In this document: one piece after another, positions 1-64,000 of the stretch | Layout: each line of letters starts with the position of its first letter | Position numbering within the stretch: the first letter of the stretch is position 1 | NCBI GenBank assembly: GCA_006503475.1 | Contig: RSEH01000122.1 | Coordinates: 62,001 to 126,000, forward strand | Length of the DNA: 64,000 nucleotides | Direction of reading: 5' to 3' | DNA from: Stentor roeselii | Taxonomy: Eukaryota; Ciliophora; Heterotrichea; Heterotrichida; Stentoridae | The notes under the pieces: model-generated | The model's database searches: none | What the model was told of the DNA's origin: nothing | The model's input: the letters and a program-made list of their open reading frames with translations, nothing else | Made by a program: the position numbers and the translations under genes

Positions 1-1
1 T

Positions 2-2413
2 TTGAGTTTTGGGAAATTTGATGAAAGCTCTTGGAAGATGAAAATGAATTTTCCGAGGATTGGAGCTTTTGAGGTTTATTTCAGGGGAAAATGTGTTTTT
101 TCGAAACTTAGCTCGATGAAGTGGCCGAATGTTGAGTGGGTGGCTGATAGGATAAAGGAATGCTTGGATTGTCGATCTGTGGATATCAAGAAAACTAAGA
201 AGTCTAAGAGCTTTGGGGTTAAAACTTCCTTGAAAAGTAGAAAAGTGAAAAAAATGAGGACGAGAAATGTTACTGCTCTTGATATTGACTCTCCTTTTAA
301 GAGTGTTGATCAATATACTAACTCAACAAACAAAACTTTTTCAGAAATCTTCAAGAAAAACTACAAACTTCCTTCAGTAAGTCGAGAAATAATAGGACAA
401 GACCTAAAAATTCCACCAAAGATAACCCGACCAAAGAAGATAGATTTTTTTACATCATCCACGAACCGTACCTCAGCCAACGACTACACAAATCAAAGAG
501 AAAGCATCAGCTCCAAAGAAAGTCATCGAAACCAGTCTCAACCCTTTGAAAGCACCCAAAAAAAATCAATTCAGAAAAAGGCTCAAATAAAAATAAAGCC
601 AAAACAACCTGCAACGTCCCTTCTTTCAATCGAATCAAGTTTTTCCAAAGAACAGCAGATCTTAAAAAAACTGAACATTCGAGGAAACTTCTCAAAAAGA
701 GAAAAAAAAAAAGAATTTGAAGGTAAATCAAATGTTGACATCAAACTTTCAGATAAAATTGAAGAAAATGATGAGAATACTGATAATCAAGTGGCTTTTG
801 TTGATGATTTTGATGATGTTGGAATGAAATTTAAAGGTCTTGATGGTTTACATGAAGAAAGAGAAGAGGATTGTTTAAAAGAAGTGAAAAAAGAAGAGGT
901 TGAAGATTTAAGGGTAAGGAAAAGTGATGAGGAAGGACTTGGTGAAGATTTTAAGCAGAGTGATGAAGAGATTAGAAGGATAATTAAGAGCAAGGATGAG
1001 AAATATGACAGGAAAGGAATAGAGGGGGATAAAGAAGAAAAGTATGGGGAAAGTGATGATGATATGATTGAAAAAATACAGATAAATGATCAGGTTATTG
1101 ACGATAAACTTGGAAAGGATAAGGAAAGTACTCTGAATGAAAAAAATGAGGAAGAGCACAGTTGTGAGCAAAAAGATGTGATAGAGTTAAATGCAGAATA
1201 TCTTTCTAAGAACAAATCAGGTCAGAGTGAAAATGAAAAAATAGAAAATCTTGAGGATAGCGATAGTTTGCTTGATAAAAAAGAAAAACAAACCGAAAAC
1301 AGAGATCAAAATGAATCCTCTAGCCAAGAAGATAAAAAAGATCTAAGTCACAATCATCATCTAAAAGATGATGAAAGTAAAAAAACAATCCATAAAGAAA
1401 AAAGTAATTCCTCTATTTCTCAAGATCCTTCTAATCTAAAACTTAAAGAAGCTTCTGTAAAAGAAATAAAATTTTCTGATTCCAATTCCAAAAGTGAAGC
1501 ATCAGAACAAAAAAGTCCAAATTCAGAGAAAAATCTTTCAAATTTAAATTTTTCCGAAAAAGCACTTCCTTCAAATTCGAAAAGCCCAAAGCCAAATTCA
1601 TCAAATCCTTCAAAATCCTCAGAAAAGTCTCAGGGTATTCAAAGCAACCCTAAAATTAACAAATCTTCAAAAACTTCTGAAAATGAGGCAAAAAGTGACT
1701 CAGAAAAATCAGGTCAAGACTACAAAGAAGAAGATTTTGAAAATGAGGAATATTCAGAAGACAATGAAGAGAGTTTTGAGGAAAATAAAGAAAATTCTGA
1801 AGAAAATCAAGAAAAATCTGAAGAAAATCAAGAAAACTCTAAAGAAAATCAAGAAAACTCTGAAGAAAATCAAGAATACTCTGAAGAAAATCAAGAGTAC
1901 TCTGAAGAAAATCAAGAGTACTCTGAAGAAAATCAAGAAAACTCAGAAAAAAATCAAGAAAAATCAGAAAATAGTCAAAAATCCCTAAAAAAACAAGAAG
2001 AAAACTCATCAAAAAATCAAAATTCCAGGGAAAACTTATCCAAAAGTGGAGATGATGACGATATGAACTATTCCAATTCAAGTTTTCAATCTCAAGACTT
2101 GAAAAGCCATCCGATGAGAGCGATAAGCAAAAGTTTCACAGTAAACCTTCCTCTTTTCCAAGAAACCAAGAAGAAGATAAACTATGAAAATTTGAGTGAC
2201 TTCGACGCGATTTTCATTATTAAATCCTCGGATCCCGACCAGATGGAAGTTCGAGAAGAACTTGTGGAGATACCAAAAGGTACCAAAGCAAAGATTCAGC
2301 TGAAATTTTCTCAGGTTGATGAAGAAATTCAAAAAAATTACTATTTGTATATCGACCGTGATGGGACTGAATGGGAATGTATTGAAATAGTAGCAGTTTA
2401 CTCGAATAATTAA
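2..2413 (+). CDS. SelW-like (Rdx) / NPHP4-Ig-like acidic protein, 5' end missing
   Basis: The reading frame is open at the left edge, so the start lies outside the window; 803 codons are visible, ending in TAA. Residues ~15-55 (GAFEVYF...VFSKL...WPNVEWVADRIKECL) resemble the C-terminal half of the selenoprotein W/Rdx thioredoxin-like fold; its CxxC/CxxU loop would lie upstream. Residues ~230-690 are a very acidic Lys/Glu/Ser-rich low-complexity region with a run of seven-residue SEENQEY/N units. The last ~95 residues (VNLPLF..., IIKSSDPDQMEVREE, IEIVAVY) resemble the Ig-like/MSP-type domains at the C terminus of nephrocystin-4, a ciliary transition-zone protein. Both domain calls are by eye from motif resemblance. 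Function is not established; a cilium-associated scaffold is an inference. Confidence 0.75.
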   Translation: MSFGKFDESSWKMKMNFPRIGAFEVYFRGKCVFSKLSSMKWPNVEWVADRIKECLDCRSVDIKKTKKSKSFGVKTSLKSRKVKKMRTRNVTALDIDSPFKSVDQYTNSTNKTFSEIFKKNYKLPSVSREIIGQDLKIPPKITRPKKIDFFTSSTNRTSANDYTNQRESISSKESHRNQSQPFESTQKKSIQKKAQIKIKPKQPATSLLSIESSFSKEQQILKKLNIRGNFSKREKKKEFEGKSNVDIKLSDKIEENDENTDNQVAFVDDFDDVGMKFKGLDGLHEEREEDCLKEVKKEEVEDLRVRKSDEEGLGEDFKQSDEEIRRIIKSKDEKYDRKGIEGDKEEKYGESDDDMIEKIQINDQVIDDKLGKDKESTLNEKNEEEHSCEQKDVIELNAEYLSKNKSGQSENEKIENLEDSDSLLDKKEKQTENRDQNESSSQEDKKDLSHNHHLKDDESKKTIHKEKSNSSISQDPSNLKLKEASVKEIKFSDSNSKSEASEQKSPNSEKNLSNLNFSEKALPSNSKSPKPNSSNPSKSSEKSQGIQSNPKINKSSKTSENEAKSDSEKSGQDYKEEDFENEEYSEDNEESFEENKENSEENQEKSEENQENSKENQENSEENQEYSEENQEYSEENQEYSEENQENSEKNQEKSENSQKSLKKQEENSSKNQNSRENLSKSGDDDDMNYSNSSFQSQDLKSHPMRAISKSFTVNLPLFQETKKKINYENLSDFDAIFIIKSSDPDQMEVREELVEIPKGTKAKIQLKFSQVDEEIQKNYYLYIDRDGTEWECIEIVAVYSNN
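1770..1985 (+). repeat. 21-bp tandem repeat encoding SEENQEY heptads
   Basis: About nine imperfect copies of a 21-nt unit (tctgaagaaaatcaagaata and variants) lie within the acidic domain of the first gene. Because the unit is a multiple of three and lacks stops, the other frames also stay open here and create spurious ORFs. Confidence 0.85.
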
Positions 2414-2434
2414 TACTCTAACATAATTTAGCAT

Positions 2435-5305
2435 CTAAAACTTTTTGGATATTTTTGGAGAGATTCCAGAAATAACGTTTTCAACGTCAACATCTACATT
2501 TTTCTTCTTTTTTTTCTTGATTTTTTGTTTTGCTTTACCCTTCTCCACACAAGCAACTCTAGACCCAAAAGTAAGCGAGCTTAATGTTTCACTAACATCA
2601 TCATTCGAAGGGTTAACAGTGATAATCATTAAAGTTTTCGCATCTCCCGAAAGTGAATCTCTAAGTAAATGCGTTAACTTAGAATCCCGATACGGTATAT
2701 GTGCCTGTTTTCCAGCAAGTGAATAAAGAACTTTCCCCAACGCCGACAACGACTGATTAATATTACAAGCTTCAACCATTCTAATCCCCTCAGCCTCCGA
2801 CTTACAAATTCTTTCACTTCCAGCAAGATCAATTAAATTAAGTTTCGACACAAAAGACCCTTCAGAATTACTGCAATGAATATAAATAGTGACAATACAA
2901 TGCGACCTGGAGCTATACTCATTAATATTCGTGCACCCTACAGATCTATTTGTCTTTCCAGCTTCAATATGCTTGATCAAATCATTATAATTCTTAATAG
3001 GACTCACTTCCACTCCTGGCAAATGCATATTTCCTTTAGAATCTTCTCTTATTTCAATCTTTTTTCCAGAAGGGTTGAGAAGATCCCTGACCTGTTCATT
3101 ATAAACTTCTAGAATAGTAAGTTCAATTGAGTACTTATGAGTTTCAACTCGACTTTCAATGATTTCAAAGATTTCGCGCACAGCGCGAAAGTTGATACCA
3201 AGGCACTTCGAAGTTCCTTCCATTGTGTAAGTCTTTCCACTGCCAGTCTGTCCATAAGCCATGATGCAAACGTTGAAGCCATTCATGGCGGAGGTGACCA
3301 TATCACTGACTTCATAATAAACCACTTCCTGAGAGTCAGTCGTGGGGAAGACCCTGTCGAACTCGAACCAGTTTTCTCTTCGAGTGATCAAGTTGACTAA
3401 CTTGACCTGACAAGTGTCCATCACTGTGATACTTTCCTCGAAATGCTTTTCAGAAGCCATCAAAGGACGAACACGACACATGACCCTGATATTTCCTCTT
3501 AAGTCCTGAAGTAAAGCATGAAGTCTACGTCTTTCAGCCATTTCTTTCCTGTACTTTTCATTCACTTCCTGTAATAACACCTGAGTCCTTTCTAAAGCTT
3601 CTCCACCGTCAAGACTAGTGAAAGTACTTTCTTTAAAAAGAACATCTTTGATTTTTTTAACGACTCCAGCGACGTATTCAGCCTGTTCTAAGTCGTAATT
3701 AGTAAGTCTTTCAGGAGCGACTCCTAAAAGTGCCCTGATTAAATCTTCAACTTTTGGCCTTTCCAGTACTTTTACAAGAGAAACTTCGAGAAGTCCTGCT
3801 TTCCAAAGTTCGATTTCACTATGAGCTTTTTTTGAGTTATTTTCATAACTCGAGTACTCAGTCCTGGTCTTTTTCAGTTCGCTTTCAACTCGACTTTTTT
3901 CGTGATCTGCCCTTTGAAGTTTTTCTTCAAATGTGAAAGTTGCTTGAGAGAGAGAAGCTCGTAGTCGAAGAATTTCTGACTCGTAAGACTCTTCTGATTT
4001 TTTCATGGAAGTTTGAAGGGCTCGCAGTTGGATTTGTGATTGTTCCAAGTTGTAGACGATTGTTTGGTAGTTTAGAGTAAGGGTCTCGTGTAGGTCTTCT
4101 AGTTGTGATAAAGTTCGAGATTTTGATGTTTTTTCTTCTTGTTCTTTTGAAAGACGCTCGTTTAAGTCGTTATTTACTTGTTTGAGTGAATTGGTTTCTT
4201 GTTTGCTTTGGTCGAGAAGAGTTTCGTGTTTTTTTAGAAGGTGTTGTAGGTCGGTGATCTTGGAGGATAGGAAAGAATTTTGGTTTTCAAGGTCTTTTAT
4301 GTACTTTTCACGACGTTCTGACATTTCTTTTAGTTTTCCTTCTCGAGATGCGAGGTCTGAATGGATTTTTTCTAACTCGTCGCTGATGCGGATTTTTTCG
4401 TTGATTTCTTTTAAGCTCTGCTTTTTCAGGGTGTTAATCTCGTTTTCAAGACCCTCTGCTCGGTGTTTAAGCCCTTTGTTCTCAACTCGTAGACGGTGGA
4501 GTTCTTCGTCTTGGTCCTTTTTAGCCTTTTCCAGCTCTTTAAAAGTCATTTTCGCTTCTTCCAGCTTTGCCCGGATTTCAGAGTCGCTGATTTTTCGCTC
4601 TTCGTAAATTTCGATCCACTTTTTTTCTTTTTTTTCGAAGTTTTGGATGATTTCTTGATCTTTTTTCAGCTTTTCTGAAAATTCCTCATTTTTTTCGAAG
4701 GCTTTTTTCAATGCCAGGTCTTTTTCCTTTTCTTTTAGCTCTAAAAGATTTTTACTTGCGACAAGTTTTTCTTTCCAGTTAGAAGCTTCTTCATTGAGAC
4801 TTTTAATGGTTTCTAAAAGTCGATCATTTGAATTTTTGCATTTCGTGAATTCGACTTCAAAGTTTTTCGACTTTTCAGTCTCTGCTGAGAGTTTTTGTTG
4901 AGAAATAGTCAGATTTTTTTGAAGGTCTCTGTTGTTTTTTTCTTCTTTTTCCAGTTTTTCCTGGATTTTTTTCATTTTTTTTTCAAGTTCTTCTGATTTC
5001 TGAGATTTCATTGAAAAGTGCTGTACCAGGCTGAGTTCTTTATTTTTATAGAGATGTTTAGTGAATTCATATCTTTGCATTAAAACATTGAAGTCGTTTT
5101 GAAGAGAGTTTTCCCGGTCAAGGACAAGTTTGAGGCTTTCTTTTAATTCAAAAATATTTTGATTGCTTTTCAAAAGACAGTCTTCAAGGACCCTGACATG
5201 ATTCGGAAGAGAGTCACTTTGAATGAAAATCCCTGAAGACTGAAGATGACTGACACTATTCTGCAGAAAACTCGACTCATCAAGGCAGAGGTCATCAAGG
5301 TTCAT
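2435..5305 (-). CDS. Kinesin-14 (C-terminal motor kinesin)
   Basis: Minus-end-directed microtubule motor by family. From the second ATG (5305) the protein is ~956 aa. Most of the N-terminal two thirds is Glu/Lys/Leu-rich coiled coil. The kinesin-14 neck-motor junction LRGNIRVMCRVRPL is followed by a full motor domain: P-loop GQTGSGKT (~residue 685), switch I NEYSSRSH, switch II NLIDLAGSER and HIPYRDSKLT. A poly-Lys and acidic tail closes the protein. An in-frame ATG at 5347 is possible but would overlap the divergent Atg18 gene starting at 5335; 5305 leaves a ~29-bp spacer. No intron is apparent and the motor aligns without insertions. Likely roles are spindle or cortical microtubule organisation (family knowledge; the exact subfamily is not assigned). 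Confidence 0.93.
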   Translation of the reverse strand: MNLDDLCLDESSFLQNSVSHLQSSGIFIQSDSLPNHVRVLEDCLLKSNQNIFELKESLKLVLDRENSLQNDFNVLMQRYEFTKHLYKNKELSLVQHFSMKSQKSEELEKKMKKIQEKLEKEEKNNRDLQKNLTISQQKLSAETEKSKNFEVEFTKCKNSNDRLLETIKSLNEEASNWKEKLVASKNLLELKEKEKDLALKKAFEKNEEFSEKLKKDQEIIQNFEKKEKKWIEIYEERKISDSEIRAKLEEAKMTFKELEKAKKDQDEELHRLRVENKGLKHRAEGLENEINTLKKQSLKEINEKIRISDELEKIHSDLASREGKLKEMSERREKYIKDLENQNSFLSSKITDLQHLLKKHETLLDQSKQETNSLKQVNNDLNERLSKEQEEKTSKSRTLSQLEDLHETLTLNYQTIVYNLEQSQIQLRALQTSMKKSEESYESEILRLRASLSQATFTFEEKLQRADHEKSRVESELKKTRTEYSSYENNSKKAHSEIELWKAGLLEVSLVKVLERPKVEDLIRALLGVAPERLTNYDLEQAEYVAGVVKKIKDVLFKESTFTSLDGGEALERTQVLLQEVNEKYRKEMAERRRLHALLQDLRGNIRVMCRVRPLMASEKHFEESITVMDTCQVKLVNLITRRENWFEFDRVFPTTDSQEVVYYEVSDMVTSAMNGFNVCIMAYGQTGSGKTYTMEGTSKCLGINFRAVREIFEIIESRVETHKYSIELTILEVYNEQVRDLLNPSGKKIEIREDSKGNMHLPGVEVSPIKNYNDLIKHIEAGKTNRSVGCTNINEYSSRSHCIVTIYIHCSNSEGSFVSKLNLIDLAGSERICKSEAEGIRMVEACNINQSLSALGKVLYSLAGKQAHIPYRDSKLTHLLRDSLSGDAKTLMIITVNPSNDDVSETLSSLTFGSRVACVEKGKAKQKIKKKKKKNVDVDVENVISGISPKISKKF

Positions 5306-5334
5306 ATTCAAAAAATTATAAGGAAATGTAAACA
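5306..5334. promoter_or_regulatory. 29-bp divergent spacer (shared promoter candidate)
   Basis: This is all that separates the kinesin-14 ATG (minus, 5305) from the Atg18 ATG (plus, 5335). It is AT-rich and contains ATTATAA, readable as TTATAAT on the other strand. Both genes would have to start transcription inside it or inside each other's 5' end. Confidence 0.5.
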
Positions 5335-6372
5335 ATGGAAAACTCATCCCAGATCCATTTCATTGGTTTCAACCAAGACGCTTCCTGCATCACGATCTCT
5401 TCAGAAACATCTTCCGAAGACCACATAGAGTCAGGTTTTCGACTGATCACCACAAGTCCCCTGAAGTACTGTCTTTCAAGAGGTAACTAAAAATTAGTCT
5501 TTCCAGGTCCTTTTTCTATTGTAGAAGTCCTCGGCACTTCCAACATCTTCGCCTTAGTCGGTTTGGACAGGTCCAGCAGGTATCCTTCAAACAAGTTAAC
5601 CATCTGGGACGACCACTTGTTAAGACCTGTCGGAGAACTTCTCTTTACAAGCGACGTAAAAGCTGTCAAGTTAAGCAAGTCTCGAGTGTTCGTAGTCCTC
5701 GAGTCCTCTATTTACATCTTCACCCTTCGCACTCTTTACCTCTTAGAAATCATTCAAACCCTGCCCAATCCCCGAGGAGTCTGCAGTTTGAGTTTCAATG
5801 AAAATCACGAAGTCTTCGCAATGCCTGACAAACTTCGAGGACACGCTTTGATAAAAAATTTTACTGAAAATCAAGATCGACTTATTGAAGCTCATGAAAC
5901 TGGTTTGGCTTGCATTTGTTTGAATGTCTCTGGAAGACTTTTAGCGACTTGCTCTGATAAAGGAACGCTTATTAGGATTTTTTTGATTGATAGAAAAGAA
6001 TTGATTCAGGAGCTGAGAAGGGGAATTGACCGAGCTGAAATTTATAGTCTTGCTTTTCATAGTAGCTCGAAGTGGATTGCTTGCAGCAGCAACACGGGGA
6101 CTGTGCATGTTTATAGCATTATTTCGGAGGTTCAGAATAGGAAACTTGGACTTAAGTTTTTTAAGAAGCTGGTGCCGAAGTACTTTGAGAGTGAATGGAG
6201 CTATGTGCATTTTAAGGTTAAGGATGTTAAAACTTTTTGTGCTTTTGTTGGGGATGAACTTAAAATTGTTGTTGTTAGTGATGATGGAATGCTTTATCTC
6301 GTTAACTTTGCTGATAAGGGAAAATGTGTTTATGAAAAACAGGTTAATTTGATGGAAATGGAAATGATTTGA
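5335..6372 (+). CDS. ATG18: Atg18/WIPI-family PROPPIN (PI3P-binding beta-propeller)
   Basis: Two exons, 5335-5482 and 5498-6372, are joined across a 15-nt intron (GTAACTAAAAATTAG), giving ~340 aa and ending in TGA. The protein matches PROPPINs along its length: NxDxSCI-like start, NKLTIWDDH, VKAVKL, IYIFTLRTL, LPNPRGVCSLS, RGHALI, AHETGLACICLN, LATCSDKGTLIRIF, then LRRG (the phosphoinositide-binding F/LRRG motif), DRAEIYSLAF and TGTVHVYSI. By family it binds PI3P/PI(3,5)P2 and acts in autophagosome formation and endolysosomal membrane recycling. The 5' end is set by the ATG at 5335, with the conserved first blade encoded just before the intron. It diverges from kinesin-14 across a ~29-bp spacer. 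Confidence 0.93.
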
Positions 6373-7631
6373 ATGGAGTTTTAGAGATTAATGTATGAAT
6401 TTTAAGGATTTTTTTAAGAGGTTGGGTTTTTGGAGATTTTTAAGTGTTTTAAGGATATTTGTGTTGGGTGTTAGTGATGATATGGTCATGTTGGAAGGAT
6501 TTTAGGTATAATCATTTATTATTAATGGAATTGTTAAGTACTATTGATAATGAGTTATGCATCAATAGTCTTTAAGGTTTATTTAGCTGTTTTACTATTT
6601 TTTATATAATAATTATTGTCTTTTTCCAATTTACTGGAAGCCACCCATTTCAACTCAAATACATCCATCGAAGAGGTATCATGAACAAGTAATCAAACAC
6701 TCACTTTTTATCCATTCAACTAACCATATAGAATATTTTATAGTTAAAATCTGGAGATTTATATTTTGTTTAGATAAAGAATAAATAATTTTTCAGTTAT
6801 TAAGTTGTCTCTATATTTAAAATGATTCTCTAGAGTACTGAAAAATGTACAAATTTAGATCAATTTAATATTATTAAATCAATATACAGATGATCTAAGT
6901 TAAATTAATCATTTCCTATAAAAAATAATGCCAGAAGTCAATATAACTAATTCCTCTAGAAAAGAATATTCTAGAATTTCTAAAATTTGCAGGCAACTAA
7001 ACTTAAAAAAAATTTTAAGCTCAAATCCAAATGGATCTCAACGATTTAGTACTTAAAATACATTAACTTCATTCAAGACTCTAGCGAAATATTCTAACAG
7101 GATACCTAAGACTAACTATATCCAAAAATATTTTAGTTATGATCAGTCAACATCAAAAGAATTTAGTGACTAATAATCAAGGTTGTTTTTTTTATAATTA
7201 TTTACTTTAATATATATAAAATTCTGTTGTTCTGTATAGAGAACTAAATATTTTTTCAATGTATTGTAACACTAGATAATAGATTAGATGTTGAAATCAT
7301 AGCGTTTAATCTGACAGAGATATGAATTATCTCGAAAAAAATAATTTGATAAGTAAATAGATATTGACTGCTTTCCTTAAATAAAAGACTTCTATCGTCT
7401 AATACTCTGAAAACGTAATCTACTGAAAATCTAAAATATGATTCTTTGGATTTCTTCATTATCGTTAATAAAAATTTACTTCGCTCTAATTTCTTCTAAA
7501 TTTCTAAACTATTTCCAAATCCTCAAAATGATTCTTTCAATCTCTTCACCTCTTGTAAACCTATCAAAACACCAAATATTCCCTTCCATTATTTAATATT
7601 TCTCTACCATATCAATCCTATCTGCAATTAC
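6373..7631. other. Intergenic region between convergent genes
   Basis: This 1.26-kb AT-rich region lies between the 3' ends of Atg18 (plus) and the MFS gene (minus). The first ~130 bp are G/T-rich on the plus strand and the last ~130 bp are C/A-rich, matching the G/T-rich 3' flanks of other genes here when read on the coding strand. I see no convincing gene, RNA or repeat. Confidence 0.6.
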
Positions 7632-9080
7632 CTAATGATTAAAAATCCGATTCTCTTTGCCAGACCTAGTTTCTTTTAAAGTTGTAACAATAATTGAGCA
7701 TCCTACATTAGCAGCTGCCAGCAAGCACATTAAAATAAAAACTCCTCCAGTTCTAGACAAAAGCACCCCACTGATGATAGGTCCAGCGATTCCTCCAATT
7801 CTTGAAAAAATGCTTAAAAAGTTGGTGCCAGTTGACCTGACCTGGGTTGGAAAAGACTCTGAACTCAAAGTATAAAGCGCTGAGTACCCCATGTTAGTAA
7901 ACAAAAAGACAAGTGACGAGGTAACAGTAGCCTAAATATTTGCTACAAAGTAAAACTCTTGCCTAAGCATAAACAACAAATCAAATAACCCAGCTCCTAA
8001 AAATCCAGCTGAAGTCGTCCACTTCCTGCCCATCTTCGTCTTGACCAGCTGAGCCCCAAGCCAAGCTCCAGGAATCCCTACGGCTTGTTGAATCATCATG
8101 ACAAAATAACTGTCAGAAGTACTCATAAATCCTAAAAGTTCAGGCATGAAATTGATAAAACTAGCGAAGGCCAAAATAGCGAGATTCATTGCCTGAATGA
8201 ATTTTACAAAGCTAAGTTTTAGAGTAGTTGGCAAGAGTCTTCTACTGAAAATTCTTTTAAAAAGTACTGAAATAGGAGGATTTTCTTCAATTTCAGTTAT
8301 TAACGAACTATAAACTGATTCTTTTCCCTGCTGCGAAGTCGGGTCTAGGACTGAATTTGTGTCGTTGAAGTCGAACTCTTCTTTTTTATTTGTCATTGAA
8401 ACCTGATTCAAAATCGCTTCAGCCTGTTCGAAGTTTTTGTTTCGGAAAAGGAAAGGAGGAGACTCTTCGATGAAAAAACGTAAAATTGTATTGAAAACAA
8501 TTAAAACGAGTATCGCCACACAAATTATTCGCCAGTCATAAAAAGGGGTATGGTTCAGTAAAACCACGACTAAAGCGATAACTGAGACCAAAATCGCTCC
8601 GACACTGATGTTGAAATAAAGAAGAGCCAGCAGATGACGTCGAGAAGGAGGGCAAAACTCGCAGAAGACTGTAGCTGAAAGACTCATTTCTCCTGAAAGA
8701 CTGTAGCCCAGCAGTAAGATGCTTGCACACATCATGTAAGGGTGCACCGAGGAGCAGATTAGAATTATCGAAACCAAAGCTAGAATTGAGCTCATTCTAA
8801 ATGGAAACTTTCGCCCCTTTTTGTCGCTTAGGAAACCCCAGGTCAGGTTGCCGAAAAGCATCCCCACGTGGTATAGAGAGGCAATTATTCCCAGGAAGAC
8901 TGGTGATACGCCCCATTCTTCTTGAACTCCTTGTAATATGTAAGCCATTCCTACGAACATCGACTCGTAAACGACTAAAGCCTTTATAAGGATTACTGAA
9001 CCACATATTAGGAATACTCGCAGGTTGTATTTACCCCAGCCTATTTGATCGAGTGCTTTGTAACCAGGATTGTCTTCCAT
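7632..9080 (-). CDS. MFS transporter, SV2/SVOP-like (copy 1)
   Basis: Membrane transporter of the major facilitator superfamily, ~472 aa. Exons are 9080-8997, 8981-7947 and 7931-7632. Intron 2 (7932-7946, GTAGCAAATATTTAG) contains a stop. Intron 1 (8982-8996, GTAATCCTTATAAAG) keeps the frame; removing it restores a TM1 of the same length as SVOP proteins and matches an intron at the same place in the paralogue at 52.9 kb. Visible features are the MFS loop motif GFLSDKKGRK, about 12 hydrophobic segments, and the SVOP-like YSALYTLSSESFPTQVRSTG followed by RIGGI. The substrate is unknown; family members carry organic ions, sugars or nucleotides. The first ATG (MEDNPGYKALDQIGWG) aligns with the start of the paralogue. 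Confidence 0.9.
8982..8996 (-). other. Frame-preserving, stop-free 15-nt intron (MFS copy 1)
   Basis: GTAATCCTTATAAAG on the minus strand fits the local intron pattern (GTA start, A at position 10, AG end). It sits exactly 84 nt after the ATG, as does intron 1 of the paralogue. Read through, it would add five residues (VILIK) to TM1. Confidence 0.75.
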
Positions 9081-9172
9081 TTATTTTTCAAAGATTTGAG
9101 CCATTTTGTACAAGGATTATTTGAAAGGTCATAAGATTTAGGGAATGCAATTCAAGTTGAAGATTAAGATGA

Positions 9173-10231
9173 TTAATAAAATAAATCAATTAACTCAGCT
9201 TCTAGCTCCGAATCTATCTCAAAATTAACTCTAGATTCTTTCAAGTTCTCAAGGTTAAAGTCAGTCATCTTTGAAGTCTCATCAACAATTTGATTAATAC
9301 AATTGAGACTCTTTATATAATCTTCAAAGTTATCAAACTCAAAACAAATCTCTTCAATTTCTTGATCGACAAACTGCAACTTCTCCTTACTTTGTTGAAA
9401 TTCGATCAAAACAGTATCATTTTCAATAATCAGCATCTTGATTTGATTCCTTTTGGCATCAATTTCTTTTTTCATCTCAAGCCACTCATTAAATTCCGAA
9501 ACTTTTAAACCTTTCAAGATATTTTTTCTTTTATCGATAATAGAATTGAACAAAAGGTAATTTTTTTTCGATCTGTCTAAAAATTACTTCTCAATTTCAT
9601 GCTGAGCTATTTCAATCAACCAAAGTTTCGGTATCAAAATTGTGGTTTCTTCAAGATTTCCTTTTGTCACAGCTTTTTTTAAACTTTTTCTGTTGTTATT
9701 CAAATTTTCATAAACAATTTCAAAAAGAAACTCACAAAAAATTTCATCAAACAAGCAAAATTCAACATTTTTTAAAATAAAAGTAGAAAAAAATTCTGAA
9801 TTTTCGAAATTTTTCAATAAATCTTTTAATAAAATTTTTGTGATTTTTTCGTTTTGAATTTCAAGTTTTGATCTTTTTTTATAGTCTTTGTTGAGAAGAG
9901 ATATTAAGGAAGAGTTTGTTCTTTCTGAGTCGTTTGAAATGTAATTTGAGGTTGTGATGGCTGAGATTTGGGGTTTTTCAGTCGGTTCAAATTTAGGAGG
10001 ATCTGATAAGATTGGAAAAAATAATTGAAGGGGTTCGTCTTTGTGAGGCTTCGAAAAGGCTGAAATTTTATCGAGCTTAGAATTTTTGGCTATTTTTTCT
10101 CTTGGAATTGCTTCACTATGGAAGTGTTGAGGGTGATTATTTTGGGTTGATAGAAGAGATGCTGAATTGGATAAATTTGGGCTAAGATTGTTTTCAAAAG
10201 GTTCCTCAAATTTTTTGTCCCCCTTATCCAT
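9173..10231 (-). CDS. Hypothetical protein with helical C-terminal half
   Basis: Two exons (10231-9588 and 9572-9173) join across a 15-nt intron at 9573-9587 (GTAATTTTTAGACAG), giving ~347 aa. The N-terminal ~120 residues are Ser/Asn/Pro-rich and probably disordered. The rest is helical, with FEIVYENLNNNRKSLKKA and a coiled-coil stretch KKEIDAKRNQIKMLIIENDTVL. I do not recognise a family. TTATA directly abuts the start codon. Without the intron the downstream ORF would begin with a non-ATG codon, which supports the join. Confidence 0.7.
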
Positions 10232-10727
10232 TATAAATTAATTTGATTTTAATAAGTCCACTTAATTAAAATGATTTACCATGGTTTTAAAGTTAAATCA
10301 CTTAATTGAAATAAAGCCAGAATTATGATTAGAACAATTTCAAGTTTGTAATATTTTTATGATTTTTATTTAATTCATTTAATTATTCAAGTTAGCTTTA
10401 AAGATCATTTAATCTTAAATTGACTATTTTCAATTTTTATCCTTTAATAGATTAAATAAATTGATTTCCTTGAATAGATTCGTCATTAACTCCCTAATCA
10501 AATTACAAATTAATCTGAATAATAATTTCTATCAAAAAATTAATATACCCAAACTCAACATAAACGATGAAAACTCTCCAAAACAACTACTTCAATAAAC
10601 AATCCAAAACCCTTCAAAAACCCACCCAAACCTTCTAAAACTAAATCAATTCCCACTCCTCCTCAAACCTTAAAATCCACTCAACCACCTAAAAAAAACT
10701 CAAAACTCAAATTAAATAAACAAAACC
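10232..10727. other. Intergenic, no gene seen
   Basis: About 500 bp. The half next to the kinase 3' end (10550-10727) is strongly C/A-rich on the plus strand and almost free of G, that is G/T-rich on the kinase's coding strand. The other half is plain AT-rich. I see no ORF or repeat worth reporting. Confidence 0.55.
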
Positions 10728-11867
10728 CTACCTCTCCAAAGCCTTCAAAAACTGTTCAAGACTAGCTTTCCTCAAAAACTGATGATCCAGCAATTCCGAG
10801 GCACTAGCTCTTTCCTCAGGAGCTTTAAAAAAGCACAACTCAGCGAATTCCTTAAGTTCCTTGGTCCAATTTCCCGATATCTGTGGACTCGGAGAGTTGC
10901 GAGCAAGACAAAGAATTTCCATAGAGCTTCCAGCACGAAAAGGTAATTTTTTCTGAGTCATTTCAAACAAAAGAATGCCGACAGCCCAGATATCGACTTT
11001 ATTTGAGTAGCCTTCGCCCGCGGCGATTTCCGGTGCCATCCAAGAGGGTGTTCCAATCAGGCTATTTTTTAAAACAGCGTCTGAAGTGATCTGAGTCGAA
11101 AAGCCGAAGTCAGAGATTTTGACTTCTCCTTTCGAGTTGAATAAAATGTTGTCTGACTTCAGGTCTCGATGAAGACGGTGATGAGAATGAAGGTACTCGA
11201 CACCTTTTAAGACTTCTTTCAAGATGTAAGCGATTTGACCTTCGCTTAGCTCTGATGTGTTTAGAAGCTCGAAGACTGTCTGGTCCATTAGCTCTAAGGA
11301 CATGTAGATGCTTCTGAGTAGGGGTTACTGTTGGTATTCAAAAGCGCAGAAACATTCCAGGATGTTTGGGTGGCTGCTTATCATCATCATTCCGATTTCG
11401 TTTAGGATCTTTTCTTTGCTGAATTGACGACTTAGCTCGATTTGCTTTAAGGCTACGATTTCTCCTGATTGGCAGTTTTGGGCTTTGTAGACGTTGCCTG
11501 TCGCTCCTTTTCCGATCTTTTCAATCAGGGTGTAAACTTTGTAAGGGTCTTTTTTTATGATTTTAACCTGGTTTTTCAGCTGCTTAGAGAACTCTCTAGA
11601 AGTCGGAAGAGCTTCCGTAAGGTCTTTGACTGAGTTCGACCTTCTGGAGTTCTGATATCTTTCAAAACAGTTCATACAGTAAGTTTTTTTATTGAAAAAG
11701 TTCAACCTGGAAAGTTTGATTTCAGTACTACAAACCTCACAAAAAATATTTTCTGTTTATTTTTTACTGCAACTAATACATTTCCGACGTTTGCTTGTGA
11801 AAGTGAAGACCTTATTACAAGAATGGCATCGGAAATCGTGGCGAAACAAAGATTTGAATATTTCCAT
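10728..11867 (-). CDS. FYVE-type zinc finger + STE20-like protein kinase
   Basis: Three exons (11867-11768, 11752-11329, 11313-10728) join across introns GTAAAAAATAAACAG (11753-11767) and GTAACCCCTACTCAG (11314-11328), giving ~369 aa. The first exons assemble four CxxC pairs (C14/C17, C30/C33, C38/C41, C59/C62) with SKRRKCISC...FCEVCS, the layout of a FYVE finger, so PI3P or endosomal targeting is plausible though the full basic RRHHC motif is not intact. A kinase domain follows: GKGATGNVYKA, VALKQ (Lys), HRDLKSDNILF, DFGFST, GTPSWMAPEI and DIWAVGILLFEM, closest to the STE20/PAK group. All catalytic residues are present. TTATA abuts the start codon. The substrate is unknown. Confidence 0.87.
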
Positions 11868-11988
11868 TATAATCACTTTAATCTCGAACTTGCAAATGTC
11901 AACACTGACAAAAATCCAAAAAACGACGAAACCCAAACCATCAATAAAACCTCGACTTTAAAATGGCAAAGAAAAAAAATCATAAAAT

Positions 11989-12717
11989 TTAAATGTTTTT
12001 AACTTTATAAATCAAACATCTAGCCAACTTCATCTTAAGTTCTCCGAATTCCAACATTGACTGTTGAATGAGTTCTTTTAAATGAAGATCAACTTCTTTT
12101 TCCCCTTTGATCGTTACAAGTCTTTCTTCGTACTTTGGAGAAGTCGCATGAGAAATCGGAGTTTTTACTTCGAGGTTCTTGATGATTCGGTTGTTGTTGA
12201 ACTTTAGTGAATTTCGATAGGTATTGTTGTAAAGAATGTTTTCTAGGTTTTTTTTTGCGAGTTTTGATGTAAGGATGTTTTTGTTTACTATGCAAGGCTT
12301 GATGTCTCGGAAATTTGACCTCTCTTCGAAGCCTCCGAAGCTTCTTTTGTTTTTTCTTAGGACTTTCTTTACTATCTGGTCTTTTAACATGTCGGGGTGG
12401 ATGAATTCGTATGAATTTTTTGAGGAATGAGTGAAAAGCTCTTGAATTTTGTCGAGTTTTTCTTTTTCTCTTTGCTTTTCTTTAATTCTTAACATGCTGG
12501 CTTTGGACTTTAGGTCGATGTAGTTCATTGTTCTTTTAAATTCGGGCTCTTTTGGGTCTATCATGCTGTTGATGCAACTTTCGACGGTTTGAACATGACT
12601 CAGGCAGTATTTTTGTTTTTGTTTGAAGGTTTTAGATGATTTTATGTCTGGTAAGCCGTTTAGTAACTTATCTAATTTAGCTGCACTGGCTGATATTGTC
12701 GTCTTTTTCGCTTCCAT
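11989..12717 (-). CDS. Hypothetical basic protein
   Basis: A 242-aa single-exon ORF, Lys/Asn-rich with predicted helices (KSKASMLRIKEKQREKEKL) and no domain I recognise. Its ATG at 12717 lies 5 bp after the stop of the upstream minus-strand gene at 12723, so the two genes are almost contiguous. TATAATAATT precedes the ATG. No membrane segment or signal peptide is visible. Confidence 0.7.
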   Translation of the reverse strand: MEAKKTTISASAAKLDKLLNGLPDIKSSKTFKQKQKYCLSHVQTVESCINSMIDPKEPEFKRTMNYIDLKSKASMLRIKEKQREKEKLDKIQELFTHSSKNSYEFIHPDMLKDQIVKKVLRKNKRSFGGFEERSNFRDIKPCIVNKNILTSKLAKKNLENILYNNTYRNSLKFNNNRIIKNLEVKTPISHATSPKYEERLVTIKGEKEVDLHLKELIQQSMLEFGELKMKLARCLIYKVKNI

Positions 12718-12722
12718 AATTA

Positions 12723-13436
12723 TTATAAGTTATTTAGAAGTGCCTTGAGAACAACTGCAAAGATCATGCCAATCAGACTTGATAACAAAAGATGAGAAGA
12801 AGGAATGCTAGACTTATGCGAAACTGCCCGAAGCTTAAAGTTACGATCCTTTAGCCTTTTCGTTTCATACCTCAACTGATCGTTTTTAATGTTCTCAAGC
12901 TCAGAAATTTCCATTTCAAGTCTTCGAACTTCTTGATCCTGAAGATAGTCATCTTGATTTAGCTTTAATGCTGGAGTGACTGAGGAAGAATCAGAATATT
13001 TACTAGGACTTCGAGATTTGGGCTTAAAGGTCATGTTTTCATTGTTTTTCATCAAAGAGATATACTTCTCAAATGATTTTTCTTTGATATTTTGGCTCTC
13101 ATCTCTAACCTTTACTAAATTTTCAAGTCTTTTTGCTTCTTCTTGTTCTTTTGTTGCGGTTATTACAAGGAATTTACTTTCTCTGTAGAGATCTTCATAG
13201 GTTTTATTCAGCTGTTCTATTTGGGCAAGTTTTTGAGGAATCTGGTCCTTTAGATCAAAATTTTGCTGAATAATTAGAGAGATCTCTGATTTTTTTTGCT
13301 TGTTTTTGTTTTGTAGGTTGGTTAAATCTAAGTTCAACTCATTTATCTTTTTATTTAAAGTGCTGGATTCCGAATGCAATGTTCGAATAGAAGACTCTAA
13401 GTTTTCGATCTCTGAACTTACTCTTTTAAACTCCAT
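12723..13436 (-). CDS. Coiled-coil protein with C-terminal membrane anchor
   Basis: 237 aa. Residues ~1-120 and ~160-200 are coiled coil (heptad-like ESSIRTLHSESSTLNKKINE; EISELENIKNDQLRYETKRL). The last ~25 residues (LLLSSLIGMIFAVVLKALL) form one hydrophobic segment next to the C terminus, the layout of a tail-anchored protein of ER, Golgi or mitochondrial outer membrane. Tethering or vesicle-trafficking roles are typical of such architectures, but no family is assigned. The start has TATAAATAATA just upstream. Confidence 0.75.
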   Translation of the reverse strand: MEFKRVSSEIENLESSIRTLHSESSTLNKKINELNLDLTNLQNKNKQKKSEISLIIQQNFDLKDQIPQKLAQIEQLNKTYEDLYRESKFLVITATKEQEEAKRLENLVKVRDESQNIKEKSFEKYISLMKNNENMTFKPKSRSPSKYSDSSSVTPALKLNQDDYLQDQEVRRLEMEISELENIKNDQLRYETKRLKDRNFKLRAVSHKSSIPSSHLLLSSLIGMIFAVVLKALLNNL

Positions 13437-13519
13437 TATTATTTATAAATATGATGATAACATGTGAAGGGGACTTTATAGGAAATTTAGCAGTTGAAAT
13501 GAAAGGTGATTTTTAGTAA

Positions 13520-15067
13520 TTAACTATCTAGAATGTTCTTAAATTCATCCTCCAGTGACCATATATCTAATTTGAATAGCGATCTTTCAAGGTTTTGATG
13601 CATGTTTTGAATCAATTTTTGGTTGTTTTGAATATAATGCTCAGTTATCATCAGAGACCTGCCTCCTTCCACGCTGCATTCAAACTCTTTGAATTCTTTC
13701 ATTTTTTTTATCGTATCTTTTTGTTTGGATTTCCTTTTGTTAAGTTTTTCATTAGTTTTGTATAATTTATCATTAAGTTTATCACATAATTTTAGTTTTT
13801 CTTGCAAGAGGTCTGGAAAAATTGAGTATATTTTTTCCATAACTCCTTTGAAAATGTTCTCTTTAGCACAATTATAATCATCGGATACAGAATTGTTGAT
13901 AGAACCAGCATATTTGTTAACTTGCTCTAAAATCAATGAAATTTCAGGATTTTCATGTAAATTTATTCCGTTTAAAATCATTTTACTATCGTCTGATGAT
14001 TTGATGTTCCAGGTCTCAAATAAAAAATTTGTGATTTGATTTATTATTTCTGACTGTAGTAATTCAAAAATAACATCATTTATCATTGAATGATAGAAAT
14101 CTTCTATAAAATGTGGAAAAAGGCCTTCGATTTGTTGATTTTCAAACTCTACGTATTTTTTAAGGTCCTTATCAATAATTAACGAAACAAATTCATGTTC
14201 CATATGTTCAAACAATTCTTCAATTATCTGGTCTTCTATTTGAAGATATTCAATTAAATAATCGCTGAATACTACATTAACTAAGCCATCAATTACAATA
14301 TCTGGTAGCTCATTCAATGTGGTTTCTAATAAAACAAAATCATATAAAATGCCTTCAAAAATAAAGCCAATAAAACTCTCTATATAAATATCAATCAAAT
14401 CTTTTAAAAACTGCTCTTTTCTAGCTATTTTTTTCAGAATGTTATCAACAAAATCCTGAAGCACATCGTTCAGGTAATAGGTAACTTCTTCCTGACTAGG
14501 TATTTTTATATCATTGTGTTTTTTAGCTGGTCTACTACCAGTTTTTACTTTTTCATTATTTACTCTTTCATTATTTACTATTTCATTTTTTCCTCTTTTT
14601 CCTTCATTTATTTGAAATCCTTTAATCTCATAACTTTCTTCATTTTTCTGATTTTTGTCTTTCACAGGACTTTGGCTTTTTCCGATAGGCTGATTCCTTA
14701 CTTTACTGTTAAGATCACTATTCATGCCATTAATTTTCTTTTCCTCTGAAGCTAGAAGTATATTTTTATTCTTTTCTTTTTCTTCCGAACTTTTCTTATC
14801 CTTTTCCAAGTTTTCTTCCGAATTTTTCTTATCCTTTTCCAAGTATTTTTTCTCATGTTTTAAACGAGGAGAATCTTCAGAAAATTTTTCAAATCCACTT
14901 AAAAGATCATCTTTTCGTTGAGGATTTCTCCTTTTTTCATTTTGATCGAAATCATCAAGGCGACTAAAAAGTTCTTCTTTCGGTTGAGGATTTCTCTTTT
15001 TTTCATTCTGATCAAAATCATCAAATCCACTCATATCAAGTCCCGAGCTTCTTCCATACTTCTTCAT
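13520..15067 (-). CDS. Hypothetical protein with N-terminal repeat and amphipathic helices
   Basis: ~515 aa. I place the start at 15067 (MKKYGR...) because TATA directly abuts that ATG; another ATG three codons upstream (15076) is possible. Residues ~12-60 hold two copies of a ~21-residue unit DDFDQNEKRRNPQ.., encoded by a ~63-bp tandem duplication (14894-15030). A long charged, low-complexity linker (EKDKKSSEEKEKNKN) follows. Residues ~190-515 are rich in acidic amphipathic helices with recurring FLKDLIDIYIESFIGFIF-like patterns and a coiled coil near the C terminus. No family is recognised and no membrane segments are certain. Confidence 0.7.
   Translation of the reverse strand: MKKYGRSSGLDMSGFDDFDQNEKKRNPQPKEELFSRLDDFDQNEKRRNPQRKDDLLSGFEKFSEDSPRLKHEKKYLEKDKKNSEENLEKDKKSSEEKEKNKNILLASEEKKINGMNSDLNSKVRNQPIGKSQSPVKDKNQKNEESYEIKGFQINEGKRGKNEIVNNERVNNEKVKTGSRPAKKHNDIKIPSQEEVTYYLNDVLQDFVDNILKKIARKEQFLKDLIDIYIESFIGFIFEGILYDFVLLETTLNELPDIVIDGLVNVVFSDYLIEYLQIEDQIIEELFEHMEHEFVSLIIDKDLKKYVEFENQQIEGLFPHFIEDFYHSMINDVIFELLQSEIINQITNFLFETWNIKSSDDSKMILNGINLHENPEISLILEQVNKYAGSINNSVSDDYNCAKENIFKGVMEKIYSIFPDLLQEKLKLCDKLNDKLYKTNEKLNKRKSKQKDTIKKMKEFKEFECSVEGGRSLMITEHYIQNNQKLIQNMHQNLERSLFKLDIWSLEDEFKNILDS
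14894..15030 (-). repeat. Two-copy ~63-bp tandem duplication inside a coding region
   Basis: The two units encode DDFDQNEKKRNPQPKEELF and DDFDQNEKRRNPQRKDDLL. The frame is preserved, so this is a coding repeat rather than a lesion. Confidence 0.75.
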
Positions 15068-15090
15068 TATATCCATTTCTAAAATTTTCC

Positions 15091-16521
15091 TTAACTATTT
15101 AAAATTTTCTGGTTTTCTTTATCCCTCGCATTGATAAAGCTTTTAACCAGTATAATAAACAGCAAAATCTTCAAAATAAAATTAAAAAATCCCATCACAA
15201 AAGCAAATCTATGCAAGTTGATTCGAGGATCATCATGAATAGCAAAGACCAGATACTCGAAGTTCCCGAATACCCAGCAAAAGTCATACAAAATAAGCAG
15301 CAACAAGCTTCCACCAGCGAATCGATAATGATTCAAAGGCCATCCTCCGACCTGCCTGCTCCAAACGACGCCGGCCCAAGTGAGGTTGGCGAGGTCAGGT
15401 CGAGTGAACGAGTTGAAAACCGCGAGAAGTGTGAAGATTCCAATCATAATAAAAAAAATGATCTCAAGATTTCCAAGAGTCTATTTAAAAAATACATGAA
15501 AATGTTTATCAGCAATGCCTTGGACCTCGTTGATTATTTTTCCTTCTAACTTATCAAGCCAGGTGTCTTTTTTAAACATGCCGAAAGGATTAGTTCCTAG
15601 TTTTTTTAGTTCGTTTTCCATTCGGTTCATCTCTGCGGTGTCAGTCGTGATGTCTCTTTCGAAGTCTGCAATCATTTCTGCGAGGTACTCAGTTTTGCGA
15701 TGGATCCACTGAACGTTTAGTAAGATTCGAGCTCCTCCTTTTCCAGGAAGGCCGAACCATCTTTCATGTCTTTTCTGGTCTTTGAACTCGGATAATGAGA
15801 CAGAAGTGGTTCCAAGCAGGTCATCTTTCGACATCTGCCCTTCATTGAAGACTTGAATTAAGAGCTCTCCAGTTCCAATTCCGATTCTAAATGAAAAAGT
15901 TTCATCCCAGTTCGGATTTCTATCATTTTTTATGACTTTCGTGGAAATTTGCTGTTTTTCACATAATAAGTGGGCACTTGCACTTGGTTTTCCAGTGAGT
16001 GTCGTCAAGTTCTGAGCTTCAATCACGCGAACTGTGAGTAAAGAACCTTCCATGATTCCCCAGGAGTTGATTCTTTCAGTCTTTTGAGCTTCTAACAGTT
16101 GTTCATTGATTCCTTCCAAGTCTCTCTTCTTCTCCAGGATCTGCTGGCGAAGTTTGGCGATGGACTCGGATAAGCCATTGACTTGTTCAAGAAAAACATT
16201 CAAAAACTCGTCGATGCTTACCTGGCCGTCTTTATTCGCGTCCATGCTTTCAAAGATCGCTTTCACGTAAGACTCTTCTACTTCATCGTTGATGTCTGTT
16301 AAATAAGAGAGGATCTCTTCGAAGGACAACTTTCCACTTTTGTCTTTGTCGATTTCCTCGAAAGCCTTTTGAAGCTGGGTTCTTCTTTCGTGGGATATTC
16401 GAGGGTCCATCGCAAAACGAGAACTTACTTGGAAGTTTGAACTTCTGGAACGGGCTTCTACGTTTTCTCGGGCCCATTTCGCGAGGTTTAGAGGAGACTT
16501 TCCTATTTCAGGGATCATCAT
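15091..16521 (-). CDS. EF-hand + C2 domain + multipass membrane protein
   Basis: Exons 16521-15496 and 15480-15091 join across intron GTATTTTTTAAATAG (15481-15495), giving ~471 aa. Two EF-hands are intact: DKDKSGKLSFEE and DANKDGQVSIDE, with all Ca-ligating positions. A C2 domain follows (LLTVRVIEAQNL, NPNWDETFSF, DDLLGTTSVSL); some of its acidic loop residues are not obvious, so Ca binding there is uncertain. A helical linker leads to about four hydrophobic segments in the C-terminal 130 residues, loosely like the AGTRAP four-helix membrane proteins (weak). A Ca-regulated membrane protein is the reasonable inference. The second exon had no ATG of its own at the correct place, which supports the join. 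Confidence 0.85.
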
Positions 16522-16782
16522 TTTTATTTGATATTGTTTTAGATGGAAGGATGGATGAAGGTTGATATTTATGGATAGAGTTTTTGATGAGAGGAGGTTT
16601 AGAAGAGGGGTTGATAGGATTTTGGAGGAGAAGAGTTTATAATTTTAAGGTTTGGAATATGATTGGAAAATAGTTTATTGTTGATGGTTTTATGATTATT
16701 TTTTAGCATTATTAGTTTAGACTGGAAATTATGATATATTATTTCTAGTTTTAACCTCATCTTTAGATATTAAACTGTTAGT

Positions 16783-19700
16783 CTAATCATCCAGTTGTGC
16801 AAACAGAGCAGTTCCTCGTTTCACCCAATGGCTTTGGTTTACTTTGGTCTTTAAATAAACTGGAATTAAAAAATTGGTAGAATGGCCAGTAGTACTAAGA
16901 CTTCCGAATCTCTGTAATGTTCTATAAATCGGGCACTTATACATACCGATCGCATTCACAGGCTTGTCAGTGGGTTTTATCCAAATCTATTTAATTTTTA
17001 CCACAGGAAACTCGAAAAACAGTTCTCTCGGTTTAGACTCTTCTAGAGAGTCTCCATTCCATCTTGCTCCTTCAAGAAAAAGTCCATAAACAAAGCTACC
17101 GAACTCAGGGGCGGCTTTCGGCATTTCATTGAAAACCTCAAAATCAAACTGCAGAGTATCAATAGGTAACTGTTTCTTTCTTGCAAATTCCTGAACAGTA
17201 GCCGTTAAAAATGACTGTAAGAAAAAGAACCCAGGCAACCAAAACACACACGGCCTGGTACCATTAACCCATTGATTGAAAAACTCAAGTCTTTTATACA
17301 AATCTTCCACATAAGCAAGTAAACTTTTACTAGAAATATAAGAAACCTTCTTCCAAACTCCAGGAATCTGATTCAACAATATACTCTGAATAATTTTCTC
17401 ATACTCCTCAGTAAGTAAAACAGTCCCAGCATAAACCTTCGCCAGGTTTTCCAAAGAATTCCTAATCGTCCTATTCAAAACATTATACTTCGTCAATTCT
17501 TGTCCCAAGACCGTATTCATACTTTCAAAATAAGTAACAGGAAACTTTTCAGAAGCCAATTTCGTATCAAAAGGTTTAGCAAGCTTTAAAAGTATAGCAT
17601 GGGCCATTTGCAAAACAGCAGATTTTTCTTCTTCAAATGAAGCAATAGCTGACCCTGACTGAAGCATTAAAAGTCTTCCACAGACCTCATACCCTTCTTT
17701 CCTCGCCCTGGAGATTCCAGCATTTGCATGAAGTCCAAACACTTCAGGACTTTGAACCTGTGGAAACAAGCGAATGGTATTGGTGAGTGCTGAGTAGTCA
17801 CAAGAATTAGGAAAAGTGTATCCAGGGACCGGAACAATCTGATGATTAAGCTCGAAAATCGAGTTAGGGTTAAAAAAAGACCTCAAAAGTTCATTCAAAG
17901 CTCTTCTATCGAAGTCGTCAGTGACTTTTCCGCCGTAGTTGCACTCTGCAACTAGATAATTAAGTACTTCAAATGGAGGCCCGTTGAATTGGTTGACCAT
18001 CTGCATCACCTGCCGAGCAGAGATGCGAAAGTCACTTTCACTGAACTCGTATTGAACGTTCCACCCAATCGGACCGAAGAGGAGTCTTTCACGAATGGCG
18101 CAATGAAAGAAACTCAAATGAAAAAACAACTTTTTCCAGAATTCCGGCTTGTTTGAAGACTCGTAAAACAAGACTTCTTCTTTACTTTCATAGATACTTG
18201 TGTAGATGTTTAACAGACTGCTTGTTAGTCCCACTGCAGGCTGGGAAACGAATTTTATTGACTTTCTTAAAATGTTAACAGGGAAGTTCTCGTTCGGAGC
18301 CGCTGTGAGGATCAGTCGGAAGTTGCCGTGAATGGCTTTTGACTCGTGTTTTAACTGGATTTCTTCGAGGATCAACTCGAGTTTAGGAAGCCATGAGGAA
18401 GCAAGATGACAGTTCTGAAGAAGAATCCATTTTCCGTCAGTGTAGCCGAGTTTTAACAGGTTTTCTGCTTTTTCTCCCTGTCCTTTTCCGAGAGATACTG
18501 TGATTAGTTGGTAACCTGACTCGAAAGCGTGTCGCTTTATGTTTGCAAGTGGATCAGTCCCAGCAGTTAAAATAAATAAAAAAGGCTTTACTGGAGAAGT
18601 TTCTTTAAAAAGATTGCTAAGAGAAAAAATGACAGGTTGAAGAAATTTTTCTCCGAGGATTGACTTGACGTAAGCTTTGACTCCCATCATGACACTTTCA
18701 GGTTTTACTGAACGAAGAATAAGCATTTTAATGATAGAAGGCTCTTTATTGTAAGGCTCTGGCATGTTGTTAGAGAACTCTTGAAAGTTTGGAAGACTTG
18801 TGAAATCTTTATCAAAAGTCACGAAACTTTCCCATTTTTTACTGTTTTCCACGATATGATCTCTTAGCCCTGGGACTTTAGAGTTAAGCTGAAGGACTTC
18901 TCTCCAGCTTTTGTCACTTAAAAAAGAAGTTTTGTTATCTTCAGTTGAAGCCACGCCGCACATTCCTGTTAAAAAAAAAGTAAGATGCCAGGATTCAATG
19001 TGTCCTTCGAACTGCTGAAGTTTGAGACTTATAAGAAAAGCGAATAAAATCTTATCATTTTCATGTAAAGAAGGAAGAACAGATAAAAAAACTGATTCCC
19101 TGCATTTAATTGTCAAATTTTTCACTCTTTCTTGAATATCTCTTGATCTTTCAGTCTCCGTCATGCCTTTTCGGAAGTTGCTTAAAAACCACTCCATTGA
19201 GAACTGGTACATATACTCTATTCTGCTTAAGTCCGTGATGCAGAAGTAAAGAACAGCCGACGCCCTGGCAACTGGAAAGTAATTATTTTGAACTGCTGAT
19301 ATTTTCGACTCCGCAAGACGAGTATTAACCAGTCTTTTTCCTACTTCAGTTGAAAGAGTTTTCGACTCTGAAAGAGAGATGATAAGTTCTTCATTATCTA
19401 AAATCGTATCGCCTCCACTTTTCAGCATCTCGAGGATCTTGTCTTCAAAAGCTTGCATTTTTCGGGTGTAGTCCGCGCATTGAAGGATCAGCGAGTCTCT
19501 TTCTTCAGTTTCTTTGGGCATCTCATATCGACAGATCACGTCAAGGATCTGCTCGGCGAGTCCTTGTTCAGTTATTGAAAAGTTTAGCAATGAGACTTTT
19601 GTTGATACTTCTGGCGAAAATCTTGGGTTTGAGTAGTTTGATAAAAGGTAAAGTTTGAAGGAAAGGTCGATTTCTTTTGCTGAGTCTCCAAGTTTTATCA

Positions 19701-22700
19701 TGTAGGAGGAGTCTTGCTTGTACCATTGCTTGCTTAGAAGAGGGTCTAATACAGGGTCGATTGATTCTTTTAGGTCTTCTATTAGAAGGGTGGCACCCAG
19801 GAACATGGTGTTTTCGAGAACTGACATGAAATCGGAATTCTCAGGTTTTACTTTGAAATGGTTTATTTTGAATGATGTGAACATCTTTTTTAACCACTTT
19901 CCTGCTTGCTGTTGCGGGTCTATTATTAGAGGCCAGGTTAAGGTGTGGTGGATTATTAGAGAGTTTTCGATTGAAACCTTATCAGTAGGCAATCCACAAA
20001 GATTCCACTTTTGTATCATTTCTGCGTCTCCAACAGCTTTAGCAAACGAAAAAGGGTCAGCACAAGAAATACAGCTAATATCTTTAAAAACAGGTGTCCA
20101 AATATCATGCATAGTCATTTCTCTATAATTCAAATTAAAAGGTCCAAAATAAGTGACGACGCCAGCAGACAACAAGACATCCCCAAGCAGATTTTCCAGA
20201 TCCGAAGAAAAATCCAAGACTTTATTAGTCCAGGAGACTTTTTCGTCACTAAGTTGATCAATTAACTTAATAGATCTTTCCAGTTTAAGCTCAACTAACT
20301 TGACATCTGCCATCAAAAGGTTATATTCCTGCATCTGTCCTTCAAGTTTTAGTCTTAGTAAAGAGATTTCGTCTTCGACTGCTTTTAACTCTTCTTGTTT
20401 GGATTCAAGTAAGCTTTTTTTTATCTTTACATCTTCTTCGGCTACTGACAGAGCTGCGATTTTTGGCTTGATTTCGTTATTTACGAAGTAAAAGTTGTAC
20501 ATTGCACGCACCCATTTGCACATTCCTTGAGCTGCACTTGAAGCGTGTTTCACGATGTCGGGGTTGAACTTTGAATTTTTTATGTAGACTGATATGCGGT
20601 TTATTATTTCTTGGTCTAGGGATTCACGGTCGAATGTTTTTAACTTGTGGATGAATCTGGACACTGTTAATAGCTTTTTACCTGCTTCATAGTAGTCAAG
20701 GATAGTCGCACCTGGATTAGCCGGGTCCCTTACCCGAATAGGTGGTTGTCGATTCATAATAGCAACAGCTTCTAAAGTAATCCTGACAGCTTCAGGAGGT
20801 TTATACATAGCTTTAACCAAATCAATATCATCCTTCTTAATCGTATCCAACGACTTAATCGCTGATTCCAATTCAGGAAGAGCCTGTGAAAGAGCTTCCT
20901 GACATTCTTTTTTAATCCCTTCAGCAAACCGAGTCTGTTCTTCACAAGCAGCCTGTTCAGAAGCGACCATTTCCCTAGTTTTATCCGCTTCTTTATTTTC
21001 AAATTCAATTAAATCCAGAGTATCCTGGGCAAGTTGTTTTTTTTCATCAAGGGCAGGTTTAAGTTCAGTGAGATGTTTTTTTAAATTTTCGACTAAAACT
21101 TGGGTTTTTTCAAGTTTTTCAATGCCGACTTTGTATTTCTGGGAAAGTTTGATAGTAGTTTGTTCTTTGTACCCGTAAAGATGCTTCAGGCTTCGAAGAA
21201 GGAGGAGATAATGAGTTGGAGTGATGAAATTTTCTCTTTTGTGCTCTTGGAGGTACTTTATTGATAAGTCTCTTATGGAAAGATGAAATTTGACGCAGAT
21301 TTGAATGACTGAAGATATTTTGTTGCTTTCGATGAAATCTTCTTCGTTTAGGTAAAACTCGGCTACTTTTGATAAGGCTTGCTCGGGCCATTCAAAGAAC
21401 CAGTCAATCGATGTGCAGGTAACAAGTGATGGGAACTGTCGGAGGCGACTTCTAAGCTGTTCTCCTCCAGGAAACATGCAGAGGACTATATGAAGGTTTT
21501 TTTTTATATTTGATAGAAATACCTCCCATCTTTGAGCAGGAGGAAGTGCAGCGTAAAGTTTGACTGCTTTAATAGCTTCTAAAATCGTTGTGGTTTCTTC
21601 ATTTGAGTAAAGATTGGGTACAGTGCCAGAGTTCAAAAGACAATTAATCGACTCCAAAAATGACTCCAAAATAATTTCACTATCCCTTAAAATAAAAATA
21701 GTTTTCTTATCTTCCTGTCCTGCAAGTCTCAATAAGTTTTTGATATCTTCAAGCCACTCAACCATTCCATATACCTTCATGACTTTAATCTGAAAAACCT
21801 GCATTTTCATGAAATATCCACAAAGCCTTGTCAAGCTACTCCTTCCGCTTCCGCCCATTCCAATAAGAAGAAGATGGCCAGCAGTCCAGCTGAGTACTCT
21901 AGAGATTCTGCATATATGTTGAAGAGCATAATCAAACATAATCAAGTTCATCTGCACAATATTTTCACTGTTATAATCATCCAAAAAGTTATCAAGACTC
22001 TGCCTAATCCTAGAGAGATTTTCCAGTTCTTGATAAGTTTTATCATCAATAAAGTTAACAAAAAACAGTTCTTTTTGATTAATAACTGAAGGATCTATGT
22101 TAAAAAATTGTTTTAATACATTTTGGATGATTTTTTCCAGGATTTCATTGTCGGTTGAATTGGTTAACTGGTCGCTGAAGGTTCTGATGATTTCATGGGT
22201 CCATATTCGGTTGACTCCTTCTAAACTGCAGAGTTTAGTAGGGGGGCTCATAAGAAGACCTTTAGTCACATTCAACAAGTCTCTGAGGTTGAAGATGTAG
22301 TGACTCTTGCTCGGCGTCGGAGGAAGCGCTGAGGTGAGTTCTTTGTAGACCTGGACAGTTGCCTTGCTCACCTGCGTCAAAGAGTCTTGAACAGTTTGTG
22401 AATGACTTGAAAACCCAAGGTCCAAAATCGATTTAACAATGAAAACCAAGACCTCACTCGAGTAAGTCTCAAAGTGAATCACGATGTTCTTCGATATAAA
22501 CCTCGGACTCATTGAATTATGTCCTCCACTTGACACTCCGATAACTCCTAGAAACTGAACATCTTCCACGTTTTTCACCTCTAAAGACTGACGGTCGATT
22601 AGTTCTCCTTTTTCCATTAAAAAACGAAGAACTTCAATTGCAGGGACTGCGCCGTACTTTTCTTTAGTTGACATGTTGAGGTCGTCAATTAAAAATATCT

Positions 22701-25700
22701 TAAATTTCCCGTTTTCAGGGCCGATGACTGATTTTTTTCTTTTGGTCAAGTCGCTTTCAATTATCGACTGCATTTCATTTGAACCAGTCCTTGCAGTGAG
22801 CATCGTCGAGGTCAGGGTAAAGGTCTTGTCAAAGCTAGACAAAATGTAATTCACCAGAAAAGTCTTACCTGAAGCAGTATCTCCTGTAATGATCAAATTT
22901 TCTTTACGAGTTAACAACTCGATTAACATGAAGTAAGCAGCTCGCAGTTGAGGAGTGAAGATCACTAAGTTATTCACAGTCATTTCTTTTGAAGTGCTAA
23001 GGAGTTCAAATTTTAGTTCTTCCCATTCACAGTTCTGATCATTATAGTAAAAATTTAAAAGATCTTGAGGAAGTTTTAATGAATTTTCATTTATTTGTAA
23101 GAGTTTTTCACAGAGCAATTTTTGGCCTTTTTCACTGCAGGTGCCTCCGAGACTCCAGAGGATTGAAACAATGAATAAATTAATATATTTATCTCGATTC
23201 ATAACTGGTCTTTCCATCATCACTCTTGACATTTCACGAGTGTTTTTTCTGGTGAAAGTCCTGGTAGGTTGTTTTTTTATCACATTTTCAGCAGAACTTT
23301 CAGCAGCAGCGAGTTTCGCAATTTCTTCTTCTTCTTTAACAAGAAAATCGTGTTGTTTCCTTGATTTTCCTTTACGAATGATGAGAGATTGGAAGATAAG
23401 AATCAGATTTTTAGTAACTTGTAAAGAACTGAGAGGTGTCGTTGAAAAATTCCTGATTTTTTCATTCCAGAAGTCCAGCACTTTTAAAAAGACCTGTTCA
23501 AACAAGAACTTAAAGAGTTCAACATAGTCTTCTCCATTCAATCCAAAAGGTAGTCTTAAGAGCCAAGCGTCAATAAGTGGTTGAGGTCCAAGAACATCTT
23601 CCGAGTTCAAATAAATCATTCCACATCGACTGACCGTAGCAGGACTAGCTTGTGACAAGTCATCAACTTCAAAGATCATCCTCATAGTAGGTGTAAATTT
23701 GATGATTTCTCCACTGGCAAGACAGAGTTTTTTATTATCATCCATGACCGTGTTAAGACTTTCAATCCACACCGCGTCGACCGGGCCATCAAGCAACACC
23801 CATTGAAATCCCTGACTTTTACTTTCAGCGAGTTTTCTGATGGTAAGGCCGAGAATCCCGTCTTTCCAGTCCTGAGAGACGGGGTCGGTGTCGCCGTAGA
23901 GCTGTCCTAATGTCATACTTTTCGGGTTCATTACAAATAACTCGACTTCCGCCTTGAGACTTAAAGCTTTTGCAAGGGTTAAAATCGCAGTCGTCTTGCC
24001 TGACATTGTTGGACCTACAAGCATTAATCCATGTCTTAAAAGAGTGGTTCTATAAATTTCTACAACTTTTTCAATGAACTTTAATGCAGGTGACAGGTTT
24101 TTATCAATAATCGCTGAAGATATGTTGGAAATTAACTCTTGCTCATTATTTTCCTCTTCTGAAACTCCTGGAAATAAGTCAAGGACGATTCCGTTGAATA
24201 GAGGCACGTCTTGTTTGATGAACTTTGGTAAATTTGTACCTGTTATCGCTCTTAAAACGAGAAGTTCTTCTTTTTCTTCTGGAAAGCTTTGCTTGTAAAG
24301 ACCTGCTGCTTTGATGATGGTGCTCACGGCGCGCATGCCGTAGTCGTAGTGGAATTGACTCGATAACTGCTCGCTTGAAAGCTTTAAACTGTTTACGATT
24401 TTTCTTGAAAGACTTCTGGCTTCGCGGAAACCGAAGGAGTAAAGATATATTTCGGCGATTAGTGAATAGTCTGGAGTCATCATTGCCACTGGACGGAATA
24501 AAGCTTTTAAGTTGTCTGGTAACTTTGAACGGCCTGCGTAGTCTGGGTTCATTGTAATAAAAACTGCAACTGTTTGGTTTAGCTTCACTTCATCTGCGTC
24601 CATTTTAAAGGTTTCTGCTTTTTTCTGAACGGCCATCTGGATAGTCAAGATTTGCTCAGCAATGACCGACAACACCTCCAATTCAATTCTATTAAACTCA
24701 TCAAAGCAAGCCCAAGCTCCACAAAAGCACAATCCAGTGAAAAACTTTGCCATATAAACATGATCAAGTCGATCAGAGCAGTTAAAAACAACACATTTCA
24801 TAGCAAGTCCCTTTGCAAGATCCTTGACAGTTTCCGTTTTTCCAGTCCCTGCAGGTCCTTCAGGAGCTCCTCCAAGACAGAGGTTAAGTGCGCACATGAG
24901 AGTCATATAACACCTATCAGTGAGTTTCGTGATAACAAGTCTAATCGCAATTCCAAGGTACTCATATCCATACTTCCTCAAACAGTCAATCATGCGAATT
25001 TCCATCACACGGTCAACCATATAATACCTCATATTCGAAAACCATGAAAAATCATCGATTTTCTGAACTTTATTCAAAACCAGCGACTCAGTGATGTCCT
25101 TATTGTGCACGTCTAAAACCACCATCGTGCTGAAAGTCATTCGGTCGAGTGACGAGAGGTTTCCTCGAACGATGCTTACAAGACTTCCTAGTTTTTCTTC
25201 AGATTCAGCTAAAAAACTTGGTAAACAGTTCTTCATCAAACCTTCCTCAACACCTGAAGTCCACAAAGCCATCATACTCGCATGAATCAACTGAGAAGGC
25301 CACTGCGAGACCCAATTTTTTAAATTTTTACTGTTGTCAGAATTACATTTTTCTAGAAGATTTTTTAAAGTTTCTACCATTTCTTTTTCTAAGTCATTCA
25401 TCCAGATTTCAATACTTTTTATTTGACTTCCTGTGAAAAACTCGATATTTTTTAGAAATTTTACTTTTTCGCCTTCTGGCGAAACCATAGCGACTAGTCT
25501 TTTATTTTCCATTGAGACTGAAGCGATTCCTTCAAAGCACTTAATGATGTACTTTTGGATTGATTCTAAGTCTTGGGAATTTGAAAGAATTGTGACGAGT
25601 TCTTCGTTTGATAAGAAGTAAAACCTGGGAAAGTCTTTACGCTTTGAAAGGAGGTAATCGTTGAGACTTTTCACGACAAATGCGAGGTTTTCATTGGCGG

Positions 25701-28700
25701 AATTGAAAATTTCTAATAGTTTTGGGTTTCCCAGGCAGAACTCGAAGACATTTGGATTGTGCACCATTGAATTCATCACGTTCACCCATTGACTGTTCAC
25801 TGTTTTGAATGTTCCTGCTGCCTCTGGAAGCTCGTCTGAAATGTCTTTTGAGGAAAAAATAGGCTGAAGGTATTGCCAGGATCTTTGAAGGGTTTCCCAG
25901 TTATCGATCAACTCAACTATTCGAAGTAAGGTGGCTTTCCAGATGTTCATCTCGTTTATTATAAATTTTATGAATTGAGATGATAGCATTGCGTTTGTTC
26001 GCATCAGCTGCTCGTTTAAAGGGTCGATAATTTTTTCAGTGTTCACCAAGACATAAGTACCTTTAAACTCAATATACTCAAAATATATTTCATTCCATTC
26101 ATTTTCCATCTTCTTTTTCGCATTTTCAAGTCCCATTTCCTTATTAGCCAATTCAGAATACGACTCCATAAGTTCCAAATGATTCATACTACCTTGCTCA
26201 ATAACATAATTCAAAGATATATTCTTAGTAATAGTAAGTGTAATATTTGTTTTTTGTATAATCTCCTGCCAATGTCTTTCTTTCATTCCCGGATTATTAA
26301 AGATCTTAATGATAGGTATATAAGGTTTGAAATTTTGAACTCTTTCATTGAATTCCCGAATGACTTTCAAAGCAGCCGGGTTGTCTTTAAACTGATTTTT
26401 TTCCATTCTAGCACATTCAGTAATATAAGTATTGATCTCTGTAGCGATCTGATCACGGTTCAACTGTGCTAAAGGACCTGTCTTATACCCTGGCTCCCTC
26501 TGAGTGAAATCTCTGATAAACGTCCAAAGTTTCATAAAAGGGTTGAATTCCCTTTTAGTATCATCAAGTAATCGAAAGTTACTCGGAACCTCATCAATGA
26601 TAGTCTCTCTGCTGTTCATCAGTTCAGCAGCCTTCGAAGCATCTTGTAGTTGATTTTTCAATAAATTAAACTCAAAATGCATATCTTCATAATTTCTGAT
26701 GTCTTCCTGAGCAGTTAACACCTTGAGTTGCTTTGCCATGTTTTCAATGTTTTCGAATAACTTGATGCGCTCTTGGTTGAGGTCTTTGGTGAACTCTTCA
26801 AGTTTATCTGAAATCACGTTTAAACTGTTTGTCCTGACTTTCTGCATGTCTCGGATGAACCCGATGCACTTCCAGGAGTCTTGGTAAAGCTGACTGGGTA
26901 ACTGGTAGAAGTACCCTTCAAGTACTTCAATATTCGTAAAAATAAAAACAAGTTGACTTGAAATAAATTCAGATTTCGACTCGAAGTTTAATTTGATGTA
27001 CTTTCTCATATCTTCCAGTTCTTCAATATTCTTCGGTACCAAGTCAATAGAAGACAAAACATCATTATACTGATTGTTAATTTCCTCTACTATTCCACGT
27101 GTACTCGTCAAAAGCATCTGAAAAAGTGAGTTAATTCCTGCTTCTAGTTGAAAAATCAGAAACTTCTTAACTTTCTGCATGTTTATCTTCCAGATGCCTA
27201 AAAGAACTGAGTCAGTTTCTAGAATGTCGCAAATTTCCACCTGGTTTCTTTTCAGTCGAAAAATTTCGTCTTCGATGTCGTCAGTCGTGCTTGACTTGAA
27301 CTCAGCACAGAGCTCTTCAGGGTTCAAGTTAATTGCGAAGTAATAAGGGTCGAGTTTGTTGATGAAGAGGTTAATGAGACGATACTGAAAAACAAGATTT
27401 GAATTCAATTTATCGAGATTTGATAGAAATCTTTCTTTGTTTATTTCTATTATTTGGAGGTATCCATTGAAACGTGAAGGACCTGTTTGAATTGTGCTGA
27501 TGCACTTTAAGTTACTGATGCTGTTTTTTAAGTAATCAATGAAATCGCCTAGTTGCGTTGAAAACTGCTCGAAACTTGGAATGCACTCGACACGAGAGTC
27601 AGTCACATTGATGACTAGCTCGATATTGACAAATCCTGAACCTTTTCCTAAGATTTCGTTGATGTCGTCTGAATTGAATCCTGATTCAGTCTTAATATGT
27701 TTGAAGGCTTTTTTTCCGATTTGAAACTCTTTTCGTAAAAAGTTTAGACTTTTGTTTAGACCTTCTCGGACTTTGTCCTCGATTTTCATGTTGCAAACAT
27801 AGACTAGCTTTTTTATGAACTGGAGGAGGGATGGAGGAAGACTGTCTTCGAGTTCTATTATTTGCTTGCTGTGGATTCTTTCTTTTAGTTTTTTTTCGTT
27901 TCTTTGGATTCGCTTTATGTCTTCTTTGGTTAGGATGTCTTGGATGTCGCATTGTGAGTCTAGAATCGCGTTTCTTATGCAGGTGAAGAACTTCTCGGCT
28001 GATGATGAGTAAATCAATAAAAAATCCTGTAATTCTGTTTGTATCAGCGACTTACTTGGAAACAAAGTCAGCTGGTCCAATGATAAAACCGTTTCATGCA
28101 GTCTCGACAATATCTTAAAAACAGCCTCAGATTTTAAAAGCGATGAAGAGTTAAAACTTTCAAAAATCGACTGAAAACGAGATGGATTCGCAGCAGGTAT
28201 CTTATTCTCTAAGTTTTTCGACTTTTCACGAAGTTTGACAGCAAATGAAGAGTTTTTAATAAGTCTTTTGTTTCTAGTTAAAAAATCAATTTCTTTCATA
28301 GACAAGTCCCACCAGTTCTCAACTTCTTTAATCAACAACATAACCCTTTCTTTTGACACCCGTCTACAAACACATCGATTAAAAGCAAACAAATCAAAAG
28401 TATCCAAGTCATTAAAACTGAAACAAACTAACTCTTCATGATTTTTTAAATTATTGATTCGAAGCAAGTTCTCTTCTTCTTCCAAATGACTCAAAACCCC
28501 ATCCCACAAAAATCTAGAAGGTTGATGTTGTTTCTCAAGAGGTCTTTTCAAGTACTCCTCAGCAGCCACATAATTTTTCAAATTACAAAAATTCCCTCCT
28601 TTCAAGTAAAAAACAATAAAATTTAAAATTTTCACAGAAATCTTCAAAAGTTTACAATTTTCAAAAGAAACCATTGCATTAAACCGAAGACTGATCTCAG

Positions 28701-29454
28701 CATCATCTCGATACTTCCTCGCTTCTAAAATCCTTTCCTCAAATAAATCCTCAGTTTCGCCTTCAAGTCTCAAATTAATCCTAGAAACTCTTTTTTTCGC
28801 TCCATTTTCCCAGACAATAACAAAAAGTTCTTTTTCCGGGTCATATTTTTCAATCAAACAATTTCGCCACTCATAAGTCCCGTTCCCAAAGAACCATTTC
28901 GAGAACCCTGAAGCTTTTGGGCTGATTTTTTTGTAACTTTCTAGAAACTCTGCTGGAGCCAATCCGTCTGAAACCGGGTCGTAAAGGTCGAGAGGAAGAT
29001 TTGCTGGAAATTCGACTTTTGTCGTTTTGGCAAGATTTGAAACTTTTTCGAGAGGAATCGTTTCGGAATAAGGAGGACGTGACTCGGACGATGAACGCTT
29101 TTTAGGGGAGTCAAAGTTTTTGTAGTTTATTGAAGCTACTATTGATGCGTTTTCGGACTCTGGTAGATCATTACGCTTTTGCTTGAATGAACGCGTTTTT
29201 AAACGGCGCTTGTCGGAATACATTATTGGAAGAAGCTTTTCTTGAAGACTTGGAAGGATTTGGAAGGATTTTGTCGAACGGGGTTGAACTCGGGCTTGGG
29301 ATGGAGAGAGTTGAGGCTTTGAACGGGATTTTGAACGACGGATTTGGAATGAGGTGCTTGGAGGGTTTTCTGGGCCTGGTGGAAATGAGATTTGTTTTGA
29401 TGGAGAGGTTTCTGTTCGTTTTTTTCGGAGTACTACTCTATCGACTCCTTTCAT
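16783..29454 (-). CDS. Axonemal dynein heavy chain (inner-arm, single-headed type)
   Basis: Exon 1 (29454-17002) and a short exon 2 (16986-16783) join across intron GTAAAAATTAAATAG (16987-17001), giving ~4,218 aa. Exon 2 supplies the dynein C-terminal strand YKCPIYRTLQRFGSLSTTGH and ends ...LFAQLDD; without it the chain would stop early. AAA1 P-loop GPAGTGKTETV with Walker B ACFDEFNRIE (~residue 1535), AAA2 GPTMSGKT, AAA3 GDTASGKT with LIDDLNMS, and AAA4 GMGGSGRSS are all visible, then stalk coiled coils with the microtubule-binding region (~2,900-3,000) and AAA5-6. The N-terminal KWFFGNGTYEWR..VIVWENG segment and C-terminal YGLFLEGARW suit the DNAH1/3/6/7/12 inner-arm group. ATG 29454 is preceded by TATAAAT; an upstream ATG at 29487 is the alternative. 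Confidence 0.95.
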
Positions 29455-29494
29455 ATTTATACTAATAAACCCAATCCCTCTCCTCAAACTCCAT

Positions 29495-30115
29495 TCAAGG
29501 TAGGTTAGTTAACCCATTATCATGATAAAACTTCCAAAGAGTTTCTCTAATAGCAACCGATTCATCCATCATGCTCTGAAACACTTGAATTTGTTGATCA
29601 TACCCAATATTTCCCAAAAGTCTATTCATATACTCCTCCTTGTTCGGTACAGTCTTGATTCCCAATTTCGCCGCAACTCGAACAGCCCAAGGATGATGAG
29701 GGGCCAAAGCTCTTTTATAAGCTTTTCTGCAGCACTTTTCAAGTGAAAACTCGCGATGCGTAACTAAATTAGAAATCATTTCACGCAAGAAGTCAAAAAA
29801 CCACAAAAGTCTTAAAACAGTCCTTGCAGTAGAGGCCTTTTTACTTGAATTCTCTTTTTCAACACCTCGAGAGACCTCGTCACGGATCATTGATTGAAGA
29901 CCTGTAAATCGAGAGTCTTTGAAGTTTGATTGAATCGTGTGAGCTTTTGTTGTGATGTCGGAAAAAGCCATTGAAAGTGCTCGGCCTAGGAAGGAGAAGG
30001 AGTTGGAATATTCTAACATTGCTTCTGAGAAGTGGTAAAAGTGGATGTCTTCTAGGTTTGACTGACCCGCTCTCAAGTGGTTTAGAAGGTTTTCTAAGTT
30101 AAATACAGCCACCAT
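29495..30115 (-). CDS. Glycolipid transfer protein (GLTP/CPTP) domain protein
   Basis: 206 aa, about the size of a lone GLTP fold. Recognisable blocks are the N-terminal FLGRALSMAFSDITTKAHTIQSNF (position of the headgroup-binding Asp), ARTVLRLLWFFDFLREMI and AYKRALAPHHPWAVRVAAKLGIKTVPNKEEYM, which carries the conserved HPW histidine and tryptophan. The APHHPW form is closer to ceramide-1-phosphate transfer proteins than to classic GLTP. Expected role: cytosolic transfer of sphingolipids between membranes (family knowledge). GTATAA directly abuts the ATG. The gap to the dynein gene downstream is ~40 bp and to the gene upstream 20 bp. Confidence 0.9.
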   Translation of the reverse strand: MVAVFNLENLLNHLRAGQSNLEDIHFYHFSEAMLEYSNSFSFLGRALSMAFSDITTKAHTIQSNFKDSRFTGLQSMIRDEVSRGVEKENSSKKASTARTVLRLLWFFDFLREMISNLVTHREFSLEKCCRKAYKRALAPHHPWAVRVAAKLGIKTVPNKEEYMNRLLGNIGYDQQIQVFQSMMDESVAIRETLWKFYHDNGLTNLP

Positions 30116-30135
30116 TTATACTCATGTAAAATTAA

Positions 30136-31077
30136 TCAAATTAATGGCCTCGAAACATCACTCGTATTATTAGAATGAATAAGTACAATATTGAATCTCG
30201 TGGTACACAAACTTGTTAGATGAAAACCAAACAAGTTCAAAAATAATCCAATAGAAGATAAAACGATAGAAAAAACTTGAATCTCTTGACAAAAAGCAAA
30301 CATAATCAAAGAAAGAATAGAGTAATACGAGCCCGTCTTTTCATTAACCAAATCAAAAAAATTATAACTCAAAAGTGCCAAAACAACTGAAAGTATTAAA
30401 TCCTCAGCATTTCCAACTTCCAACCAAATCAAGCCATAAACCAAAAAAACGACCCCTTGAGTAACAATCGAAACAACCGCAACACTATTCGCCTCTTTCA
30501 ACTGTCTCTTAAACCTCCTCAAAGCAAAAACCTTTCCAAAAAACAAACAAACAGCACTTTGATTCAAATAATCTCCATTAATTTCATAATCAAGACTAAA
30601 AAAAACCGAAGAAAAAGCTACAAGTATGGCAAGAACATCAGTCATATAATACTCCATTCCATCAAAAGCCATTCCAAATAAACAGTACCCAGCAAAAGCA
30701 AAAACAAAGAAACTATTTTCCGCTCTAATAAAAAAGTACCAAAAGACAGAATCAACGATTCCATTAACCACCCCGAATTCAAAGACTCTTGTTGACCTAA
30801 ACCGAATTTTTTCACCTTTTAACTCAGGTCTGCAAGAAGTAGAATGAAAAACTCCAGGACAGACTCCAAGTTTCTTCCAAAGTCGAATCCAAGAGACAAC
30901 AAGCGAAAGTCCTCCAAGTGTCAACAGTCCCACAGCACTGACAAGTGAAAATTTCTGTTTGACTATCAATGCACAAAAGATTAAAGCCACATTAGCCACT
31001 GAATTCAAAGAGTTTCTTTTTCTCTCTTCTTTTATTTTTTTCTGTTTAGTCTTCTTTTCCCCTGGATCGACTCTCAT
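30136..31077 (-). CDS. Multipass membrane protein, unknown
   Basis: 313 aa with a Lys/Arg-rich N terminus (KKTKQKKIKEERKR) and about eight to nine hydrophobic segments spread to the C terminus. There is no signal peptide and no motif I can tie to a transporter family; a drug/metabolite-transporter-like fold is conceivable from the size and helix density but is not shown. It diverges from the plus-strand gene at 31108 across a 30-bp spacer. Confidence 0.7.
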   Translation of the reverse strand: MRVDPGEKKTKQKKIKEERKRNSLNSVANVALIFCALIVKQKFSLVSAVGLLTLGGLSLVVSWIRLWKKLGVCPGVFHSTSCRPELKGEKIRFRSTRVFEFGVVNGIVDSVFWYFFIRAENSFFVFAFAGYCLFGMAFDGMEYYMTDVLAILVAFSSVFFSLDYEINGDYLNQSAVCLFFGKVFALRRFKRQLKEANSVAVVSIVTQGVVFLVYGLIWLEVGNAEDLILSVVLALLSYNFFDLVNEKTGSYYSILSLIMFAFCQEIQVFSIVLSSIGLFLNLFGFHLTSLCTTRFNIVLIHSNNTSDVSRPLI

Positions 31078-31107
31078 GGCAGATAATTCTTATTTTAAAA
31101 GGAAATA
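31078..31107. promoter_or_regulatory. 30-bp divergent spacer
   Basis: Only 30 bp separate the ATG of the minus-strand membrane protein (31077) from the ATG of the plus-strand gene (31108). It is AT-rich without a clear TATAA, and must hold both transcription starts or share them with the coding ends. Confidence 0.4.
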
Positions 31108-31578
31108 ATGGAGCGTCAAGAAAGAAAAGAAAGATTAGAGAAAAAACTGAAAAGATCTTCGAATAGTTCAATGAGGAAAATCAGGACTTCTGAATCAAGT
31201 TTTCGAATGAAAAGTCTTCCAAGGTTGACTTCTCACTGCAACTTTAACAAGTCGACCCTGAACAGAAAAAGCGAGTCTGGCCGAAGAGAAGTGTTGAGGG
31301 AAGACAAGTTCCGTTTAAACCACAGTCAATTGAAATGGTCAGGAAATCTTGATGAGGACATGAAAAGACTGAATTCCTTGGCCATCAGATCTCAAGATAA
31401 ACATAAAGACTGGCTAAAGCTCCACTCAAAGATTATCGAAATTACTGAAAACATGTCTTTTAAAGAAAATATTTACCGTCCTTTGAATATCGATAAAATC
31501 ATTGGAAGGCTTATTGATCGGAACTCTGTTCTGCAGAAAAAATCAGATGTTAGTGTAAATAATAAACATGTATTATGA
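31108..31578 (+). CDS. Hypothetical basic protein (possibly the N-terminal part of the next ORF)
   Basis: 156 aa, Arg/Lys/Ser-rich at the N terminus and helical later (NSLAIRSQDKHKDWLKLHSKI), ending in TGA. The last 11 nt overlap the ATG of the following ORF in another frame. I looked for a short GT...AG intron that would fuse the two and found none of suitable length: frame 2 has a TAA at 31556-31558 and the next AG is at 31594. Either two genes overlap here or one base is missing or extra. No domain is recognised. Confidence 0.55.
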   Translation: MERQERKERLEKKLKRSSNSSMRKIRTSESSFRMKSLPRLTSHCNFNKSTLNRKSESGRREVLREDKFRLNHSQLKWSGNLDEDMKRLNSLAIRSQDKHKDWLKLHSKIIEITENMSFKENIYRPLNIDKIIGRLIDRNSVLQKKSDVSVNNKHVL

Positions 31579-32239
31579 TGATGAACTTGAAAAAGCCGCT
31601 TTTGAAATTCCTGACTTGCAGGTCAGTGATCTTCAAAGGGAAGGACCTTACTTTTTACCGAAGGACTCTTTGCAAAACAAACCTAAGTATGTTCAAAGTC
31701 AAACAAAGGTAAAAACTTTTTATAAGTTTAGAGCTTCTGTTAAATACTTCTTGGCTGCTTATAAAAGAAATGCTAAAATTGTCACTGCGAGGTTTTGGGA
31801 TCTTTGGAAAATTAAAGCTTTTACTGAGGAGGTTGAAAGGAAGGATTTTATTTTTATGGAAAAGTTTAGAAATGTTTTTAGAGTGTTTTATGCGAAAAGA
31901 AGGAAGGGACTGGCCAAGTCTCTATTCCATTGGAAGCTTATATCTTTCGATTCCAAAAATCGAAAATCATTCTCAGACCAGCTGAAGCTAATGGACAAAG
32001 AAGAGTTAAAACTAAAACAAGACTCTCTCCAAATAAAAGAAGAAATCCAATCCCTCGAAGAAAAGTTAAAATCCAAAAAGTTCATGCGAACAGAAGTAGG
32101 TTTAAGCAAAGGTTCAACAATAGAAGGTCTTCTAAAGCTCCGTCGAGAAAATTCTTTACTATCCTCAAAACTAGAGCAGACATCAAAAGTCTTTTCCTCA
32201 TATCTCCACCAAATCCAAGGTCTTCTTCAAAGATGTTAG
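31568..32239 (+). CDS. Coiled-coil protein with Sfi1-like FWxxW segments
   Basis: 223 aa from ATG 31568. The middle contains two spaced aromatic units, ARFWDLWKIKAF and KSLFHWKLISF, with helical Arg/Lys-rich sequence between them, loosely like the centrin-binding repeats of Sfi1. The C-terminal third is coiled coil (KLKQDSLQIKEEIQSLEEKL). If the Sfi1 resemblance is real, centrin or contractile-fibre association would follow, but two units are too few to be sure. It ends 25 bp before the MORN gene. Confidence 0.6.
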   Translation: MYYDDELEKAAFEIPDLQVSDLQREGPYFLPKDSLQNKPKYVQSQTKVKTFYKFRASVKYFLAAYKRNAKIVTARFWDLWKIKAFTEEVERKDFIFMEKFRNVFRVFYAKRRKGLAKSLFHWKLISFDSKNRKSFSDQLKLMDKEELKLKQDSLQIKEEIQSLEEKLKSKKFMRTEVGLSKGSTIEGLLKLRRENSLLSSKLEQTSKVFSSYLHQIQGLLQRC

Positions 32240-32264
32240 TCCAGTAGTTAATAATTCTCAACAC

Positions 32265-33242
32265 ATGGGTTCCAGTCTTTCACTTCAATCAAAAGACCTA
32301 GACCTTCAATCAGGCCCAGAAGATTTGAATTCATTTTCAAGTAAATCAGAAGTTTTCTCACTTTTAAACCAAATTTTAACAGATCCACAAATATCAGACC
32401 TAGAATCCTCAGCAGGAACTTTCGCATATATACATAATTACTACCTGATAGGTTCTTCCTCCAGGTTTTCAAAGGTTCATCTAAACTATGAAGACTCAGA
32501 AGTCACCAAATTGCACTCAATAACAAGTCCGTTAATCGGCAAAGACCAGCAAGGCACCTGGGTCTACATCGGCGAAGTCTTAACCGGGTCAAAAATAAAA
32601 GACGGCCGGGGACTTTGGATCCACCTTCAAAAAAAATGCAAGTTTCAAGGGTACTTCAAAGGAAACTCTCGCAATGGCAGAGGAAGACTCGTCACAAATG
32701 AAAAAATCTTAGAAGGTGATTGGATAGAAGATGAAATCGCTGGAGAGGCAAAAGAAATCACGAAGGAAAAAACGATTTATGTTGGAAAATTTCTAGGAGG
32801 ACTTTATGAAGGTCTTGGAAAAATCGTTTTTCCTGATAAAAGCACTTATTCTGGAGAGTTTGTTAAAGGGGAAAAGGCTGGATATGGAGAATACTTTTGG
32901 AATGATGGGTCTAAGTTCACTGGACATTGGAAATGTGGAAAATTTCATGGAATTGGAAAGTATCTTGATGCTCATGGGAATTGCTTTGAAGGTGGATGGA
33001 AGGAAAATCTTATGGACGGGTATGGAGAGTTTCTTTGGAAAGATGGAAATAAGTATAAGGGAAATTATTACAATGGGAAAAAACATGGATATGGAGAAAT
33101 GTACTGGGTTGATGGAAGGACTTGGAGAGGGAGTTGGAAGAATGGAAAAATGCATGGAAAAGGTACGCTTTTTAAACAGGGAGTTAAGGAAATTGGGATT
33201 TGGTATGATGGAAAATTTTTAGAAGTCTGTAGAGAAAATTAG
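32265..33242 (+). CDS. MORN-repeat protein, probably N-myristoylated
   Basis: 325 aa. It starts MGSSLSLQ, a good N-myristoylation context (Gly2, Ser6). From ~residue 120 onward at least six MORN units of ~23 residues are clear (YVGKFLGGLYEGLGKI, YSGEFVKGEKAGYGEYFW, FTGHWKCGKFHGIGKY, FEGGWKENLMDGYGEFLW, YKGNYYNGKKHGYGEMYW, WRGSWKNGKMHGKGTL), preceded by one or two worn ones. MORN proteins scaffold membrane-cytoskeleton junctions, basal bodies and cilia in protists. The first half uses A/C-ending codons and the second half T/G-ending codons, with a switch near 32760. Confidence 0.9.
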   Translation: MGSSLSLQSKDLDLQSGPEDLNSFSSKSEVFSLLNQILTDPQISDLESSAGTFAYIHNYYLIGSSSRFSKVHLNYEDSEVTKLHSITSPLIGKDQQGTWVYIGEVLTGSKIKDGRGLWIHLQKKCKFQGYFKGNSRNGRGRLVTNEKILEGDWIEDEIAGEAKEITKEKTIYVGKFLGGLYEGLGKIVFPDKSTYSGEFVKGEKAGYGEYFWNDGSKFTGHWKCGKFHGIGKYLDAHGNCFEGGWKENLMDGYGEFLWKDGNKYKGNYYNGKKHGYGEMYWVDGRTWRGSWKNGKMHGKGTLFKQGVKEIGIWYDGKFLEVCREN

Positions 33243-33435
33243 ATAGTTAATAAATGACTTTGGTGTGGAGATGGGTTGTGGGGTTTGTTTATAGATTGGT
33301 ACTTGAGAGAGAAAATAAGGGTATTATTAATATTTTTTAGAATCAGTGCTACAATTAGATTCCTGAAGAAAATTGTATAATTTCAATGCACTAATTTCGT
33401 CCATATTTGCTAAATCACGTGATTTTATAAAAAAT

Positions 33436-34026
33436 ATGTGTAAGCTAAACATTCTTTGTCCAAGCTCAGATGGTAACTGCAGTTGTTCAGCTTCTACCCA
33501 CCTCCAACTTGAACCAGCGAAACCCTGTAATTCGCTTCTGGCGTCAATTTTAAGTCACATAAAGCACCAGCCCGAAATAATGAGAGTTCTAGAGAACCAC
33601 AGTCAGCCCTTGTTATCCGAAGACTCAACCCAACGTTCATCCTCAGAAAACCAAGAAAGTCCAGAGCCAGTGTCAGAGCAAATTTTCATTGAACACTTGT
33701 CAGGCTTGAAAAAAAGTTTTCAAGTAAGAAAAAAGTTTTCTTTGATGTTGTGTCTTATTGATCGAAACGGAAAAAACATGAAACTTGAAGAAAAAACTCG
33801 ATTTAAAGTCGAGCTTCAAAATCGAGAAAGTCTTGAAAAAGTTGTTTTAGCAGAGTTTCAAGCGGACTCTGCTATTTTCGCTAAAGGGTTAATCGTTGAA
33901 GAGGAGATTCGAAATGCTGATCTCGTTGTTTATGCGGAAAGGGATGATATTGTTGAATTTAGAAAAAGTGTGGTGATTAGGAATAAAGATGAAGGAAAGT
34001 GCTTGAAAAAAGCGAAGTTGGAATAA
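33436..34026 (+). CDS. Hypothetical protein with beta-rich C-terminal half
   Basis: 196 aa from ATG 33436, chosen because TTTATAAAAAAT lies directly upstream. The N-terminal part has several Cys (MCKLNILCPSSDGNCSCS) and a Ser/Glu/Gln-rich linker; the C-terminal ~100 residues (KKFSLMLCLIDRNGKNM, RFKVELQNRE, IFAKGLIVEEEIRNADLVVY) alternate like a beta-sandwich. No family is recognised. Confidence 0.6.
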   Translation: MCKLNILCPSSDGNCSCSASTHLQLEPAKPCNSLLASILSHIKHQPEIMRVLENHSQPLLSEDSTQRSSSENQESPEPVSEQIFIEHLSGLKKSFQVRKKFSLMLCLIDRNGKNMKLEEKTRFKVELQNRESLEKVVLAEFQADSAIFAKGLIVEEEIRNADLVVYAERDDIVEFRKSVVIRNKDEGKCLKKAKLE

Positions 34027-34379
34027 ATAGAGTGTTAAATTTTATTTTGATTTAGTTTTAAGGTTTTTGAGGATTTGTGGGGTTTGGGTTTGGGTTTTTA
34101 TAGGTTTTATTGAAAGGTTCAGGGTTTTAAGCAGTGTTTTAAATGTGATGAAAGTTTTCTTTTTTAATACCTTGTTAGATATCACTCATTTAAAATTCAA
34201 GAGTTAAAACTTATTTTAAGACAAAATCACTAACAGTAGTTATAAAATTAACTAAACTCCAATTTTAATTTATTATTAATCGATTACTATCTATCTTTTT
34301 ATAACGAACTATTGAAAAAATACTCTTCATCTAATTATCTTGTAATCAATAGAATTATTCTAAACTTAGCCAATATAAA
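34027..34379. other. Intergenic, G/T-rich then AT-rich
   Basis: The first ~120 bp after the stop are G/T-rich and nearly C-free on the plus strand (gggtttgggtttgggttttt), as after other genes here. The remainder is plain AT-rich. No gene is seen. The TTTGGG runs are too short and isolated to be telomeric repeats. Confidence 0.5.
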
Positions 34380-37300
34380 ATGAAAAACACTTCCCCAATC
34401 ATCGAAGAGAGAGTGAAATCAGCAATCAACTCTTACAACAGCATCTTACTCCTCCGTCAAGACGGTCCTCTAATAGACCCAGACAACTGTAAAATCATAA
34501 ACGAATGCCGCCTAGACCCCGAGATGGTCTCATCATACGAGCGTCACATTTCATACATGCAAAGTTACTTCTCAAAAAAGGCATCTCTACTAAAGCTCTA
34601 CCTTCGTTCAGTGGGAATAATGGGAGACATCTTCGAGACTTCAATAACCTTCGCGGCCTGCGCAGTATACGTTGCTGCGACATATTTAGAAAACGACCAC
34701 AAAAGCTTCTTTTACATCGTCGACGTGTTCATCGCGACGATCTTTTTGATAGACTGGATGCTTCATTTTGTGCTGAGTGACAAACGACTAGAGTTTCTTG
34801 TGAGTTACAGCAGCTTTATCGACTATCTTACAATCATTCCTGTTTATTTGGAAGTCTTTGGAAATTCTTTTGGAGTCAAAGTGAGTTTTTTTAGAGTTCT
34901 TCGAGTTTTCAGGTCTTTAAGAATTTTGAGACTTTTTAAGAGCTTAGAGGTGATTATTGAAGAAGAAGACGATAATAATAAATTGAAGTATACTGTTGAT
35001 TCTTCTGGAATTTCTAAGCAGATTATTACTACTTCTATCACTTTGTTATCTGTGTTATTTATCAGTGCTGGAGTAGTCAACTCAATCAATGATATGGTTG
35101 AAGATGCTTATTACTACCCTGCTGGAAGTGAATTTGATTTTTTAGCTGCTTTTTATTATATGATTGTTACTTCAAGCACCCTGGGCTACGGCGACATTTA
35201 CCCAATAGTCACTATTTCAAGAATGGCAACAGTTGTGATAATCTTGTTCATAATTTTTATCATAACAGATCAAATCTCAAAGATCTCTCAACTAATGCAA
35301 AATTATTCCAAATACGATACTCAATATCACTTTAAAAACCACATCGTCATTGTAGGGAACTATCGATCTCGTACTTTAATTCAGTTCTTAGCTCAGTTTT
35401 ACCATTCAGATCATGGAAAGGTGAAAACAGAAAGTATTATTATTGGCACTGAGTATCCCACGTCTGAAATTATTGGAATTTTGAATGACCCGAGATATGA
35501 AGGGCGAATTTACTATTTGGAAGGAAATCCTTCACATTCGACCACCTGGAGAAATGCGAATATTGAGTTGGCTGAAAGTGTTTTTATTCTTACTGATCAA
35601 CTTTATAATAATTTGAAATTGCAGGATACTTATGCTGTGTTACTTGCGAGAATGATTCAAGCACAGTGTCCACTTATTAAAACTTATGTTCAGCTTATTA
35701 GACCTTTGGAATATAGCATGATTTCTGAAGACTCTACTTGGAATACTCTGGTTTCTCTTCAGATGATTAGGATGAGTTTGTTGGGAACTTCTATACATAA
35801 TTCTGGGTTTTCTACACTTATGGGAGGGTTGTATCTTGCGTTTGGATCGATCAATCAAATTGATGAAAGTCAAGAGTGGTTGAAAAATTTCACTTATGGT
35901 CTGGGTCAAGAAATCTACTGTGTAAAAATCTCAGAACATCTAATCGGAATGCCTTTCAGCCAGGCAGTAGTAGTAATATACAGCAACTGTCACGGAATCC
36001 TAACAATCGGCGTAAAAAGTCTAATCGGAGTTTCATCAAAGCACGAAATCCTAGTAAACCCAACCGATTACACCCTCCAACGCGACGATTATTTATTCGT
36101 AATAACCAGCGACCAGATCACCGCAGATTCAATATCATCCTACAGCGACACCCAAAGTTACAAGTCAATAAAAATTTCTTCATTCGCTCAAATAGCTCTA
36201 GCCCATAATTTCCAAAGTGTAAAAATCCAGGCAAAAGAATATTTCTGCGAATTAAAACCACATTCAGTCATCGACCTCGCCCAAGACGACCTCAACGGGC
36301 GGATCTCGAAGCACGTGTTGGTCTTCGGAGGACTGGAAGGTTTCGAGATCTTGATAAACGCGATTCGAGTTTACTCAGAGCAGCCGATTTGTTTAGTGAG
36401 TTACTTTGAGCCAGGGGCTCAATGGGAAAAATTCTGTAGATTTGAGAATATTTATTACTTGCGAGGAAATCTTATGAATTTTCAAGATCTTTATAATACT
36501 GGGATTAAAGATTGTTACTCGGTTTTGATTTTGTCGAATTCGAATGGAGACTCGCTTTGTCCTGATAGCGAAGTTGTGTTGTTGACGAGACTTATTGAGT
36601 ATTCTTTCCCGAATACTAAAATTATTGTGGAACTTATTGATAAGAGCTATATTAGGTTCTTGGGAAATCGACCTGATAGTAACTTGGCTAAAGCTTCTTA
36701 TAATCATTGGCCTAATGCTGTGTCTGGAAAGGTTTACTTTAGCAGTAATCTTGATAGCTTCATTTGTCAGACTTATTATAATAAAGACTTACTTGATGTT
36801 ATTTTAAGGGTCATGGGAATCACGAAGAATAAAAATTTGAATTTGAAGGTTTCGGAAAATTCAATTATTAGGACTATTAAAGTGCCGAAGTTTTACTTTG
36901 AGAGAAGGGAAGATGAGTTGAGTTATCAAGAAATTTTGAAAGATTTGTTGCATTTAAACCCTCCTGTTATACCTCTTGGGATATTATCTGCTGGAATTAG
37001 TGATGGTCAAGAGGAGCAGGGAGAAAATTCTACGGCTCAGCCTGTTGTTTTTACTAATCCTCCACCGGATACTCTTGTGGGTACTAATGATCGTATTATT
37101 TGTCTTGGAGAACCTGGAAATGAACTTACTACTGACAATGAACATGATGAGCAAAAAGAAAGGAATTTACACCATCAAAATATCACGAAAGTCGGAATTG
37201 CTGACTTGTGGATAAAGACTAAAAATCAAACTTTGAATAATAATAATGAAAGCGAGTCAATTAATGAAGATGACTCTTTGGACTTTTTGTTTGATTTGAT

Positions 37301-37433
37301 GAAGAAAAGGCTTGAAACTCCCAACAAACTACAGAAAGATATCGATAAGAAGAATAAACTTATTGCAGAACTGCAAAGAGAGGCTGATTTACTTAAAGAA
37401 AAACTTGTTGCAAAGCATCAAGGTTATAAGTAA
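34380..37433 (+). CDS. Slo/BK-type potassium channel with two RCK domains
   Basis: 1,017 aa, single exon. Six membrane helices run from ~residue 70: S4 has RVLRVFRSLRILRLFKS with regularly spaced Arg (voltage sensor), and the pore loop holds the filter STLGYGDIYP (TLGYGD in place of TVGYGD). After S6 come two Rossmann-like RCK modules: KNHIVIVGNYRSRTLIQFL ... SHSTTWRNANIELAESVFILTD and SKHVLVFGGLEGFEILINAI ... NLMNFQDLYNTGIKDCYSVLIL, the Slo gating-ring layout. A C-terminal coiled coil (KKNKLIAELQREADLLKEKL) is present. Expected role: voltage- and ligand-gated K+ efflux; Ca sensing is not provable because a clear Ca-bowl Asp run is not obvious. AATATAAA abuts the ATG. Codon-ending bias switches several times along the gene. 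Confidence 0.92.
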   Translation: MKNTSPIIEERVKSAINSYNSILLLRQDGPLIDPDNCKIINECRLDPEMVSSYERHISYMQSYFSKKASLLKLYLRSVGIMGDIFETSITFAACAVYVAATYLENDHKSFFYIVDVFIATIFLIDWMLHFVLSDKRLEFLVSYSSFIDYLTIIPVYLEVFGNSFGVKVSFFRVLRVFRSLRILRLFKSLEVIIEEEDDNNKLKYTVDSSGISKQIITTSITLLSVLFISAGVVNSINDMVEDAYYYPAGSEFDFLAAFYYMIVTSSTLGYGDIYPIVTISRMATVVIILFIIFIITDQISKISQLMQNYSKYDTQYHFKNHIVIVGNYRSRTLIQFLAQFYHSDHGKVKTESIIIGTEYPTSEIIGILNDPRYEGRIYYLEGNPSHSTTWRNANIELAESVFILTDQLYNNLKLQDTYAVLLARMIQAQCPLIKTYVQLIRPLEYSMISEDSTWNTLVSLQMIRMSLLGTSIHNSGFSTLMGGLYLAFGSINQIDESQEWLKNFTYGLGQEIYCVKISEHLIGMPFSQAVVVIYSNCHGILTIGVKSLIGVSSKHEILVNPTDYTLQRDDYLFVITSDQITADSISSYSDTQSYKSIKISSFAQIALAHNFQSVKIQAKEYFCELKPHSVIDLAQDDLNGRISKHVLVFGGLEGFEILINAIRVYSEQPICLVSYFEPGAQWEKFCRFENIYYLRGNLMNFQDLYNTGIKDCYSVLILSNSNGDSLCPDSEVVLLTRLIEYSFPNTKIIVELIDKSYIRFLGNRPDSNLAKASYNHWPNAVSGKVYFSSNLDSFICQTYYNKDLLDVILRVMGITKNKNLNLKVSENSIIRTIKVPKFYFERREDELSYQEILKDLLHLNPPVIPLGILSAGISDGQEEQGENSTAQPVVFTNPPPDTLVGTNDRIICLGEPGNELTTDNEHDEQKERNLHHQNITKVGIADLWIKTKNQTLNNNNESESINEDDSLDFLFDLMKKRLETPNKLQKDIDKKNKLIAELQREADLLKEKLVAKHQGYK

Positions 37434-38015
37434 TTAATTTCTTGAGAACTGATTTTTAAGATTTCATATTTCTATACTAATCTCAAGATTGAGATGACTT
37501 ATGACACACTCTTTTAATTAAATATTGACAAATTTAAAAATAAAGGTACAAGCATATATAAATCAAGCAGTTTACATATTGAGTATCATTAGAAAAACCC
37601 ATATCTTTTATGATTCTAAATATGACTATAATTTGCTAATTTTCAATATTGGATAACATAGTTGAATAAATAACTTCTACTTTACTATTAAGAAAGACCT
37701 TAAGCCTCCCTTTTACTGTGTTTTCTAGTGTCTCTACTAAAACTAGCCCAGCTCTTCCTATTGAAATAGCCAAAGTTCTTCAGTAGGGGCTCTGGCCACC
37801 TGGGAACAATCTCTTTCTTCAAGCTCTGGAAAACCTGATTAAATCATAAGAAACTAACCTGCCTAGCACTTTGCTGAGGCCTCAACTTAAAAACCTTCCT
37901 TTTTATTCGAGGTTTTTTTGTTTTTCACAACAGAATCTACTATCATCCTTATAGAACTTTAATATATAATGAGCTAGTTTCAAAATATTCTATTACTTAA
38001 GTAAAATTCTAACAC
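37434..38015. other. Intergenic holding a broken ORF
   Basis: This is AT-rich except for 37690-37900, which is noticeably more GC-rich and contains the coding-like fragment annotated separately. Nothing else is seen. Confidence 0.5.
37700..37946 (-). pseudogene. Coding-like fragment with a frameshift and an in-frame stop
   Basis: On the minus strand, ATG 37946 (preceded by TATAAGG) opens a short frame. One frameshift later a better frame reads KVFKLRPQQSARQ, then an in-frame TGA, then VFQSLKKEIVPRWPEPLL and a further ~27 codons to a TAA at 37700-37702. The composition is GC-richer than the flanks and looks coding. The TGA sits in a 24-nt GT...AG stretch that could be an unusual intron, but it does not fit the 15-nt pattern used elsewhere. 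I do not recognise the protein. It could be a decayed gene or a small gene with sequence errors. Confidence 0.35.
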
Positions 38016-38861
38016 TTATTCATTCCTGCAATTGTTACAAATCAAATCATCAGGCACTACATCTGCGTTTCCACAGTTAAAGCAAATAGACTTAATGAAA
38101 CTTTCTAATTGAATGAAATCCTTTCTTTCATTCTTATCCACTACAAGCATTTCTTTTAAGACTTTATTTATCCAACAATCTCCAATATTATTCAGATTTT
38201 GATACATTTTCTTTTGCAAATTATCATCGTAAATAATATTATCACAATGGTTACCTAACAAATAGTAAAACACCAATCCAAGTGACCAGACATCTGAAAC
38301 AAATTCATTAATTTCTGTATTTTGATCTATCCGATATTTTCTCATTTCAGGGCTCAAATAATTCACAGTTCCTCTGAAAGAAATATTATTATTGAAACCA
38401 ATAACTTTTCCTTCAGAAAAGTCGATAAGTACAAATTTATCATCATGAAACATTAAGTTGAAAGGTGTTATATCTTTGTGACAGATTTTTTTCCTCTGCA
38501 TATAAGCAAACAAATATACCAATTCCCGTATTTCTCTTTTAACAGTAATATGATCATAACATGGATCAGAAACATATTGTTGTAATGTTGTTTGCCCTAG
38601 ATATTCCATATAAATTTCAATATTGTAAGTTTTGCCTTGTTGATCAAAGGTTGATGATTTTTTGTACCCATATAGCTTGACTACCCTGGGATGGTTCAAA
38701 TGTTTAAGACATTTTGCTTCTCTTTTGATAAGTTTATAATTTTCTTTTGAGAGATCTGTGAAAGACTTAACCACTGCATTTGAAGTATTGTAATGACCAA
38801 ACGCTATTTTGCATCCTTGGCTATTTTTTAAATGAATAATACTTACCTCCTTCCAATCCAT
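38016..38861 (-). CDS. Divergent protein kinase-like protein with C-terminal zinc ribbon (copy A)
   Basis: 281 aa. The kinase fold is recognisable: AVVKSF (VAIK lysine), HPRVVKLYGY, HKDITPFNLMF (HRD replaced by HKD, catalytic Asp and Asn kept), LIDFSEGK (DFG replaced by DFS), an APE-like YLSPEMR and DVWSLGLVFYYLL. The Gly-rich loop is essentially absent (NSQGCKIAFG). The last ~25 residues hold two Cys pairs (CFNCGNADVVPDDLICNNC), a zinc-ribbon-like unit. Catalysis is possible because K, D and N remain, but the missing Gly loop makes a weak or pseudokinase plausible. CTATAAAT precedes the ATG. Confidence 0.8.
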   Translation of the reverse strand: MDWKEVSIIHLKNSQGCKIAFGHYNTSNAVVKSFTDLSKENYKLIKREAKCLKHLNHPRVVKLYGYKKSSTFDQQGKTYNIEIYMEYLGQTTLQQYVSDPCYDHITVKREIRELVYLFAYMQRKKICHKDITPFNLMFHDDKFVLIDFSEGKVIGFNNNISFRGTVNYLSPEMRKYRIDQNTEINEFVSDVWSLGLVFYYLLGNHCDNIIYDDNLQKKMYQNLNNIGDCWINKVLKEMLVVDKNERKDFIQLESFIKSICFNCGNADVVPDDLICNNCRNE

Positions 38862-39407
38862 ATTTATAGACTAATTTAGAACTTGATTGATTATTGTATT
38901 AAAGTATAGCTAATTATATAAAACATAAGATTAATACTCTAATAGTTTGAGTATATATCTAAATTTTTTTATAGAGAAAAGAGGATAAATTGTAGTTGAT
39001 AGAAAAATTCTTGCAAAAATATATCTTTCCACTTTTAAAATTTAAATAATTGTTTAATCGTTGTAGATGTTTATTCAAACATGGTAATTAGTTTGGGAAA
39101 GTGAAGCAAAATATGTTTAAGATTTTATAAAGCAAAGTAATAAGTAAAAGAGTAGTTTGAAACTATTTCAACTATTATATCATATTAAAAAAATCAAATA
39201 AACTACTCTAGATGTTTTTCATAAAATTAGGAACAAAATTTTGTAAGATCTCCTGAAGTTCTTACCTTGATCTTCATTTTCTTGAATCATTATTTTTTAG
39301 TACTCTGAAAATATTCATCAAAGCTATTTGTTGAATTCATAGATTCGATGATTTAGATTTAGATAAATACTGAAGTTTTATATAAAAATCCGATCAATTT
39401 ATCTAGA
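38862..39407. other. AT-rich intergenic, nothing seen
   Basis: 546 bp of very AT-rich sequence between two paralogous minus-strand kinase-like genes, without ORFs or repeats that I can support. Confidence 0.5.
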
Positions 39408-40262
39408 CTATTTATTCAAGACAACTCTGCAGCTTTGACATAGAAAATCAGGACCTATACTTTGATTCTCTCCACAATTAAAGCAAATAGTTCTCATAAA
39501 GCTCTCCAAGGAAATAAAGTCTTTTCTGTTATTCTTATCCACGACTAACATCTGCCTCAATATTTGGGTTGCCCATACATCCGGAATGTTTATATCCTGA
39601 TAAATCATATCTTGCAAATTATCATCATATATGATAGGACTATGATGAGGTTGTATCAAAATCCAAAATACTAACCCAAGTGACCAAACATCTGATTTAA
39701 ATTCATCAAACTCTGCAACTCCTTGCAAGTCTTTGATTTTCCTCCTTTCAGGGCTAAGATATTCATCATCTCCTCTGAATAAAACTTGCCCATCAGAGCC
39801 AATTGTTTGCCCCTTAGAAAAATCAATAAGAACTAGCCTCCCATCATGAATCATGAAGTTTTCAGGTCGAATATCACTGTGAGAAATCCTTTTTCTCTGA
39901 AGAGATGCAAAAAGAATAATCAATTCTCGAAATTCTGTTTTGAGGAATGAAAGGTTTAACTGGTAATTTAAGATATAACTTGATAAGGTAGTGTCTCCAA
40001 GGTCTTCCATGAAAATTTCAATATTGAATTTTCGCTCTTTTTTTATAATAGTTCTTTTCTTTATGTATCTGATAAGTTTTACGACTCTTAGATTGTCTAT
40101 ATTTTTTAATAATTTTGCTTCAAGTTTTGCTATTTTATATTGGGGCTTTAGGAGATCGGTGTACAATTTTAGAATTACTGACTTACCTTCGAGGTTAACT
40201 CTGTAAAGATCGAATGATCGGCCGGAGTTTTGGGGAAACTGAAATTCAGGAACCCAATCCAT
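39408..40262 (-). CDS. Divergent protein kinase-like protein with C-terminal zinc ribbon (copy B)
   Basis: 284 aa, tandem paralogue of the gene at 38016-38861 with the same layout: SVILKLY lysine, HSDIRPENFMIH (HRD replaced by HSD), LIDFSKGQ (DFS), YLSPERR, SDVWSLGLVFWIL, then a Cys-pair unit CFNCGENQSIGPDFLCQSC. Asp and Asn of the catalytic loop remain; the Gly-rich loop is not recognisable. The shared C-terminal phrase LVVDKNxRKDFIxLESF shows recent common origin. Substrate and partners are unknown. Confidence 0.8.
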   Translation of the reverse strand: MDWVPEFQFPQNSGRSFDLYRVNLEGKSVILKLYTDLLKPQYKIAKLEAKLLKNIDNLRVVKLIRYIKKRTIIKKERKFNIEIFMEDLGDTTLSSYILNYQLNLSFLKTEFRELIILFASLQRKRISHSDIRPENFMIHDGRLVLIDFSKGQTIGSDGQVLFRGDDEYLSPERRKIKDLQGVAEFDEFKSDVWSLGLVFWILIQPHHSPIIYDDNLQDMIYQDINIPDVWATQILRQMLVVDKNNRKDFISLESFMRTICFNCGENQSIGPDFLCQSCRVVLNK

Positions 40263-41220
40263 TTTTACAATTAGAGATGAAAGATCATTGGACTATTGAT
40301 TTGGAGATTTGATTAAATTTTATGAATAGAAGAATGGATAAAAATAATGAGTTTTAATTGAACTTTTTCTGATAAGATTCAGGTAGTTCTGAATGACTTT
40401 ATTTTTAAACAAATTTTTATCTAATGAGACCCTTTGAAACAAAAGCAATATCAGTGAATATCAGGAAAATAGTTATAAGATTGATTGAATTAAAAATATT
40501 TTTACATTTTCCTATTATTGAGGTTTTCTTCCCATCAAAACTAGAGAAACTCAAGCAATTGATTATTGTTACAAGATTTATAGAAGTATTTCGAAGTAAA
40601 TTACTCAAAAGATTAATGGATGAGAAATATCTTAAAATCGATGATTTCAAAATATCAAACCATGAAAAAAGAAGAAGATATAATTTTAGATTTTGAAGTC
40701 GAAAGAGATTTAATGTAAGAAAAGGGCAGTAACTAGAAAGCTATTACAAGAAGAGTGATCATATGATTAAAAATCATGAAATATCAAAAATAAGAGATAA
40801 TTGATGCATACTACCTGAAATACAATGAAGATTTCTAGAAATTCATTTACGTCAAAGTCAATTAGAGTCAAACATGAAGGAATAACCCAAAAATAAGAAA
40901 AACAGTAGACATGACACCCTCAATAGAAATTAATATAGTTCTAAGATTCTAGATGAATATTAAGACAATTCAATAATTTAGCTCTAATTAAAGTCAATAT
41001 AACCTAAAAATTCAATAAGAATCCAAGTATTGAAAATTCAACAATACCCCAATCAAGGAAATTATAAGAAATGTTTCAACACAAACAGCAACTACTAAAT
41101 AACATTAACATTAGAAGTATAATTCACTCGAAAACATGATATTACTAGTTCACTATTACCAAAACATTTGAGAAAATTTTTGAAATATTCAATTTTATCT
41201 TAAATAAATCATCTATAAAT
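40263..41220. other. AT-rich intergenic, no supported gene
   Basis: 958 bp, AT-rich. ORFs of 77-90 codons exist on both strands around 40417-40696 but overlap each other and have no recognisable features. CTATAAAT lies at the right end, immediately before the ATG at 41221. Confidence 0.5.
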
Positions 41221-41646
41221 ATGATTAGCCCAATAGCATACCCCAAAGGAGATGGGATTATAGTCATAGTAAAGCCTGACAGAGGAGAAGAAGAGTTTTT
41301 CTTCTTTGAAAAACTTGCTACTCATAGGGAACTTTGCCTTCTGGAAGAGTACTTTTTGATTAAAGCTCATGAAGTGGATTTCAAATACGAAGAGCACGTA
41401 AAAGACCAACTTATTGAACGGACTATTGAATGTTTTGAAGACATAAATAAAGCAGAGTGTTCTAAGACTTGTCAAGGAGTCATCATCAAAGCTTATACTA
41501 TAATTGACAATAACAAACTTACGAAAGAATGGACATGCAAAAATTGCAATGGTAGAAATCAAAAGTTAGATTTGAATTGCAGGGTTTGTAAAAATTTCAT
41601 AACTTTGAGCAATCAGGTTAAAAAAATTACAAGAAAGATTTATTAG
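41221..41646 (+). CDS. Small zinc-finger protein (RanBP2-type-like)
   Basis: 141 aa. The C-terminal unit EWTCKNCNGRNQKLDLNCRVC has the W-x-C-x2-C...N...C-x2-C pattern of RanBP2-type fingers. The N-terminal ~90 residues are acidic and helical, without a known domain. The neighbouring kinase-like genes also end in Cys-pair units, so the three may share a source of this module (inference). CTATAAAT directly precedes the ATG. Confidence 0.65.
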   Translation: MISPIAYPKGDGIIVIVKPDRGEEEFFFFEKLATHRELCLLEEYFLIKAHEVDFKYEEHVKDQLIERTIECFEDINKAECSKTCQGVIIKAYTIIDNNKLTKEWTCKNCNGRNQKLDLNCRVCKNFITLSNQVKKITRKIY

Positions 41647-42273
41647 AGGTAAAATCTTAGAGGATTTGAAAATTTTTTATTTTATATTATTTATGATTAT
41701 ATAGAATGAATATCGAAAATCGAAGATTAGAGGCTATGGTTGTTCATGATAGTGCCAAGTATTTTGAAATAATTAGTTATAAATCAACTTGATTAGGAAA
41801 AATATCAAATCAAATAGTCTTCATTCCATTAATGATTCACTTACATCAGGTCTAGTTGGATCCATAGTTGAAACGATTTAATAGATTTCAAAAAAACATC
41901 AAAAGCCCAAGAATTTAAATAAAATTTCACAATAATAAACCAACTATTAAAGAATACCCTAAATTCGTTAGAATCTCAAGACAAAAAGCTTTAAAATCAC
42001 TAAAACTATCCAAATAAATAATTTTAAGTAAATATCCTAATTTCATATAAACTTTGATAACTCTTAGAATTTATTGAAATATAAGTAAATCGCACTCAAA
42101 TGAATTATTCCTTCTATCAAACCTTTTTCAAATCTTCAAAAGCTAAATTAAGCTGCTTAATTTATCTTGATAGTGTTTTTAATTAATTATCGTATCGAGT
42201 TCCATAATCAAAATAATTTGATTGCATTTTTTATACCTCAATATTGTAATCAGAATCTTTTAAAGGACTTATA
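41647..42273. other. AT-rich intergenic, nothing seen
   Basis: 627 bp without a supportable gene. It ends with ACTTATA abutting the ATG of the next gene. Confidence 0.5.
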
Positions 42274-45200
42274 ATGGACGTTGAGGGTAATAGATTTCTA
42301 ACTAGCATTGGAAATATTGTTAGTTACCAGCTGAAAAGCTCAATTGGCCAGGTGGTCTTCGATAACTCTGGAAACGCTTTGCATGCAGTGCTTGGAGCAA
42401 CACTGCTTGAGGATGACCATGATCCGATTTTGACTGATAGAGGAGCATATTTTCAAGGCGTGGACTATATCGCATTACCTCCGAATGCTTTGCTTCCTCA
42501 AGCAAGGCTGACACTATCCAACTTTTACGCGGTTATTTTTATTTACCTTATTTCGCAAGGGACTGTGTTTTCCATATATAAATCAACAACCCAGATCATG
42601 TCTCTTTCATTTAGTTCTAATGCTTTTTCCTTGTACTTCAAAGATACACTAGGAAACAAATATGCGACGATTGCAGTATCATCAAGTAATTAATAATTAG
42701 ACACCTGGCTACCTGTGATTGTCATTTTAAATCTTTTGACATTCGGAGACTGCCTTACTGAATTAATGTCAATTAAAGTGGTATCAAAAGAAACAACCTT
42801 CATAATCTCAACTTTCAATCCAACTTCACTTTATCACTTAAAGATCGGAGATTCCTTATCATCTTTCACAGGTTTCATAAGCGAATTTCAAATGTTTACT
42901 TCGACGAATTGCTTTTCCGCATATGATGTGCATAATAACCCAGTTTTTCCCGAAGGAAATCAAGACCCGCTTGTGTCGAACACTGGACAAAGTTGTAATT
43001 GTGGAAGTTATTCATGCACAGGAAGTTCATTATATTGTGTTGAATGTGACTCGAGTTGTGATTTGGCATGTTCTGGGATATTGAGTAGTGATTGTTTAGA
43101 TATCATCGAGATGTGTAAACCTTATGCAATTATTCAAGGAATTTGTGATACCTCTGTTCTTTATATAAACCATTGTAAAAAGCAACAGTCGAGTCTCATC
43201 TGTCTTCAATGCGACTCTGGGTATATACTTGGAAGTGATTCTAGTGTTTGTTGCAGTAGTGGCTTCTTTGGTAGCTCAACTATTCCCTGCACAGCGTGTG
43301 ACCCTAGTTGTTCCGAATGTTTCGGTCCAGACAACTCCAATTGTCTATCCTGCATTGATCCGTCAGCCTTAGTAATAAGCGGTAGTTGCACATGTCAACT
43401 CGGAGTAGATTCATTAACAGGCTTATGTCTCGGATGCAAAAAAGAATGCGAGACTTGCAGTTCACTTTCATCATGCACTACTTGTAAAGATCCAAGGTCA
43501 AATCTTGACATAAATAGCCAATGTTTATGTCCTTCTGGTTTCTTCATGCAAACCAGCGGATACTGCGTGTCATGTGACGTCAAATGTTCGACTTGCTCAG
43601 GAGGACTGAGTTCTGAGTGCCTGACTTGTTCAGATCCAAATGCTGAACTTGTTTCTGCCTTCTGCACTTGCAAAACTTTTTACTTTTATAATGAAAATAG
43701 TGGAATTTGTGAACCTTGTAGTTTAAGTTGCTCTTCTTGTCAGGATAACTTGCTTTGTACTGCTTGTAAAGACTTGAACTCTGAGCTTGATAGTGTTCCT
43801 GGAGTTTGTAGATGTAAAAGTCGATTTTTTGATAATGGGATTAATGAAGTTTTATGTGTTTTATGTCATTTGGACTGCTTACGGTGTTTCGGTCCTGGTC
43901 AGGATTCTTGCATAGAGTGCTTTGATTTTAATGCAGAAGTGATTTATGGCTCTGGAATTTGCCAATGCAAAAATGGTTGGTTAAAACAGGGAGAAAACCC
44001 TTTTTCATGTGTACCTTGCCATTCAAGTTGTAAGACATGTACAACAACAAGCATCAATGGGTGTACATCATGTACTGATATACTGGCAGTGGTTATTGAT
44101 GGAAAATGTGTATGCCCCTCAGGCTATTATTTATCATTTTCATGTGAGCCTTGTTCAATCACATGTTTAACCTGCACAGGTCCAAGTCCCTCAGAATGTC
44201 AAAGCTGTTCAGACCCTTCACTATCCCTAAAAGACAGCATATGCTCCTGCAATATTTCAAACTACTTCAACAATACCTCTAAAAAGTGTGAAAAATGTGC
44301 AGCACCCTGCAAATCTTGCCAAAATCTTTCAGAATGTTCTGAATGTCTAGACTCATTCGAACTAGTATCAAATAACTGTATCTGCAAGTCTGGGACTTAT
44401 CTAGTCCCTCAACTTCTTTCATGCGAATCTTGCCATTCTAGTTGCAATTCATGCTTCGGGGGAGAAATCTCTAATTGTCTATCTTGTAAAGATGAATCAA
44501 TCACTCCTCTTCAAGGGTACTGCACCTGCGCCATCGGGTTTTATTTGTTGAGTCGAAATCCTCTCACCTGTGAAAAATGTCATCAGGACTGTTTGGAATG
44601 TCGAGGACCAAATAATTCTGATTGTCTTCAATGCAGAGATCAAAACTCGGCACTTGAGGAAAATTTTTGTGTTTGTGTTGAAGGGTTTTTTAGAGATGAG
44701 AAATTTAGTTGCTCACCTTGTCATTATTCGTGCTTGAGTTGTAAGTATTCTGGATATGGTGGATGCTTGACTTGTAGAAGTGGGGCTTTTCTTGCACAGG
44801 ATGGAAGGTGTGTTGATTGTATTGATTATTGTCAGGTTTGTGCGGAGATTAATAAGTGTATCGAATGTCGGATTGGGTTTTATTTAAGTGATGGAATTTG
44901 TCATGTTTGCAATGAAAATTGCCTAACTTGTTCACAATCAGGACCAGAATATTGTCTAAGTTGTTTAAACCAAACAATTAAGCCATCATCCATTCCAGGA
45001 AGATGTTCTTGTCCATTTAGAGAGTTCATGATAAAATCCGACCCTATCACATGTGAAAAATGCTCAGATTTTTGTGAATCCTGCGACAAAAGCGAATGTT
45101 TCAAATGTTCTAAAGGATTTTCCCCATCGGGTGTGAAATGCGAGGTCAAAGTATTTTTTTTGGATTTAGAGGTCTTGGGTAACAACTCGATTTTCCTAAA

Positions 45201-46710
45201 GTTTTCTGAAAAACTAGAAAAAGAATTAGAAATTAATGAAATTCAAGTAATTGATTCAGTAAAAAATCAAAGAAAATTCAACTTGAGTTTTTTAACTGAA
45301 AAAGAATATCGAGTTGATATTGATGACTTGAAACAAGATTCTAAAGATCAAAATTTTTATTTGAAATTCGAAAATCCTGTTTTTAGTGAAGGTGAAAGTA
45401 TTTTGTCTAAATTGGAGTATTCTTTTAAGATTAAGGCAGTGATCTCACCTGTCTTAGGCTATGCAGAGGTGATTAAGAAGATTTTAGTGAATTCTGTTGT
45501 TTTTTCTGGAGTGGCTTCAGTTATTTTTAACAGCAACAATCCTTATATATGGGTAACGATAAATACTATTCAGATATTAAGCTATTCACCACTGATAAAT
45601 ATTAAATTAACAAAGATACTGAATAGCTTCTTGATGGGATTGAGACCTTTATCATTACTTCAGGTAGATTGGATAACTTCTCGATTTTTTTATTGTGAAA
45701 CAAAATCAATAAATCCAAAATTTTATGATTACGGATTTACTTGTAGACATTTTTTGAATAATTCAGTGGAACTTATAATTTCCTTTATCGGAGGTCTGAT
45801 ATTTTTTATTTTGTTAGCATTTTTAAAGCTTATTCCAATTCCAAAACTTTCTCATTTGATAGATAAAAAACTGAAATCCTACAAATATGCTTTTTTCGTG
45901 CGTTTTTGGATTCAAGGTTTCATCGAATTATTGATACCTTCAGTTATTTCAATAAACTATGTAAATTTTACTTAGCTTTCATTATCTTCCCCAAATAACG
46001 CTATAAATACTATTGTAGCAATATTTTTAACAGTAAATTTTAGTTAGGCCCTGACACTCATAACTCCAGTCTTGGTTTTTACCTTCTACAGAACTTTAAA
46101 TTATAAAATCAGACAAAACAATGAGGAATTGTTTATGAAATATTCACCCTTACTTGATGAATTCAACACAAACTCGTGTTTACAGATTTTTTACCCAGTT
46201 TCATTTGTTGTTAAGATAACATATGTGTATTCTTGGTACTTTTTGTATGAATTTCCTTGGTATCAAGTTGCAGTTTGTGCTTTTCTGCCTATTTTTAATA
46301 TTTTTTTAGTCAAGATTTCAAAAGTATTTAAAGATAAAGGAACTGAAAGGATGTTTATTTTTTATGAAATTATAATTTTTGTTGTTTTTACTTTACTTGG
46401 GATGCTATTATTTGATGAAAATTCTAAGTATGAGGATTATATTGGATATACAACAATCGCTGTGGTTATTTTTGGTATAATTGTTGGAACGTTTGTTTCT
46501 TTAGTTGAATTTATAAAGTCCATAAAAAAGTTATGCCAAAATACAATGAATGATAAAAAAATAAACGATATTGAATCAAATAAACCTGATAAGGTTAAAA
46601 ATGATTTATGTCATTCAATCAAAAAGATAGAAGAAATCAATTTTATTCAGGTTGTTCCCTTTAATTCAAATTATCAATCAGCTAACCATTCGATGAATTT
46701 AGAAACCTAG
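42274..46710 (+). CDS. Cys-rich (furin-like repeat) multipass receptor-like protein, copy 1
   Basis: Four exons (42274-42685, 42701-45960, 45976-46032, 46048-46710) join across 15-nt introns GTAATTAATAATTAG, GTAAATTTTACTTAG and GTAAATTTTAGTTAG, giving ~1,463 aa. Residues ~1-240 look like a LamG/jelly-roll domain (GAYFQGVDYIALPPNALLP, FTGFISEFQMF). Residues ~240-970 are furin-like/growth-factor-receptor Cys repeats (C..C..CxGP...C..C.D..A.., ~50 residues each, roughly 14-15 units). A beta-rich spacer is followed by about eight membrane helices and a cytosolic tail. No signal peptide is evident at the given ATG, which is odd for a surface protein. Ciliates have many such genes; ligand and function are unknown. 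Sensory or adhesion roles are inference. Confidence 0.87.
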
Positions 46711-48216
46711 ATTAGATAAGAAATTAACAATAGATTAAAATATTCATATATCATAGAGTTTTTTGAATATTATAAATTATCACTTAAAAATTCAAATATT
46801 TACTTATCGTTGATGATGAAGGTGGAGAGAGGTTTTCAAGAGTAGAATAAAAATTATAATATATATTTTTTTTTCTTTGTTAAAATTTATGAAAACATGT
46901 GATACGAGTTTCAGTCCTAAAGTGTGAAAGATCAGTTTATATTAGTTCTATATCTGTTTCTAATATCACCTTATTCGTATGTATTTTTAAAAATAGGCTG
47001 GGTAATAAAATGTTTATATATTAAAGAAGAGTAGTGAAAACTTTCATCGAGAGAATCTATGGAATATTTTTTATTAATATTAATGGAATGAAATCTTAAG
47101 TGGTTGTTGTGAATATCAATAGTATTCTATTTATTTGATGAACATATATTTGATGATATATTCTTGTACTTATCCACAAAGTTGAGAGTATAAAACTAAT
47201 CTAAATATAATACTAACGATTATATTAATTTGAAAGGCTTAGATATCATAGTTTTAATAAAAATTGTGTCTATGATGAACTGATTTAATGAATTCAGTAA
47301 TTTTTATTGAATTAAGTTCAGAAGTGGTAATTATTAATAATACCAATTACTCAAGTTGCCTTATGTAATTAATAAAACCCTTGAAGACTCATTTAAAATT
47401 AGAAAATCAAATATTTGAAACTCTTTATAATATAAATTGAAACATCTGAGTTCCTCAATATTCACCATAAAGTGAAAATTTGATAATAGGATTATAGTTC
47501 AATAATTTTATAGCTAAACAGTATTTAATATATATGCTAAAAGCAGAGAATATAGATAATACTTAAAAAAATCAATAACTTGTCAATATATATATTGAAA
47601 TCTAACAAAAACTTAAAACTTTTCTTTTTATATTCAAATCTAACAAAAACTCCAAAAAAACTTATAATCTAAGAAAGTCCTCAAAAATTCAATTAAAACT
47701 TTTCTTTATGTATTCAAATCTAATAAAAACTCCAAAAAAACTTATAATCTAAGAAAGTCCTCAAAAATTCAATTACTTAATTTGACATATTTTTATTAAA
47801 ATTATCTAACCTCGAACAATTACGATAATATCAAATCTAAGAAAAACTTCAAAAATTTTTCTAATTTCCCCGTATTAGTATAAACAAGCACCAAGCAAAA
47901 TATCAACATCGAAAATGAGAAAATCTAAGAATTCATTCCAATACAAATTATTTGAATAAGAAAAAATAAATTTTAAGAAATTCATCCAATTCAAGTAATA
48001 ATCATCTTCATAAATTTCCTAAAATCCTAAATCCTGGTAATCAAAAAATTCAAATTCCTGAAATATGCCAACATTCGTATCAAACAATCTAAAACTATTG
48101 AAATTTCTTTATGTAAATGAAAAGGCTTCGTTTAAATAAAAGAAAATCTTAAAAGTTTTTTTGAATTTACCTAAATCAAGAATTTCTAATAAAAGTAATA
48201 ATCTCGAAGCTTAATA
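46711..48216. other. AT-rich intergenic between the two receptor paralogues
   Basis: 1.5 kb, the longest gene-free stretch in the window. It contains a two-copy 80-bp direct repeat (47615-47774) and is otherwise featureless AT-rich sequence. Confidence 0.6.
47615..47774. repeat. 80-bp tandem direct repeat, two copies
   Basis: Units 47615-47694 and 47695-47774 differ at only a few positions; each contains actccaaaaaaacttataat and agaaagtcctcaaaaattc. Shorter degenerate echoes (caaatctaa.aaaaact) lie just before and after. It has no coding potential. Confidence 0.85.
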
Positions 48217-51200
48217 ATGGATTTTCTGTCGAATAGGTTTTTGACTTCCACAGGAGACATCATAAGTTATGATCTAACAACTTCATTCGGGCAAGTGATT
48301 TATGATAATTCAGGGAGTCTTCTTCACGGCGTACTAGGTTCGACCCTTTTGGCTGAGGATGTCGACCCTATTCTCACAGACCGAGGAGGGTACTTCGAAA
48401 GTTCAAGGTACATCTGCTTACCTCCAAATGCGTTATTACCAGAAGATAGTTTGACATTAAGCAACTTTTACTCCGTTTTTTTTGCATATCTGATATCTCA
48501 AGGAACCATTTTTTCCATTTTTAATTCAGCATCAAAGAAACTTGAACTTTCATACACTTCAAATGTTTTGTCATTATCTTATAATGATGGTCTTTTATAT
48601 GGTAACTTAGAGTTATCAGTTCAATCAAGTAATTAATAAACAGATACTTGGATCCCTGTTATGGTTATTCTTAATGCACTATCTTTGAATGGCTGCTTAC
48701 TTGAAAACCTTGCAATAAAAGTTGCATTGAAGGACACTCGATTAATTTTATCTTCATTATCAGAGACTACTGTTTACAATATAAAAATCGGGAGCTCTTC
48801 ATCAGGTTTTACAGGATTTATCAGTGAATTTCACATGTTTTCAGCTTCATTTTGTCAGTCTGCTTATGATACTCATTCTTTAACTGCTTTTCCGAATGGG
48901 GACGAAAACCCTTATGTCATAAATAATGTAGAAGTTTGTGACTGCGATGATTTTTCTTGCACTGGAAGTGTTTCTAATTGCATTCGTTGTCATGATGATT
49001 GCGATCTTATGTGCTTAGGGTCATCTAATTTAGAGTGTATTGATGGTATTGGTATTTGCAAACCTTATGCTATTATAAATGGGGTTTGTGATACTTCTTC
49101 CTCTTACCTTAGTAATTGCAGAAGACAAGAATCTAGCACTATATGCCTTGCATGTGATTCTGGGTATAATCTAAGTACTGATAAAACAATTTGTTGCCCG
49201 AATGGGTACTTTGGCAGTTCAGGTGTGCCCTGTACAGCATGCGATTCTCACTGCTCCGAATGTACAGGTCCTAATTCCAACGAATGTTTAAAATGCAGTG
49301 ACTCCTTAGCAACCCTAAATTCAGGTACCTGCACATGCGAACTTGGAACATCAATCAACGGTTCATGTTTAGGATGTTTAAACGAATGTTTAACATGCAG
49401 TACATCAACAACATGCGATTCATGTAAAGACTCAAACGCGAATCTCGATTTACTTTCCCGTTGTTCATGTTTATCTGGATTCTACAAAGACCCATCAGGT
49501 TCCTGCCAATTCTGCAACATTAAATGTTCAACCTGTTCCGGAGGCCTGAGTTCTGAATGCCTGACATGTTCAGATGCGAATGCCGAGTCACTATCCGGGA
49601 CATGCACCTGCAAATCTCAGTTTTATTACAACGACGTGAGTCTTCTTTGCGAGCCATGCAGTTCAAATTGTTTATCCTGCAGCGACGATGTTCTCTGCAC
49701 CAGCTGCAAAGACCCCAACGCGGAAGTATCAGTCGTTCCAGGTCCTTGCTCGTGTAAACTCGGCTTCTTCGACAATGGCTCTTCGCCTCTGACTTGCGCG
49801 GCATGCGACCAGACCTGCAGGTCCTGTTCCGGGCCTTCGGTGAATGAATGTAATGACTGCAAGGATGCCTTGGCTTTTAAAGTCAATTCAGTCTGCAAGT
49901 GCTCTGACGGCTTTAGTTATAACAACTTGTTTCAGTGCAGTAGTTGCCATGTGGACTGCTTGACGTGTGTTGGGCTTGGTGAGGAGAATTGTAGTTTGTG
50001 TAGTGATCCTCATGCCAGCTTGGGAAGTGGTTTGAATACCTGTCAATGTGGTTCTGGGTACTTCAAACAAGGACTGATGCCTTTTAGTTGTGTTGCGTGT
50101 CATGATAGCTGTGAGACTTGCACTGATTCAGGGATTTATGCGTGCTCGTCGTGTAAAGATCAGCGAGCTTCGGTGATTCAGGGAAAATGTGAATGTCCTT
50201 TAAGGTATTTCTTGAATGGGTTGTTTTTGTGTCAGTCTTGTCATGATACTTGCCTTACTTGCTCTGGTCTCAGTGGTTCAGAGTGTCTCAGCTGCTCAGA
50301 CTCGACTATGATCTTCGCTGAAGGGGAATGTTTTTGTATGGATTCACTTTTCTTTGATTTTTTTACGAGAAAGTGCCAGAAATGTCCTGATATCTGTAAA
50401 AGTTGTATTACGGATTCGGAATGTACAAAATGTATTGATAAGGGTTTGGAACTGGTCCAGGGGAAGTGCTTTTGTAAGAATGGATTCTTTTTTGAGAATT
50501 TTGATTTGATGTGTAAACCTTGCCATTATTCATGTAGGACTTGCTCTGGAAGAGGAATATCGGATTGTTTGAGTTGTGTCGATCAAAGTGTTAGTCCTTA
50601 TCAAGGGTTTTGTGTTTGCTTGTCTGGGTACTTTATGGAAAGTAAAGATCCTATTAATTGTGGAGAATGTAATCAGGAATGTTTAGAATGCACTGGCCCT
50701 TCAAGTTCAGATTGTCTAAAATGTAGAGATGAAAACTCATTGCTAGAGTCAAATGTTTGCGTTTGCCAAGATGGGTATTTTAAAGATGAAAACTCAACAT
50801 GTATAAGCTGCCATCATTCATGTTTAACTTGTCACAACTCCACCTCAAATGACTGCATATCATGTAAGGATCAGACCTTTCTTGATTCACAAGGAATCTG
50901 TAAAAATTGCCTAGAAAACTGCGACCACTGCACAAATGTAACTAAATGCCTCCAGTGCACAGAAGGTTTTTATTTAAACGAGGAAGAAACTTGTAGTCCT
51001 TGTGATGAATCATGTCTTTCATGTTCAAATTCAGGCCCTGAATATTGTTTGACTTGTAAAAACCAAAACATTCAAATGAACTCAATTCCTGGAAGATGCA
51101 GCTGTTTACCTGGAGAATTCATTGAAAAAGCCAATCCTTTGACCTGTCATGAATGTTCTGAGTTTTGCGAGTCTTGCACTGAAACTCAATGCTTGAAGTG

Positions 51201-52797
51201 CTTTAAAGACTTTTTATTAGTTGATGAAAAATGTGAAAAAAATGAATTTTTTCTTGATTTAATAGTTTTATACAACAATTCGATTTTACTGAAGTTTTCT
51301 GAAAAACTTGTGAAAATATTGAAAGATGAAGATATTCAAATTCATGATATAAATGAAAATGAGCTTAAATTTCAATTGAGTTTCTTAGCAGAGGATGAAT
51401 ATATTGTTGAGATTATTGACTTTAAGTTAACCAGCACAGAAAAATCACTTTATTTGATTTTTAAGAAAAACGTTTATAGTAAAACAGGAAGCAGTCTTTT
51501 AAAACTTGATTATTCTTTCAATGTCAAGTCTAATAAAAAATCAACTTTAGACTACACCGAAGTAATAAAGACTATTCTTGTGAATTCAATAGTTTTTTCT
51601 GGAATAGCTTCAATTGTTTTCAATAGTAATAATCCTTATGTCTGGCTTGCGATCAACACTATTCAAATCCTCAGCTATTCACCTCTGCTGAACATAGAAA
51701 TGCCAAGTTTCCTGAGAACTTTTTTGATAGGCTTAAGACCTTTATCATTAATTCACGTGGACTGGATAACTTCTAGGTTTTTTCCTTGTAACACAAAATC
51801 AATCAATCAACAATTTTACGATTACGGCTTTGTTTGTAAGTACTTTTTCAATAATACATCTGAAATCTTTCTTTCCTTTTTTGCTGGTCTATTGATTTTC
51901 TTAGTTCTTTTACTTATTAAAATAATTCCGATACAAAAATTGACTGAAATAGTGGAAAAAAAAATGAAATCTTATAAATTTGCGTTTTTTTTAAGGTTTT
52001 GGATTCAAGGCTATATTGAATTTTTAATACCTTGTGTTATATGTATTAATTTCGTAAGATTTAAGCAGCTTGCGTTAAGTTCTCCTAGTGAGGCTTTGAA
52101 TACCATTTTCGGGATTTTTTTTACAGTAAGTTTTAGTAAGGTCCTGACTCTCATAACTCCGATTCTTCTTTTTATTTTTTACAGATCTTCAATGAGGAAA
52201 ATAAAAGAAAGAAATAATGAGCTTTTTCAGAAGTATTCGACTTTACTTGAAGAATTCAATACCAACTCCAGTATTCAGATTTTCTACCCAATTTCACTGT
52301 TGGTGAAAATTATTTATGTTTTTACTTGGTATTTTTTGTATGAATTACCGATTTTTCAAGTAGCAATTAGTGCTTTTATTCCGATTTTCAACATATTTCT
52401 AGTCAAAAATACGAAAATATATAAAGAAAAGGGAACAGAGAAGATGTTTATTTTTGAAGAATTAACTATTTTTTTTGTTTTTGCCTTGCTTGGAATGCTG
52501 TTAATAAATTTAGAATCAAAATATAAACAACTGATTGGGTATTTAATCATAGGCATAATCATACTTAGTGTTTTTGTTGGAATTTTTACCTCCATCATAG
52601 ATTTCATAAAAAAGATTAAAAATCTCTGTAAGTCTGAGAAAATTGAAAGAAGTACTAATGCGAATAAATTCGACAACTCAATGATAACTCAAAAAGATTT
52701 CAAAAAATCTTCTGATTCTTTAGAAAAAAGCAATTTTATTCAAGTTGTTCCATTCAATTCAAATTATCCTTCAGCTGCTCATTCAATTAATTATTAG
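48217..52797 (+). CDS. Cys-rich (furin-like repeat) multipass receptor-like protein, copy 2
   Basis: Paralogue of the gene at 42.3 kb, ~1,511 aa. Exons are 48217-48628, 48644-52053, 52069-52125 and 52141-52797; introns are GTAATTAATAAACAG, GTAAGATTTAAGCAG and GTAAGTTTTAGTAAG. The last two keep the frame and have no stop, so the region reads as one ORF, but copy 1 has stop-containing introns at the same two places, with matching 57-nt exons between them. The domains are the same: LamG-like N terminus, ~15 Cys-rich units (for example CSTCSGGLSSECLTCSD shared with copy 1), a beta spacer, about eight TM helices and a tail ending IQVVPFNSNYPSAAHS. Exon 1 is 412 nt in both copies. Confidence 0.87.
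52054..52068 (+). other. Frame-preserving 15-nt intron (receptor copy 2, intron 2)
   Basis: GTAAGATTTAAGCAG. The paralogue has GTAAATTTTACTTAG, which contains a stop, at the same position (45961-45975). Reading through would add VRFKQ. Confidence 0.8.
52126..52140 (+). other. Frame-preserving 15-nt intron (receptor copy 2, intron 3)
   Basis: GTAAGTTTTAGTAAG. The paralogue has GTAAATTTTAGTTAG at the same position (46033-46047). Reading through would add VSFSK. Confidence 0.8.
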
Positions 52798-52885
52798 ATA
52801 GATTAGATAACTAAGAATGAAAAGATAATTCTAAACATTCTCAAATTAACAAAATCCTACCTTATGAAACTCTTCCTTATATTTA

Positions 52886-54326
52886 ATGGAGTCCAATCAA
52901 GCCTACAAAGCACTAGACAAAATCGGTTGGGGCTCCTACAACCTAAGAGTATTCCTACAATGTAGCCTAGTAATTTTAATCAGTCCTTAGTAGTATACGA
53001 AGGCATGTTCGTAGGGATCGCTTATTTCCTTCAAGGAGCTTCAGAAGAATGGAAGACTCCTCCATTAGTCTTAGGTGTGATAGCATCTTTATACCACGTA
53101 GGAATGCTTTTCGGAAACCTAACCTGGGGCTTTTTAAGCGACAAAAAAGGAAGAAAGCTTCCATATCGAGTTGTTTCTTTAGTCGGACTACTCTCAGGTT
53201 CACTGATCTTCCTGTCAATAAACCAGTTCATGATGGCCGGGGGGATTTTTCTTCTCGGCTTCAGCATGTCAGGCGAACTCAGCTTGTCCCCGACGGTCTT
53301 TTGCGAGTTTTGCCCTCCCAACAGAAGAAATTTATTAACTTTACTTTACCTGTCTCTGAGCATCGGCGCCATCGTCGTGTCGTTAGTGGCTTTGGTCGTT
53401 GTTTATCTAAACTCATCATCTTTTTATGACTGGAGAATCATCAGCGGGTCAATGCTGGTCGTCATAATCTTTAACACGATTTCCAAGTTTTTCGTTCAAG
53501 AAACCCCTGCTTTTTTATACCGAAACAAGGAAATCAGAGAATCTGAAGAACTTTTAAATGAAATTTCTCAGAAAAACAAGAAAAAATCATTTAGTTTCGA
53601 AGAAATCTCTTCAATATTAAATGAAAATGAAAGTTTTTCAGGAAAAGATCAGTCTTTACTGACAGAGATTCAAGAAGACCCTCCGATTTCAGTGCTGGTA
53701 AAAAGACTTTTTAGTAAAAGATTGATTTTAGTAACGATTCGATTGAGTCTTGTAAGAAAAAAACAGGCAATGTGTCTTTGTCTCTTTTCCTTTGCAGGTT
53801 TCGTGAACTTTATGCCAGAACTTTTAGGATTTTTAAGCACTTCTGATGCGTATCTCGTGATAATGATTCAACAAGCTGCTGGAGTTCCTGGATCTTTACT
53901 TGGAACTTATTTAGTCAAAACAAGACTTGGAAGAAAATGGACGACTTTTTTGTCGTTGTTTATTTCAGGAGTTTTTAATGTTTTGTTTCCACTGGTTAAA
54001 GAGTTTTACTATGTAAGGGTAAATAGGCTGTTGCAACGACTTCTGTTATTTTTCTTTTTACTTATATGGGGTATTCTGCTCTTAGCACTCTTGCTGCTGA
54101 GTCGCTTCCTACTCAGGTAAGGTCCACTGGAATGAGCTTTTTTAGTATTTTTGCGAGGATTGCAGGAATTTCTGCACCGATCATCAGTGGAGTCTTGCTG
54201 CAGGAAAATCAGGAATTTTTGCTTATGTGCTTGTTTGCTGCTGCGAATATTGCTTGTGCTGTCTTGGTTACTACTTTAAAGGAAACTCGGAAAATTGAAG
54301 GGTTGAATAAGGTTGAACAGAATTAG
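52886..54326 (+). CDS. MFS transporter, SV2/SVOP-like (copy 2), with two 14-nt introns
   Basis: Paralogue of the transporter at 7.6-9.1 kb, ~470 aa. Exons 52886-52969 (84 nt), 52984-54012 (1,029 nt) and 54027-54326 (300 nt) match copy 1 (84, 1,035, 300 nt) at identical intron positions. The introns here are 14 nt (GTAATTTTAATCAG, GTAAGGGTAAATAG) and shift the frame unless removed. Features: MESNQAYKALDKIGWG start, MFS loop GFLSDKKGRK, ~12 hydrophobic segments, YSALSTLAAESLPTQVRSTG. No exon lesion is visible over 470 codons, which argues against a pseudogene, although near 54204 one residue is missing relative to copy 1. If 14-nt introns cannot be spliced, the gene is broken twice. Confidence 0.8.
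52970..52983 (+). other. 14-nt intron candidate 1
   Basis: GTAATTTTAATCAG, starting exactly 84 nt after the ATG as in copy 1. It has the GTAA start, TA followed by five nucleotides, and AG end of the local 15-nt introns, with one fewer base in the 5' half. Confidence 0.7.
54013..54026 (+). other. 14-nt intron candidate 2
   Basis: GTAAGGGTAAATAG, exactly 300 nt before the end of the gene as in copy 1. It has the same shortened layout as candidate 1. No other GT...AG choice nearby restores the frame. Confidence 0.7.
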
Positions 54327-54723
54327 TTTAGGTAGTTTTGGATATGATTTGAGTTGGTTTAAGGAGTTTATGGTTTTGTTGATGTTTAAATTGTGTTGAA
54401 TAGGTTTTAATGGGAGATAAGGTATTGCAATGCAATTTTACTAGAAATTTTACTTCAAGTTGAAAAAATATTTCATTTATTCTTAGGATATTATTTTACT
54501 CAAGTTAAGAATCTCGAAAGAATAAGCTAATTTCAATACTTGTTAGGAATGTTTTTTGTGCTTATAGTCTATATGTTTATTTTAGAAACAGATATGATAA
54601 ATATGTTTGAGGTTTAGATCATTTCGTTAAACCTTTATCTTAGATATACAGAAAGATTTTAATAGAATATCCCTACAACCATCCCAAAAAACATTTAAAC
54701 TCTTAATTTATAACGCTTTTATC
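54327..54723. other. Intergenic, G/T-rich then C/A-rich
   Basis: 397 bp. The first ~100 bp after the transporter are G/T-rich; the last ~60 bp before PKG are C/A-rich, ending TTTATAACGCTTTTATC before the ATG. No gene is seen. Confidence 0.5.
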
Positions 54724-57381
54724 ATGGGAAGTACATGCAGTGGCTGTTCCTGTCCATCAGAATCAAAGCAATCTCCTCCAGAAAGCACAAAAGTCGACCT
54801 AACCTCAGAAGAGTGTAAAACCCAAAAGAAATCCCGTAAAAGAAAAGCAAAAAAGCGTCCTCTAAAAAGTCACTACTACGGCGAAAAAGTATTAGAAGCA
54901 GTAAACGCTACAATCTCCAACCCAAAAAAATCCATCTCAGACTATCAAACCTTAACCCAAGCTTTCGACTCCCACTTCTTATTCAAAAACATTCTCGGCG
55001 ACGAGCGAAAACTAATGATCGAAGAAATGAAACAATATTCAATCAACGCAAAAGAAATCATCTTCGAACAAGGGAAGCCCGGTGAATGTTTTTTCGTCTT
55101 GGTCAGTGGAAAACTTGCTGTTTTAGTCAACAACAACCAAATCAACGAAATCAAACCAGGGACTGGTTTTGGTGAATATGCTTTGATTGATAATTGTGCA
55201 AGGTCTGCTACAATCATCACTATAAAAAAGTCAGTTTTGTGGGGATTGGATAGGAAAACGTTTAAAAAATCTATTGAAAATTTGAATGCTTCTAATTTGG
55301 CTGAAAATCGACTGTTTTTAGATAGTGTTCCTTTGTTTCAAGCACTTACCAAGAAGCAGAAGGAACTTGTGTTGTCTGCTTTGACTATTCAGAATTGGGG
55401 AATTGGACAGAAAATTATTAAAGAAGGTGATACTGGAGACTCGCTTTATATTATTAAGGATGGAACTGTTGTTTGTACTCAGAAGGGGGTTGAAATCAGG
55501 CAGATGGGTAAAGGAAGCTTTTTTGGAGAACAGGCGCTTTTGAATAATTGTGTTAGGACTGCTAGTATTGTTGCTTTGACTGATGTTAAGATTTTAGCTA
55601 TTGGAAGGAATTTAATTGGGAAAGTTTTAGGAGATGATTTAGAACAGGTCTTGCTCAGAAATACAATCTTCGTAAGCTTCACCAAAAGTCAAGTATTCAA
55701 AGCCTTCACCGAAGACCAAATGAAAAAAATCGTAAGCCGAATGAAAATCCTTCAATACCAAGAAGGTGAAGTAGTAGTAGGCCAAGGTTTAAACATGGGA
55801 AAGCACGTATGGGTAGTTCTAAAAGGTCACCTAAAGCAAGGCGACAATTTAATATCGTCATTTTCCTGTATAGGCGACGAGCAACTTCTAATGAAAGACT
55901 CTCAATCCTTCAAACAAGCAATATTCGCAGAAACAACCTGCACATTAGCCGAGATCAGCAAAGACGACCTCGAAGAAATCTTATCCTCAAAGATCGAAAG
56001 CGTATTTAACCAAAACGACATGCTTCCAATATTAAAAAAAGTCTCAGTTCTTCGATATCTCAACAAGTCCAACTTCAACTCAGTGATAAAAGCTTTTAAA
56101 ATCGTGAAATACGAGTCATCCTCCGTCATTTTCAAACAAAACGACATAGGCGACAAGTTTTTCATCATAAAAAGTGGAAAAGTCGATATAATCAAAGATA
56201 GTTCAGTAGTTCGAAGCGTTAATATTCATGATTACTTCGGTGAAAGGTCGATTTTATTTAATGACTCTCGAAGCGCTACAGCCGTTGCTGTCACTGAAGT
56301 CGTTTGCTGGGTGTTAGAAAGAAACGACTTCCTTCGAATCGTCGATGAAAGGGTCAGAAAGCAGCTGATTGAAAGGATCGACATGCAAGATGAAAGCATC
56401 AGTTTAAATGACTTGATTCCAGTGAAAAACCTCGGAAAAGGGATGTTTGGCAGTGTTTTTCTTGTCAGTCATAAAGAACGACAGACCCAGTACGCGCTGA
56501 AGACTGTCACAAGGCAGAAGATAGCGACTTATGATATTTATGATAATGTTCTACTTGAACGGAAGATTTTACTTCAACTTGATAATAACATGATTGTTAG
56601 ACTCATCAAAACATTCAAAGACAACCTAAGACTTTACTTCTTGATGGAGTACGTTAAAGGAATGGACCTCTTTGAGGTTCTCACTATTCTTGGAAAATTA
56701 AGTCTTAAAAACTCTCAGTTTTACTCAGCTGCACTCGTCATGATCATCGAAAACTTACATGAACGAGACATCATTTATCGAGACTTAAAACCGGAAAATG
56801 TCATGGTCGATGAAGAAGGATACTTGAAACTTATTGACTTTGGAACTGCGAAAATCATTCAGGATAAAACTTACACAACTGTTGGAACACCTCATTATAT
56901 GGCTCCTGAAGTCATCACTGGCTCAGGGTATTCACTTTCTGCGGACTTTTGGAGCATTGGAATCATGATTTTCGAATTTTTTGAAGGGGTTCTACCTTTC
57001 GGGGAAAATGAAGAAGAACCTTATAAGATCTATGAAAAAGTTTTAGAAAAAAAAATCGGTTTTAGTAGAGTTAATGAATTTAAAAGTGCAGTGAAAAGTG
57101 TCATCAGTCAACTTTTAAACACGAATCCGAATCTTCGAGGAGAAGGAGGGGTTAAAAATCATGAGTTTTTTGAAGATGTTCAGTGGGAATCGATTGTTTC
57201 TAAAGATGCGGCAAGTCCTTATAAGCCGAAATTAGGATCACTTGAAAATGAAATTAATAGAGCGAAGAAAATGAGGAAAAATTTGCAGGAGTTTATTTCA
57301 AGAGATGAGGCGAATGATATTTCCTGTGCTCCTCGCAGAGGGTTTAAACCGCCATCAAGTACTTGGGATGACGATTTTTAA
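54724..57381 (+). CDS. cGMP-dependent protein kinase (PKG), four cyclic-nucleotide-binding domains
   Basis: 885 aa, single exon. The N terminus MGSTCSGCSC suits N-myristoylation plus Cys acylation, so membrane attachment is likely. Four CNB domains run from ~85 to ~555: CNB1 GECFFVLVSGKL with FGEYALIDNCARSATI, CNB2 GDSLYIIKDGTV with FGEQALLNNCVRTASI, CNB3 degenerate (no intact FGE..RSA cassette), CNB4 GDKFFIIKSGKV with FGERSILFNDSRSATA. The AGC kinase (~565-825) has GKGMFGSVFL, YALKTV, YRDLKPENVM, DFGTAK, GTPHYMAPEV and an AGC tail to 885. Four CNBs with a degenerate third resemble the alveolate PKG layout known from apicomplexans. A cyclic nucleotide phosphodiesterase lies 219 bp downstream on the same strand. 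Confidence 0.93.
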   Translation: MGSTCSGCSCPSESKQSPPESTKVDLTSEECKTQKKSRKRKAKKRPLKSHYYGEKVLEAVNATISNPKKSISDYQTLTQAFDSHFLFKNILGDERKLMIEEMKQYSINAKEIIFEQGKPGECFFVLVSGKLAVLVNNNQINEIKPGTGFGEYALIDNCARSATIITIKKSVLWGLDRKTFKKSIENLNASNLAENRLFLDSVPLFQALTKKQKELVLSALTIQNWGIGQKIIKEGDTGDSLYIIKDGTVVCTQKGVEIRQMGKGSFFGEQALLNNCVRTASIVALTDVKILAIGRNLIGKVLGDDLEQVLLRNTIFVSFTKSQVFKAFTEDQMKKIVSRMKILQYQEGEVVVGQGLNMGKHVWVVLKGHLKQGDNLISSFSCIGDEQLLMKDSQSFKQAIFAETTCTLAEISKDDLEEILSSKIESVFNQNDMLPILKKVSVLRYLNKSNFNSVIKAFKIVKYESSSVIFKQNDIGDKFFIIKSGKVDIIKDSSVVRSVNIHDYFGERSILFNDSRSATAVAVTEVVCWVLERNDFLRIVDERVRKQLIERIDMQDESISLNDLIPVKNLGKGMFGSVFLVSHKERQTQYALKTVTRQKIATYDIYDNVLLERKILLQLDNNMIVRLIKTFKDNLRLYFLMEYVKGMDLFEVLTILGKLSLKNSQFYSAALVMIIENLHERDIIYRDLKPENVMVDEEGYLKLIDFGTAKIIQDKTYTTVGTPHYMAPEVITGSGYSLSADFWSIGIMIFEFFEGVLPFGENEEEPYKIYEKVLEKKIGFSRVNEFKSAVKSVISQLLNTNPNLRGEGGVKNHEFFEDVQWESIVSKDAASPYKPKLGSLENEINRAKKMRKNLQEFISRDEANDISCAPRRGFKPPSSTWDDDF

Positions 57382-57600
57382 TTTGAAATTTATATCTTCT
57401 AACTTATCCTGAAAAATATAAATTCTAAAACCATTATTTCTTTAAAAATTTAATTCATTCAATTTCAGTTAATCATCTTGTTCCCTTTTATTCACTAAAA
57501 AAGCTTAAGATGCAAAAACTCAAGCCACTCATCACTAAATCCTCAATCTCTTCACAAAACCAGAAAATCCCTCTTCTTAACTCCTAAAACCTCATAAATC

Positions 57601-60600
57601 ATGGAACAACCCAGACCACGTAAGCAAAAAAGCCGTCGTTTAACTGAAGTTTCCCAAAACTCCATAAAACTAGTCGAAGAGACAGCAGAAGACTCAGTCC
57701 CTCCAATAGTCTCTAGTGAGATCTTCGAATACCTTTCAAAAATGATCAACCCTGAGACCTGCTCGAAGCGGACGTTGTTTCATTCAGCGATAAAACTCTT
57801 CAAGGTAAGCACGAGTTCCACATGGGTCGAGCTTTACATCCTCAAAAAATCTGAGTTAAAAAGTGTCAACACCCAGCAAAAACACAGAATTTTATCTTTA
57901 GACTGTGAAAATAACTTACTTGCTCACAGTATAAGTAAGAGAAGTCACTTTTTGCTTACTAATCCTCATACTTCTGCACTTTATTCTAACTTTCCTGTGA
58001 AACTTGAAGGATTTTCAGTCATGACTCAACAAAGTATCAAACTTTACAGCACTGCAGTTATTCCTTTGTATGTAAATTACATTTAGGATAATAAACAAGA
58101 TATCTTCGCTGTCGCTCAGCTGTTTAACAAGGTGGATAATATTAAAGCTCAGAGCTACTATACTGCTGATGACGTAAAAATGGTGGAAAGTCTTGGGAAA
58201 TTGTTTGGAGAAATCTTTAGAGCTAGAAAAAACTACTTTTTTATTGCGAAACAGAACTCTGGGGTTATTAATTTGATTGAAGATCAGCTTTATACTTGGA
58301 AAAAGACGAATTATATTTTGAGAAGGAATACTATGCATAAGAAATTACTTGGAATTCTTAAAAATCAGCCCAAATTCAGTAAAAAGATTCTAAAAATCAT
58401 CAAAAAAGTAATGGACTGCGAGCATTGCAGTCTTTTTTTACAATCCCACGGAAACTGCCAACAAATCCTAACCTGCGGAAAAGAAGATAACCCTGAAAGA
58501 GTACAAAAGATAGTCGAATACTCAGCTCGAGCAAAGAGACTATTAAACATAAAAGACTTATCAGCAGAGCCTCTAATCGACGCCGACATGAAATCAGACT
58601 TAAACTGTTGTCTAGTCGTTCCATTCAAAATCGGAGTATCCGACGATTCCGGCATTCTTTTCTTCATGAGACAACAAAAAGAATTCGTGAAGTCAGACGA
58701 GGAGTTCGCCGAAGACATTTCATCCGAGTTATCACTTTACAATGATTTCAAGCAAAAAAAATCACGTTTTTCAATTGAATTAGTGAATGTAGAGAACGAA
58801 TTGAGTAATTTAGAAATGTTTTCCATTCCTGACAATGTGCCCTTTGACTTCTACGAGTTATTCTACGAGGTGAAAGTGAGACTAGGAGGAATGTTTGATT
58901 TAACCAGTTGCACTATTTACATCGCGAATCAAAGCAAGCAGCAGCTGTGGACAAGGAACTCGAATTCCGCAAGTTCTCTTTTATTTCCTCATAACAACGA
59001 GACTTTGATAGGGCGGACTTACGAGTACGGCGAAATCATCAGTCTTCCTGACCCGCAGTGCTTCATGTTGACAGACTTGAACGTTTATGAAGACAAGTTC
59101 GTCATTTCTCTGCCCATCAGCTCTGCCAGCTTTAAAGACCCTGTCATCGGGGTCTTGGTCTGCACACGGAAGGAAAAAAATTTTACTGAATTAGAAAGCT
59201 GGCTTATTGAAAAGTTCACTGAATGTATTGCACAGATCTATGAATGTGTTTATATGAACTTCTTGCCGAATAGTGATGAACAAGAAGATGGAAATTCTAA
59301 GTCTCTTGCCAAAAGTCCTAATAGCATGTTTCGTGAAGTTAATAAAGAAAAATTTGTATTTATTCCAGAAGAACCTGAAAATGAAAGAGAGTCTCTTGTT
59401 TATTCACCACTTTTTAGTCTTTCTGTTATTCAGGATCAAAGGTTTCAACTTTTACAGAAATTACTTCGTGATGCGGAATATGATTTAAATGGGTTTTATT
59501 TGAATTTGGCGAATGTTGCTGGATGTCAAAAAGCGGCTTTTTATTTACTTAAGAACTTTGGAAGAAAACTGGAAAATCCTCATTGTCAGGAAGTTTTCTT
59601 GCCTAGTCCTTTGATACAAGAAAGTATTGCGAAAAAAATTCCTATTTTTGTAGAAGGAGTGAAAATTGTTAAACCTTTTGTGAAAATGGATTTTTTTATT
59701 GAAGATGAGGACTTTCTGGGTGTTAAGAATAAGGAAAATGTTTTGATACAACCGGTTTTTAATAGATTCATGTCGGTTGTAGGGGTGCTTCATTTGGTGA
59801 ATGTCAACAAGGAAGATGGTGGCTTTGATGATAAGTTTTTTGAAGCTTTGGCTATGATTACTTGGCTTCTTCATTCGGATATTGAAAGTTCTAAGTGGCA
59901 AGAGGCTATTGATGAAACTAGAGGCAAACATGTCCTGCAACAATGGTCTAGATATTTGATTCAAGTTGCTAATGCGACTATTTCTAAACTACTTCTTTGT
60001 AAAAACGCTGTTTATAAACTTGCGAATTGTAATGATATTAGGGAAATCATGAAAATTTGTATTGAAGTGCTTTGTGCTGTCATGGATTATAATTATGGAG
60101 AAATTGTTATTGAGTCTGATGGAAGTGTTTGTCGGCTAACCAAGTCCGGTTACTCCTACCTAGACCTAACCGAAGCCGAATACAAAAAACTATCTCCCCA
60201 CCTGCACATCGAAAAAATCCAAAAAACACAAGAAAAAAACACCAGCCGTTTATACATCCCAGTGATATTCCCTAACGTAAACGGTTACCTTCTCCTTGAG
60301 CGAAATGACGACCAAGGCCAGAAGCTCTTCGGAGACTACCGCATTGAAAGTGAGTCAGTTTTGACAGACCTGTGCAATAAGATCGGTGAAGCTGCTTACA
60401 ACTTCCCAGACTCACTTCCAGGAAACATGAAGTCACTGGCGCAAAGTATTAAGTTGATTGCGATGGAATATCGACCTCTTGCATTAAACCTCGTCATCAA
60501 CGAAGGAGCCAAACATCTGGTTGATGGAGAGCGGGCCAGGTACTTCGCTTACAAAGACAAGCAGCTGGTAATGCCAGACCAAGGCACTGACGCTGAAATG

Positions 60601-62583
60601 CCGAGAGACTTTCACTTGGCTGAAGGAAAAGGCATCTCTTGGCACGTTTTCACCAACAAGCGAGCAGAAATCGTGTCAGACGCTTATTGTGATGAAAGGT
60701 TTGACACGTCTATTGACAAGTTGACTGGATATAAAACTACCAATATTCTTTCAGTACCGCTTATCACTGAATTCGACCAGTTCGGTGTAATTGAAGTTCT
60801 TAATAAAAGAACTGGAAAGTTTAACTTCAGCGACTTGCATTTATTGAAAAAATTCGCTGAACTCGTTTGCATGGTCTTGGAAATCACGAATACCATGCAG
60901 ATCACGATGGAGGAAAGGTTTAGACTCCTTGCTATTTCTAATTCAATGGAAAATTATATTCTGGTCTTCAATGAACATAGAAATTTGATTTATATTAATA
61001 AACCGATTGACAAGATCTTTGGAGTCACTGAAAAAGAAATTTTGAATTTGACGTATTTCGCATGGCTTCATGGAAATAAAGGTCTTCTAGAAGACCTTCA
61101 AGCCGTTTTCGAAAACTCCTCGTTAACCATCCGAAAGACCTACCAAAAAGTAAAATTCAAGAAAAGCTCTCACTTCAGACACCACAAGCAGCACGAAGGT
61201 CTAAAAGCAATAAACTACCGTATCTCTCATTTACAAAACTTTTCCTTCGAATGCAAATCCGGAGTAATATTAATAATCGAAGACGCATCAGCCTTAGAAA
61301 ACCTTCACAACGAGTACAAGCAAGTTCAAGAAGTAATCAGAAACTACGCATCCCCAATCGGAAGTGAAACAAAACTTCAAAAGTGCATAAACGACCTTTA
61401 CTTCATCATATCTCAATTAGAAAACATCGACTTAAAGGAAAGTTTGCAAGAAGTCATTTCACGTCTGAAACAAGGAGGGCTAAAAAAAACGAAATTCAAA
61501 ATCACGTCAAACGAATTCAACGCAAAAGCCCTGAGCTCGATTCTTTACATTCCACAAGTCAAGCAAAGGCATCCAGAGACACTAACTTTAGGCCGTCCAG
61601 TGGCAGGTCCATCATTAGAAGAAAACATTCCACTTTCAGAATTGCGAGATTGGGACTTAAACGCTTTTAAAATAGAAAAACATTTCGAGTACATTTATGC
61701 GATTCTCAACGATTTTCACCTGATCGAGTCTTTTTCGATATCTCAGCCGACCCTTTCGAACTTTCTGACAAAAATCAGAGAAAAATGCAATTATTATAAC
61801 AACCCTTTTCATAACTTCTTCCATTGTTTCAACGTGATGCATGGAGTTTACCTTCTCTTATCAAGTACAAGTGCAGGGAGTTACTTTAGTCCTTGGCAGA
61901 TTTACTCCTTGCTCATCGCTTCCATTTGTCACGACGTTGACCACCGAGGCAAAGGAAACATGTTCGAGGTTCATTCCCGATCACCAATCGCGACGACTTA
62001 TCACGACAAAAGTGTTTTAGAACAGCATCACGCTGCAGTGACTTTTTTCACATTACAAGAAGAAAACTGCAATATTTTCAGTAGTTTTTCTACTGAAGTG
62101 TTTAACCAAGCCCGAAAGTTCATCATTACAAGCATCTTAGGAACTGACATGTCGAAACATCTGACAATGTTAGAGAATATGAACTCGAGGTATAAAGACC
62201 TGAGCAGTAAGCCGATAGGTCAACAGGAAAAAGACCATGAAAAATTTGCTCAGTTGATTATTCATGCTGGGGACTTGTTCCACCCTTGCAAAAGTTATCG
62301 AATTTATGAAGTCTGGTCTGTACTTGTTTGTCAGGAGTTCAAAGATCAGTATCAGGCTGAAGTCAAACTTGGACTTCCTATCACTCAGTTCATGAAAGAC
62401 CTTGATAAACCCAAGGTTTATTATGCGAATGAAGTTGGGTTCTTGAGCTTTGTTGTTAAACCTCTTTGGGATTGCGCAAATTTGTATCTTAGCCCAAATA
62501 TTGAACCACTCATTGCCAAGCTTAATGAAAATATTAATACGATGAAGGAAAAACTTGAGGAATGGAAAAAGGCTGAAAGTTAA
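57601..62583 (+). CDS. GAF/PAS-containing 3',5'-cyclic nucleotide phosphodiesterase
   Basis: Exons 57601-58071 and 58087-62583 join across intron GTAAATTACATTTAG (58072-58086), giving ~1,655 aa. It hydrolyses cAMP or cGMP by family. Several GAF-like modules occupy the N-terminal ~1,090 residues; the last (~940-1,090) is the clearest, with FHLAEGKGISWHVF, ERFDTSIDKLTGYKT and GVIEVLNKRTGKFNFSD. A PAS-like segment (~1,100-1,170, ISNSMENYILVFNEHRNLIYINK) follows. The catalytic HD domain (~1,340-1,640) has HNFFH, CHDVDHRGKGN, LEQHHAAV and HAGDLFHP, so all metal-binding His/Asp positions look intact. The intron join falls inside the first GAF-like module. The adjacent PKG suggests a shared cyclic-nucleotide pathway. 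The next gene begins 7 bp after the stop. Confidence 0.92.
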
Positions 62584-62590
62584 TAATTAA

Positions 62591-64000
62591 ATGGAAAGAA
62601 TTTGCTTTTGTTATGCTTGTGGAGCCAGAGGAAAGGAGGTTTGGGTTTTGGCTTGTGGACATTTTATTATTTGTGATGGATGTGCTGGGGAAAAAGTATT
62701 GGATTGTGGTAAGTGTGGATGTGATCAAGTTTTTAGTGGGAAGCTCCTGATCGCTGAAGCATATTTAACCAACTCATCCATCAAACAACCTAATCAAAGC
62801 AACTCAAAACCAAACCAATTGACCCTAGAATCCCTAAAACCAAACTACCTAAAGTATATCTACAAAACCCTATTAAACTCATTCGAAGACCGTCAAGAGT
62901 TCTTAAACCTAGTCCAAAACCTTCTCTACTCTCCAAAGTGTTTCAAATGCCAAGACAAAGAAATCCTTTACTTTTCATTCCGTGACCAAAAAGGTTTCTG
63001 CTCTTCCTGTCGTAACCATTCAAGCATTCACATAAATTCCCCAGTTTTTCAATCATTCATCAAAAAGTACCGAGAGCAAGTATCAACAACTCTATCGCCC
63101 TTCATGCATTCAAACTTAGAAAAAATCCTAAAAATCGAAATAAATCCTTTAAAAATTTTATCTCATCTTTTAATTTTTCTGAAATTCGGACTGAAAGTTG
63201 ATGGTTTTACTAAAATTTGTGCATCATGTTTCTGTAAATTCGACTACAAGGTTCGAATTCCTTTGATTTACAATTGTCGATACGAGTTAAAACATGTGAT
63301 TTGCACTCAGTGTTTCTTTTCAGCATCTGGAAGGTGTCCTTTTGATGATTTTGAAATGAAAAATATTCGTGTTTTCTACGAAAACACGAGAAAAGTTGAA
63401 TGTTTCAATAAATGTGGATATTTCGGAGCACTTTACCATCGATACAACTTTACTCAGTATATTTGTGAAAAATGTTATCGTAGCACAATGTTTGTGAAAG
63501 AGCCGGAAGTTTGTGTTAAACAATGTTTGATGTTTTTTAAACTTTTATGCTTGAAACATCGAAGAATCTCGAATTTTTTTGATAAGAGTAAATTTGAAGC
63601 TCTTTGTTATAACTGCTGTGATGACTCTTTCCCTGAAACTAGTACTGAACAAATTTTCCAGCTTTTAGCGGAAAAAGAAAAATGGATCATTCAGGAACGA
63701 CTCCCGTTTTTAACAACAGATCAACAGAAAAAAGTTAAAGAAATGAATTTAGGGAAGTTTTTAAGTCTTGGGAAAAGATATGAACAGATAAAACAACTTG
63801 AAATGATTTTAAATGAGTTTTGGTTCAATGAGCCTTTGCTGCTTAACTCTTATAAACAGATCAATTTAATTTTAAATGAAGGGAAAAAGTATTACTCGGA
63901 GATGATTGAGTTTAAAGTTGACTCTAGGTGCATGTTGGCTGGAGTTATTTTAGAAAAATATCCTGAAATTGACTCGTTTTGTGTGGACTTGCTTCAGGAC
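62591..64000 (+). CDS. Cys-rich RING-like zinc-finger protein, 3' end missing
   Basis: The frame is open from ATG 62591 to the window edge (470 codons). The N terminus CFCYACGARGKEVWVLACGHFIICDGCAGEKVLDCGKCGC has the spacing of a RING-type finger with the central CGH. More Cys pairs follow at intervals (CFKCQDKE...FCSSC; CASCFCKF...CTQCF; CFNKCGYF...ICEKC; CYNCC), as in a protein with several zinc-binding modules. E3-ligase activity is plausible but unproven. The last ~120 residues are helical. The ATG is 7 bp after the phosphodiesterase stop, with no TATAA in the gap. Confidence 0.75.
   Translation, partial: MERICFCYACGARGKEVWVLACGHFIICDGCAGEKVLDCGKCGCDQVFSGKLLIAEAYLTNSSIKQPNQSNSKPNQLTLESLKPNYLKYIYKTLLNSFEDRQEFLNLVQNLLYSPKCFKCQDKEILYFSFRDQKGFCSSCRNHSSIHINSPVFQSFIKKYREQVSTTLSPFMHSNLEKILKIEINPLKILSHLLIFLKFGLKVDGFTKICASCFCKFDYKVRIPLIYNCRYELKHVICTQCFFSASGRCPFDDFEMKNIRVFYENTRKVECFNKCGYFGALYHRYNFTQYICEKCYRSTMFVKEPEVCVKQCLMFFKLLCLKHRRISNFFDKSKFEALCYNCCDDSFPETSTEQIFQLLAEKEKWIIQERLPFLTTDQQKKVKEMNLGKFLSLGKRYEQIKQLEMILNEFWFNEPLLLNSYKQINLILNEGKKYYSEMIEFKVDSRCMLAGVILEKYPEIDSFCVDLLQD

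Follow-up and report, generated by a model that had tools for sequence, protein, structure and literature searches.

Two 14-nt segments in a Stentor roeselii transporter gene as very probable members of a minority class of 14-nt spliceosomal introns

We analyzed a major facilitator (MFS) transporter gene, MFS copy 2, in a 64,000-nt stretch of Stentor roeselii DNA (hereafter, the window), and focused on two 14-nt segments that interrupt its coding frame. We estimate a probability of roughly 0.9 that both segments are real 14-nt GT-AG spliceosomal introns and that they represent a minority class, most introns of this genome being 15 nt and some 16 nt long. That RNA would be spliced at the 14-nt sites is suggested by several features of the genomic sequence: their length, the need to remove them to keep the frame, their position relative to introns of paralogues, their recurrence in other genes, and the shared motif GTAANNNTAANYAG.

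The proposed gene lies on the forward strand. Exon 1 (52886..52969, 84 nt) is in frame from an ATG; intron 1 (52970..52983, GTAATTTTAATCAG) has to be removed for the frame to continue; exon 2 (52984..54012, 1029 nt) is open and matches the Pfam families MFS_1 and Sugar_tr; intron 2 (54013..54026, GTAAGGGTAAATAG) was also called by a gene finder that uses no motif; and exon 3 (54027..54326, 300 nt including the stop) is open to a TAG. Both introns passed the frame test described below. Once they are removed, the three exons join into 1413 nt encoding 470 amino acids followed by TAG, with an MFS_1 match of 4.1e-30. Reading the sequence directly, we found both segments where the original prediction had placed them, each 14 nt long and of the form GT...AG. 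These are the termini of U2-type introns, and both segments carry an A at position 10, as described for heterotrich tiny introns. Their length falls outside the 15 or 16 nt described for that group. Positions 9 and 10 (A9 and A10) are the candidate branch adenosines in each. Just upstream of the gene, at window positions 48661-52797, is an unbroken cysteine-rich repeat ORF of 1378 amino acids.

A paralogue in the same window, MFS copy 1 (7632-9080, minus strand), encodes a protein with 61% identity to that of copy 2. It consists of exon 1 (8997..9080, 84 nt), a 15-nt intron (8982..8996, GTAATCCTTATAAAG), exon 2 (7947..8981), a second 15-nt intron (7932..7946, GTAGCAAATATTTAG), and exon 3 (7632..7931 by derivation, 300 nt including the stop). 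The 14-nt segments of copy 2 thus occupy the positions of the 15-nt introns of copy 1, and the first and last exons are 84 and 300 nt in both genes, in agreement with the original prediction. A third paralogue (L003, on contig C39), examined by eye in translation, shows GT-AG segments of 15 nt at the equivalent positions, and its exon 1 is also 84 nt; the protein joined for dN and dS missed that exon, and the resulting values were set aside. At index 1468 this gene has, again by eye, an extra 15-nt GT-AG segment, GTAAGAGAAAATTAG, that is absent from both window copies. It had further been claimed that the frame of copy 2 is restored only if the two 14-nt segments are removed. Their removal does restore it, but the exclusivity does not hold: when GT...AG removals of any length from 9 to 79 nt are allowed, the first junction has 18 that open the frame and the second has 12 (the 14-nt ones included), and one of the alternatives is 17 nt. 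With so many removals that open it, the frame by itself leaves the junctions undefined; at the level of sequence, we consider them fixed by the paralogues together with the motif.

To place these segments in context, we surveyed intron lengths in the genome that contains the window (44.39 Mb, 522 contigs). Frames longer than 300 codons in the first sequence set examined ended in TAA (32), TAG (24) or TGA (8); these stop codons, like the intron size, fit a heterotrich. A motif-free gene finder, which penalizes every GT...AG gap of 9-25 nt equally, was run on 258 kb and then on 308 kb. Most of the introns it returned were 15 nt long; others were scattered over various lengths and lacked the motif. 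In the 308 kb it also returned two introns of 14 nt, namely MFS copy 2 intron 2 and GTAAGTTTAAACAG in a serine incorporator (Serinc) gene on contig C1, and left 3 frameshifts unexplained. When the gene finder was run with the motif on the same 308 kb, it called 27 introns of 15 nt, 4 of 14 nt, 2 of 16 nt and 5 of other lengths. We identified three likely 16-nt introns: GTAATGAAATAATCAG in a Serinc paralogue (L049, C468:1150-2520, index 828), at a site where the other two Serinc genes have 15 nt; GTAATCATTTACTCAG (C1:130171-130186, minus strand); and GTAAAAAATAGTTCAG in a kinesin gene (L039, index 184, reverse strand). The genome therefore appears to hold intron lengths on either side of 15 nt.

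We counted the pattern GTAA N(k) TANNYAG on both strands of the whole genome and obtained 473 sites at 13 nt, 480 at 14 nt, 2,965 at 15 nt and 370 at 16 nt, with 455 sites for the 14-nt pattern in which TA is moved by one position. Only 15 nt stands out; the 480 sites at 14 nt are not above neighboring lengths, which speaks against a large 14-nt class, and we dropped raw counts as proof of such a class. Instead, we scored individual sites with a frame test. To pass, a site had to show about 100 nt of open frame on either side once the segment was taken out, and a closed frame when it was kept. A pass is not proof of splicing, and since GT and AG are part of the search pattern, they are not independent support at these wider sites. 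For this test we retrieved flanks of 130 bases, upstream and downstream, for 40 sites of 14 nt, 20 of 13 nt, 20 of 16 nt and 8 of the shifted pattern, taken as the first in contig order rather than drawn at random. One site each of 14, 13 and 16 nt was counted in the 308-kb set instead; of these three, the 14-nt site (Serinc) and the 16-nt site pass.

Among the fetched sites, 10/40 passed at 14 nt, compared with 0/20 at 13 nt, 0/20 at 16 nt and 0/8 for the shifted pattern. The 308-kb set gave 4/5 at 14 nt (the two introns of MFS copy 2, the Serinc intron and a site that is ambiguous), 0/4 at 13 nt, 0/4 for the shifted pattern, 1/3 at 16 nt, and 0/16 for lengths 11, 12, 17, 19, 20 and 22 together. 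In total, GTAANNNTANNYAG passed at 14/45 sites versus 0/24 (13 nt), 0/12 (14 nt, TA shifted) and 1/23 (16 nt). With the two introns of MFS copy 2 left out, 12/43 sites still passed versus 1/59 controls (p = 1e-4). The 14-nt passes are not due to chance. A separate coding-score test gave spliced calls at 5/40 sites of 14 nt versus 0/40 at 13 and 16 nt. By extrapolation, the genome would contain 134 introns of the 14-nt motif (95% range 74-210), next to approximately 2,540 introns of 15 nt above background, so that the 14-nt class would make up about 5% of motif-bearing introns. The segments of MFS copy 2 very likely belong to this class, judging from the sequence, and if about 5% of introns are such, the presence of two in one gene would need no special cause. 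Carrying the motif is not enough to make a segment an intron, as illustrated by GTAATATTAATCAG (window 2753-2766, minus strand), which lies inside an unbroken kinesin frame and fails the frame test. A candidate on contig C60, GTAAAAATAATTAG, passes the mechanical test in an ambiguous context and was kept out of the set of supported introns.

That set comprises 11 introns of 14 nt, assembled by mixed criteria: MFS copy 2 introns 1 and 2, Serinc, kinesin, L057, L062, L091, L094, L095, L056 and L097. Of these, L057, L062, L091, L094 and L095 were automatic calls, and L056 and L097 were added by eye. The Serinc intron GTAAGTTTAAACAG (C1:123279-123292) was identified by the motif-free finder, the frame test and family alignment. 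The protein joined over its 14 nt aligns with SERINC3 through the junction and has a Pfam Serinc match of 1.6e-39, and two Serinc paralogues have 15-nt introns (GTGAGTTTTAATTAG and GTATTTAAAAGGCAG) at the identical site and in the identical phase. Since the paralogues have 15 nt at the positions of the 14-nt introns in both the MFS and the Serinc genes, one nucleotide was probably lost in each case, although this direction of change is our interpretation.

The kinesin intron GTAAAGGTAAACAG (L047, C220:39663-39676) was found through a frame break, and the motor-domain match of the protein joined over it (1.6e-7) spans the junction. Twenty of the 24 kinesin profile matches that start late were inspected, and 2 of the 20 break the frame: L047, at 14 nt, and L039, which is mended best by the 16-nt GTAAAAAATAGTTCAG. 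The kinesin motor family has at least 122 matches in the 44 Mb. When joined over 14 nt, L062 matches RRM_1 on both sides of the junction (1.3e-13), and its PDB-chain matches also cross; it fails the mechanical frame test because of a downstream stop. L091 matches Pfam CDC50 across the junction (3.7e-18), while its PDB alignment starts at residue 42 and does not cross. Support across the junction is weaker for L097, an Oxa1/YidC-like protein whose 60KD_IMP match of 6e-4 is below the family cut-off, and the Kelch matches in L057 support mainly the downstream side. Four of the 10 passing fetched sites (L065, L093, L099 and L101) are backed by open frames only. The matches of the joined Serinc, kinesin, CDC50 and RRM proteins to their families across the junction favor the view put forward at the outset, that 14-nt splicing is real. 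Our family searches differed in depth: full scoring of Aa_trans (PF01490) revealed no frame break in 17 candidates, and the searches with PF00069, PF00225 and PF00083 scored the best candidates only, which biases them towards unbroken genes.

We then considered where such an intron would branch. In the motif-free run, A10 was present in 16/17 of the 15-nt calls and A11 in 5/17, in agreement with the branch position described for Stentor coeruleus in the portion of the account available to us (PMC9505925). The corresponding values in the motif run, whose score favors A10, were 27/27 and 10/27. All 14 passing 14-nt sites have both A9, which the pattern requires, and A10, which it does not. Splitting the 45 tested sites by A10, we found that 14/34 with A10 pass and 0/11 without it do (p = 0.01). 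We also saw an enrichment of A after TA across all listed 14-nt sites, 64/100 versus 41/100 (13 nt), 34/100 (15 nt) and 16/45 (16 nt, the first 45 of 100 listed). However, GTAANNNTA contexts without AG in register are already 53% A (n = 134), and we dropped this list-level enrichment and kept only the pass/fail split as evidence.

These observations suggest that 14-nt introns probably branch at A10 and have a 4-nt tail. The branch A would keep position 10, like that of the 15-nt introns; the lariat loop would measure 10 nt and the tail 4 nt instead of 5. The TAA of a 14-nt intron would serve both spacings, since it places TA 5 nt before the end and also puts an A at position 10, and by allowing a branch at either A9 or A10 it may be why the 14-nt form is tolerated. 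The original prediction located the lost base in the stretch from the 5' splice site to the branch A. As written, this is unsupported, since the supported introns have both A9 and A10; the lost base may instead lie between the branch and the 3' splice site. At slightly better than even odds, we favor a broader model in which 14-nt introns are routinely spliced with the branch at 10 nt and a 4-nt tail, the loop rather than the total length sets the limit, and a one-base loss survives only where TAA provides A10. The 16-nt introns are mixed, with A at 11 in two and at 10 in the kinesin one; given those with A at 11 and not at 10, a fixed 10-nt loop is no rule for all lengths.

The strongest alternative accepts that the introns are real and 14 nt long and, in line with the original prediction, places the branch at A9; the loop would then shrink to 9 nt and the tail would keep its usual 5 nt. 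This keeps TA 5 nt from the end, and the shifted T9-A10 sites, which would have a 4-nt tail, passed in 0/12 cases versus 14/45 (p = 0.03), as though tail length matters. However, all 14 passing sites have A10, which a branch at A9 leaves unexplained: among 15-nt introns, only 10/27 have an A directly after the branch A. We regard it as a possible but less probable arrangement than a branch at A10.

The remaining alternatives deny that the 14-nt segments are introns of that length. One is that the introns are truly 15 nt long and that sequencing or assembly dropped a base, for instance in a short homopolymer. Short runs do occur in some of the introns (TTTT in MFS intron 1, AAAAA in L057), but runs of four or more are absent from 9 of the 11 supported introns. 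Moreover, the 3 frameshifts per 308 kb predict, with an assumed coding share of 65%, about 0.6 single-base lesions per 2,500 introns, compared with the estimated 74-210, and such errors do not predict A10 at all passing sites. This explanation is very unlikely. We give hardly any weight to pseudogene decay, in which MFS copy 2 would be dead and its lesions would happen to fall in introns. If the spliceosome cannot remove 14 nt, each of these single-base losses would indeed disrupt the frame, but the 1413 nt of exon contain no lesion, frameshift or stop, the 470-codon frame is intact, and constraint does not appear relaxed, with dN 0.31 and dS 2.1 relative to copy 1 (dS is near saturation, and the values cover the whole history since duplication). 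Decay also leaves unexplained the equal intron length in the Serinc, kinesin, RRM and CDC50 genes, and the earlier argument that random decay is unlikely is supported. Finally, that other splice sites or ribosomal frameshifting restore the frame is just as improbable, despite the alternative removals counted above, because the 14-nt removals yield exons whose lengths and positions match those of the paralogue, and the removed segments have the form GTAA...TA...AG. Nor would frameshifting account for segments bounded by GT and AG that, in MFS and Serinc, sit where the paralogues have introns.

A recurring 14-nt class, if confirmed by RNA, would lower the known limit on the size of an intron that can be excised. 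The genome also offers natural length variants at one position, 15/14 at both introns of the MFS copies in the window and 15/15/14 and 15/15/16 at two Serinc sites. These are substrates for asking how a megadalton spliceosome handles a tiny lariat, and whether the limit lies in the loop or in the total length. An annotation pipeline that accepts only introns of 15-16 nt would treat such genes as broken.

The literature we searched, which leaves out most subscription papers and preprints, yielded no 14-nt spliceosomal intron class in the text available; a match to "14 nt" referred to a telomere motif. In the portions of the sources accessible to us, 15 nt in Stentor coeruleus is quoted as the low end of intron size (PMC12316389, PMC12862383), introns under 10 bp have been predicted in Arabidopsis (PMC6161759), and the account of Blepharisma stoltei contains no 14-nt introns (PMC9942806).

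As far as the same partial sources describe them, the introns examined here resemble those of Stentor coeruleus in being GT-AG, A/T-rich and mostly 15 nt, with the putative branch A of the 15-nt introns at position 10, followed by a 5-nt tail, and the genetic code is standard in both (PMC9505925). The 14-nt class proposed here differs from the annotated introns of that species, which are of 15 nt (8,173) and 16 nt (633) only (PMC9505925). Blepharisma stoltei likewise has introns predominantly of 15 and 16 bp in a gene-dense genome; unlike in that species, where TGA encodes tryptophan, TGA is a stop here, though the rarest (PMC9942806). Other lineages come close to the same limit with longer introns: the spliceosomal introns of mikrocytids, at 16-17 nt, are also near the lower size limit (PMC10245619), and those of Loxodes have a mode of 17 nt with a negligible share under 16 nt (PMC11441545).
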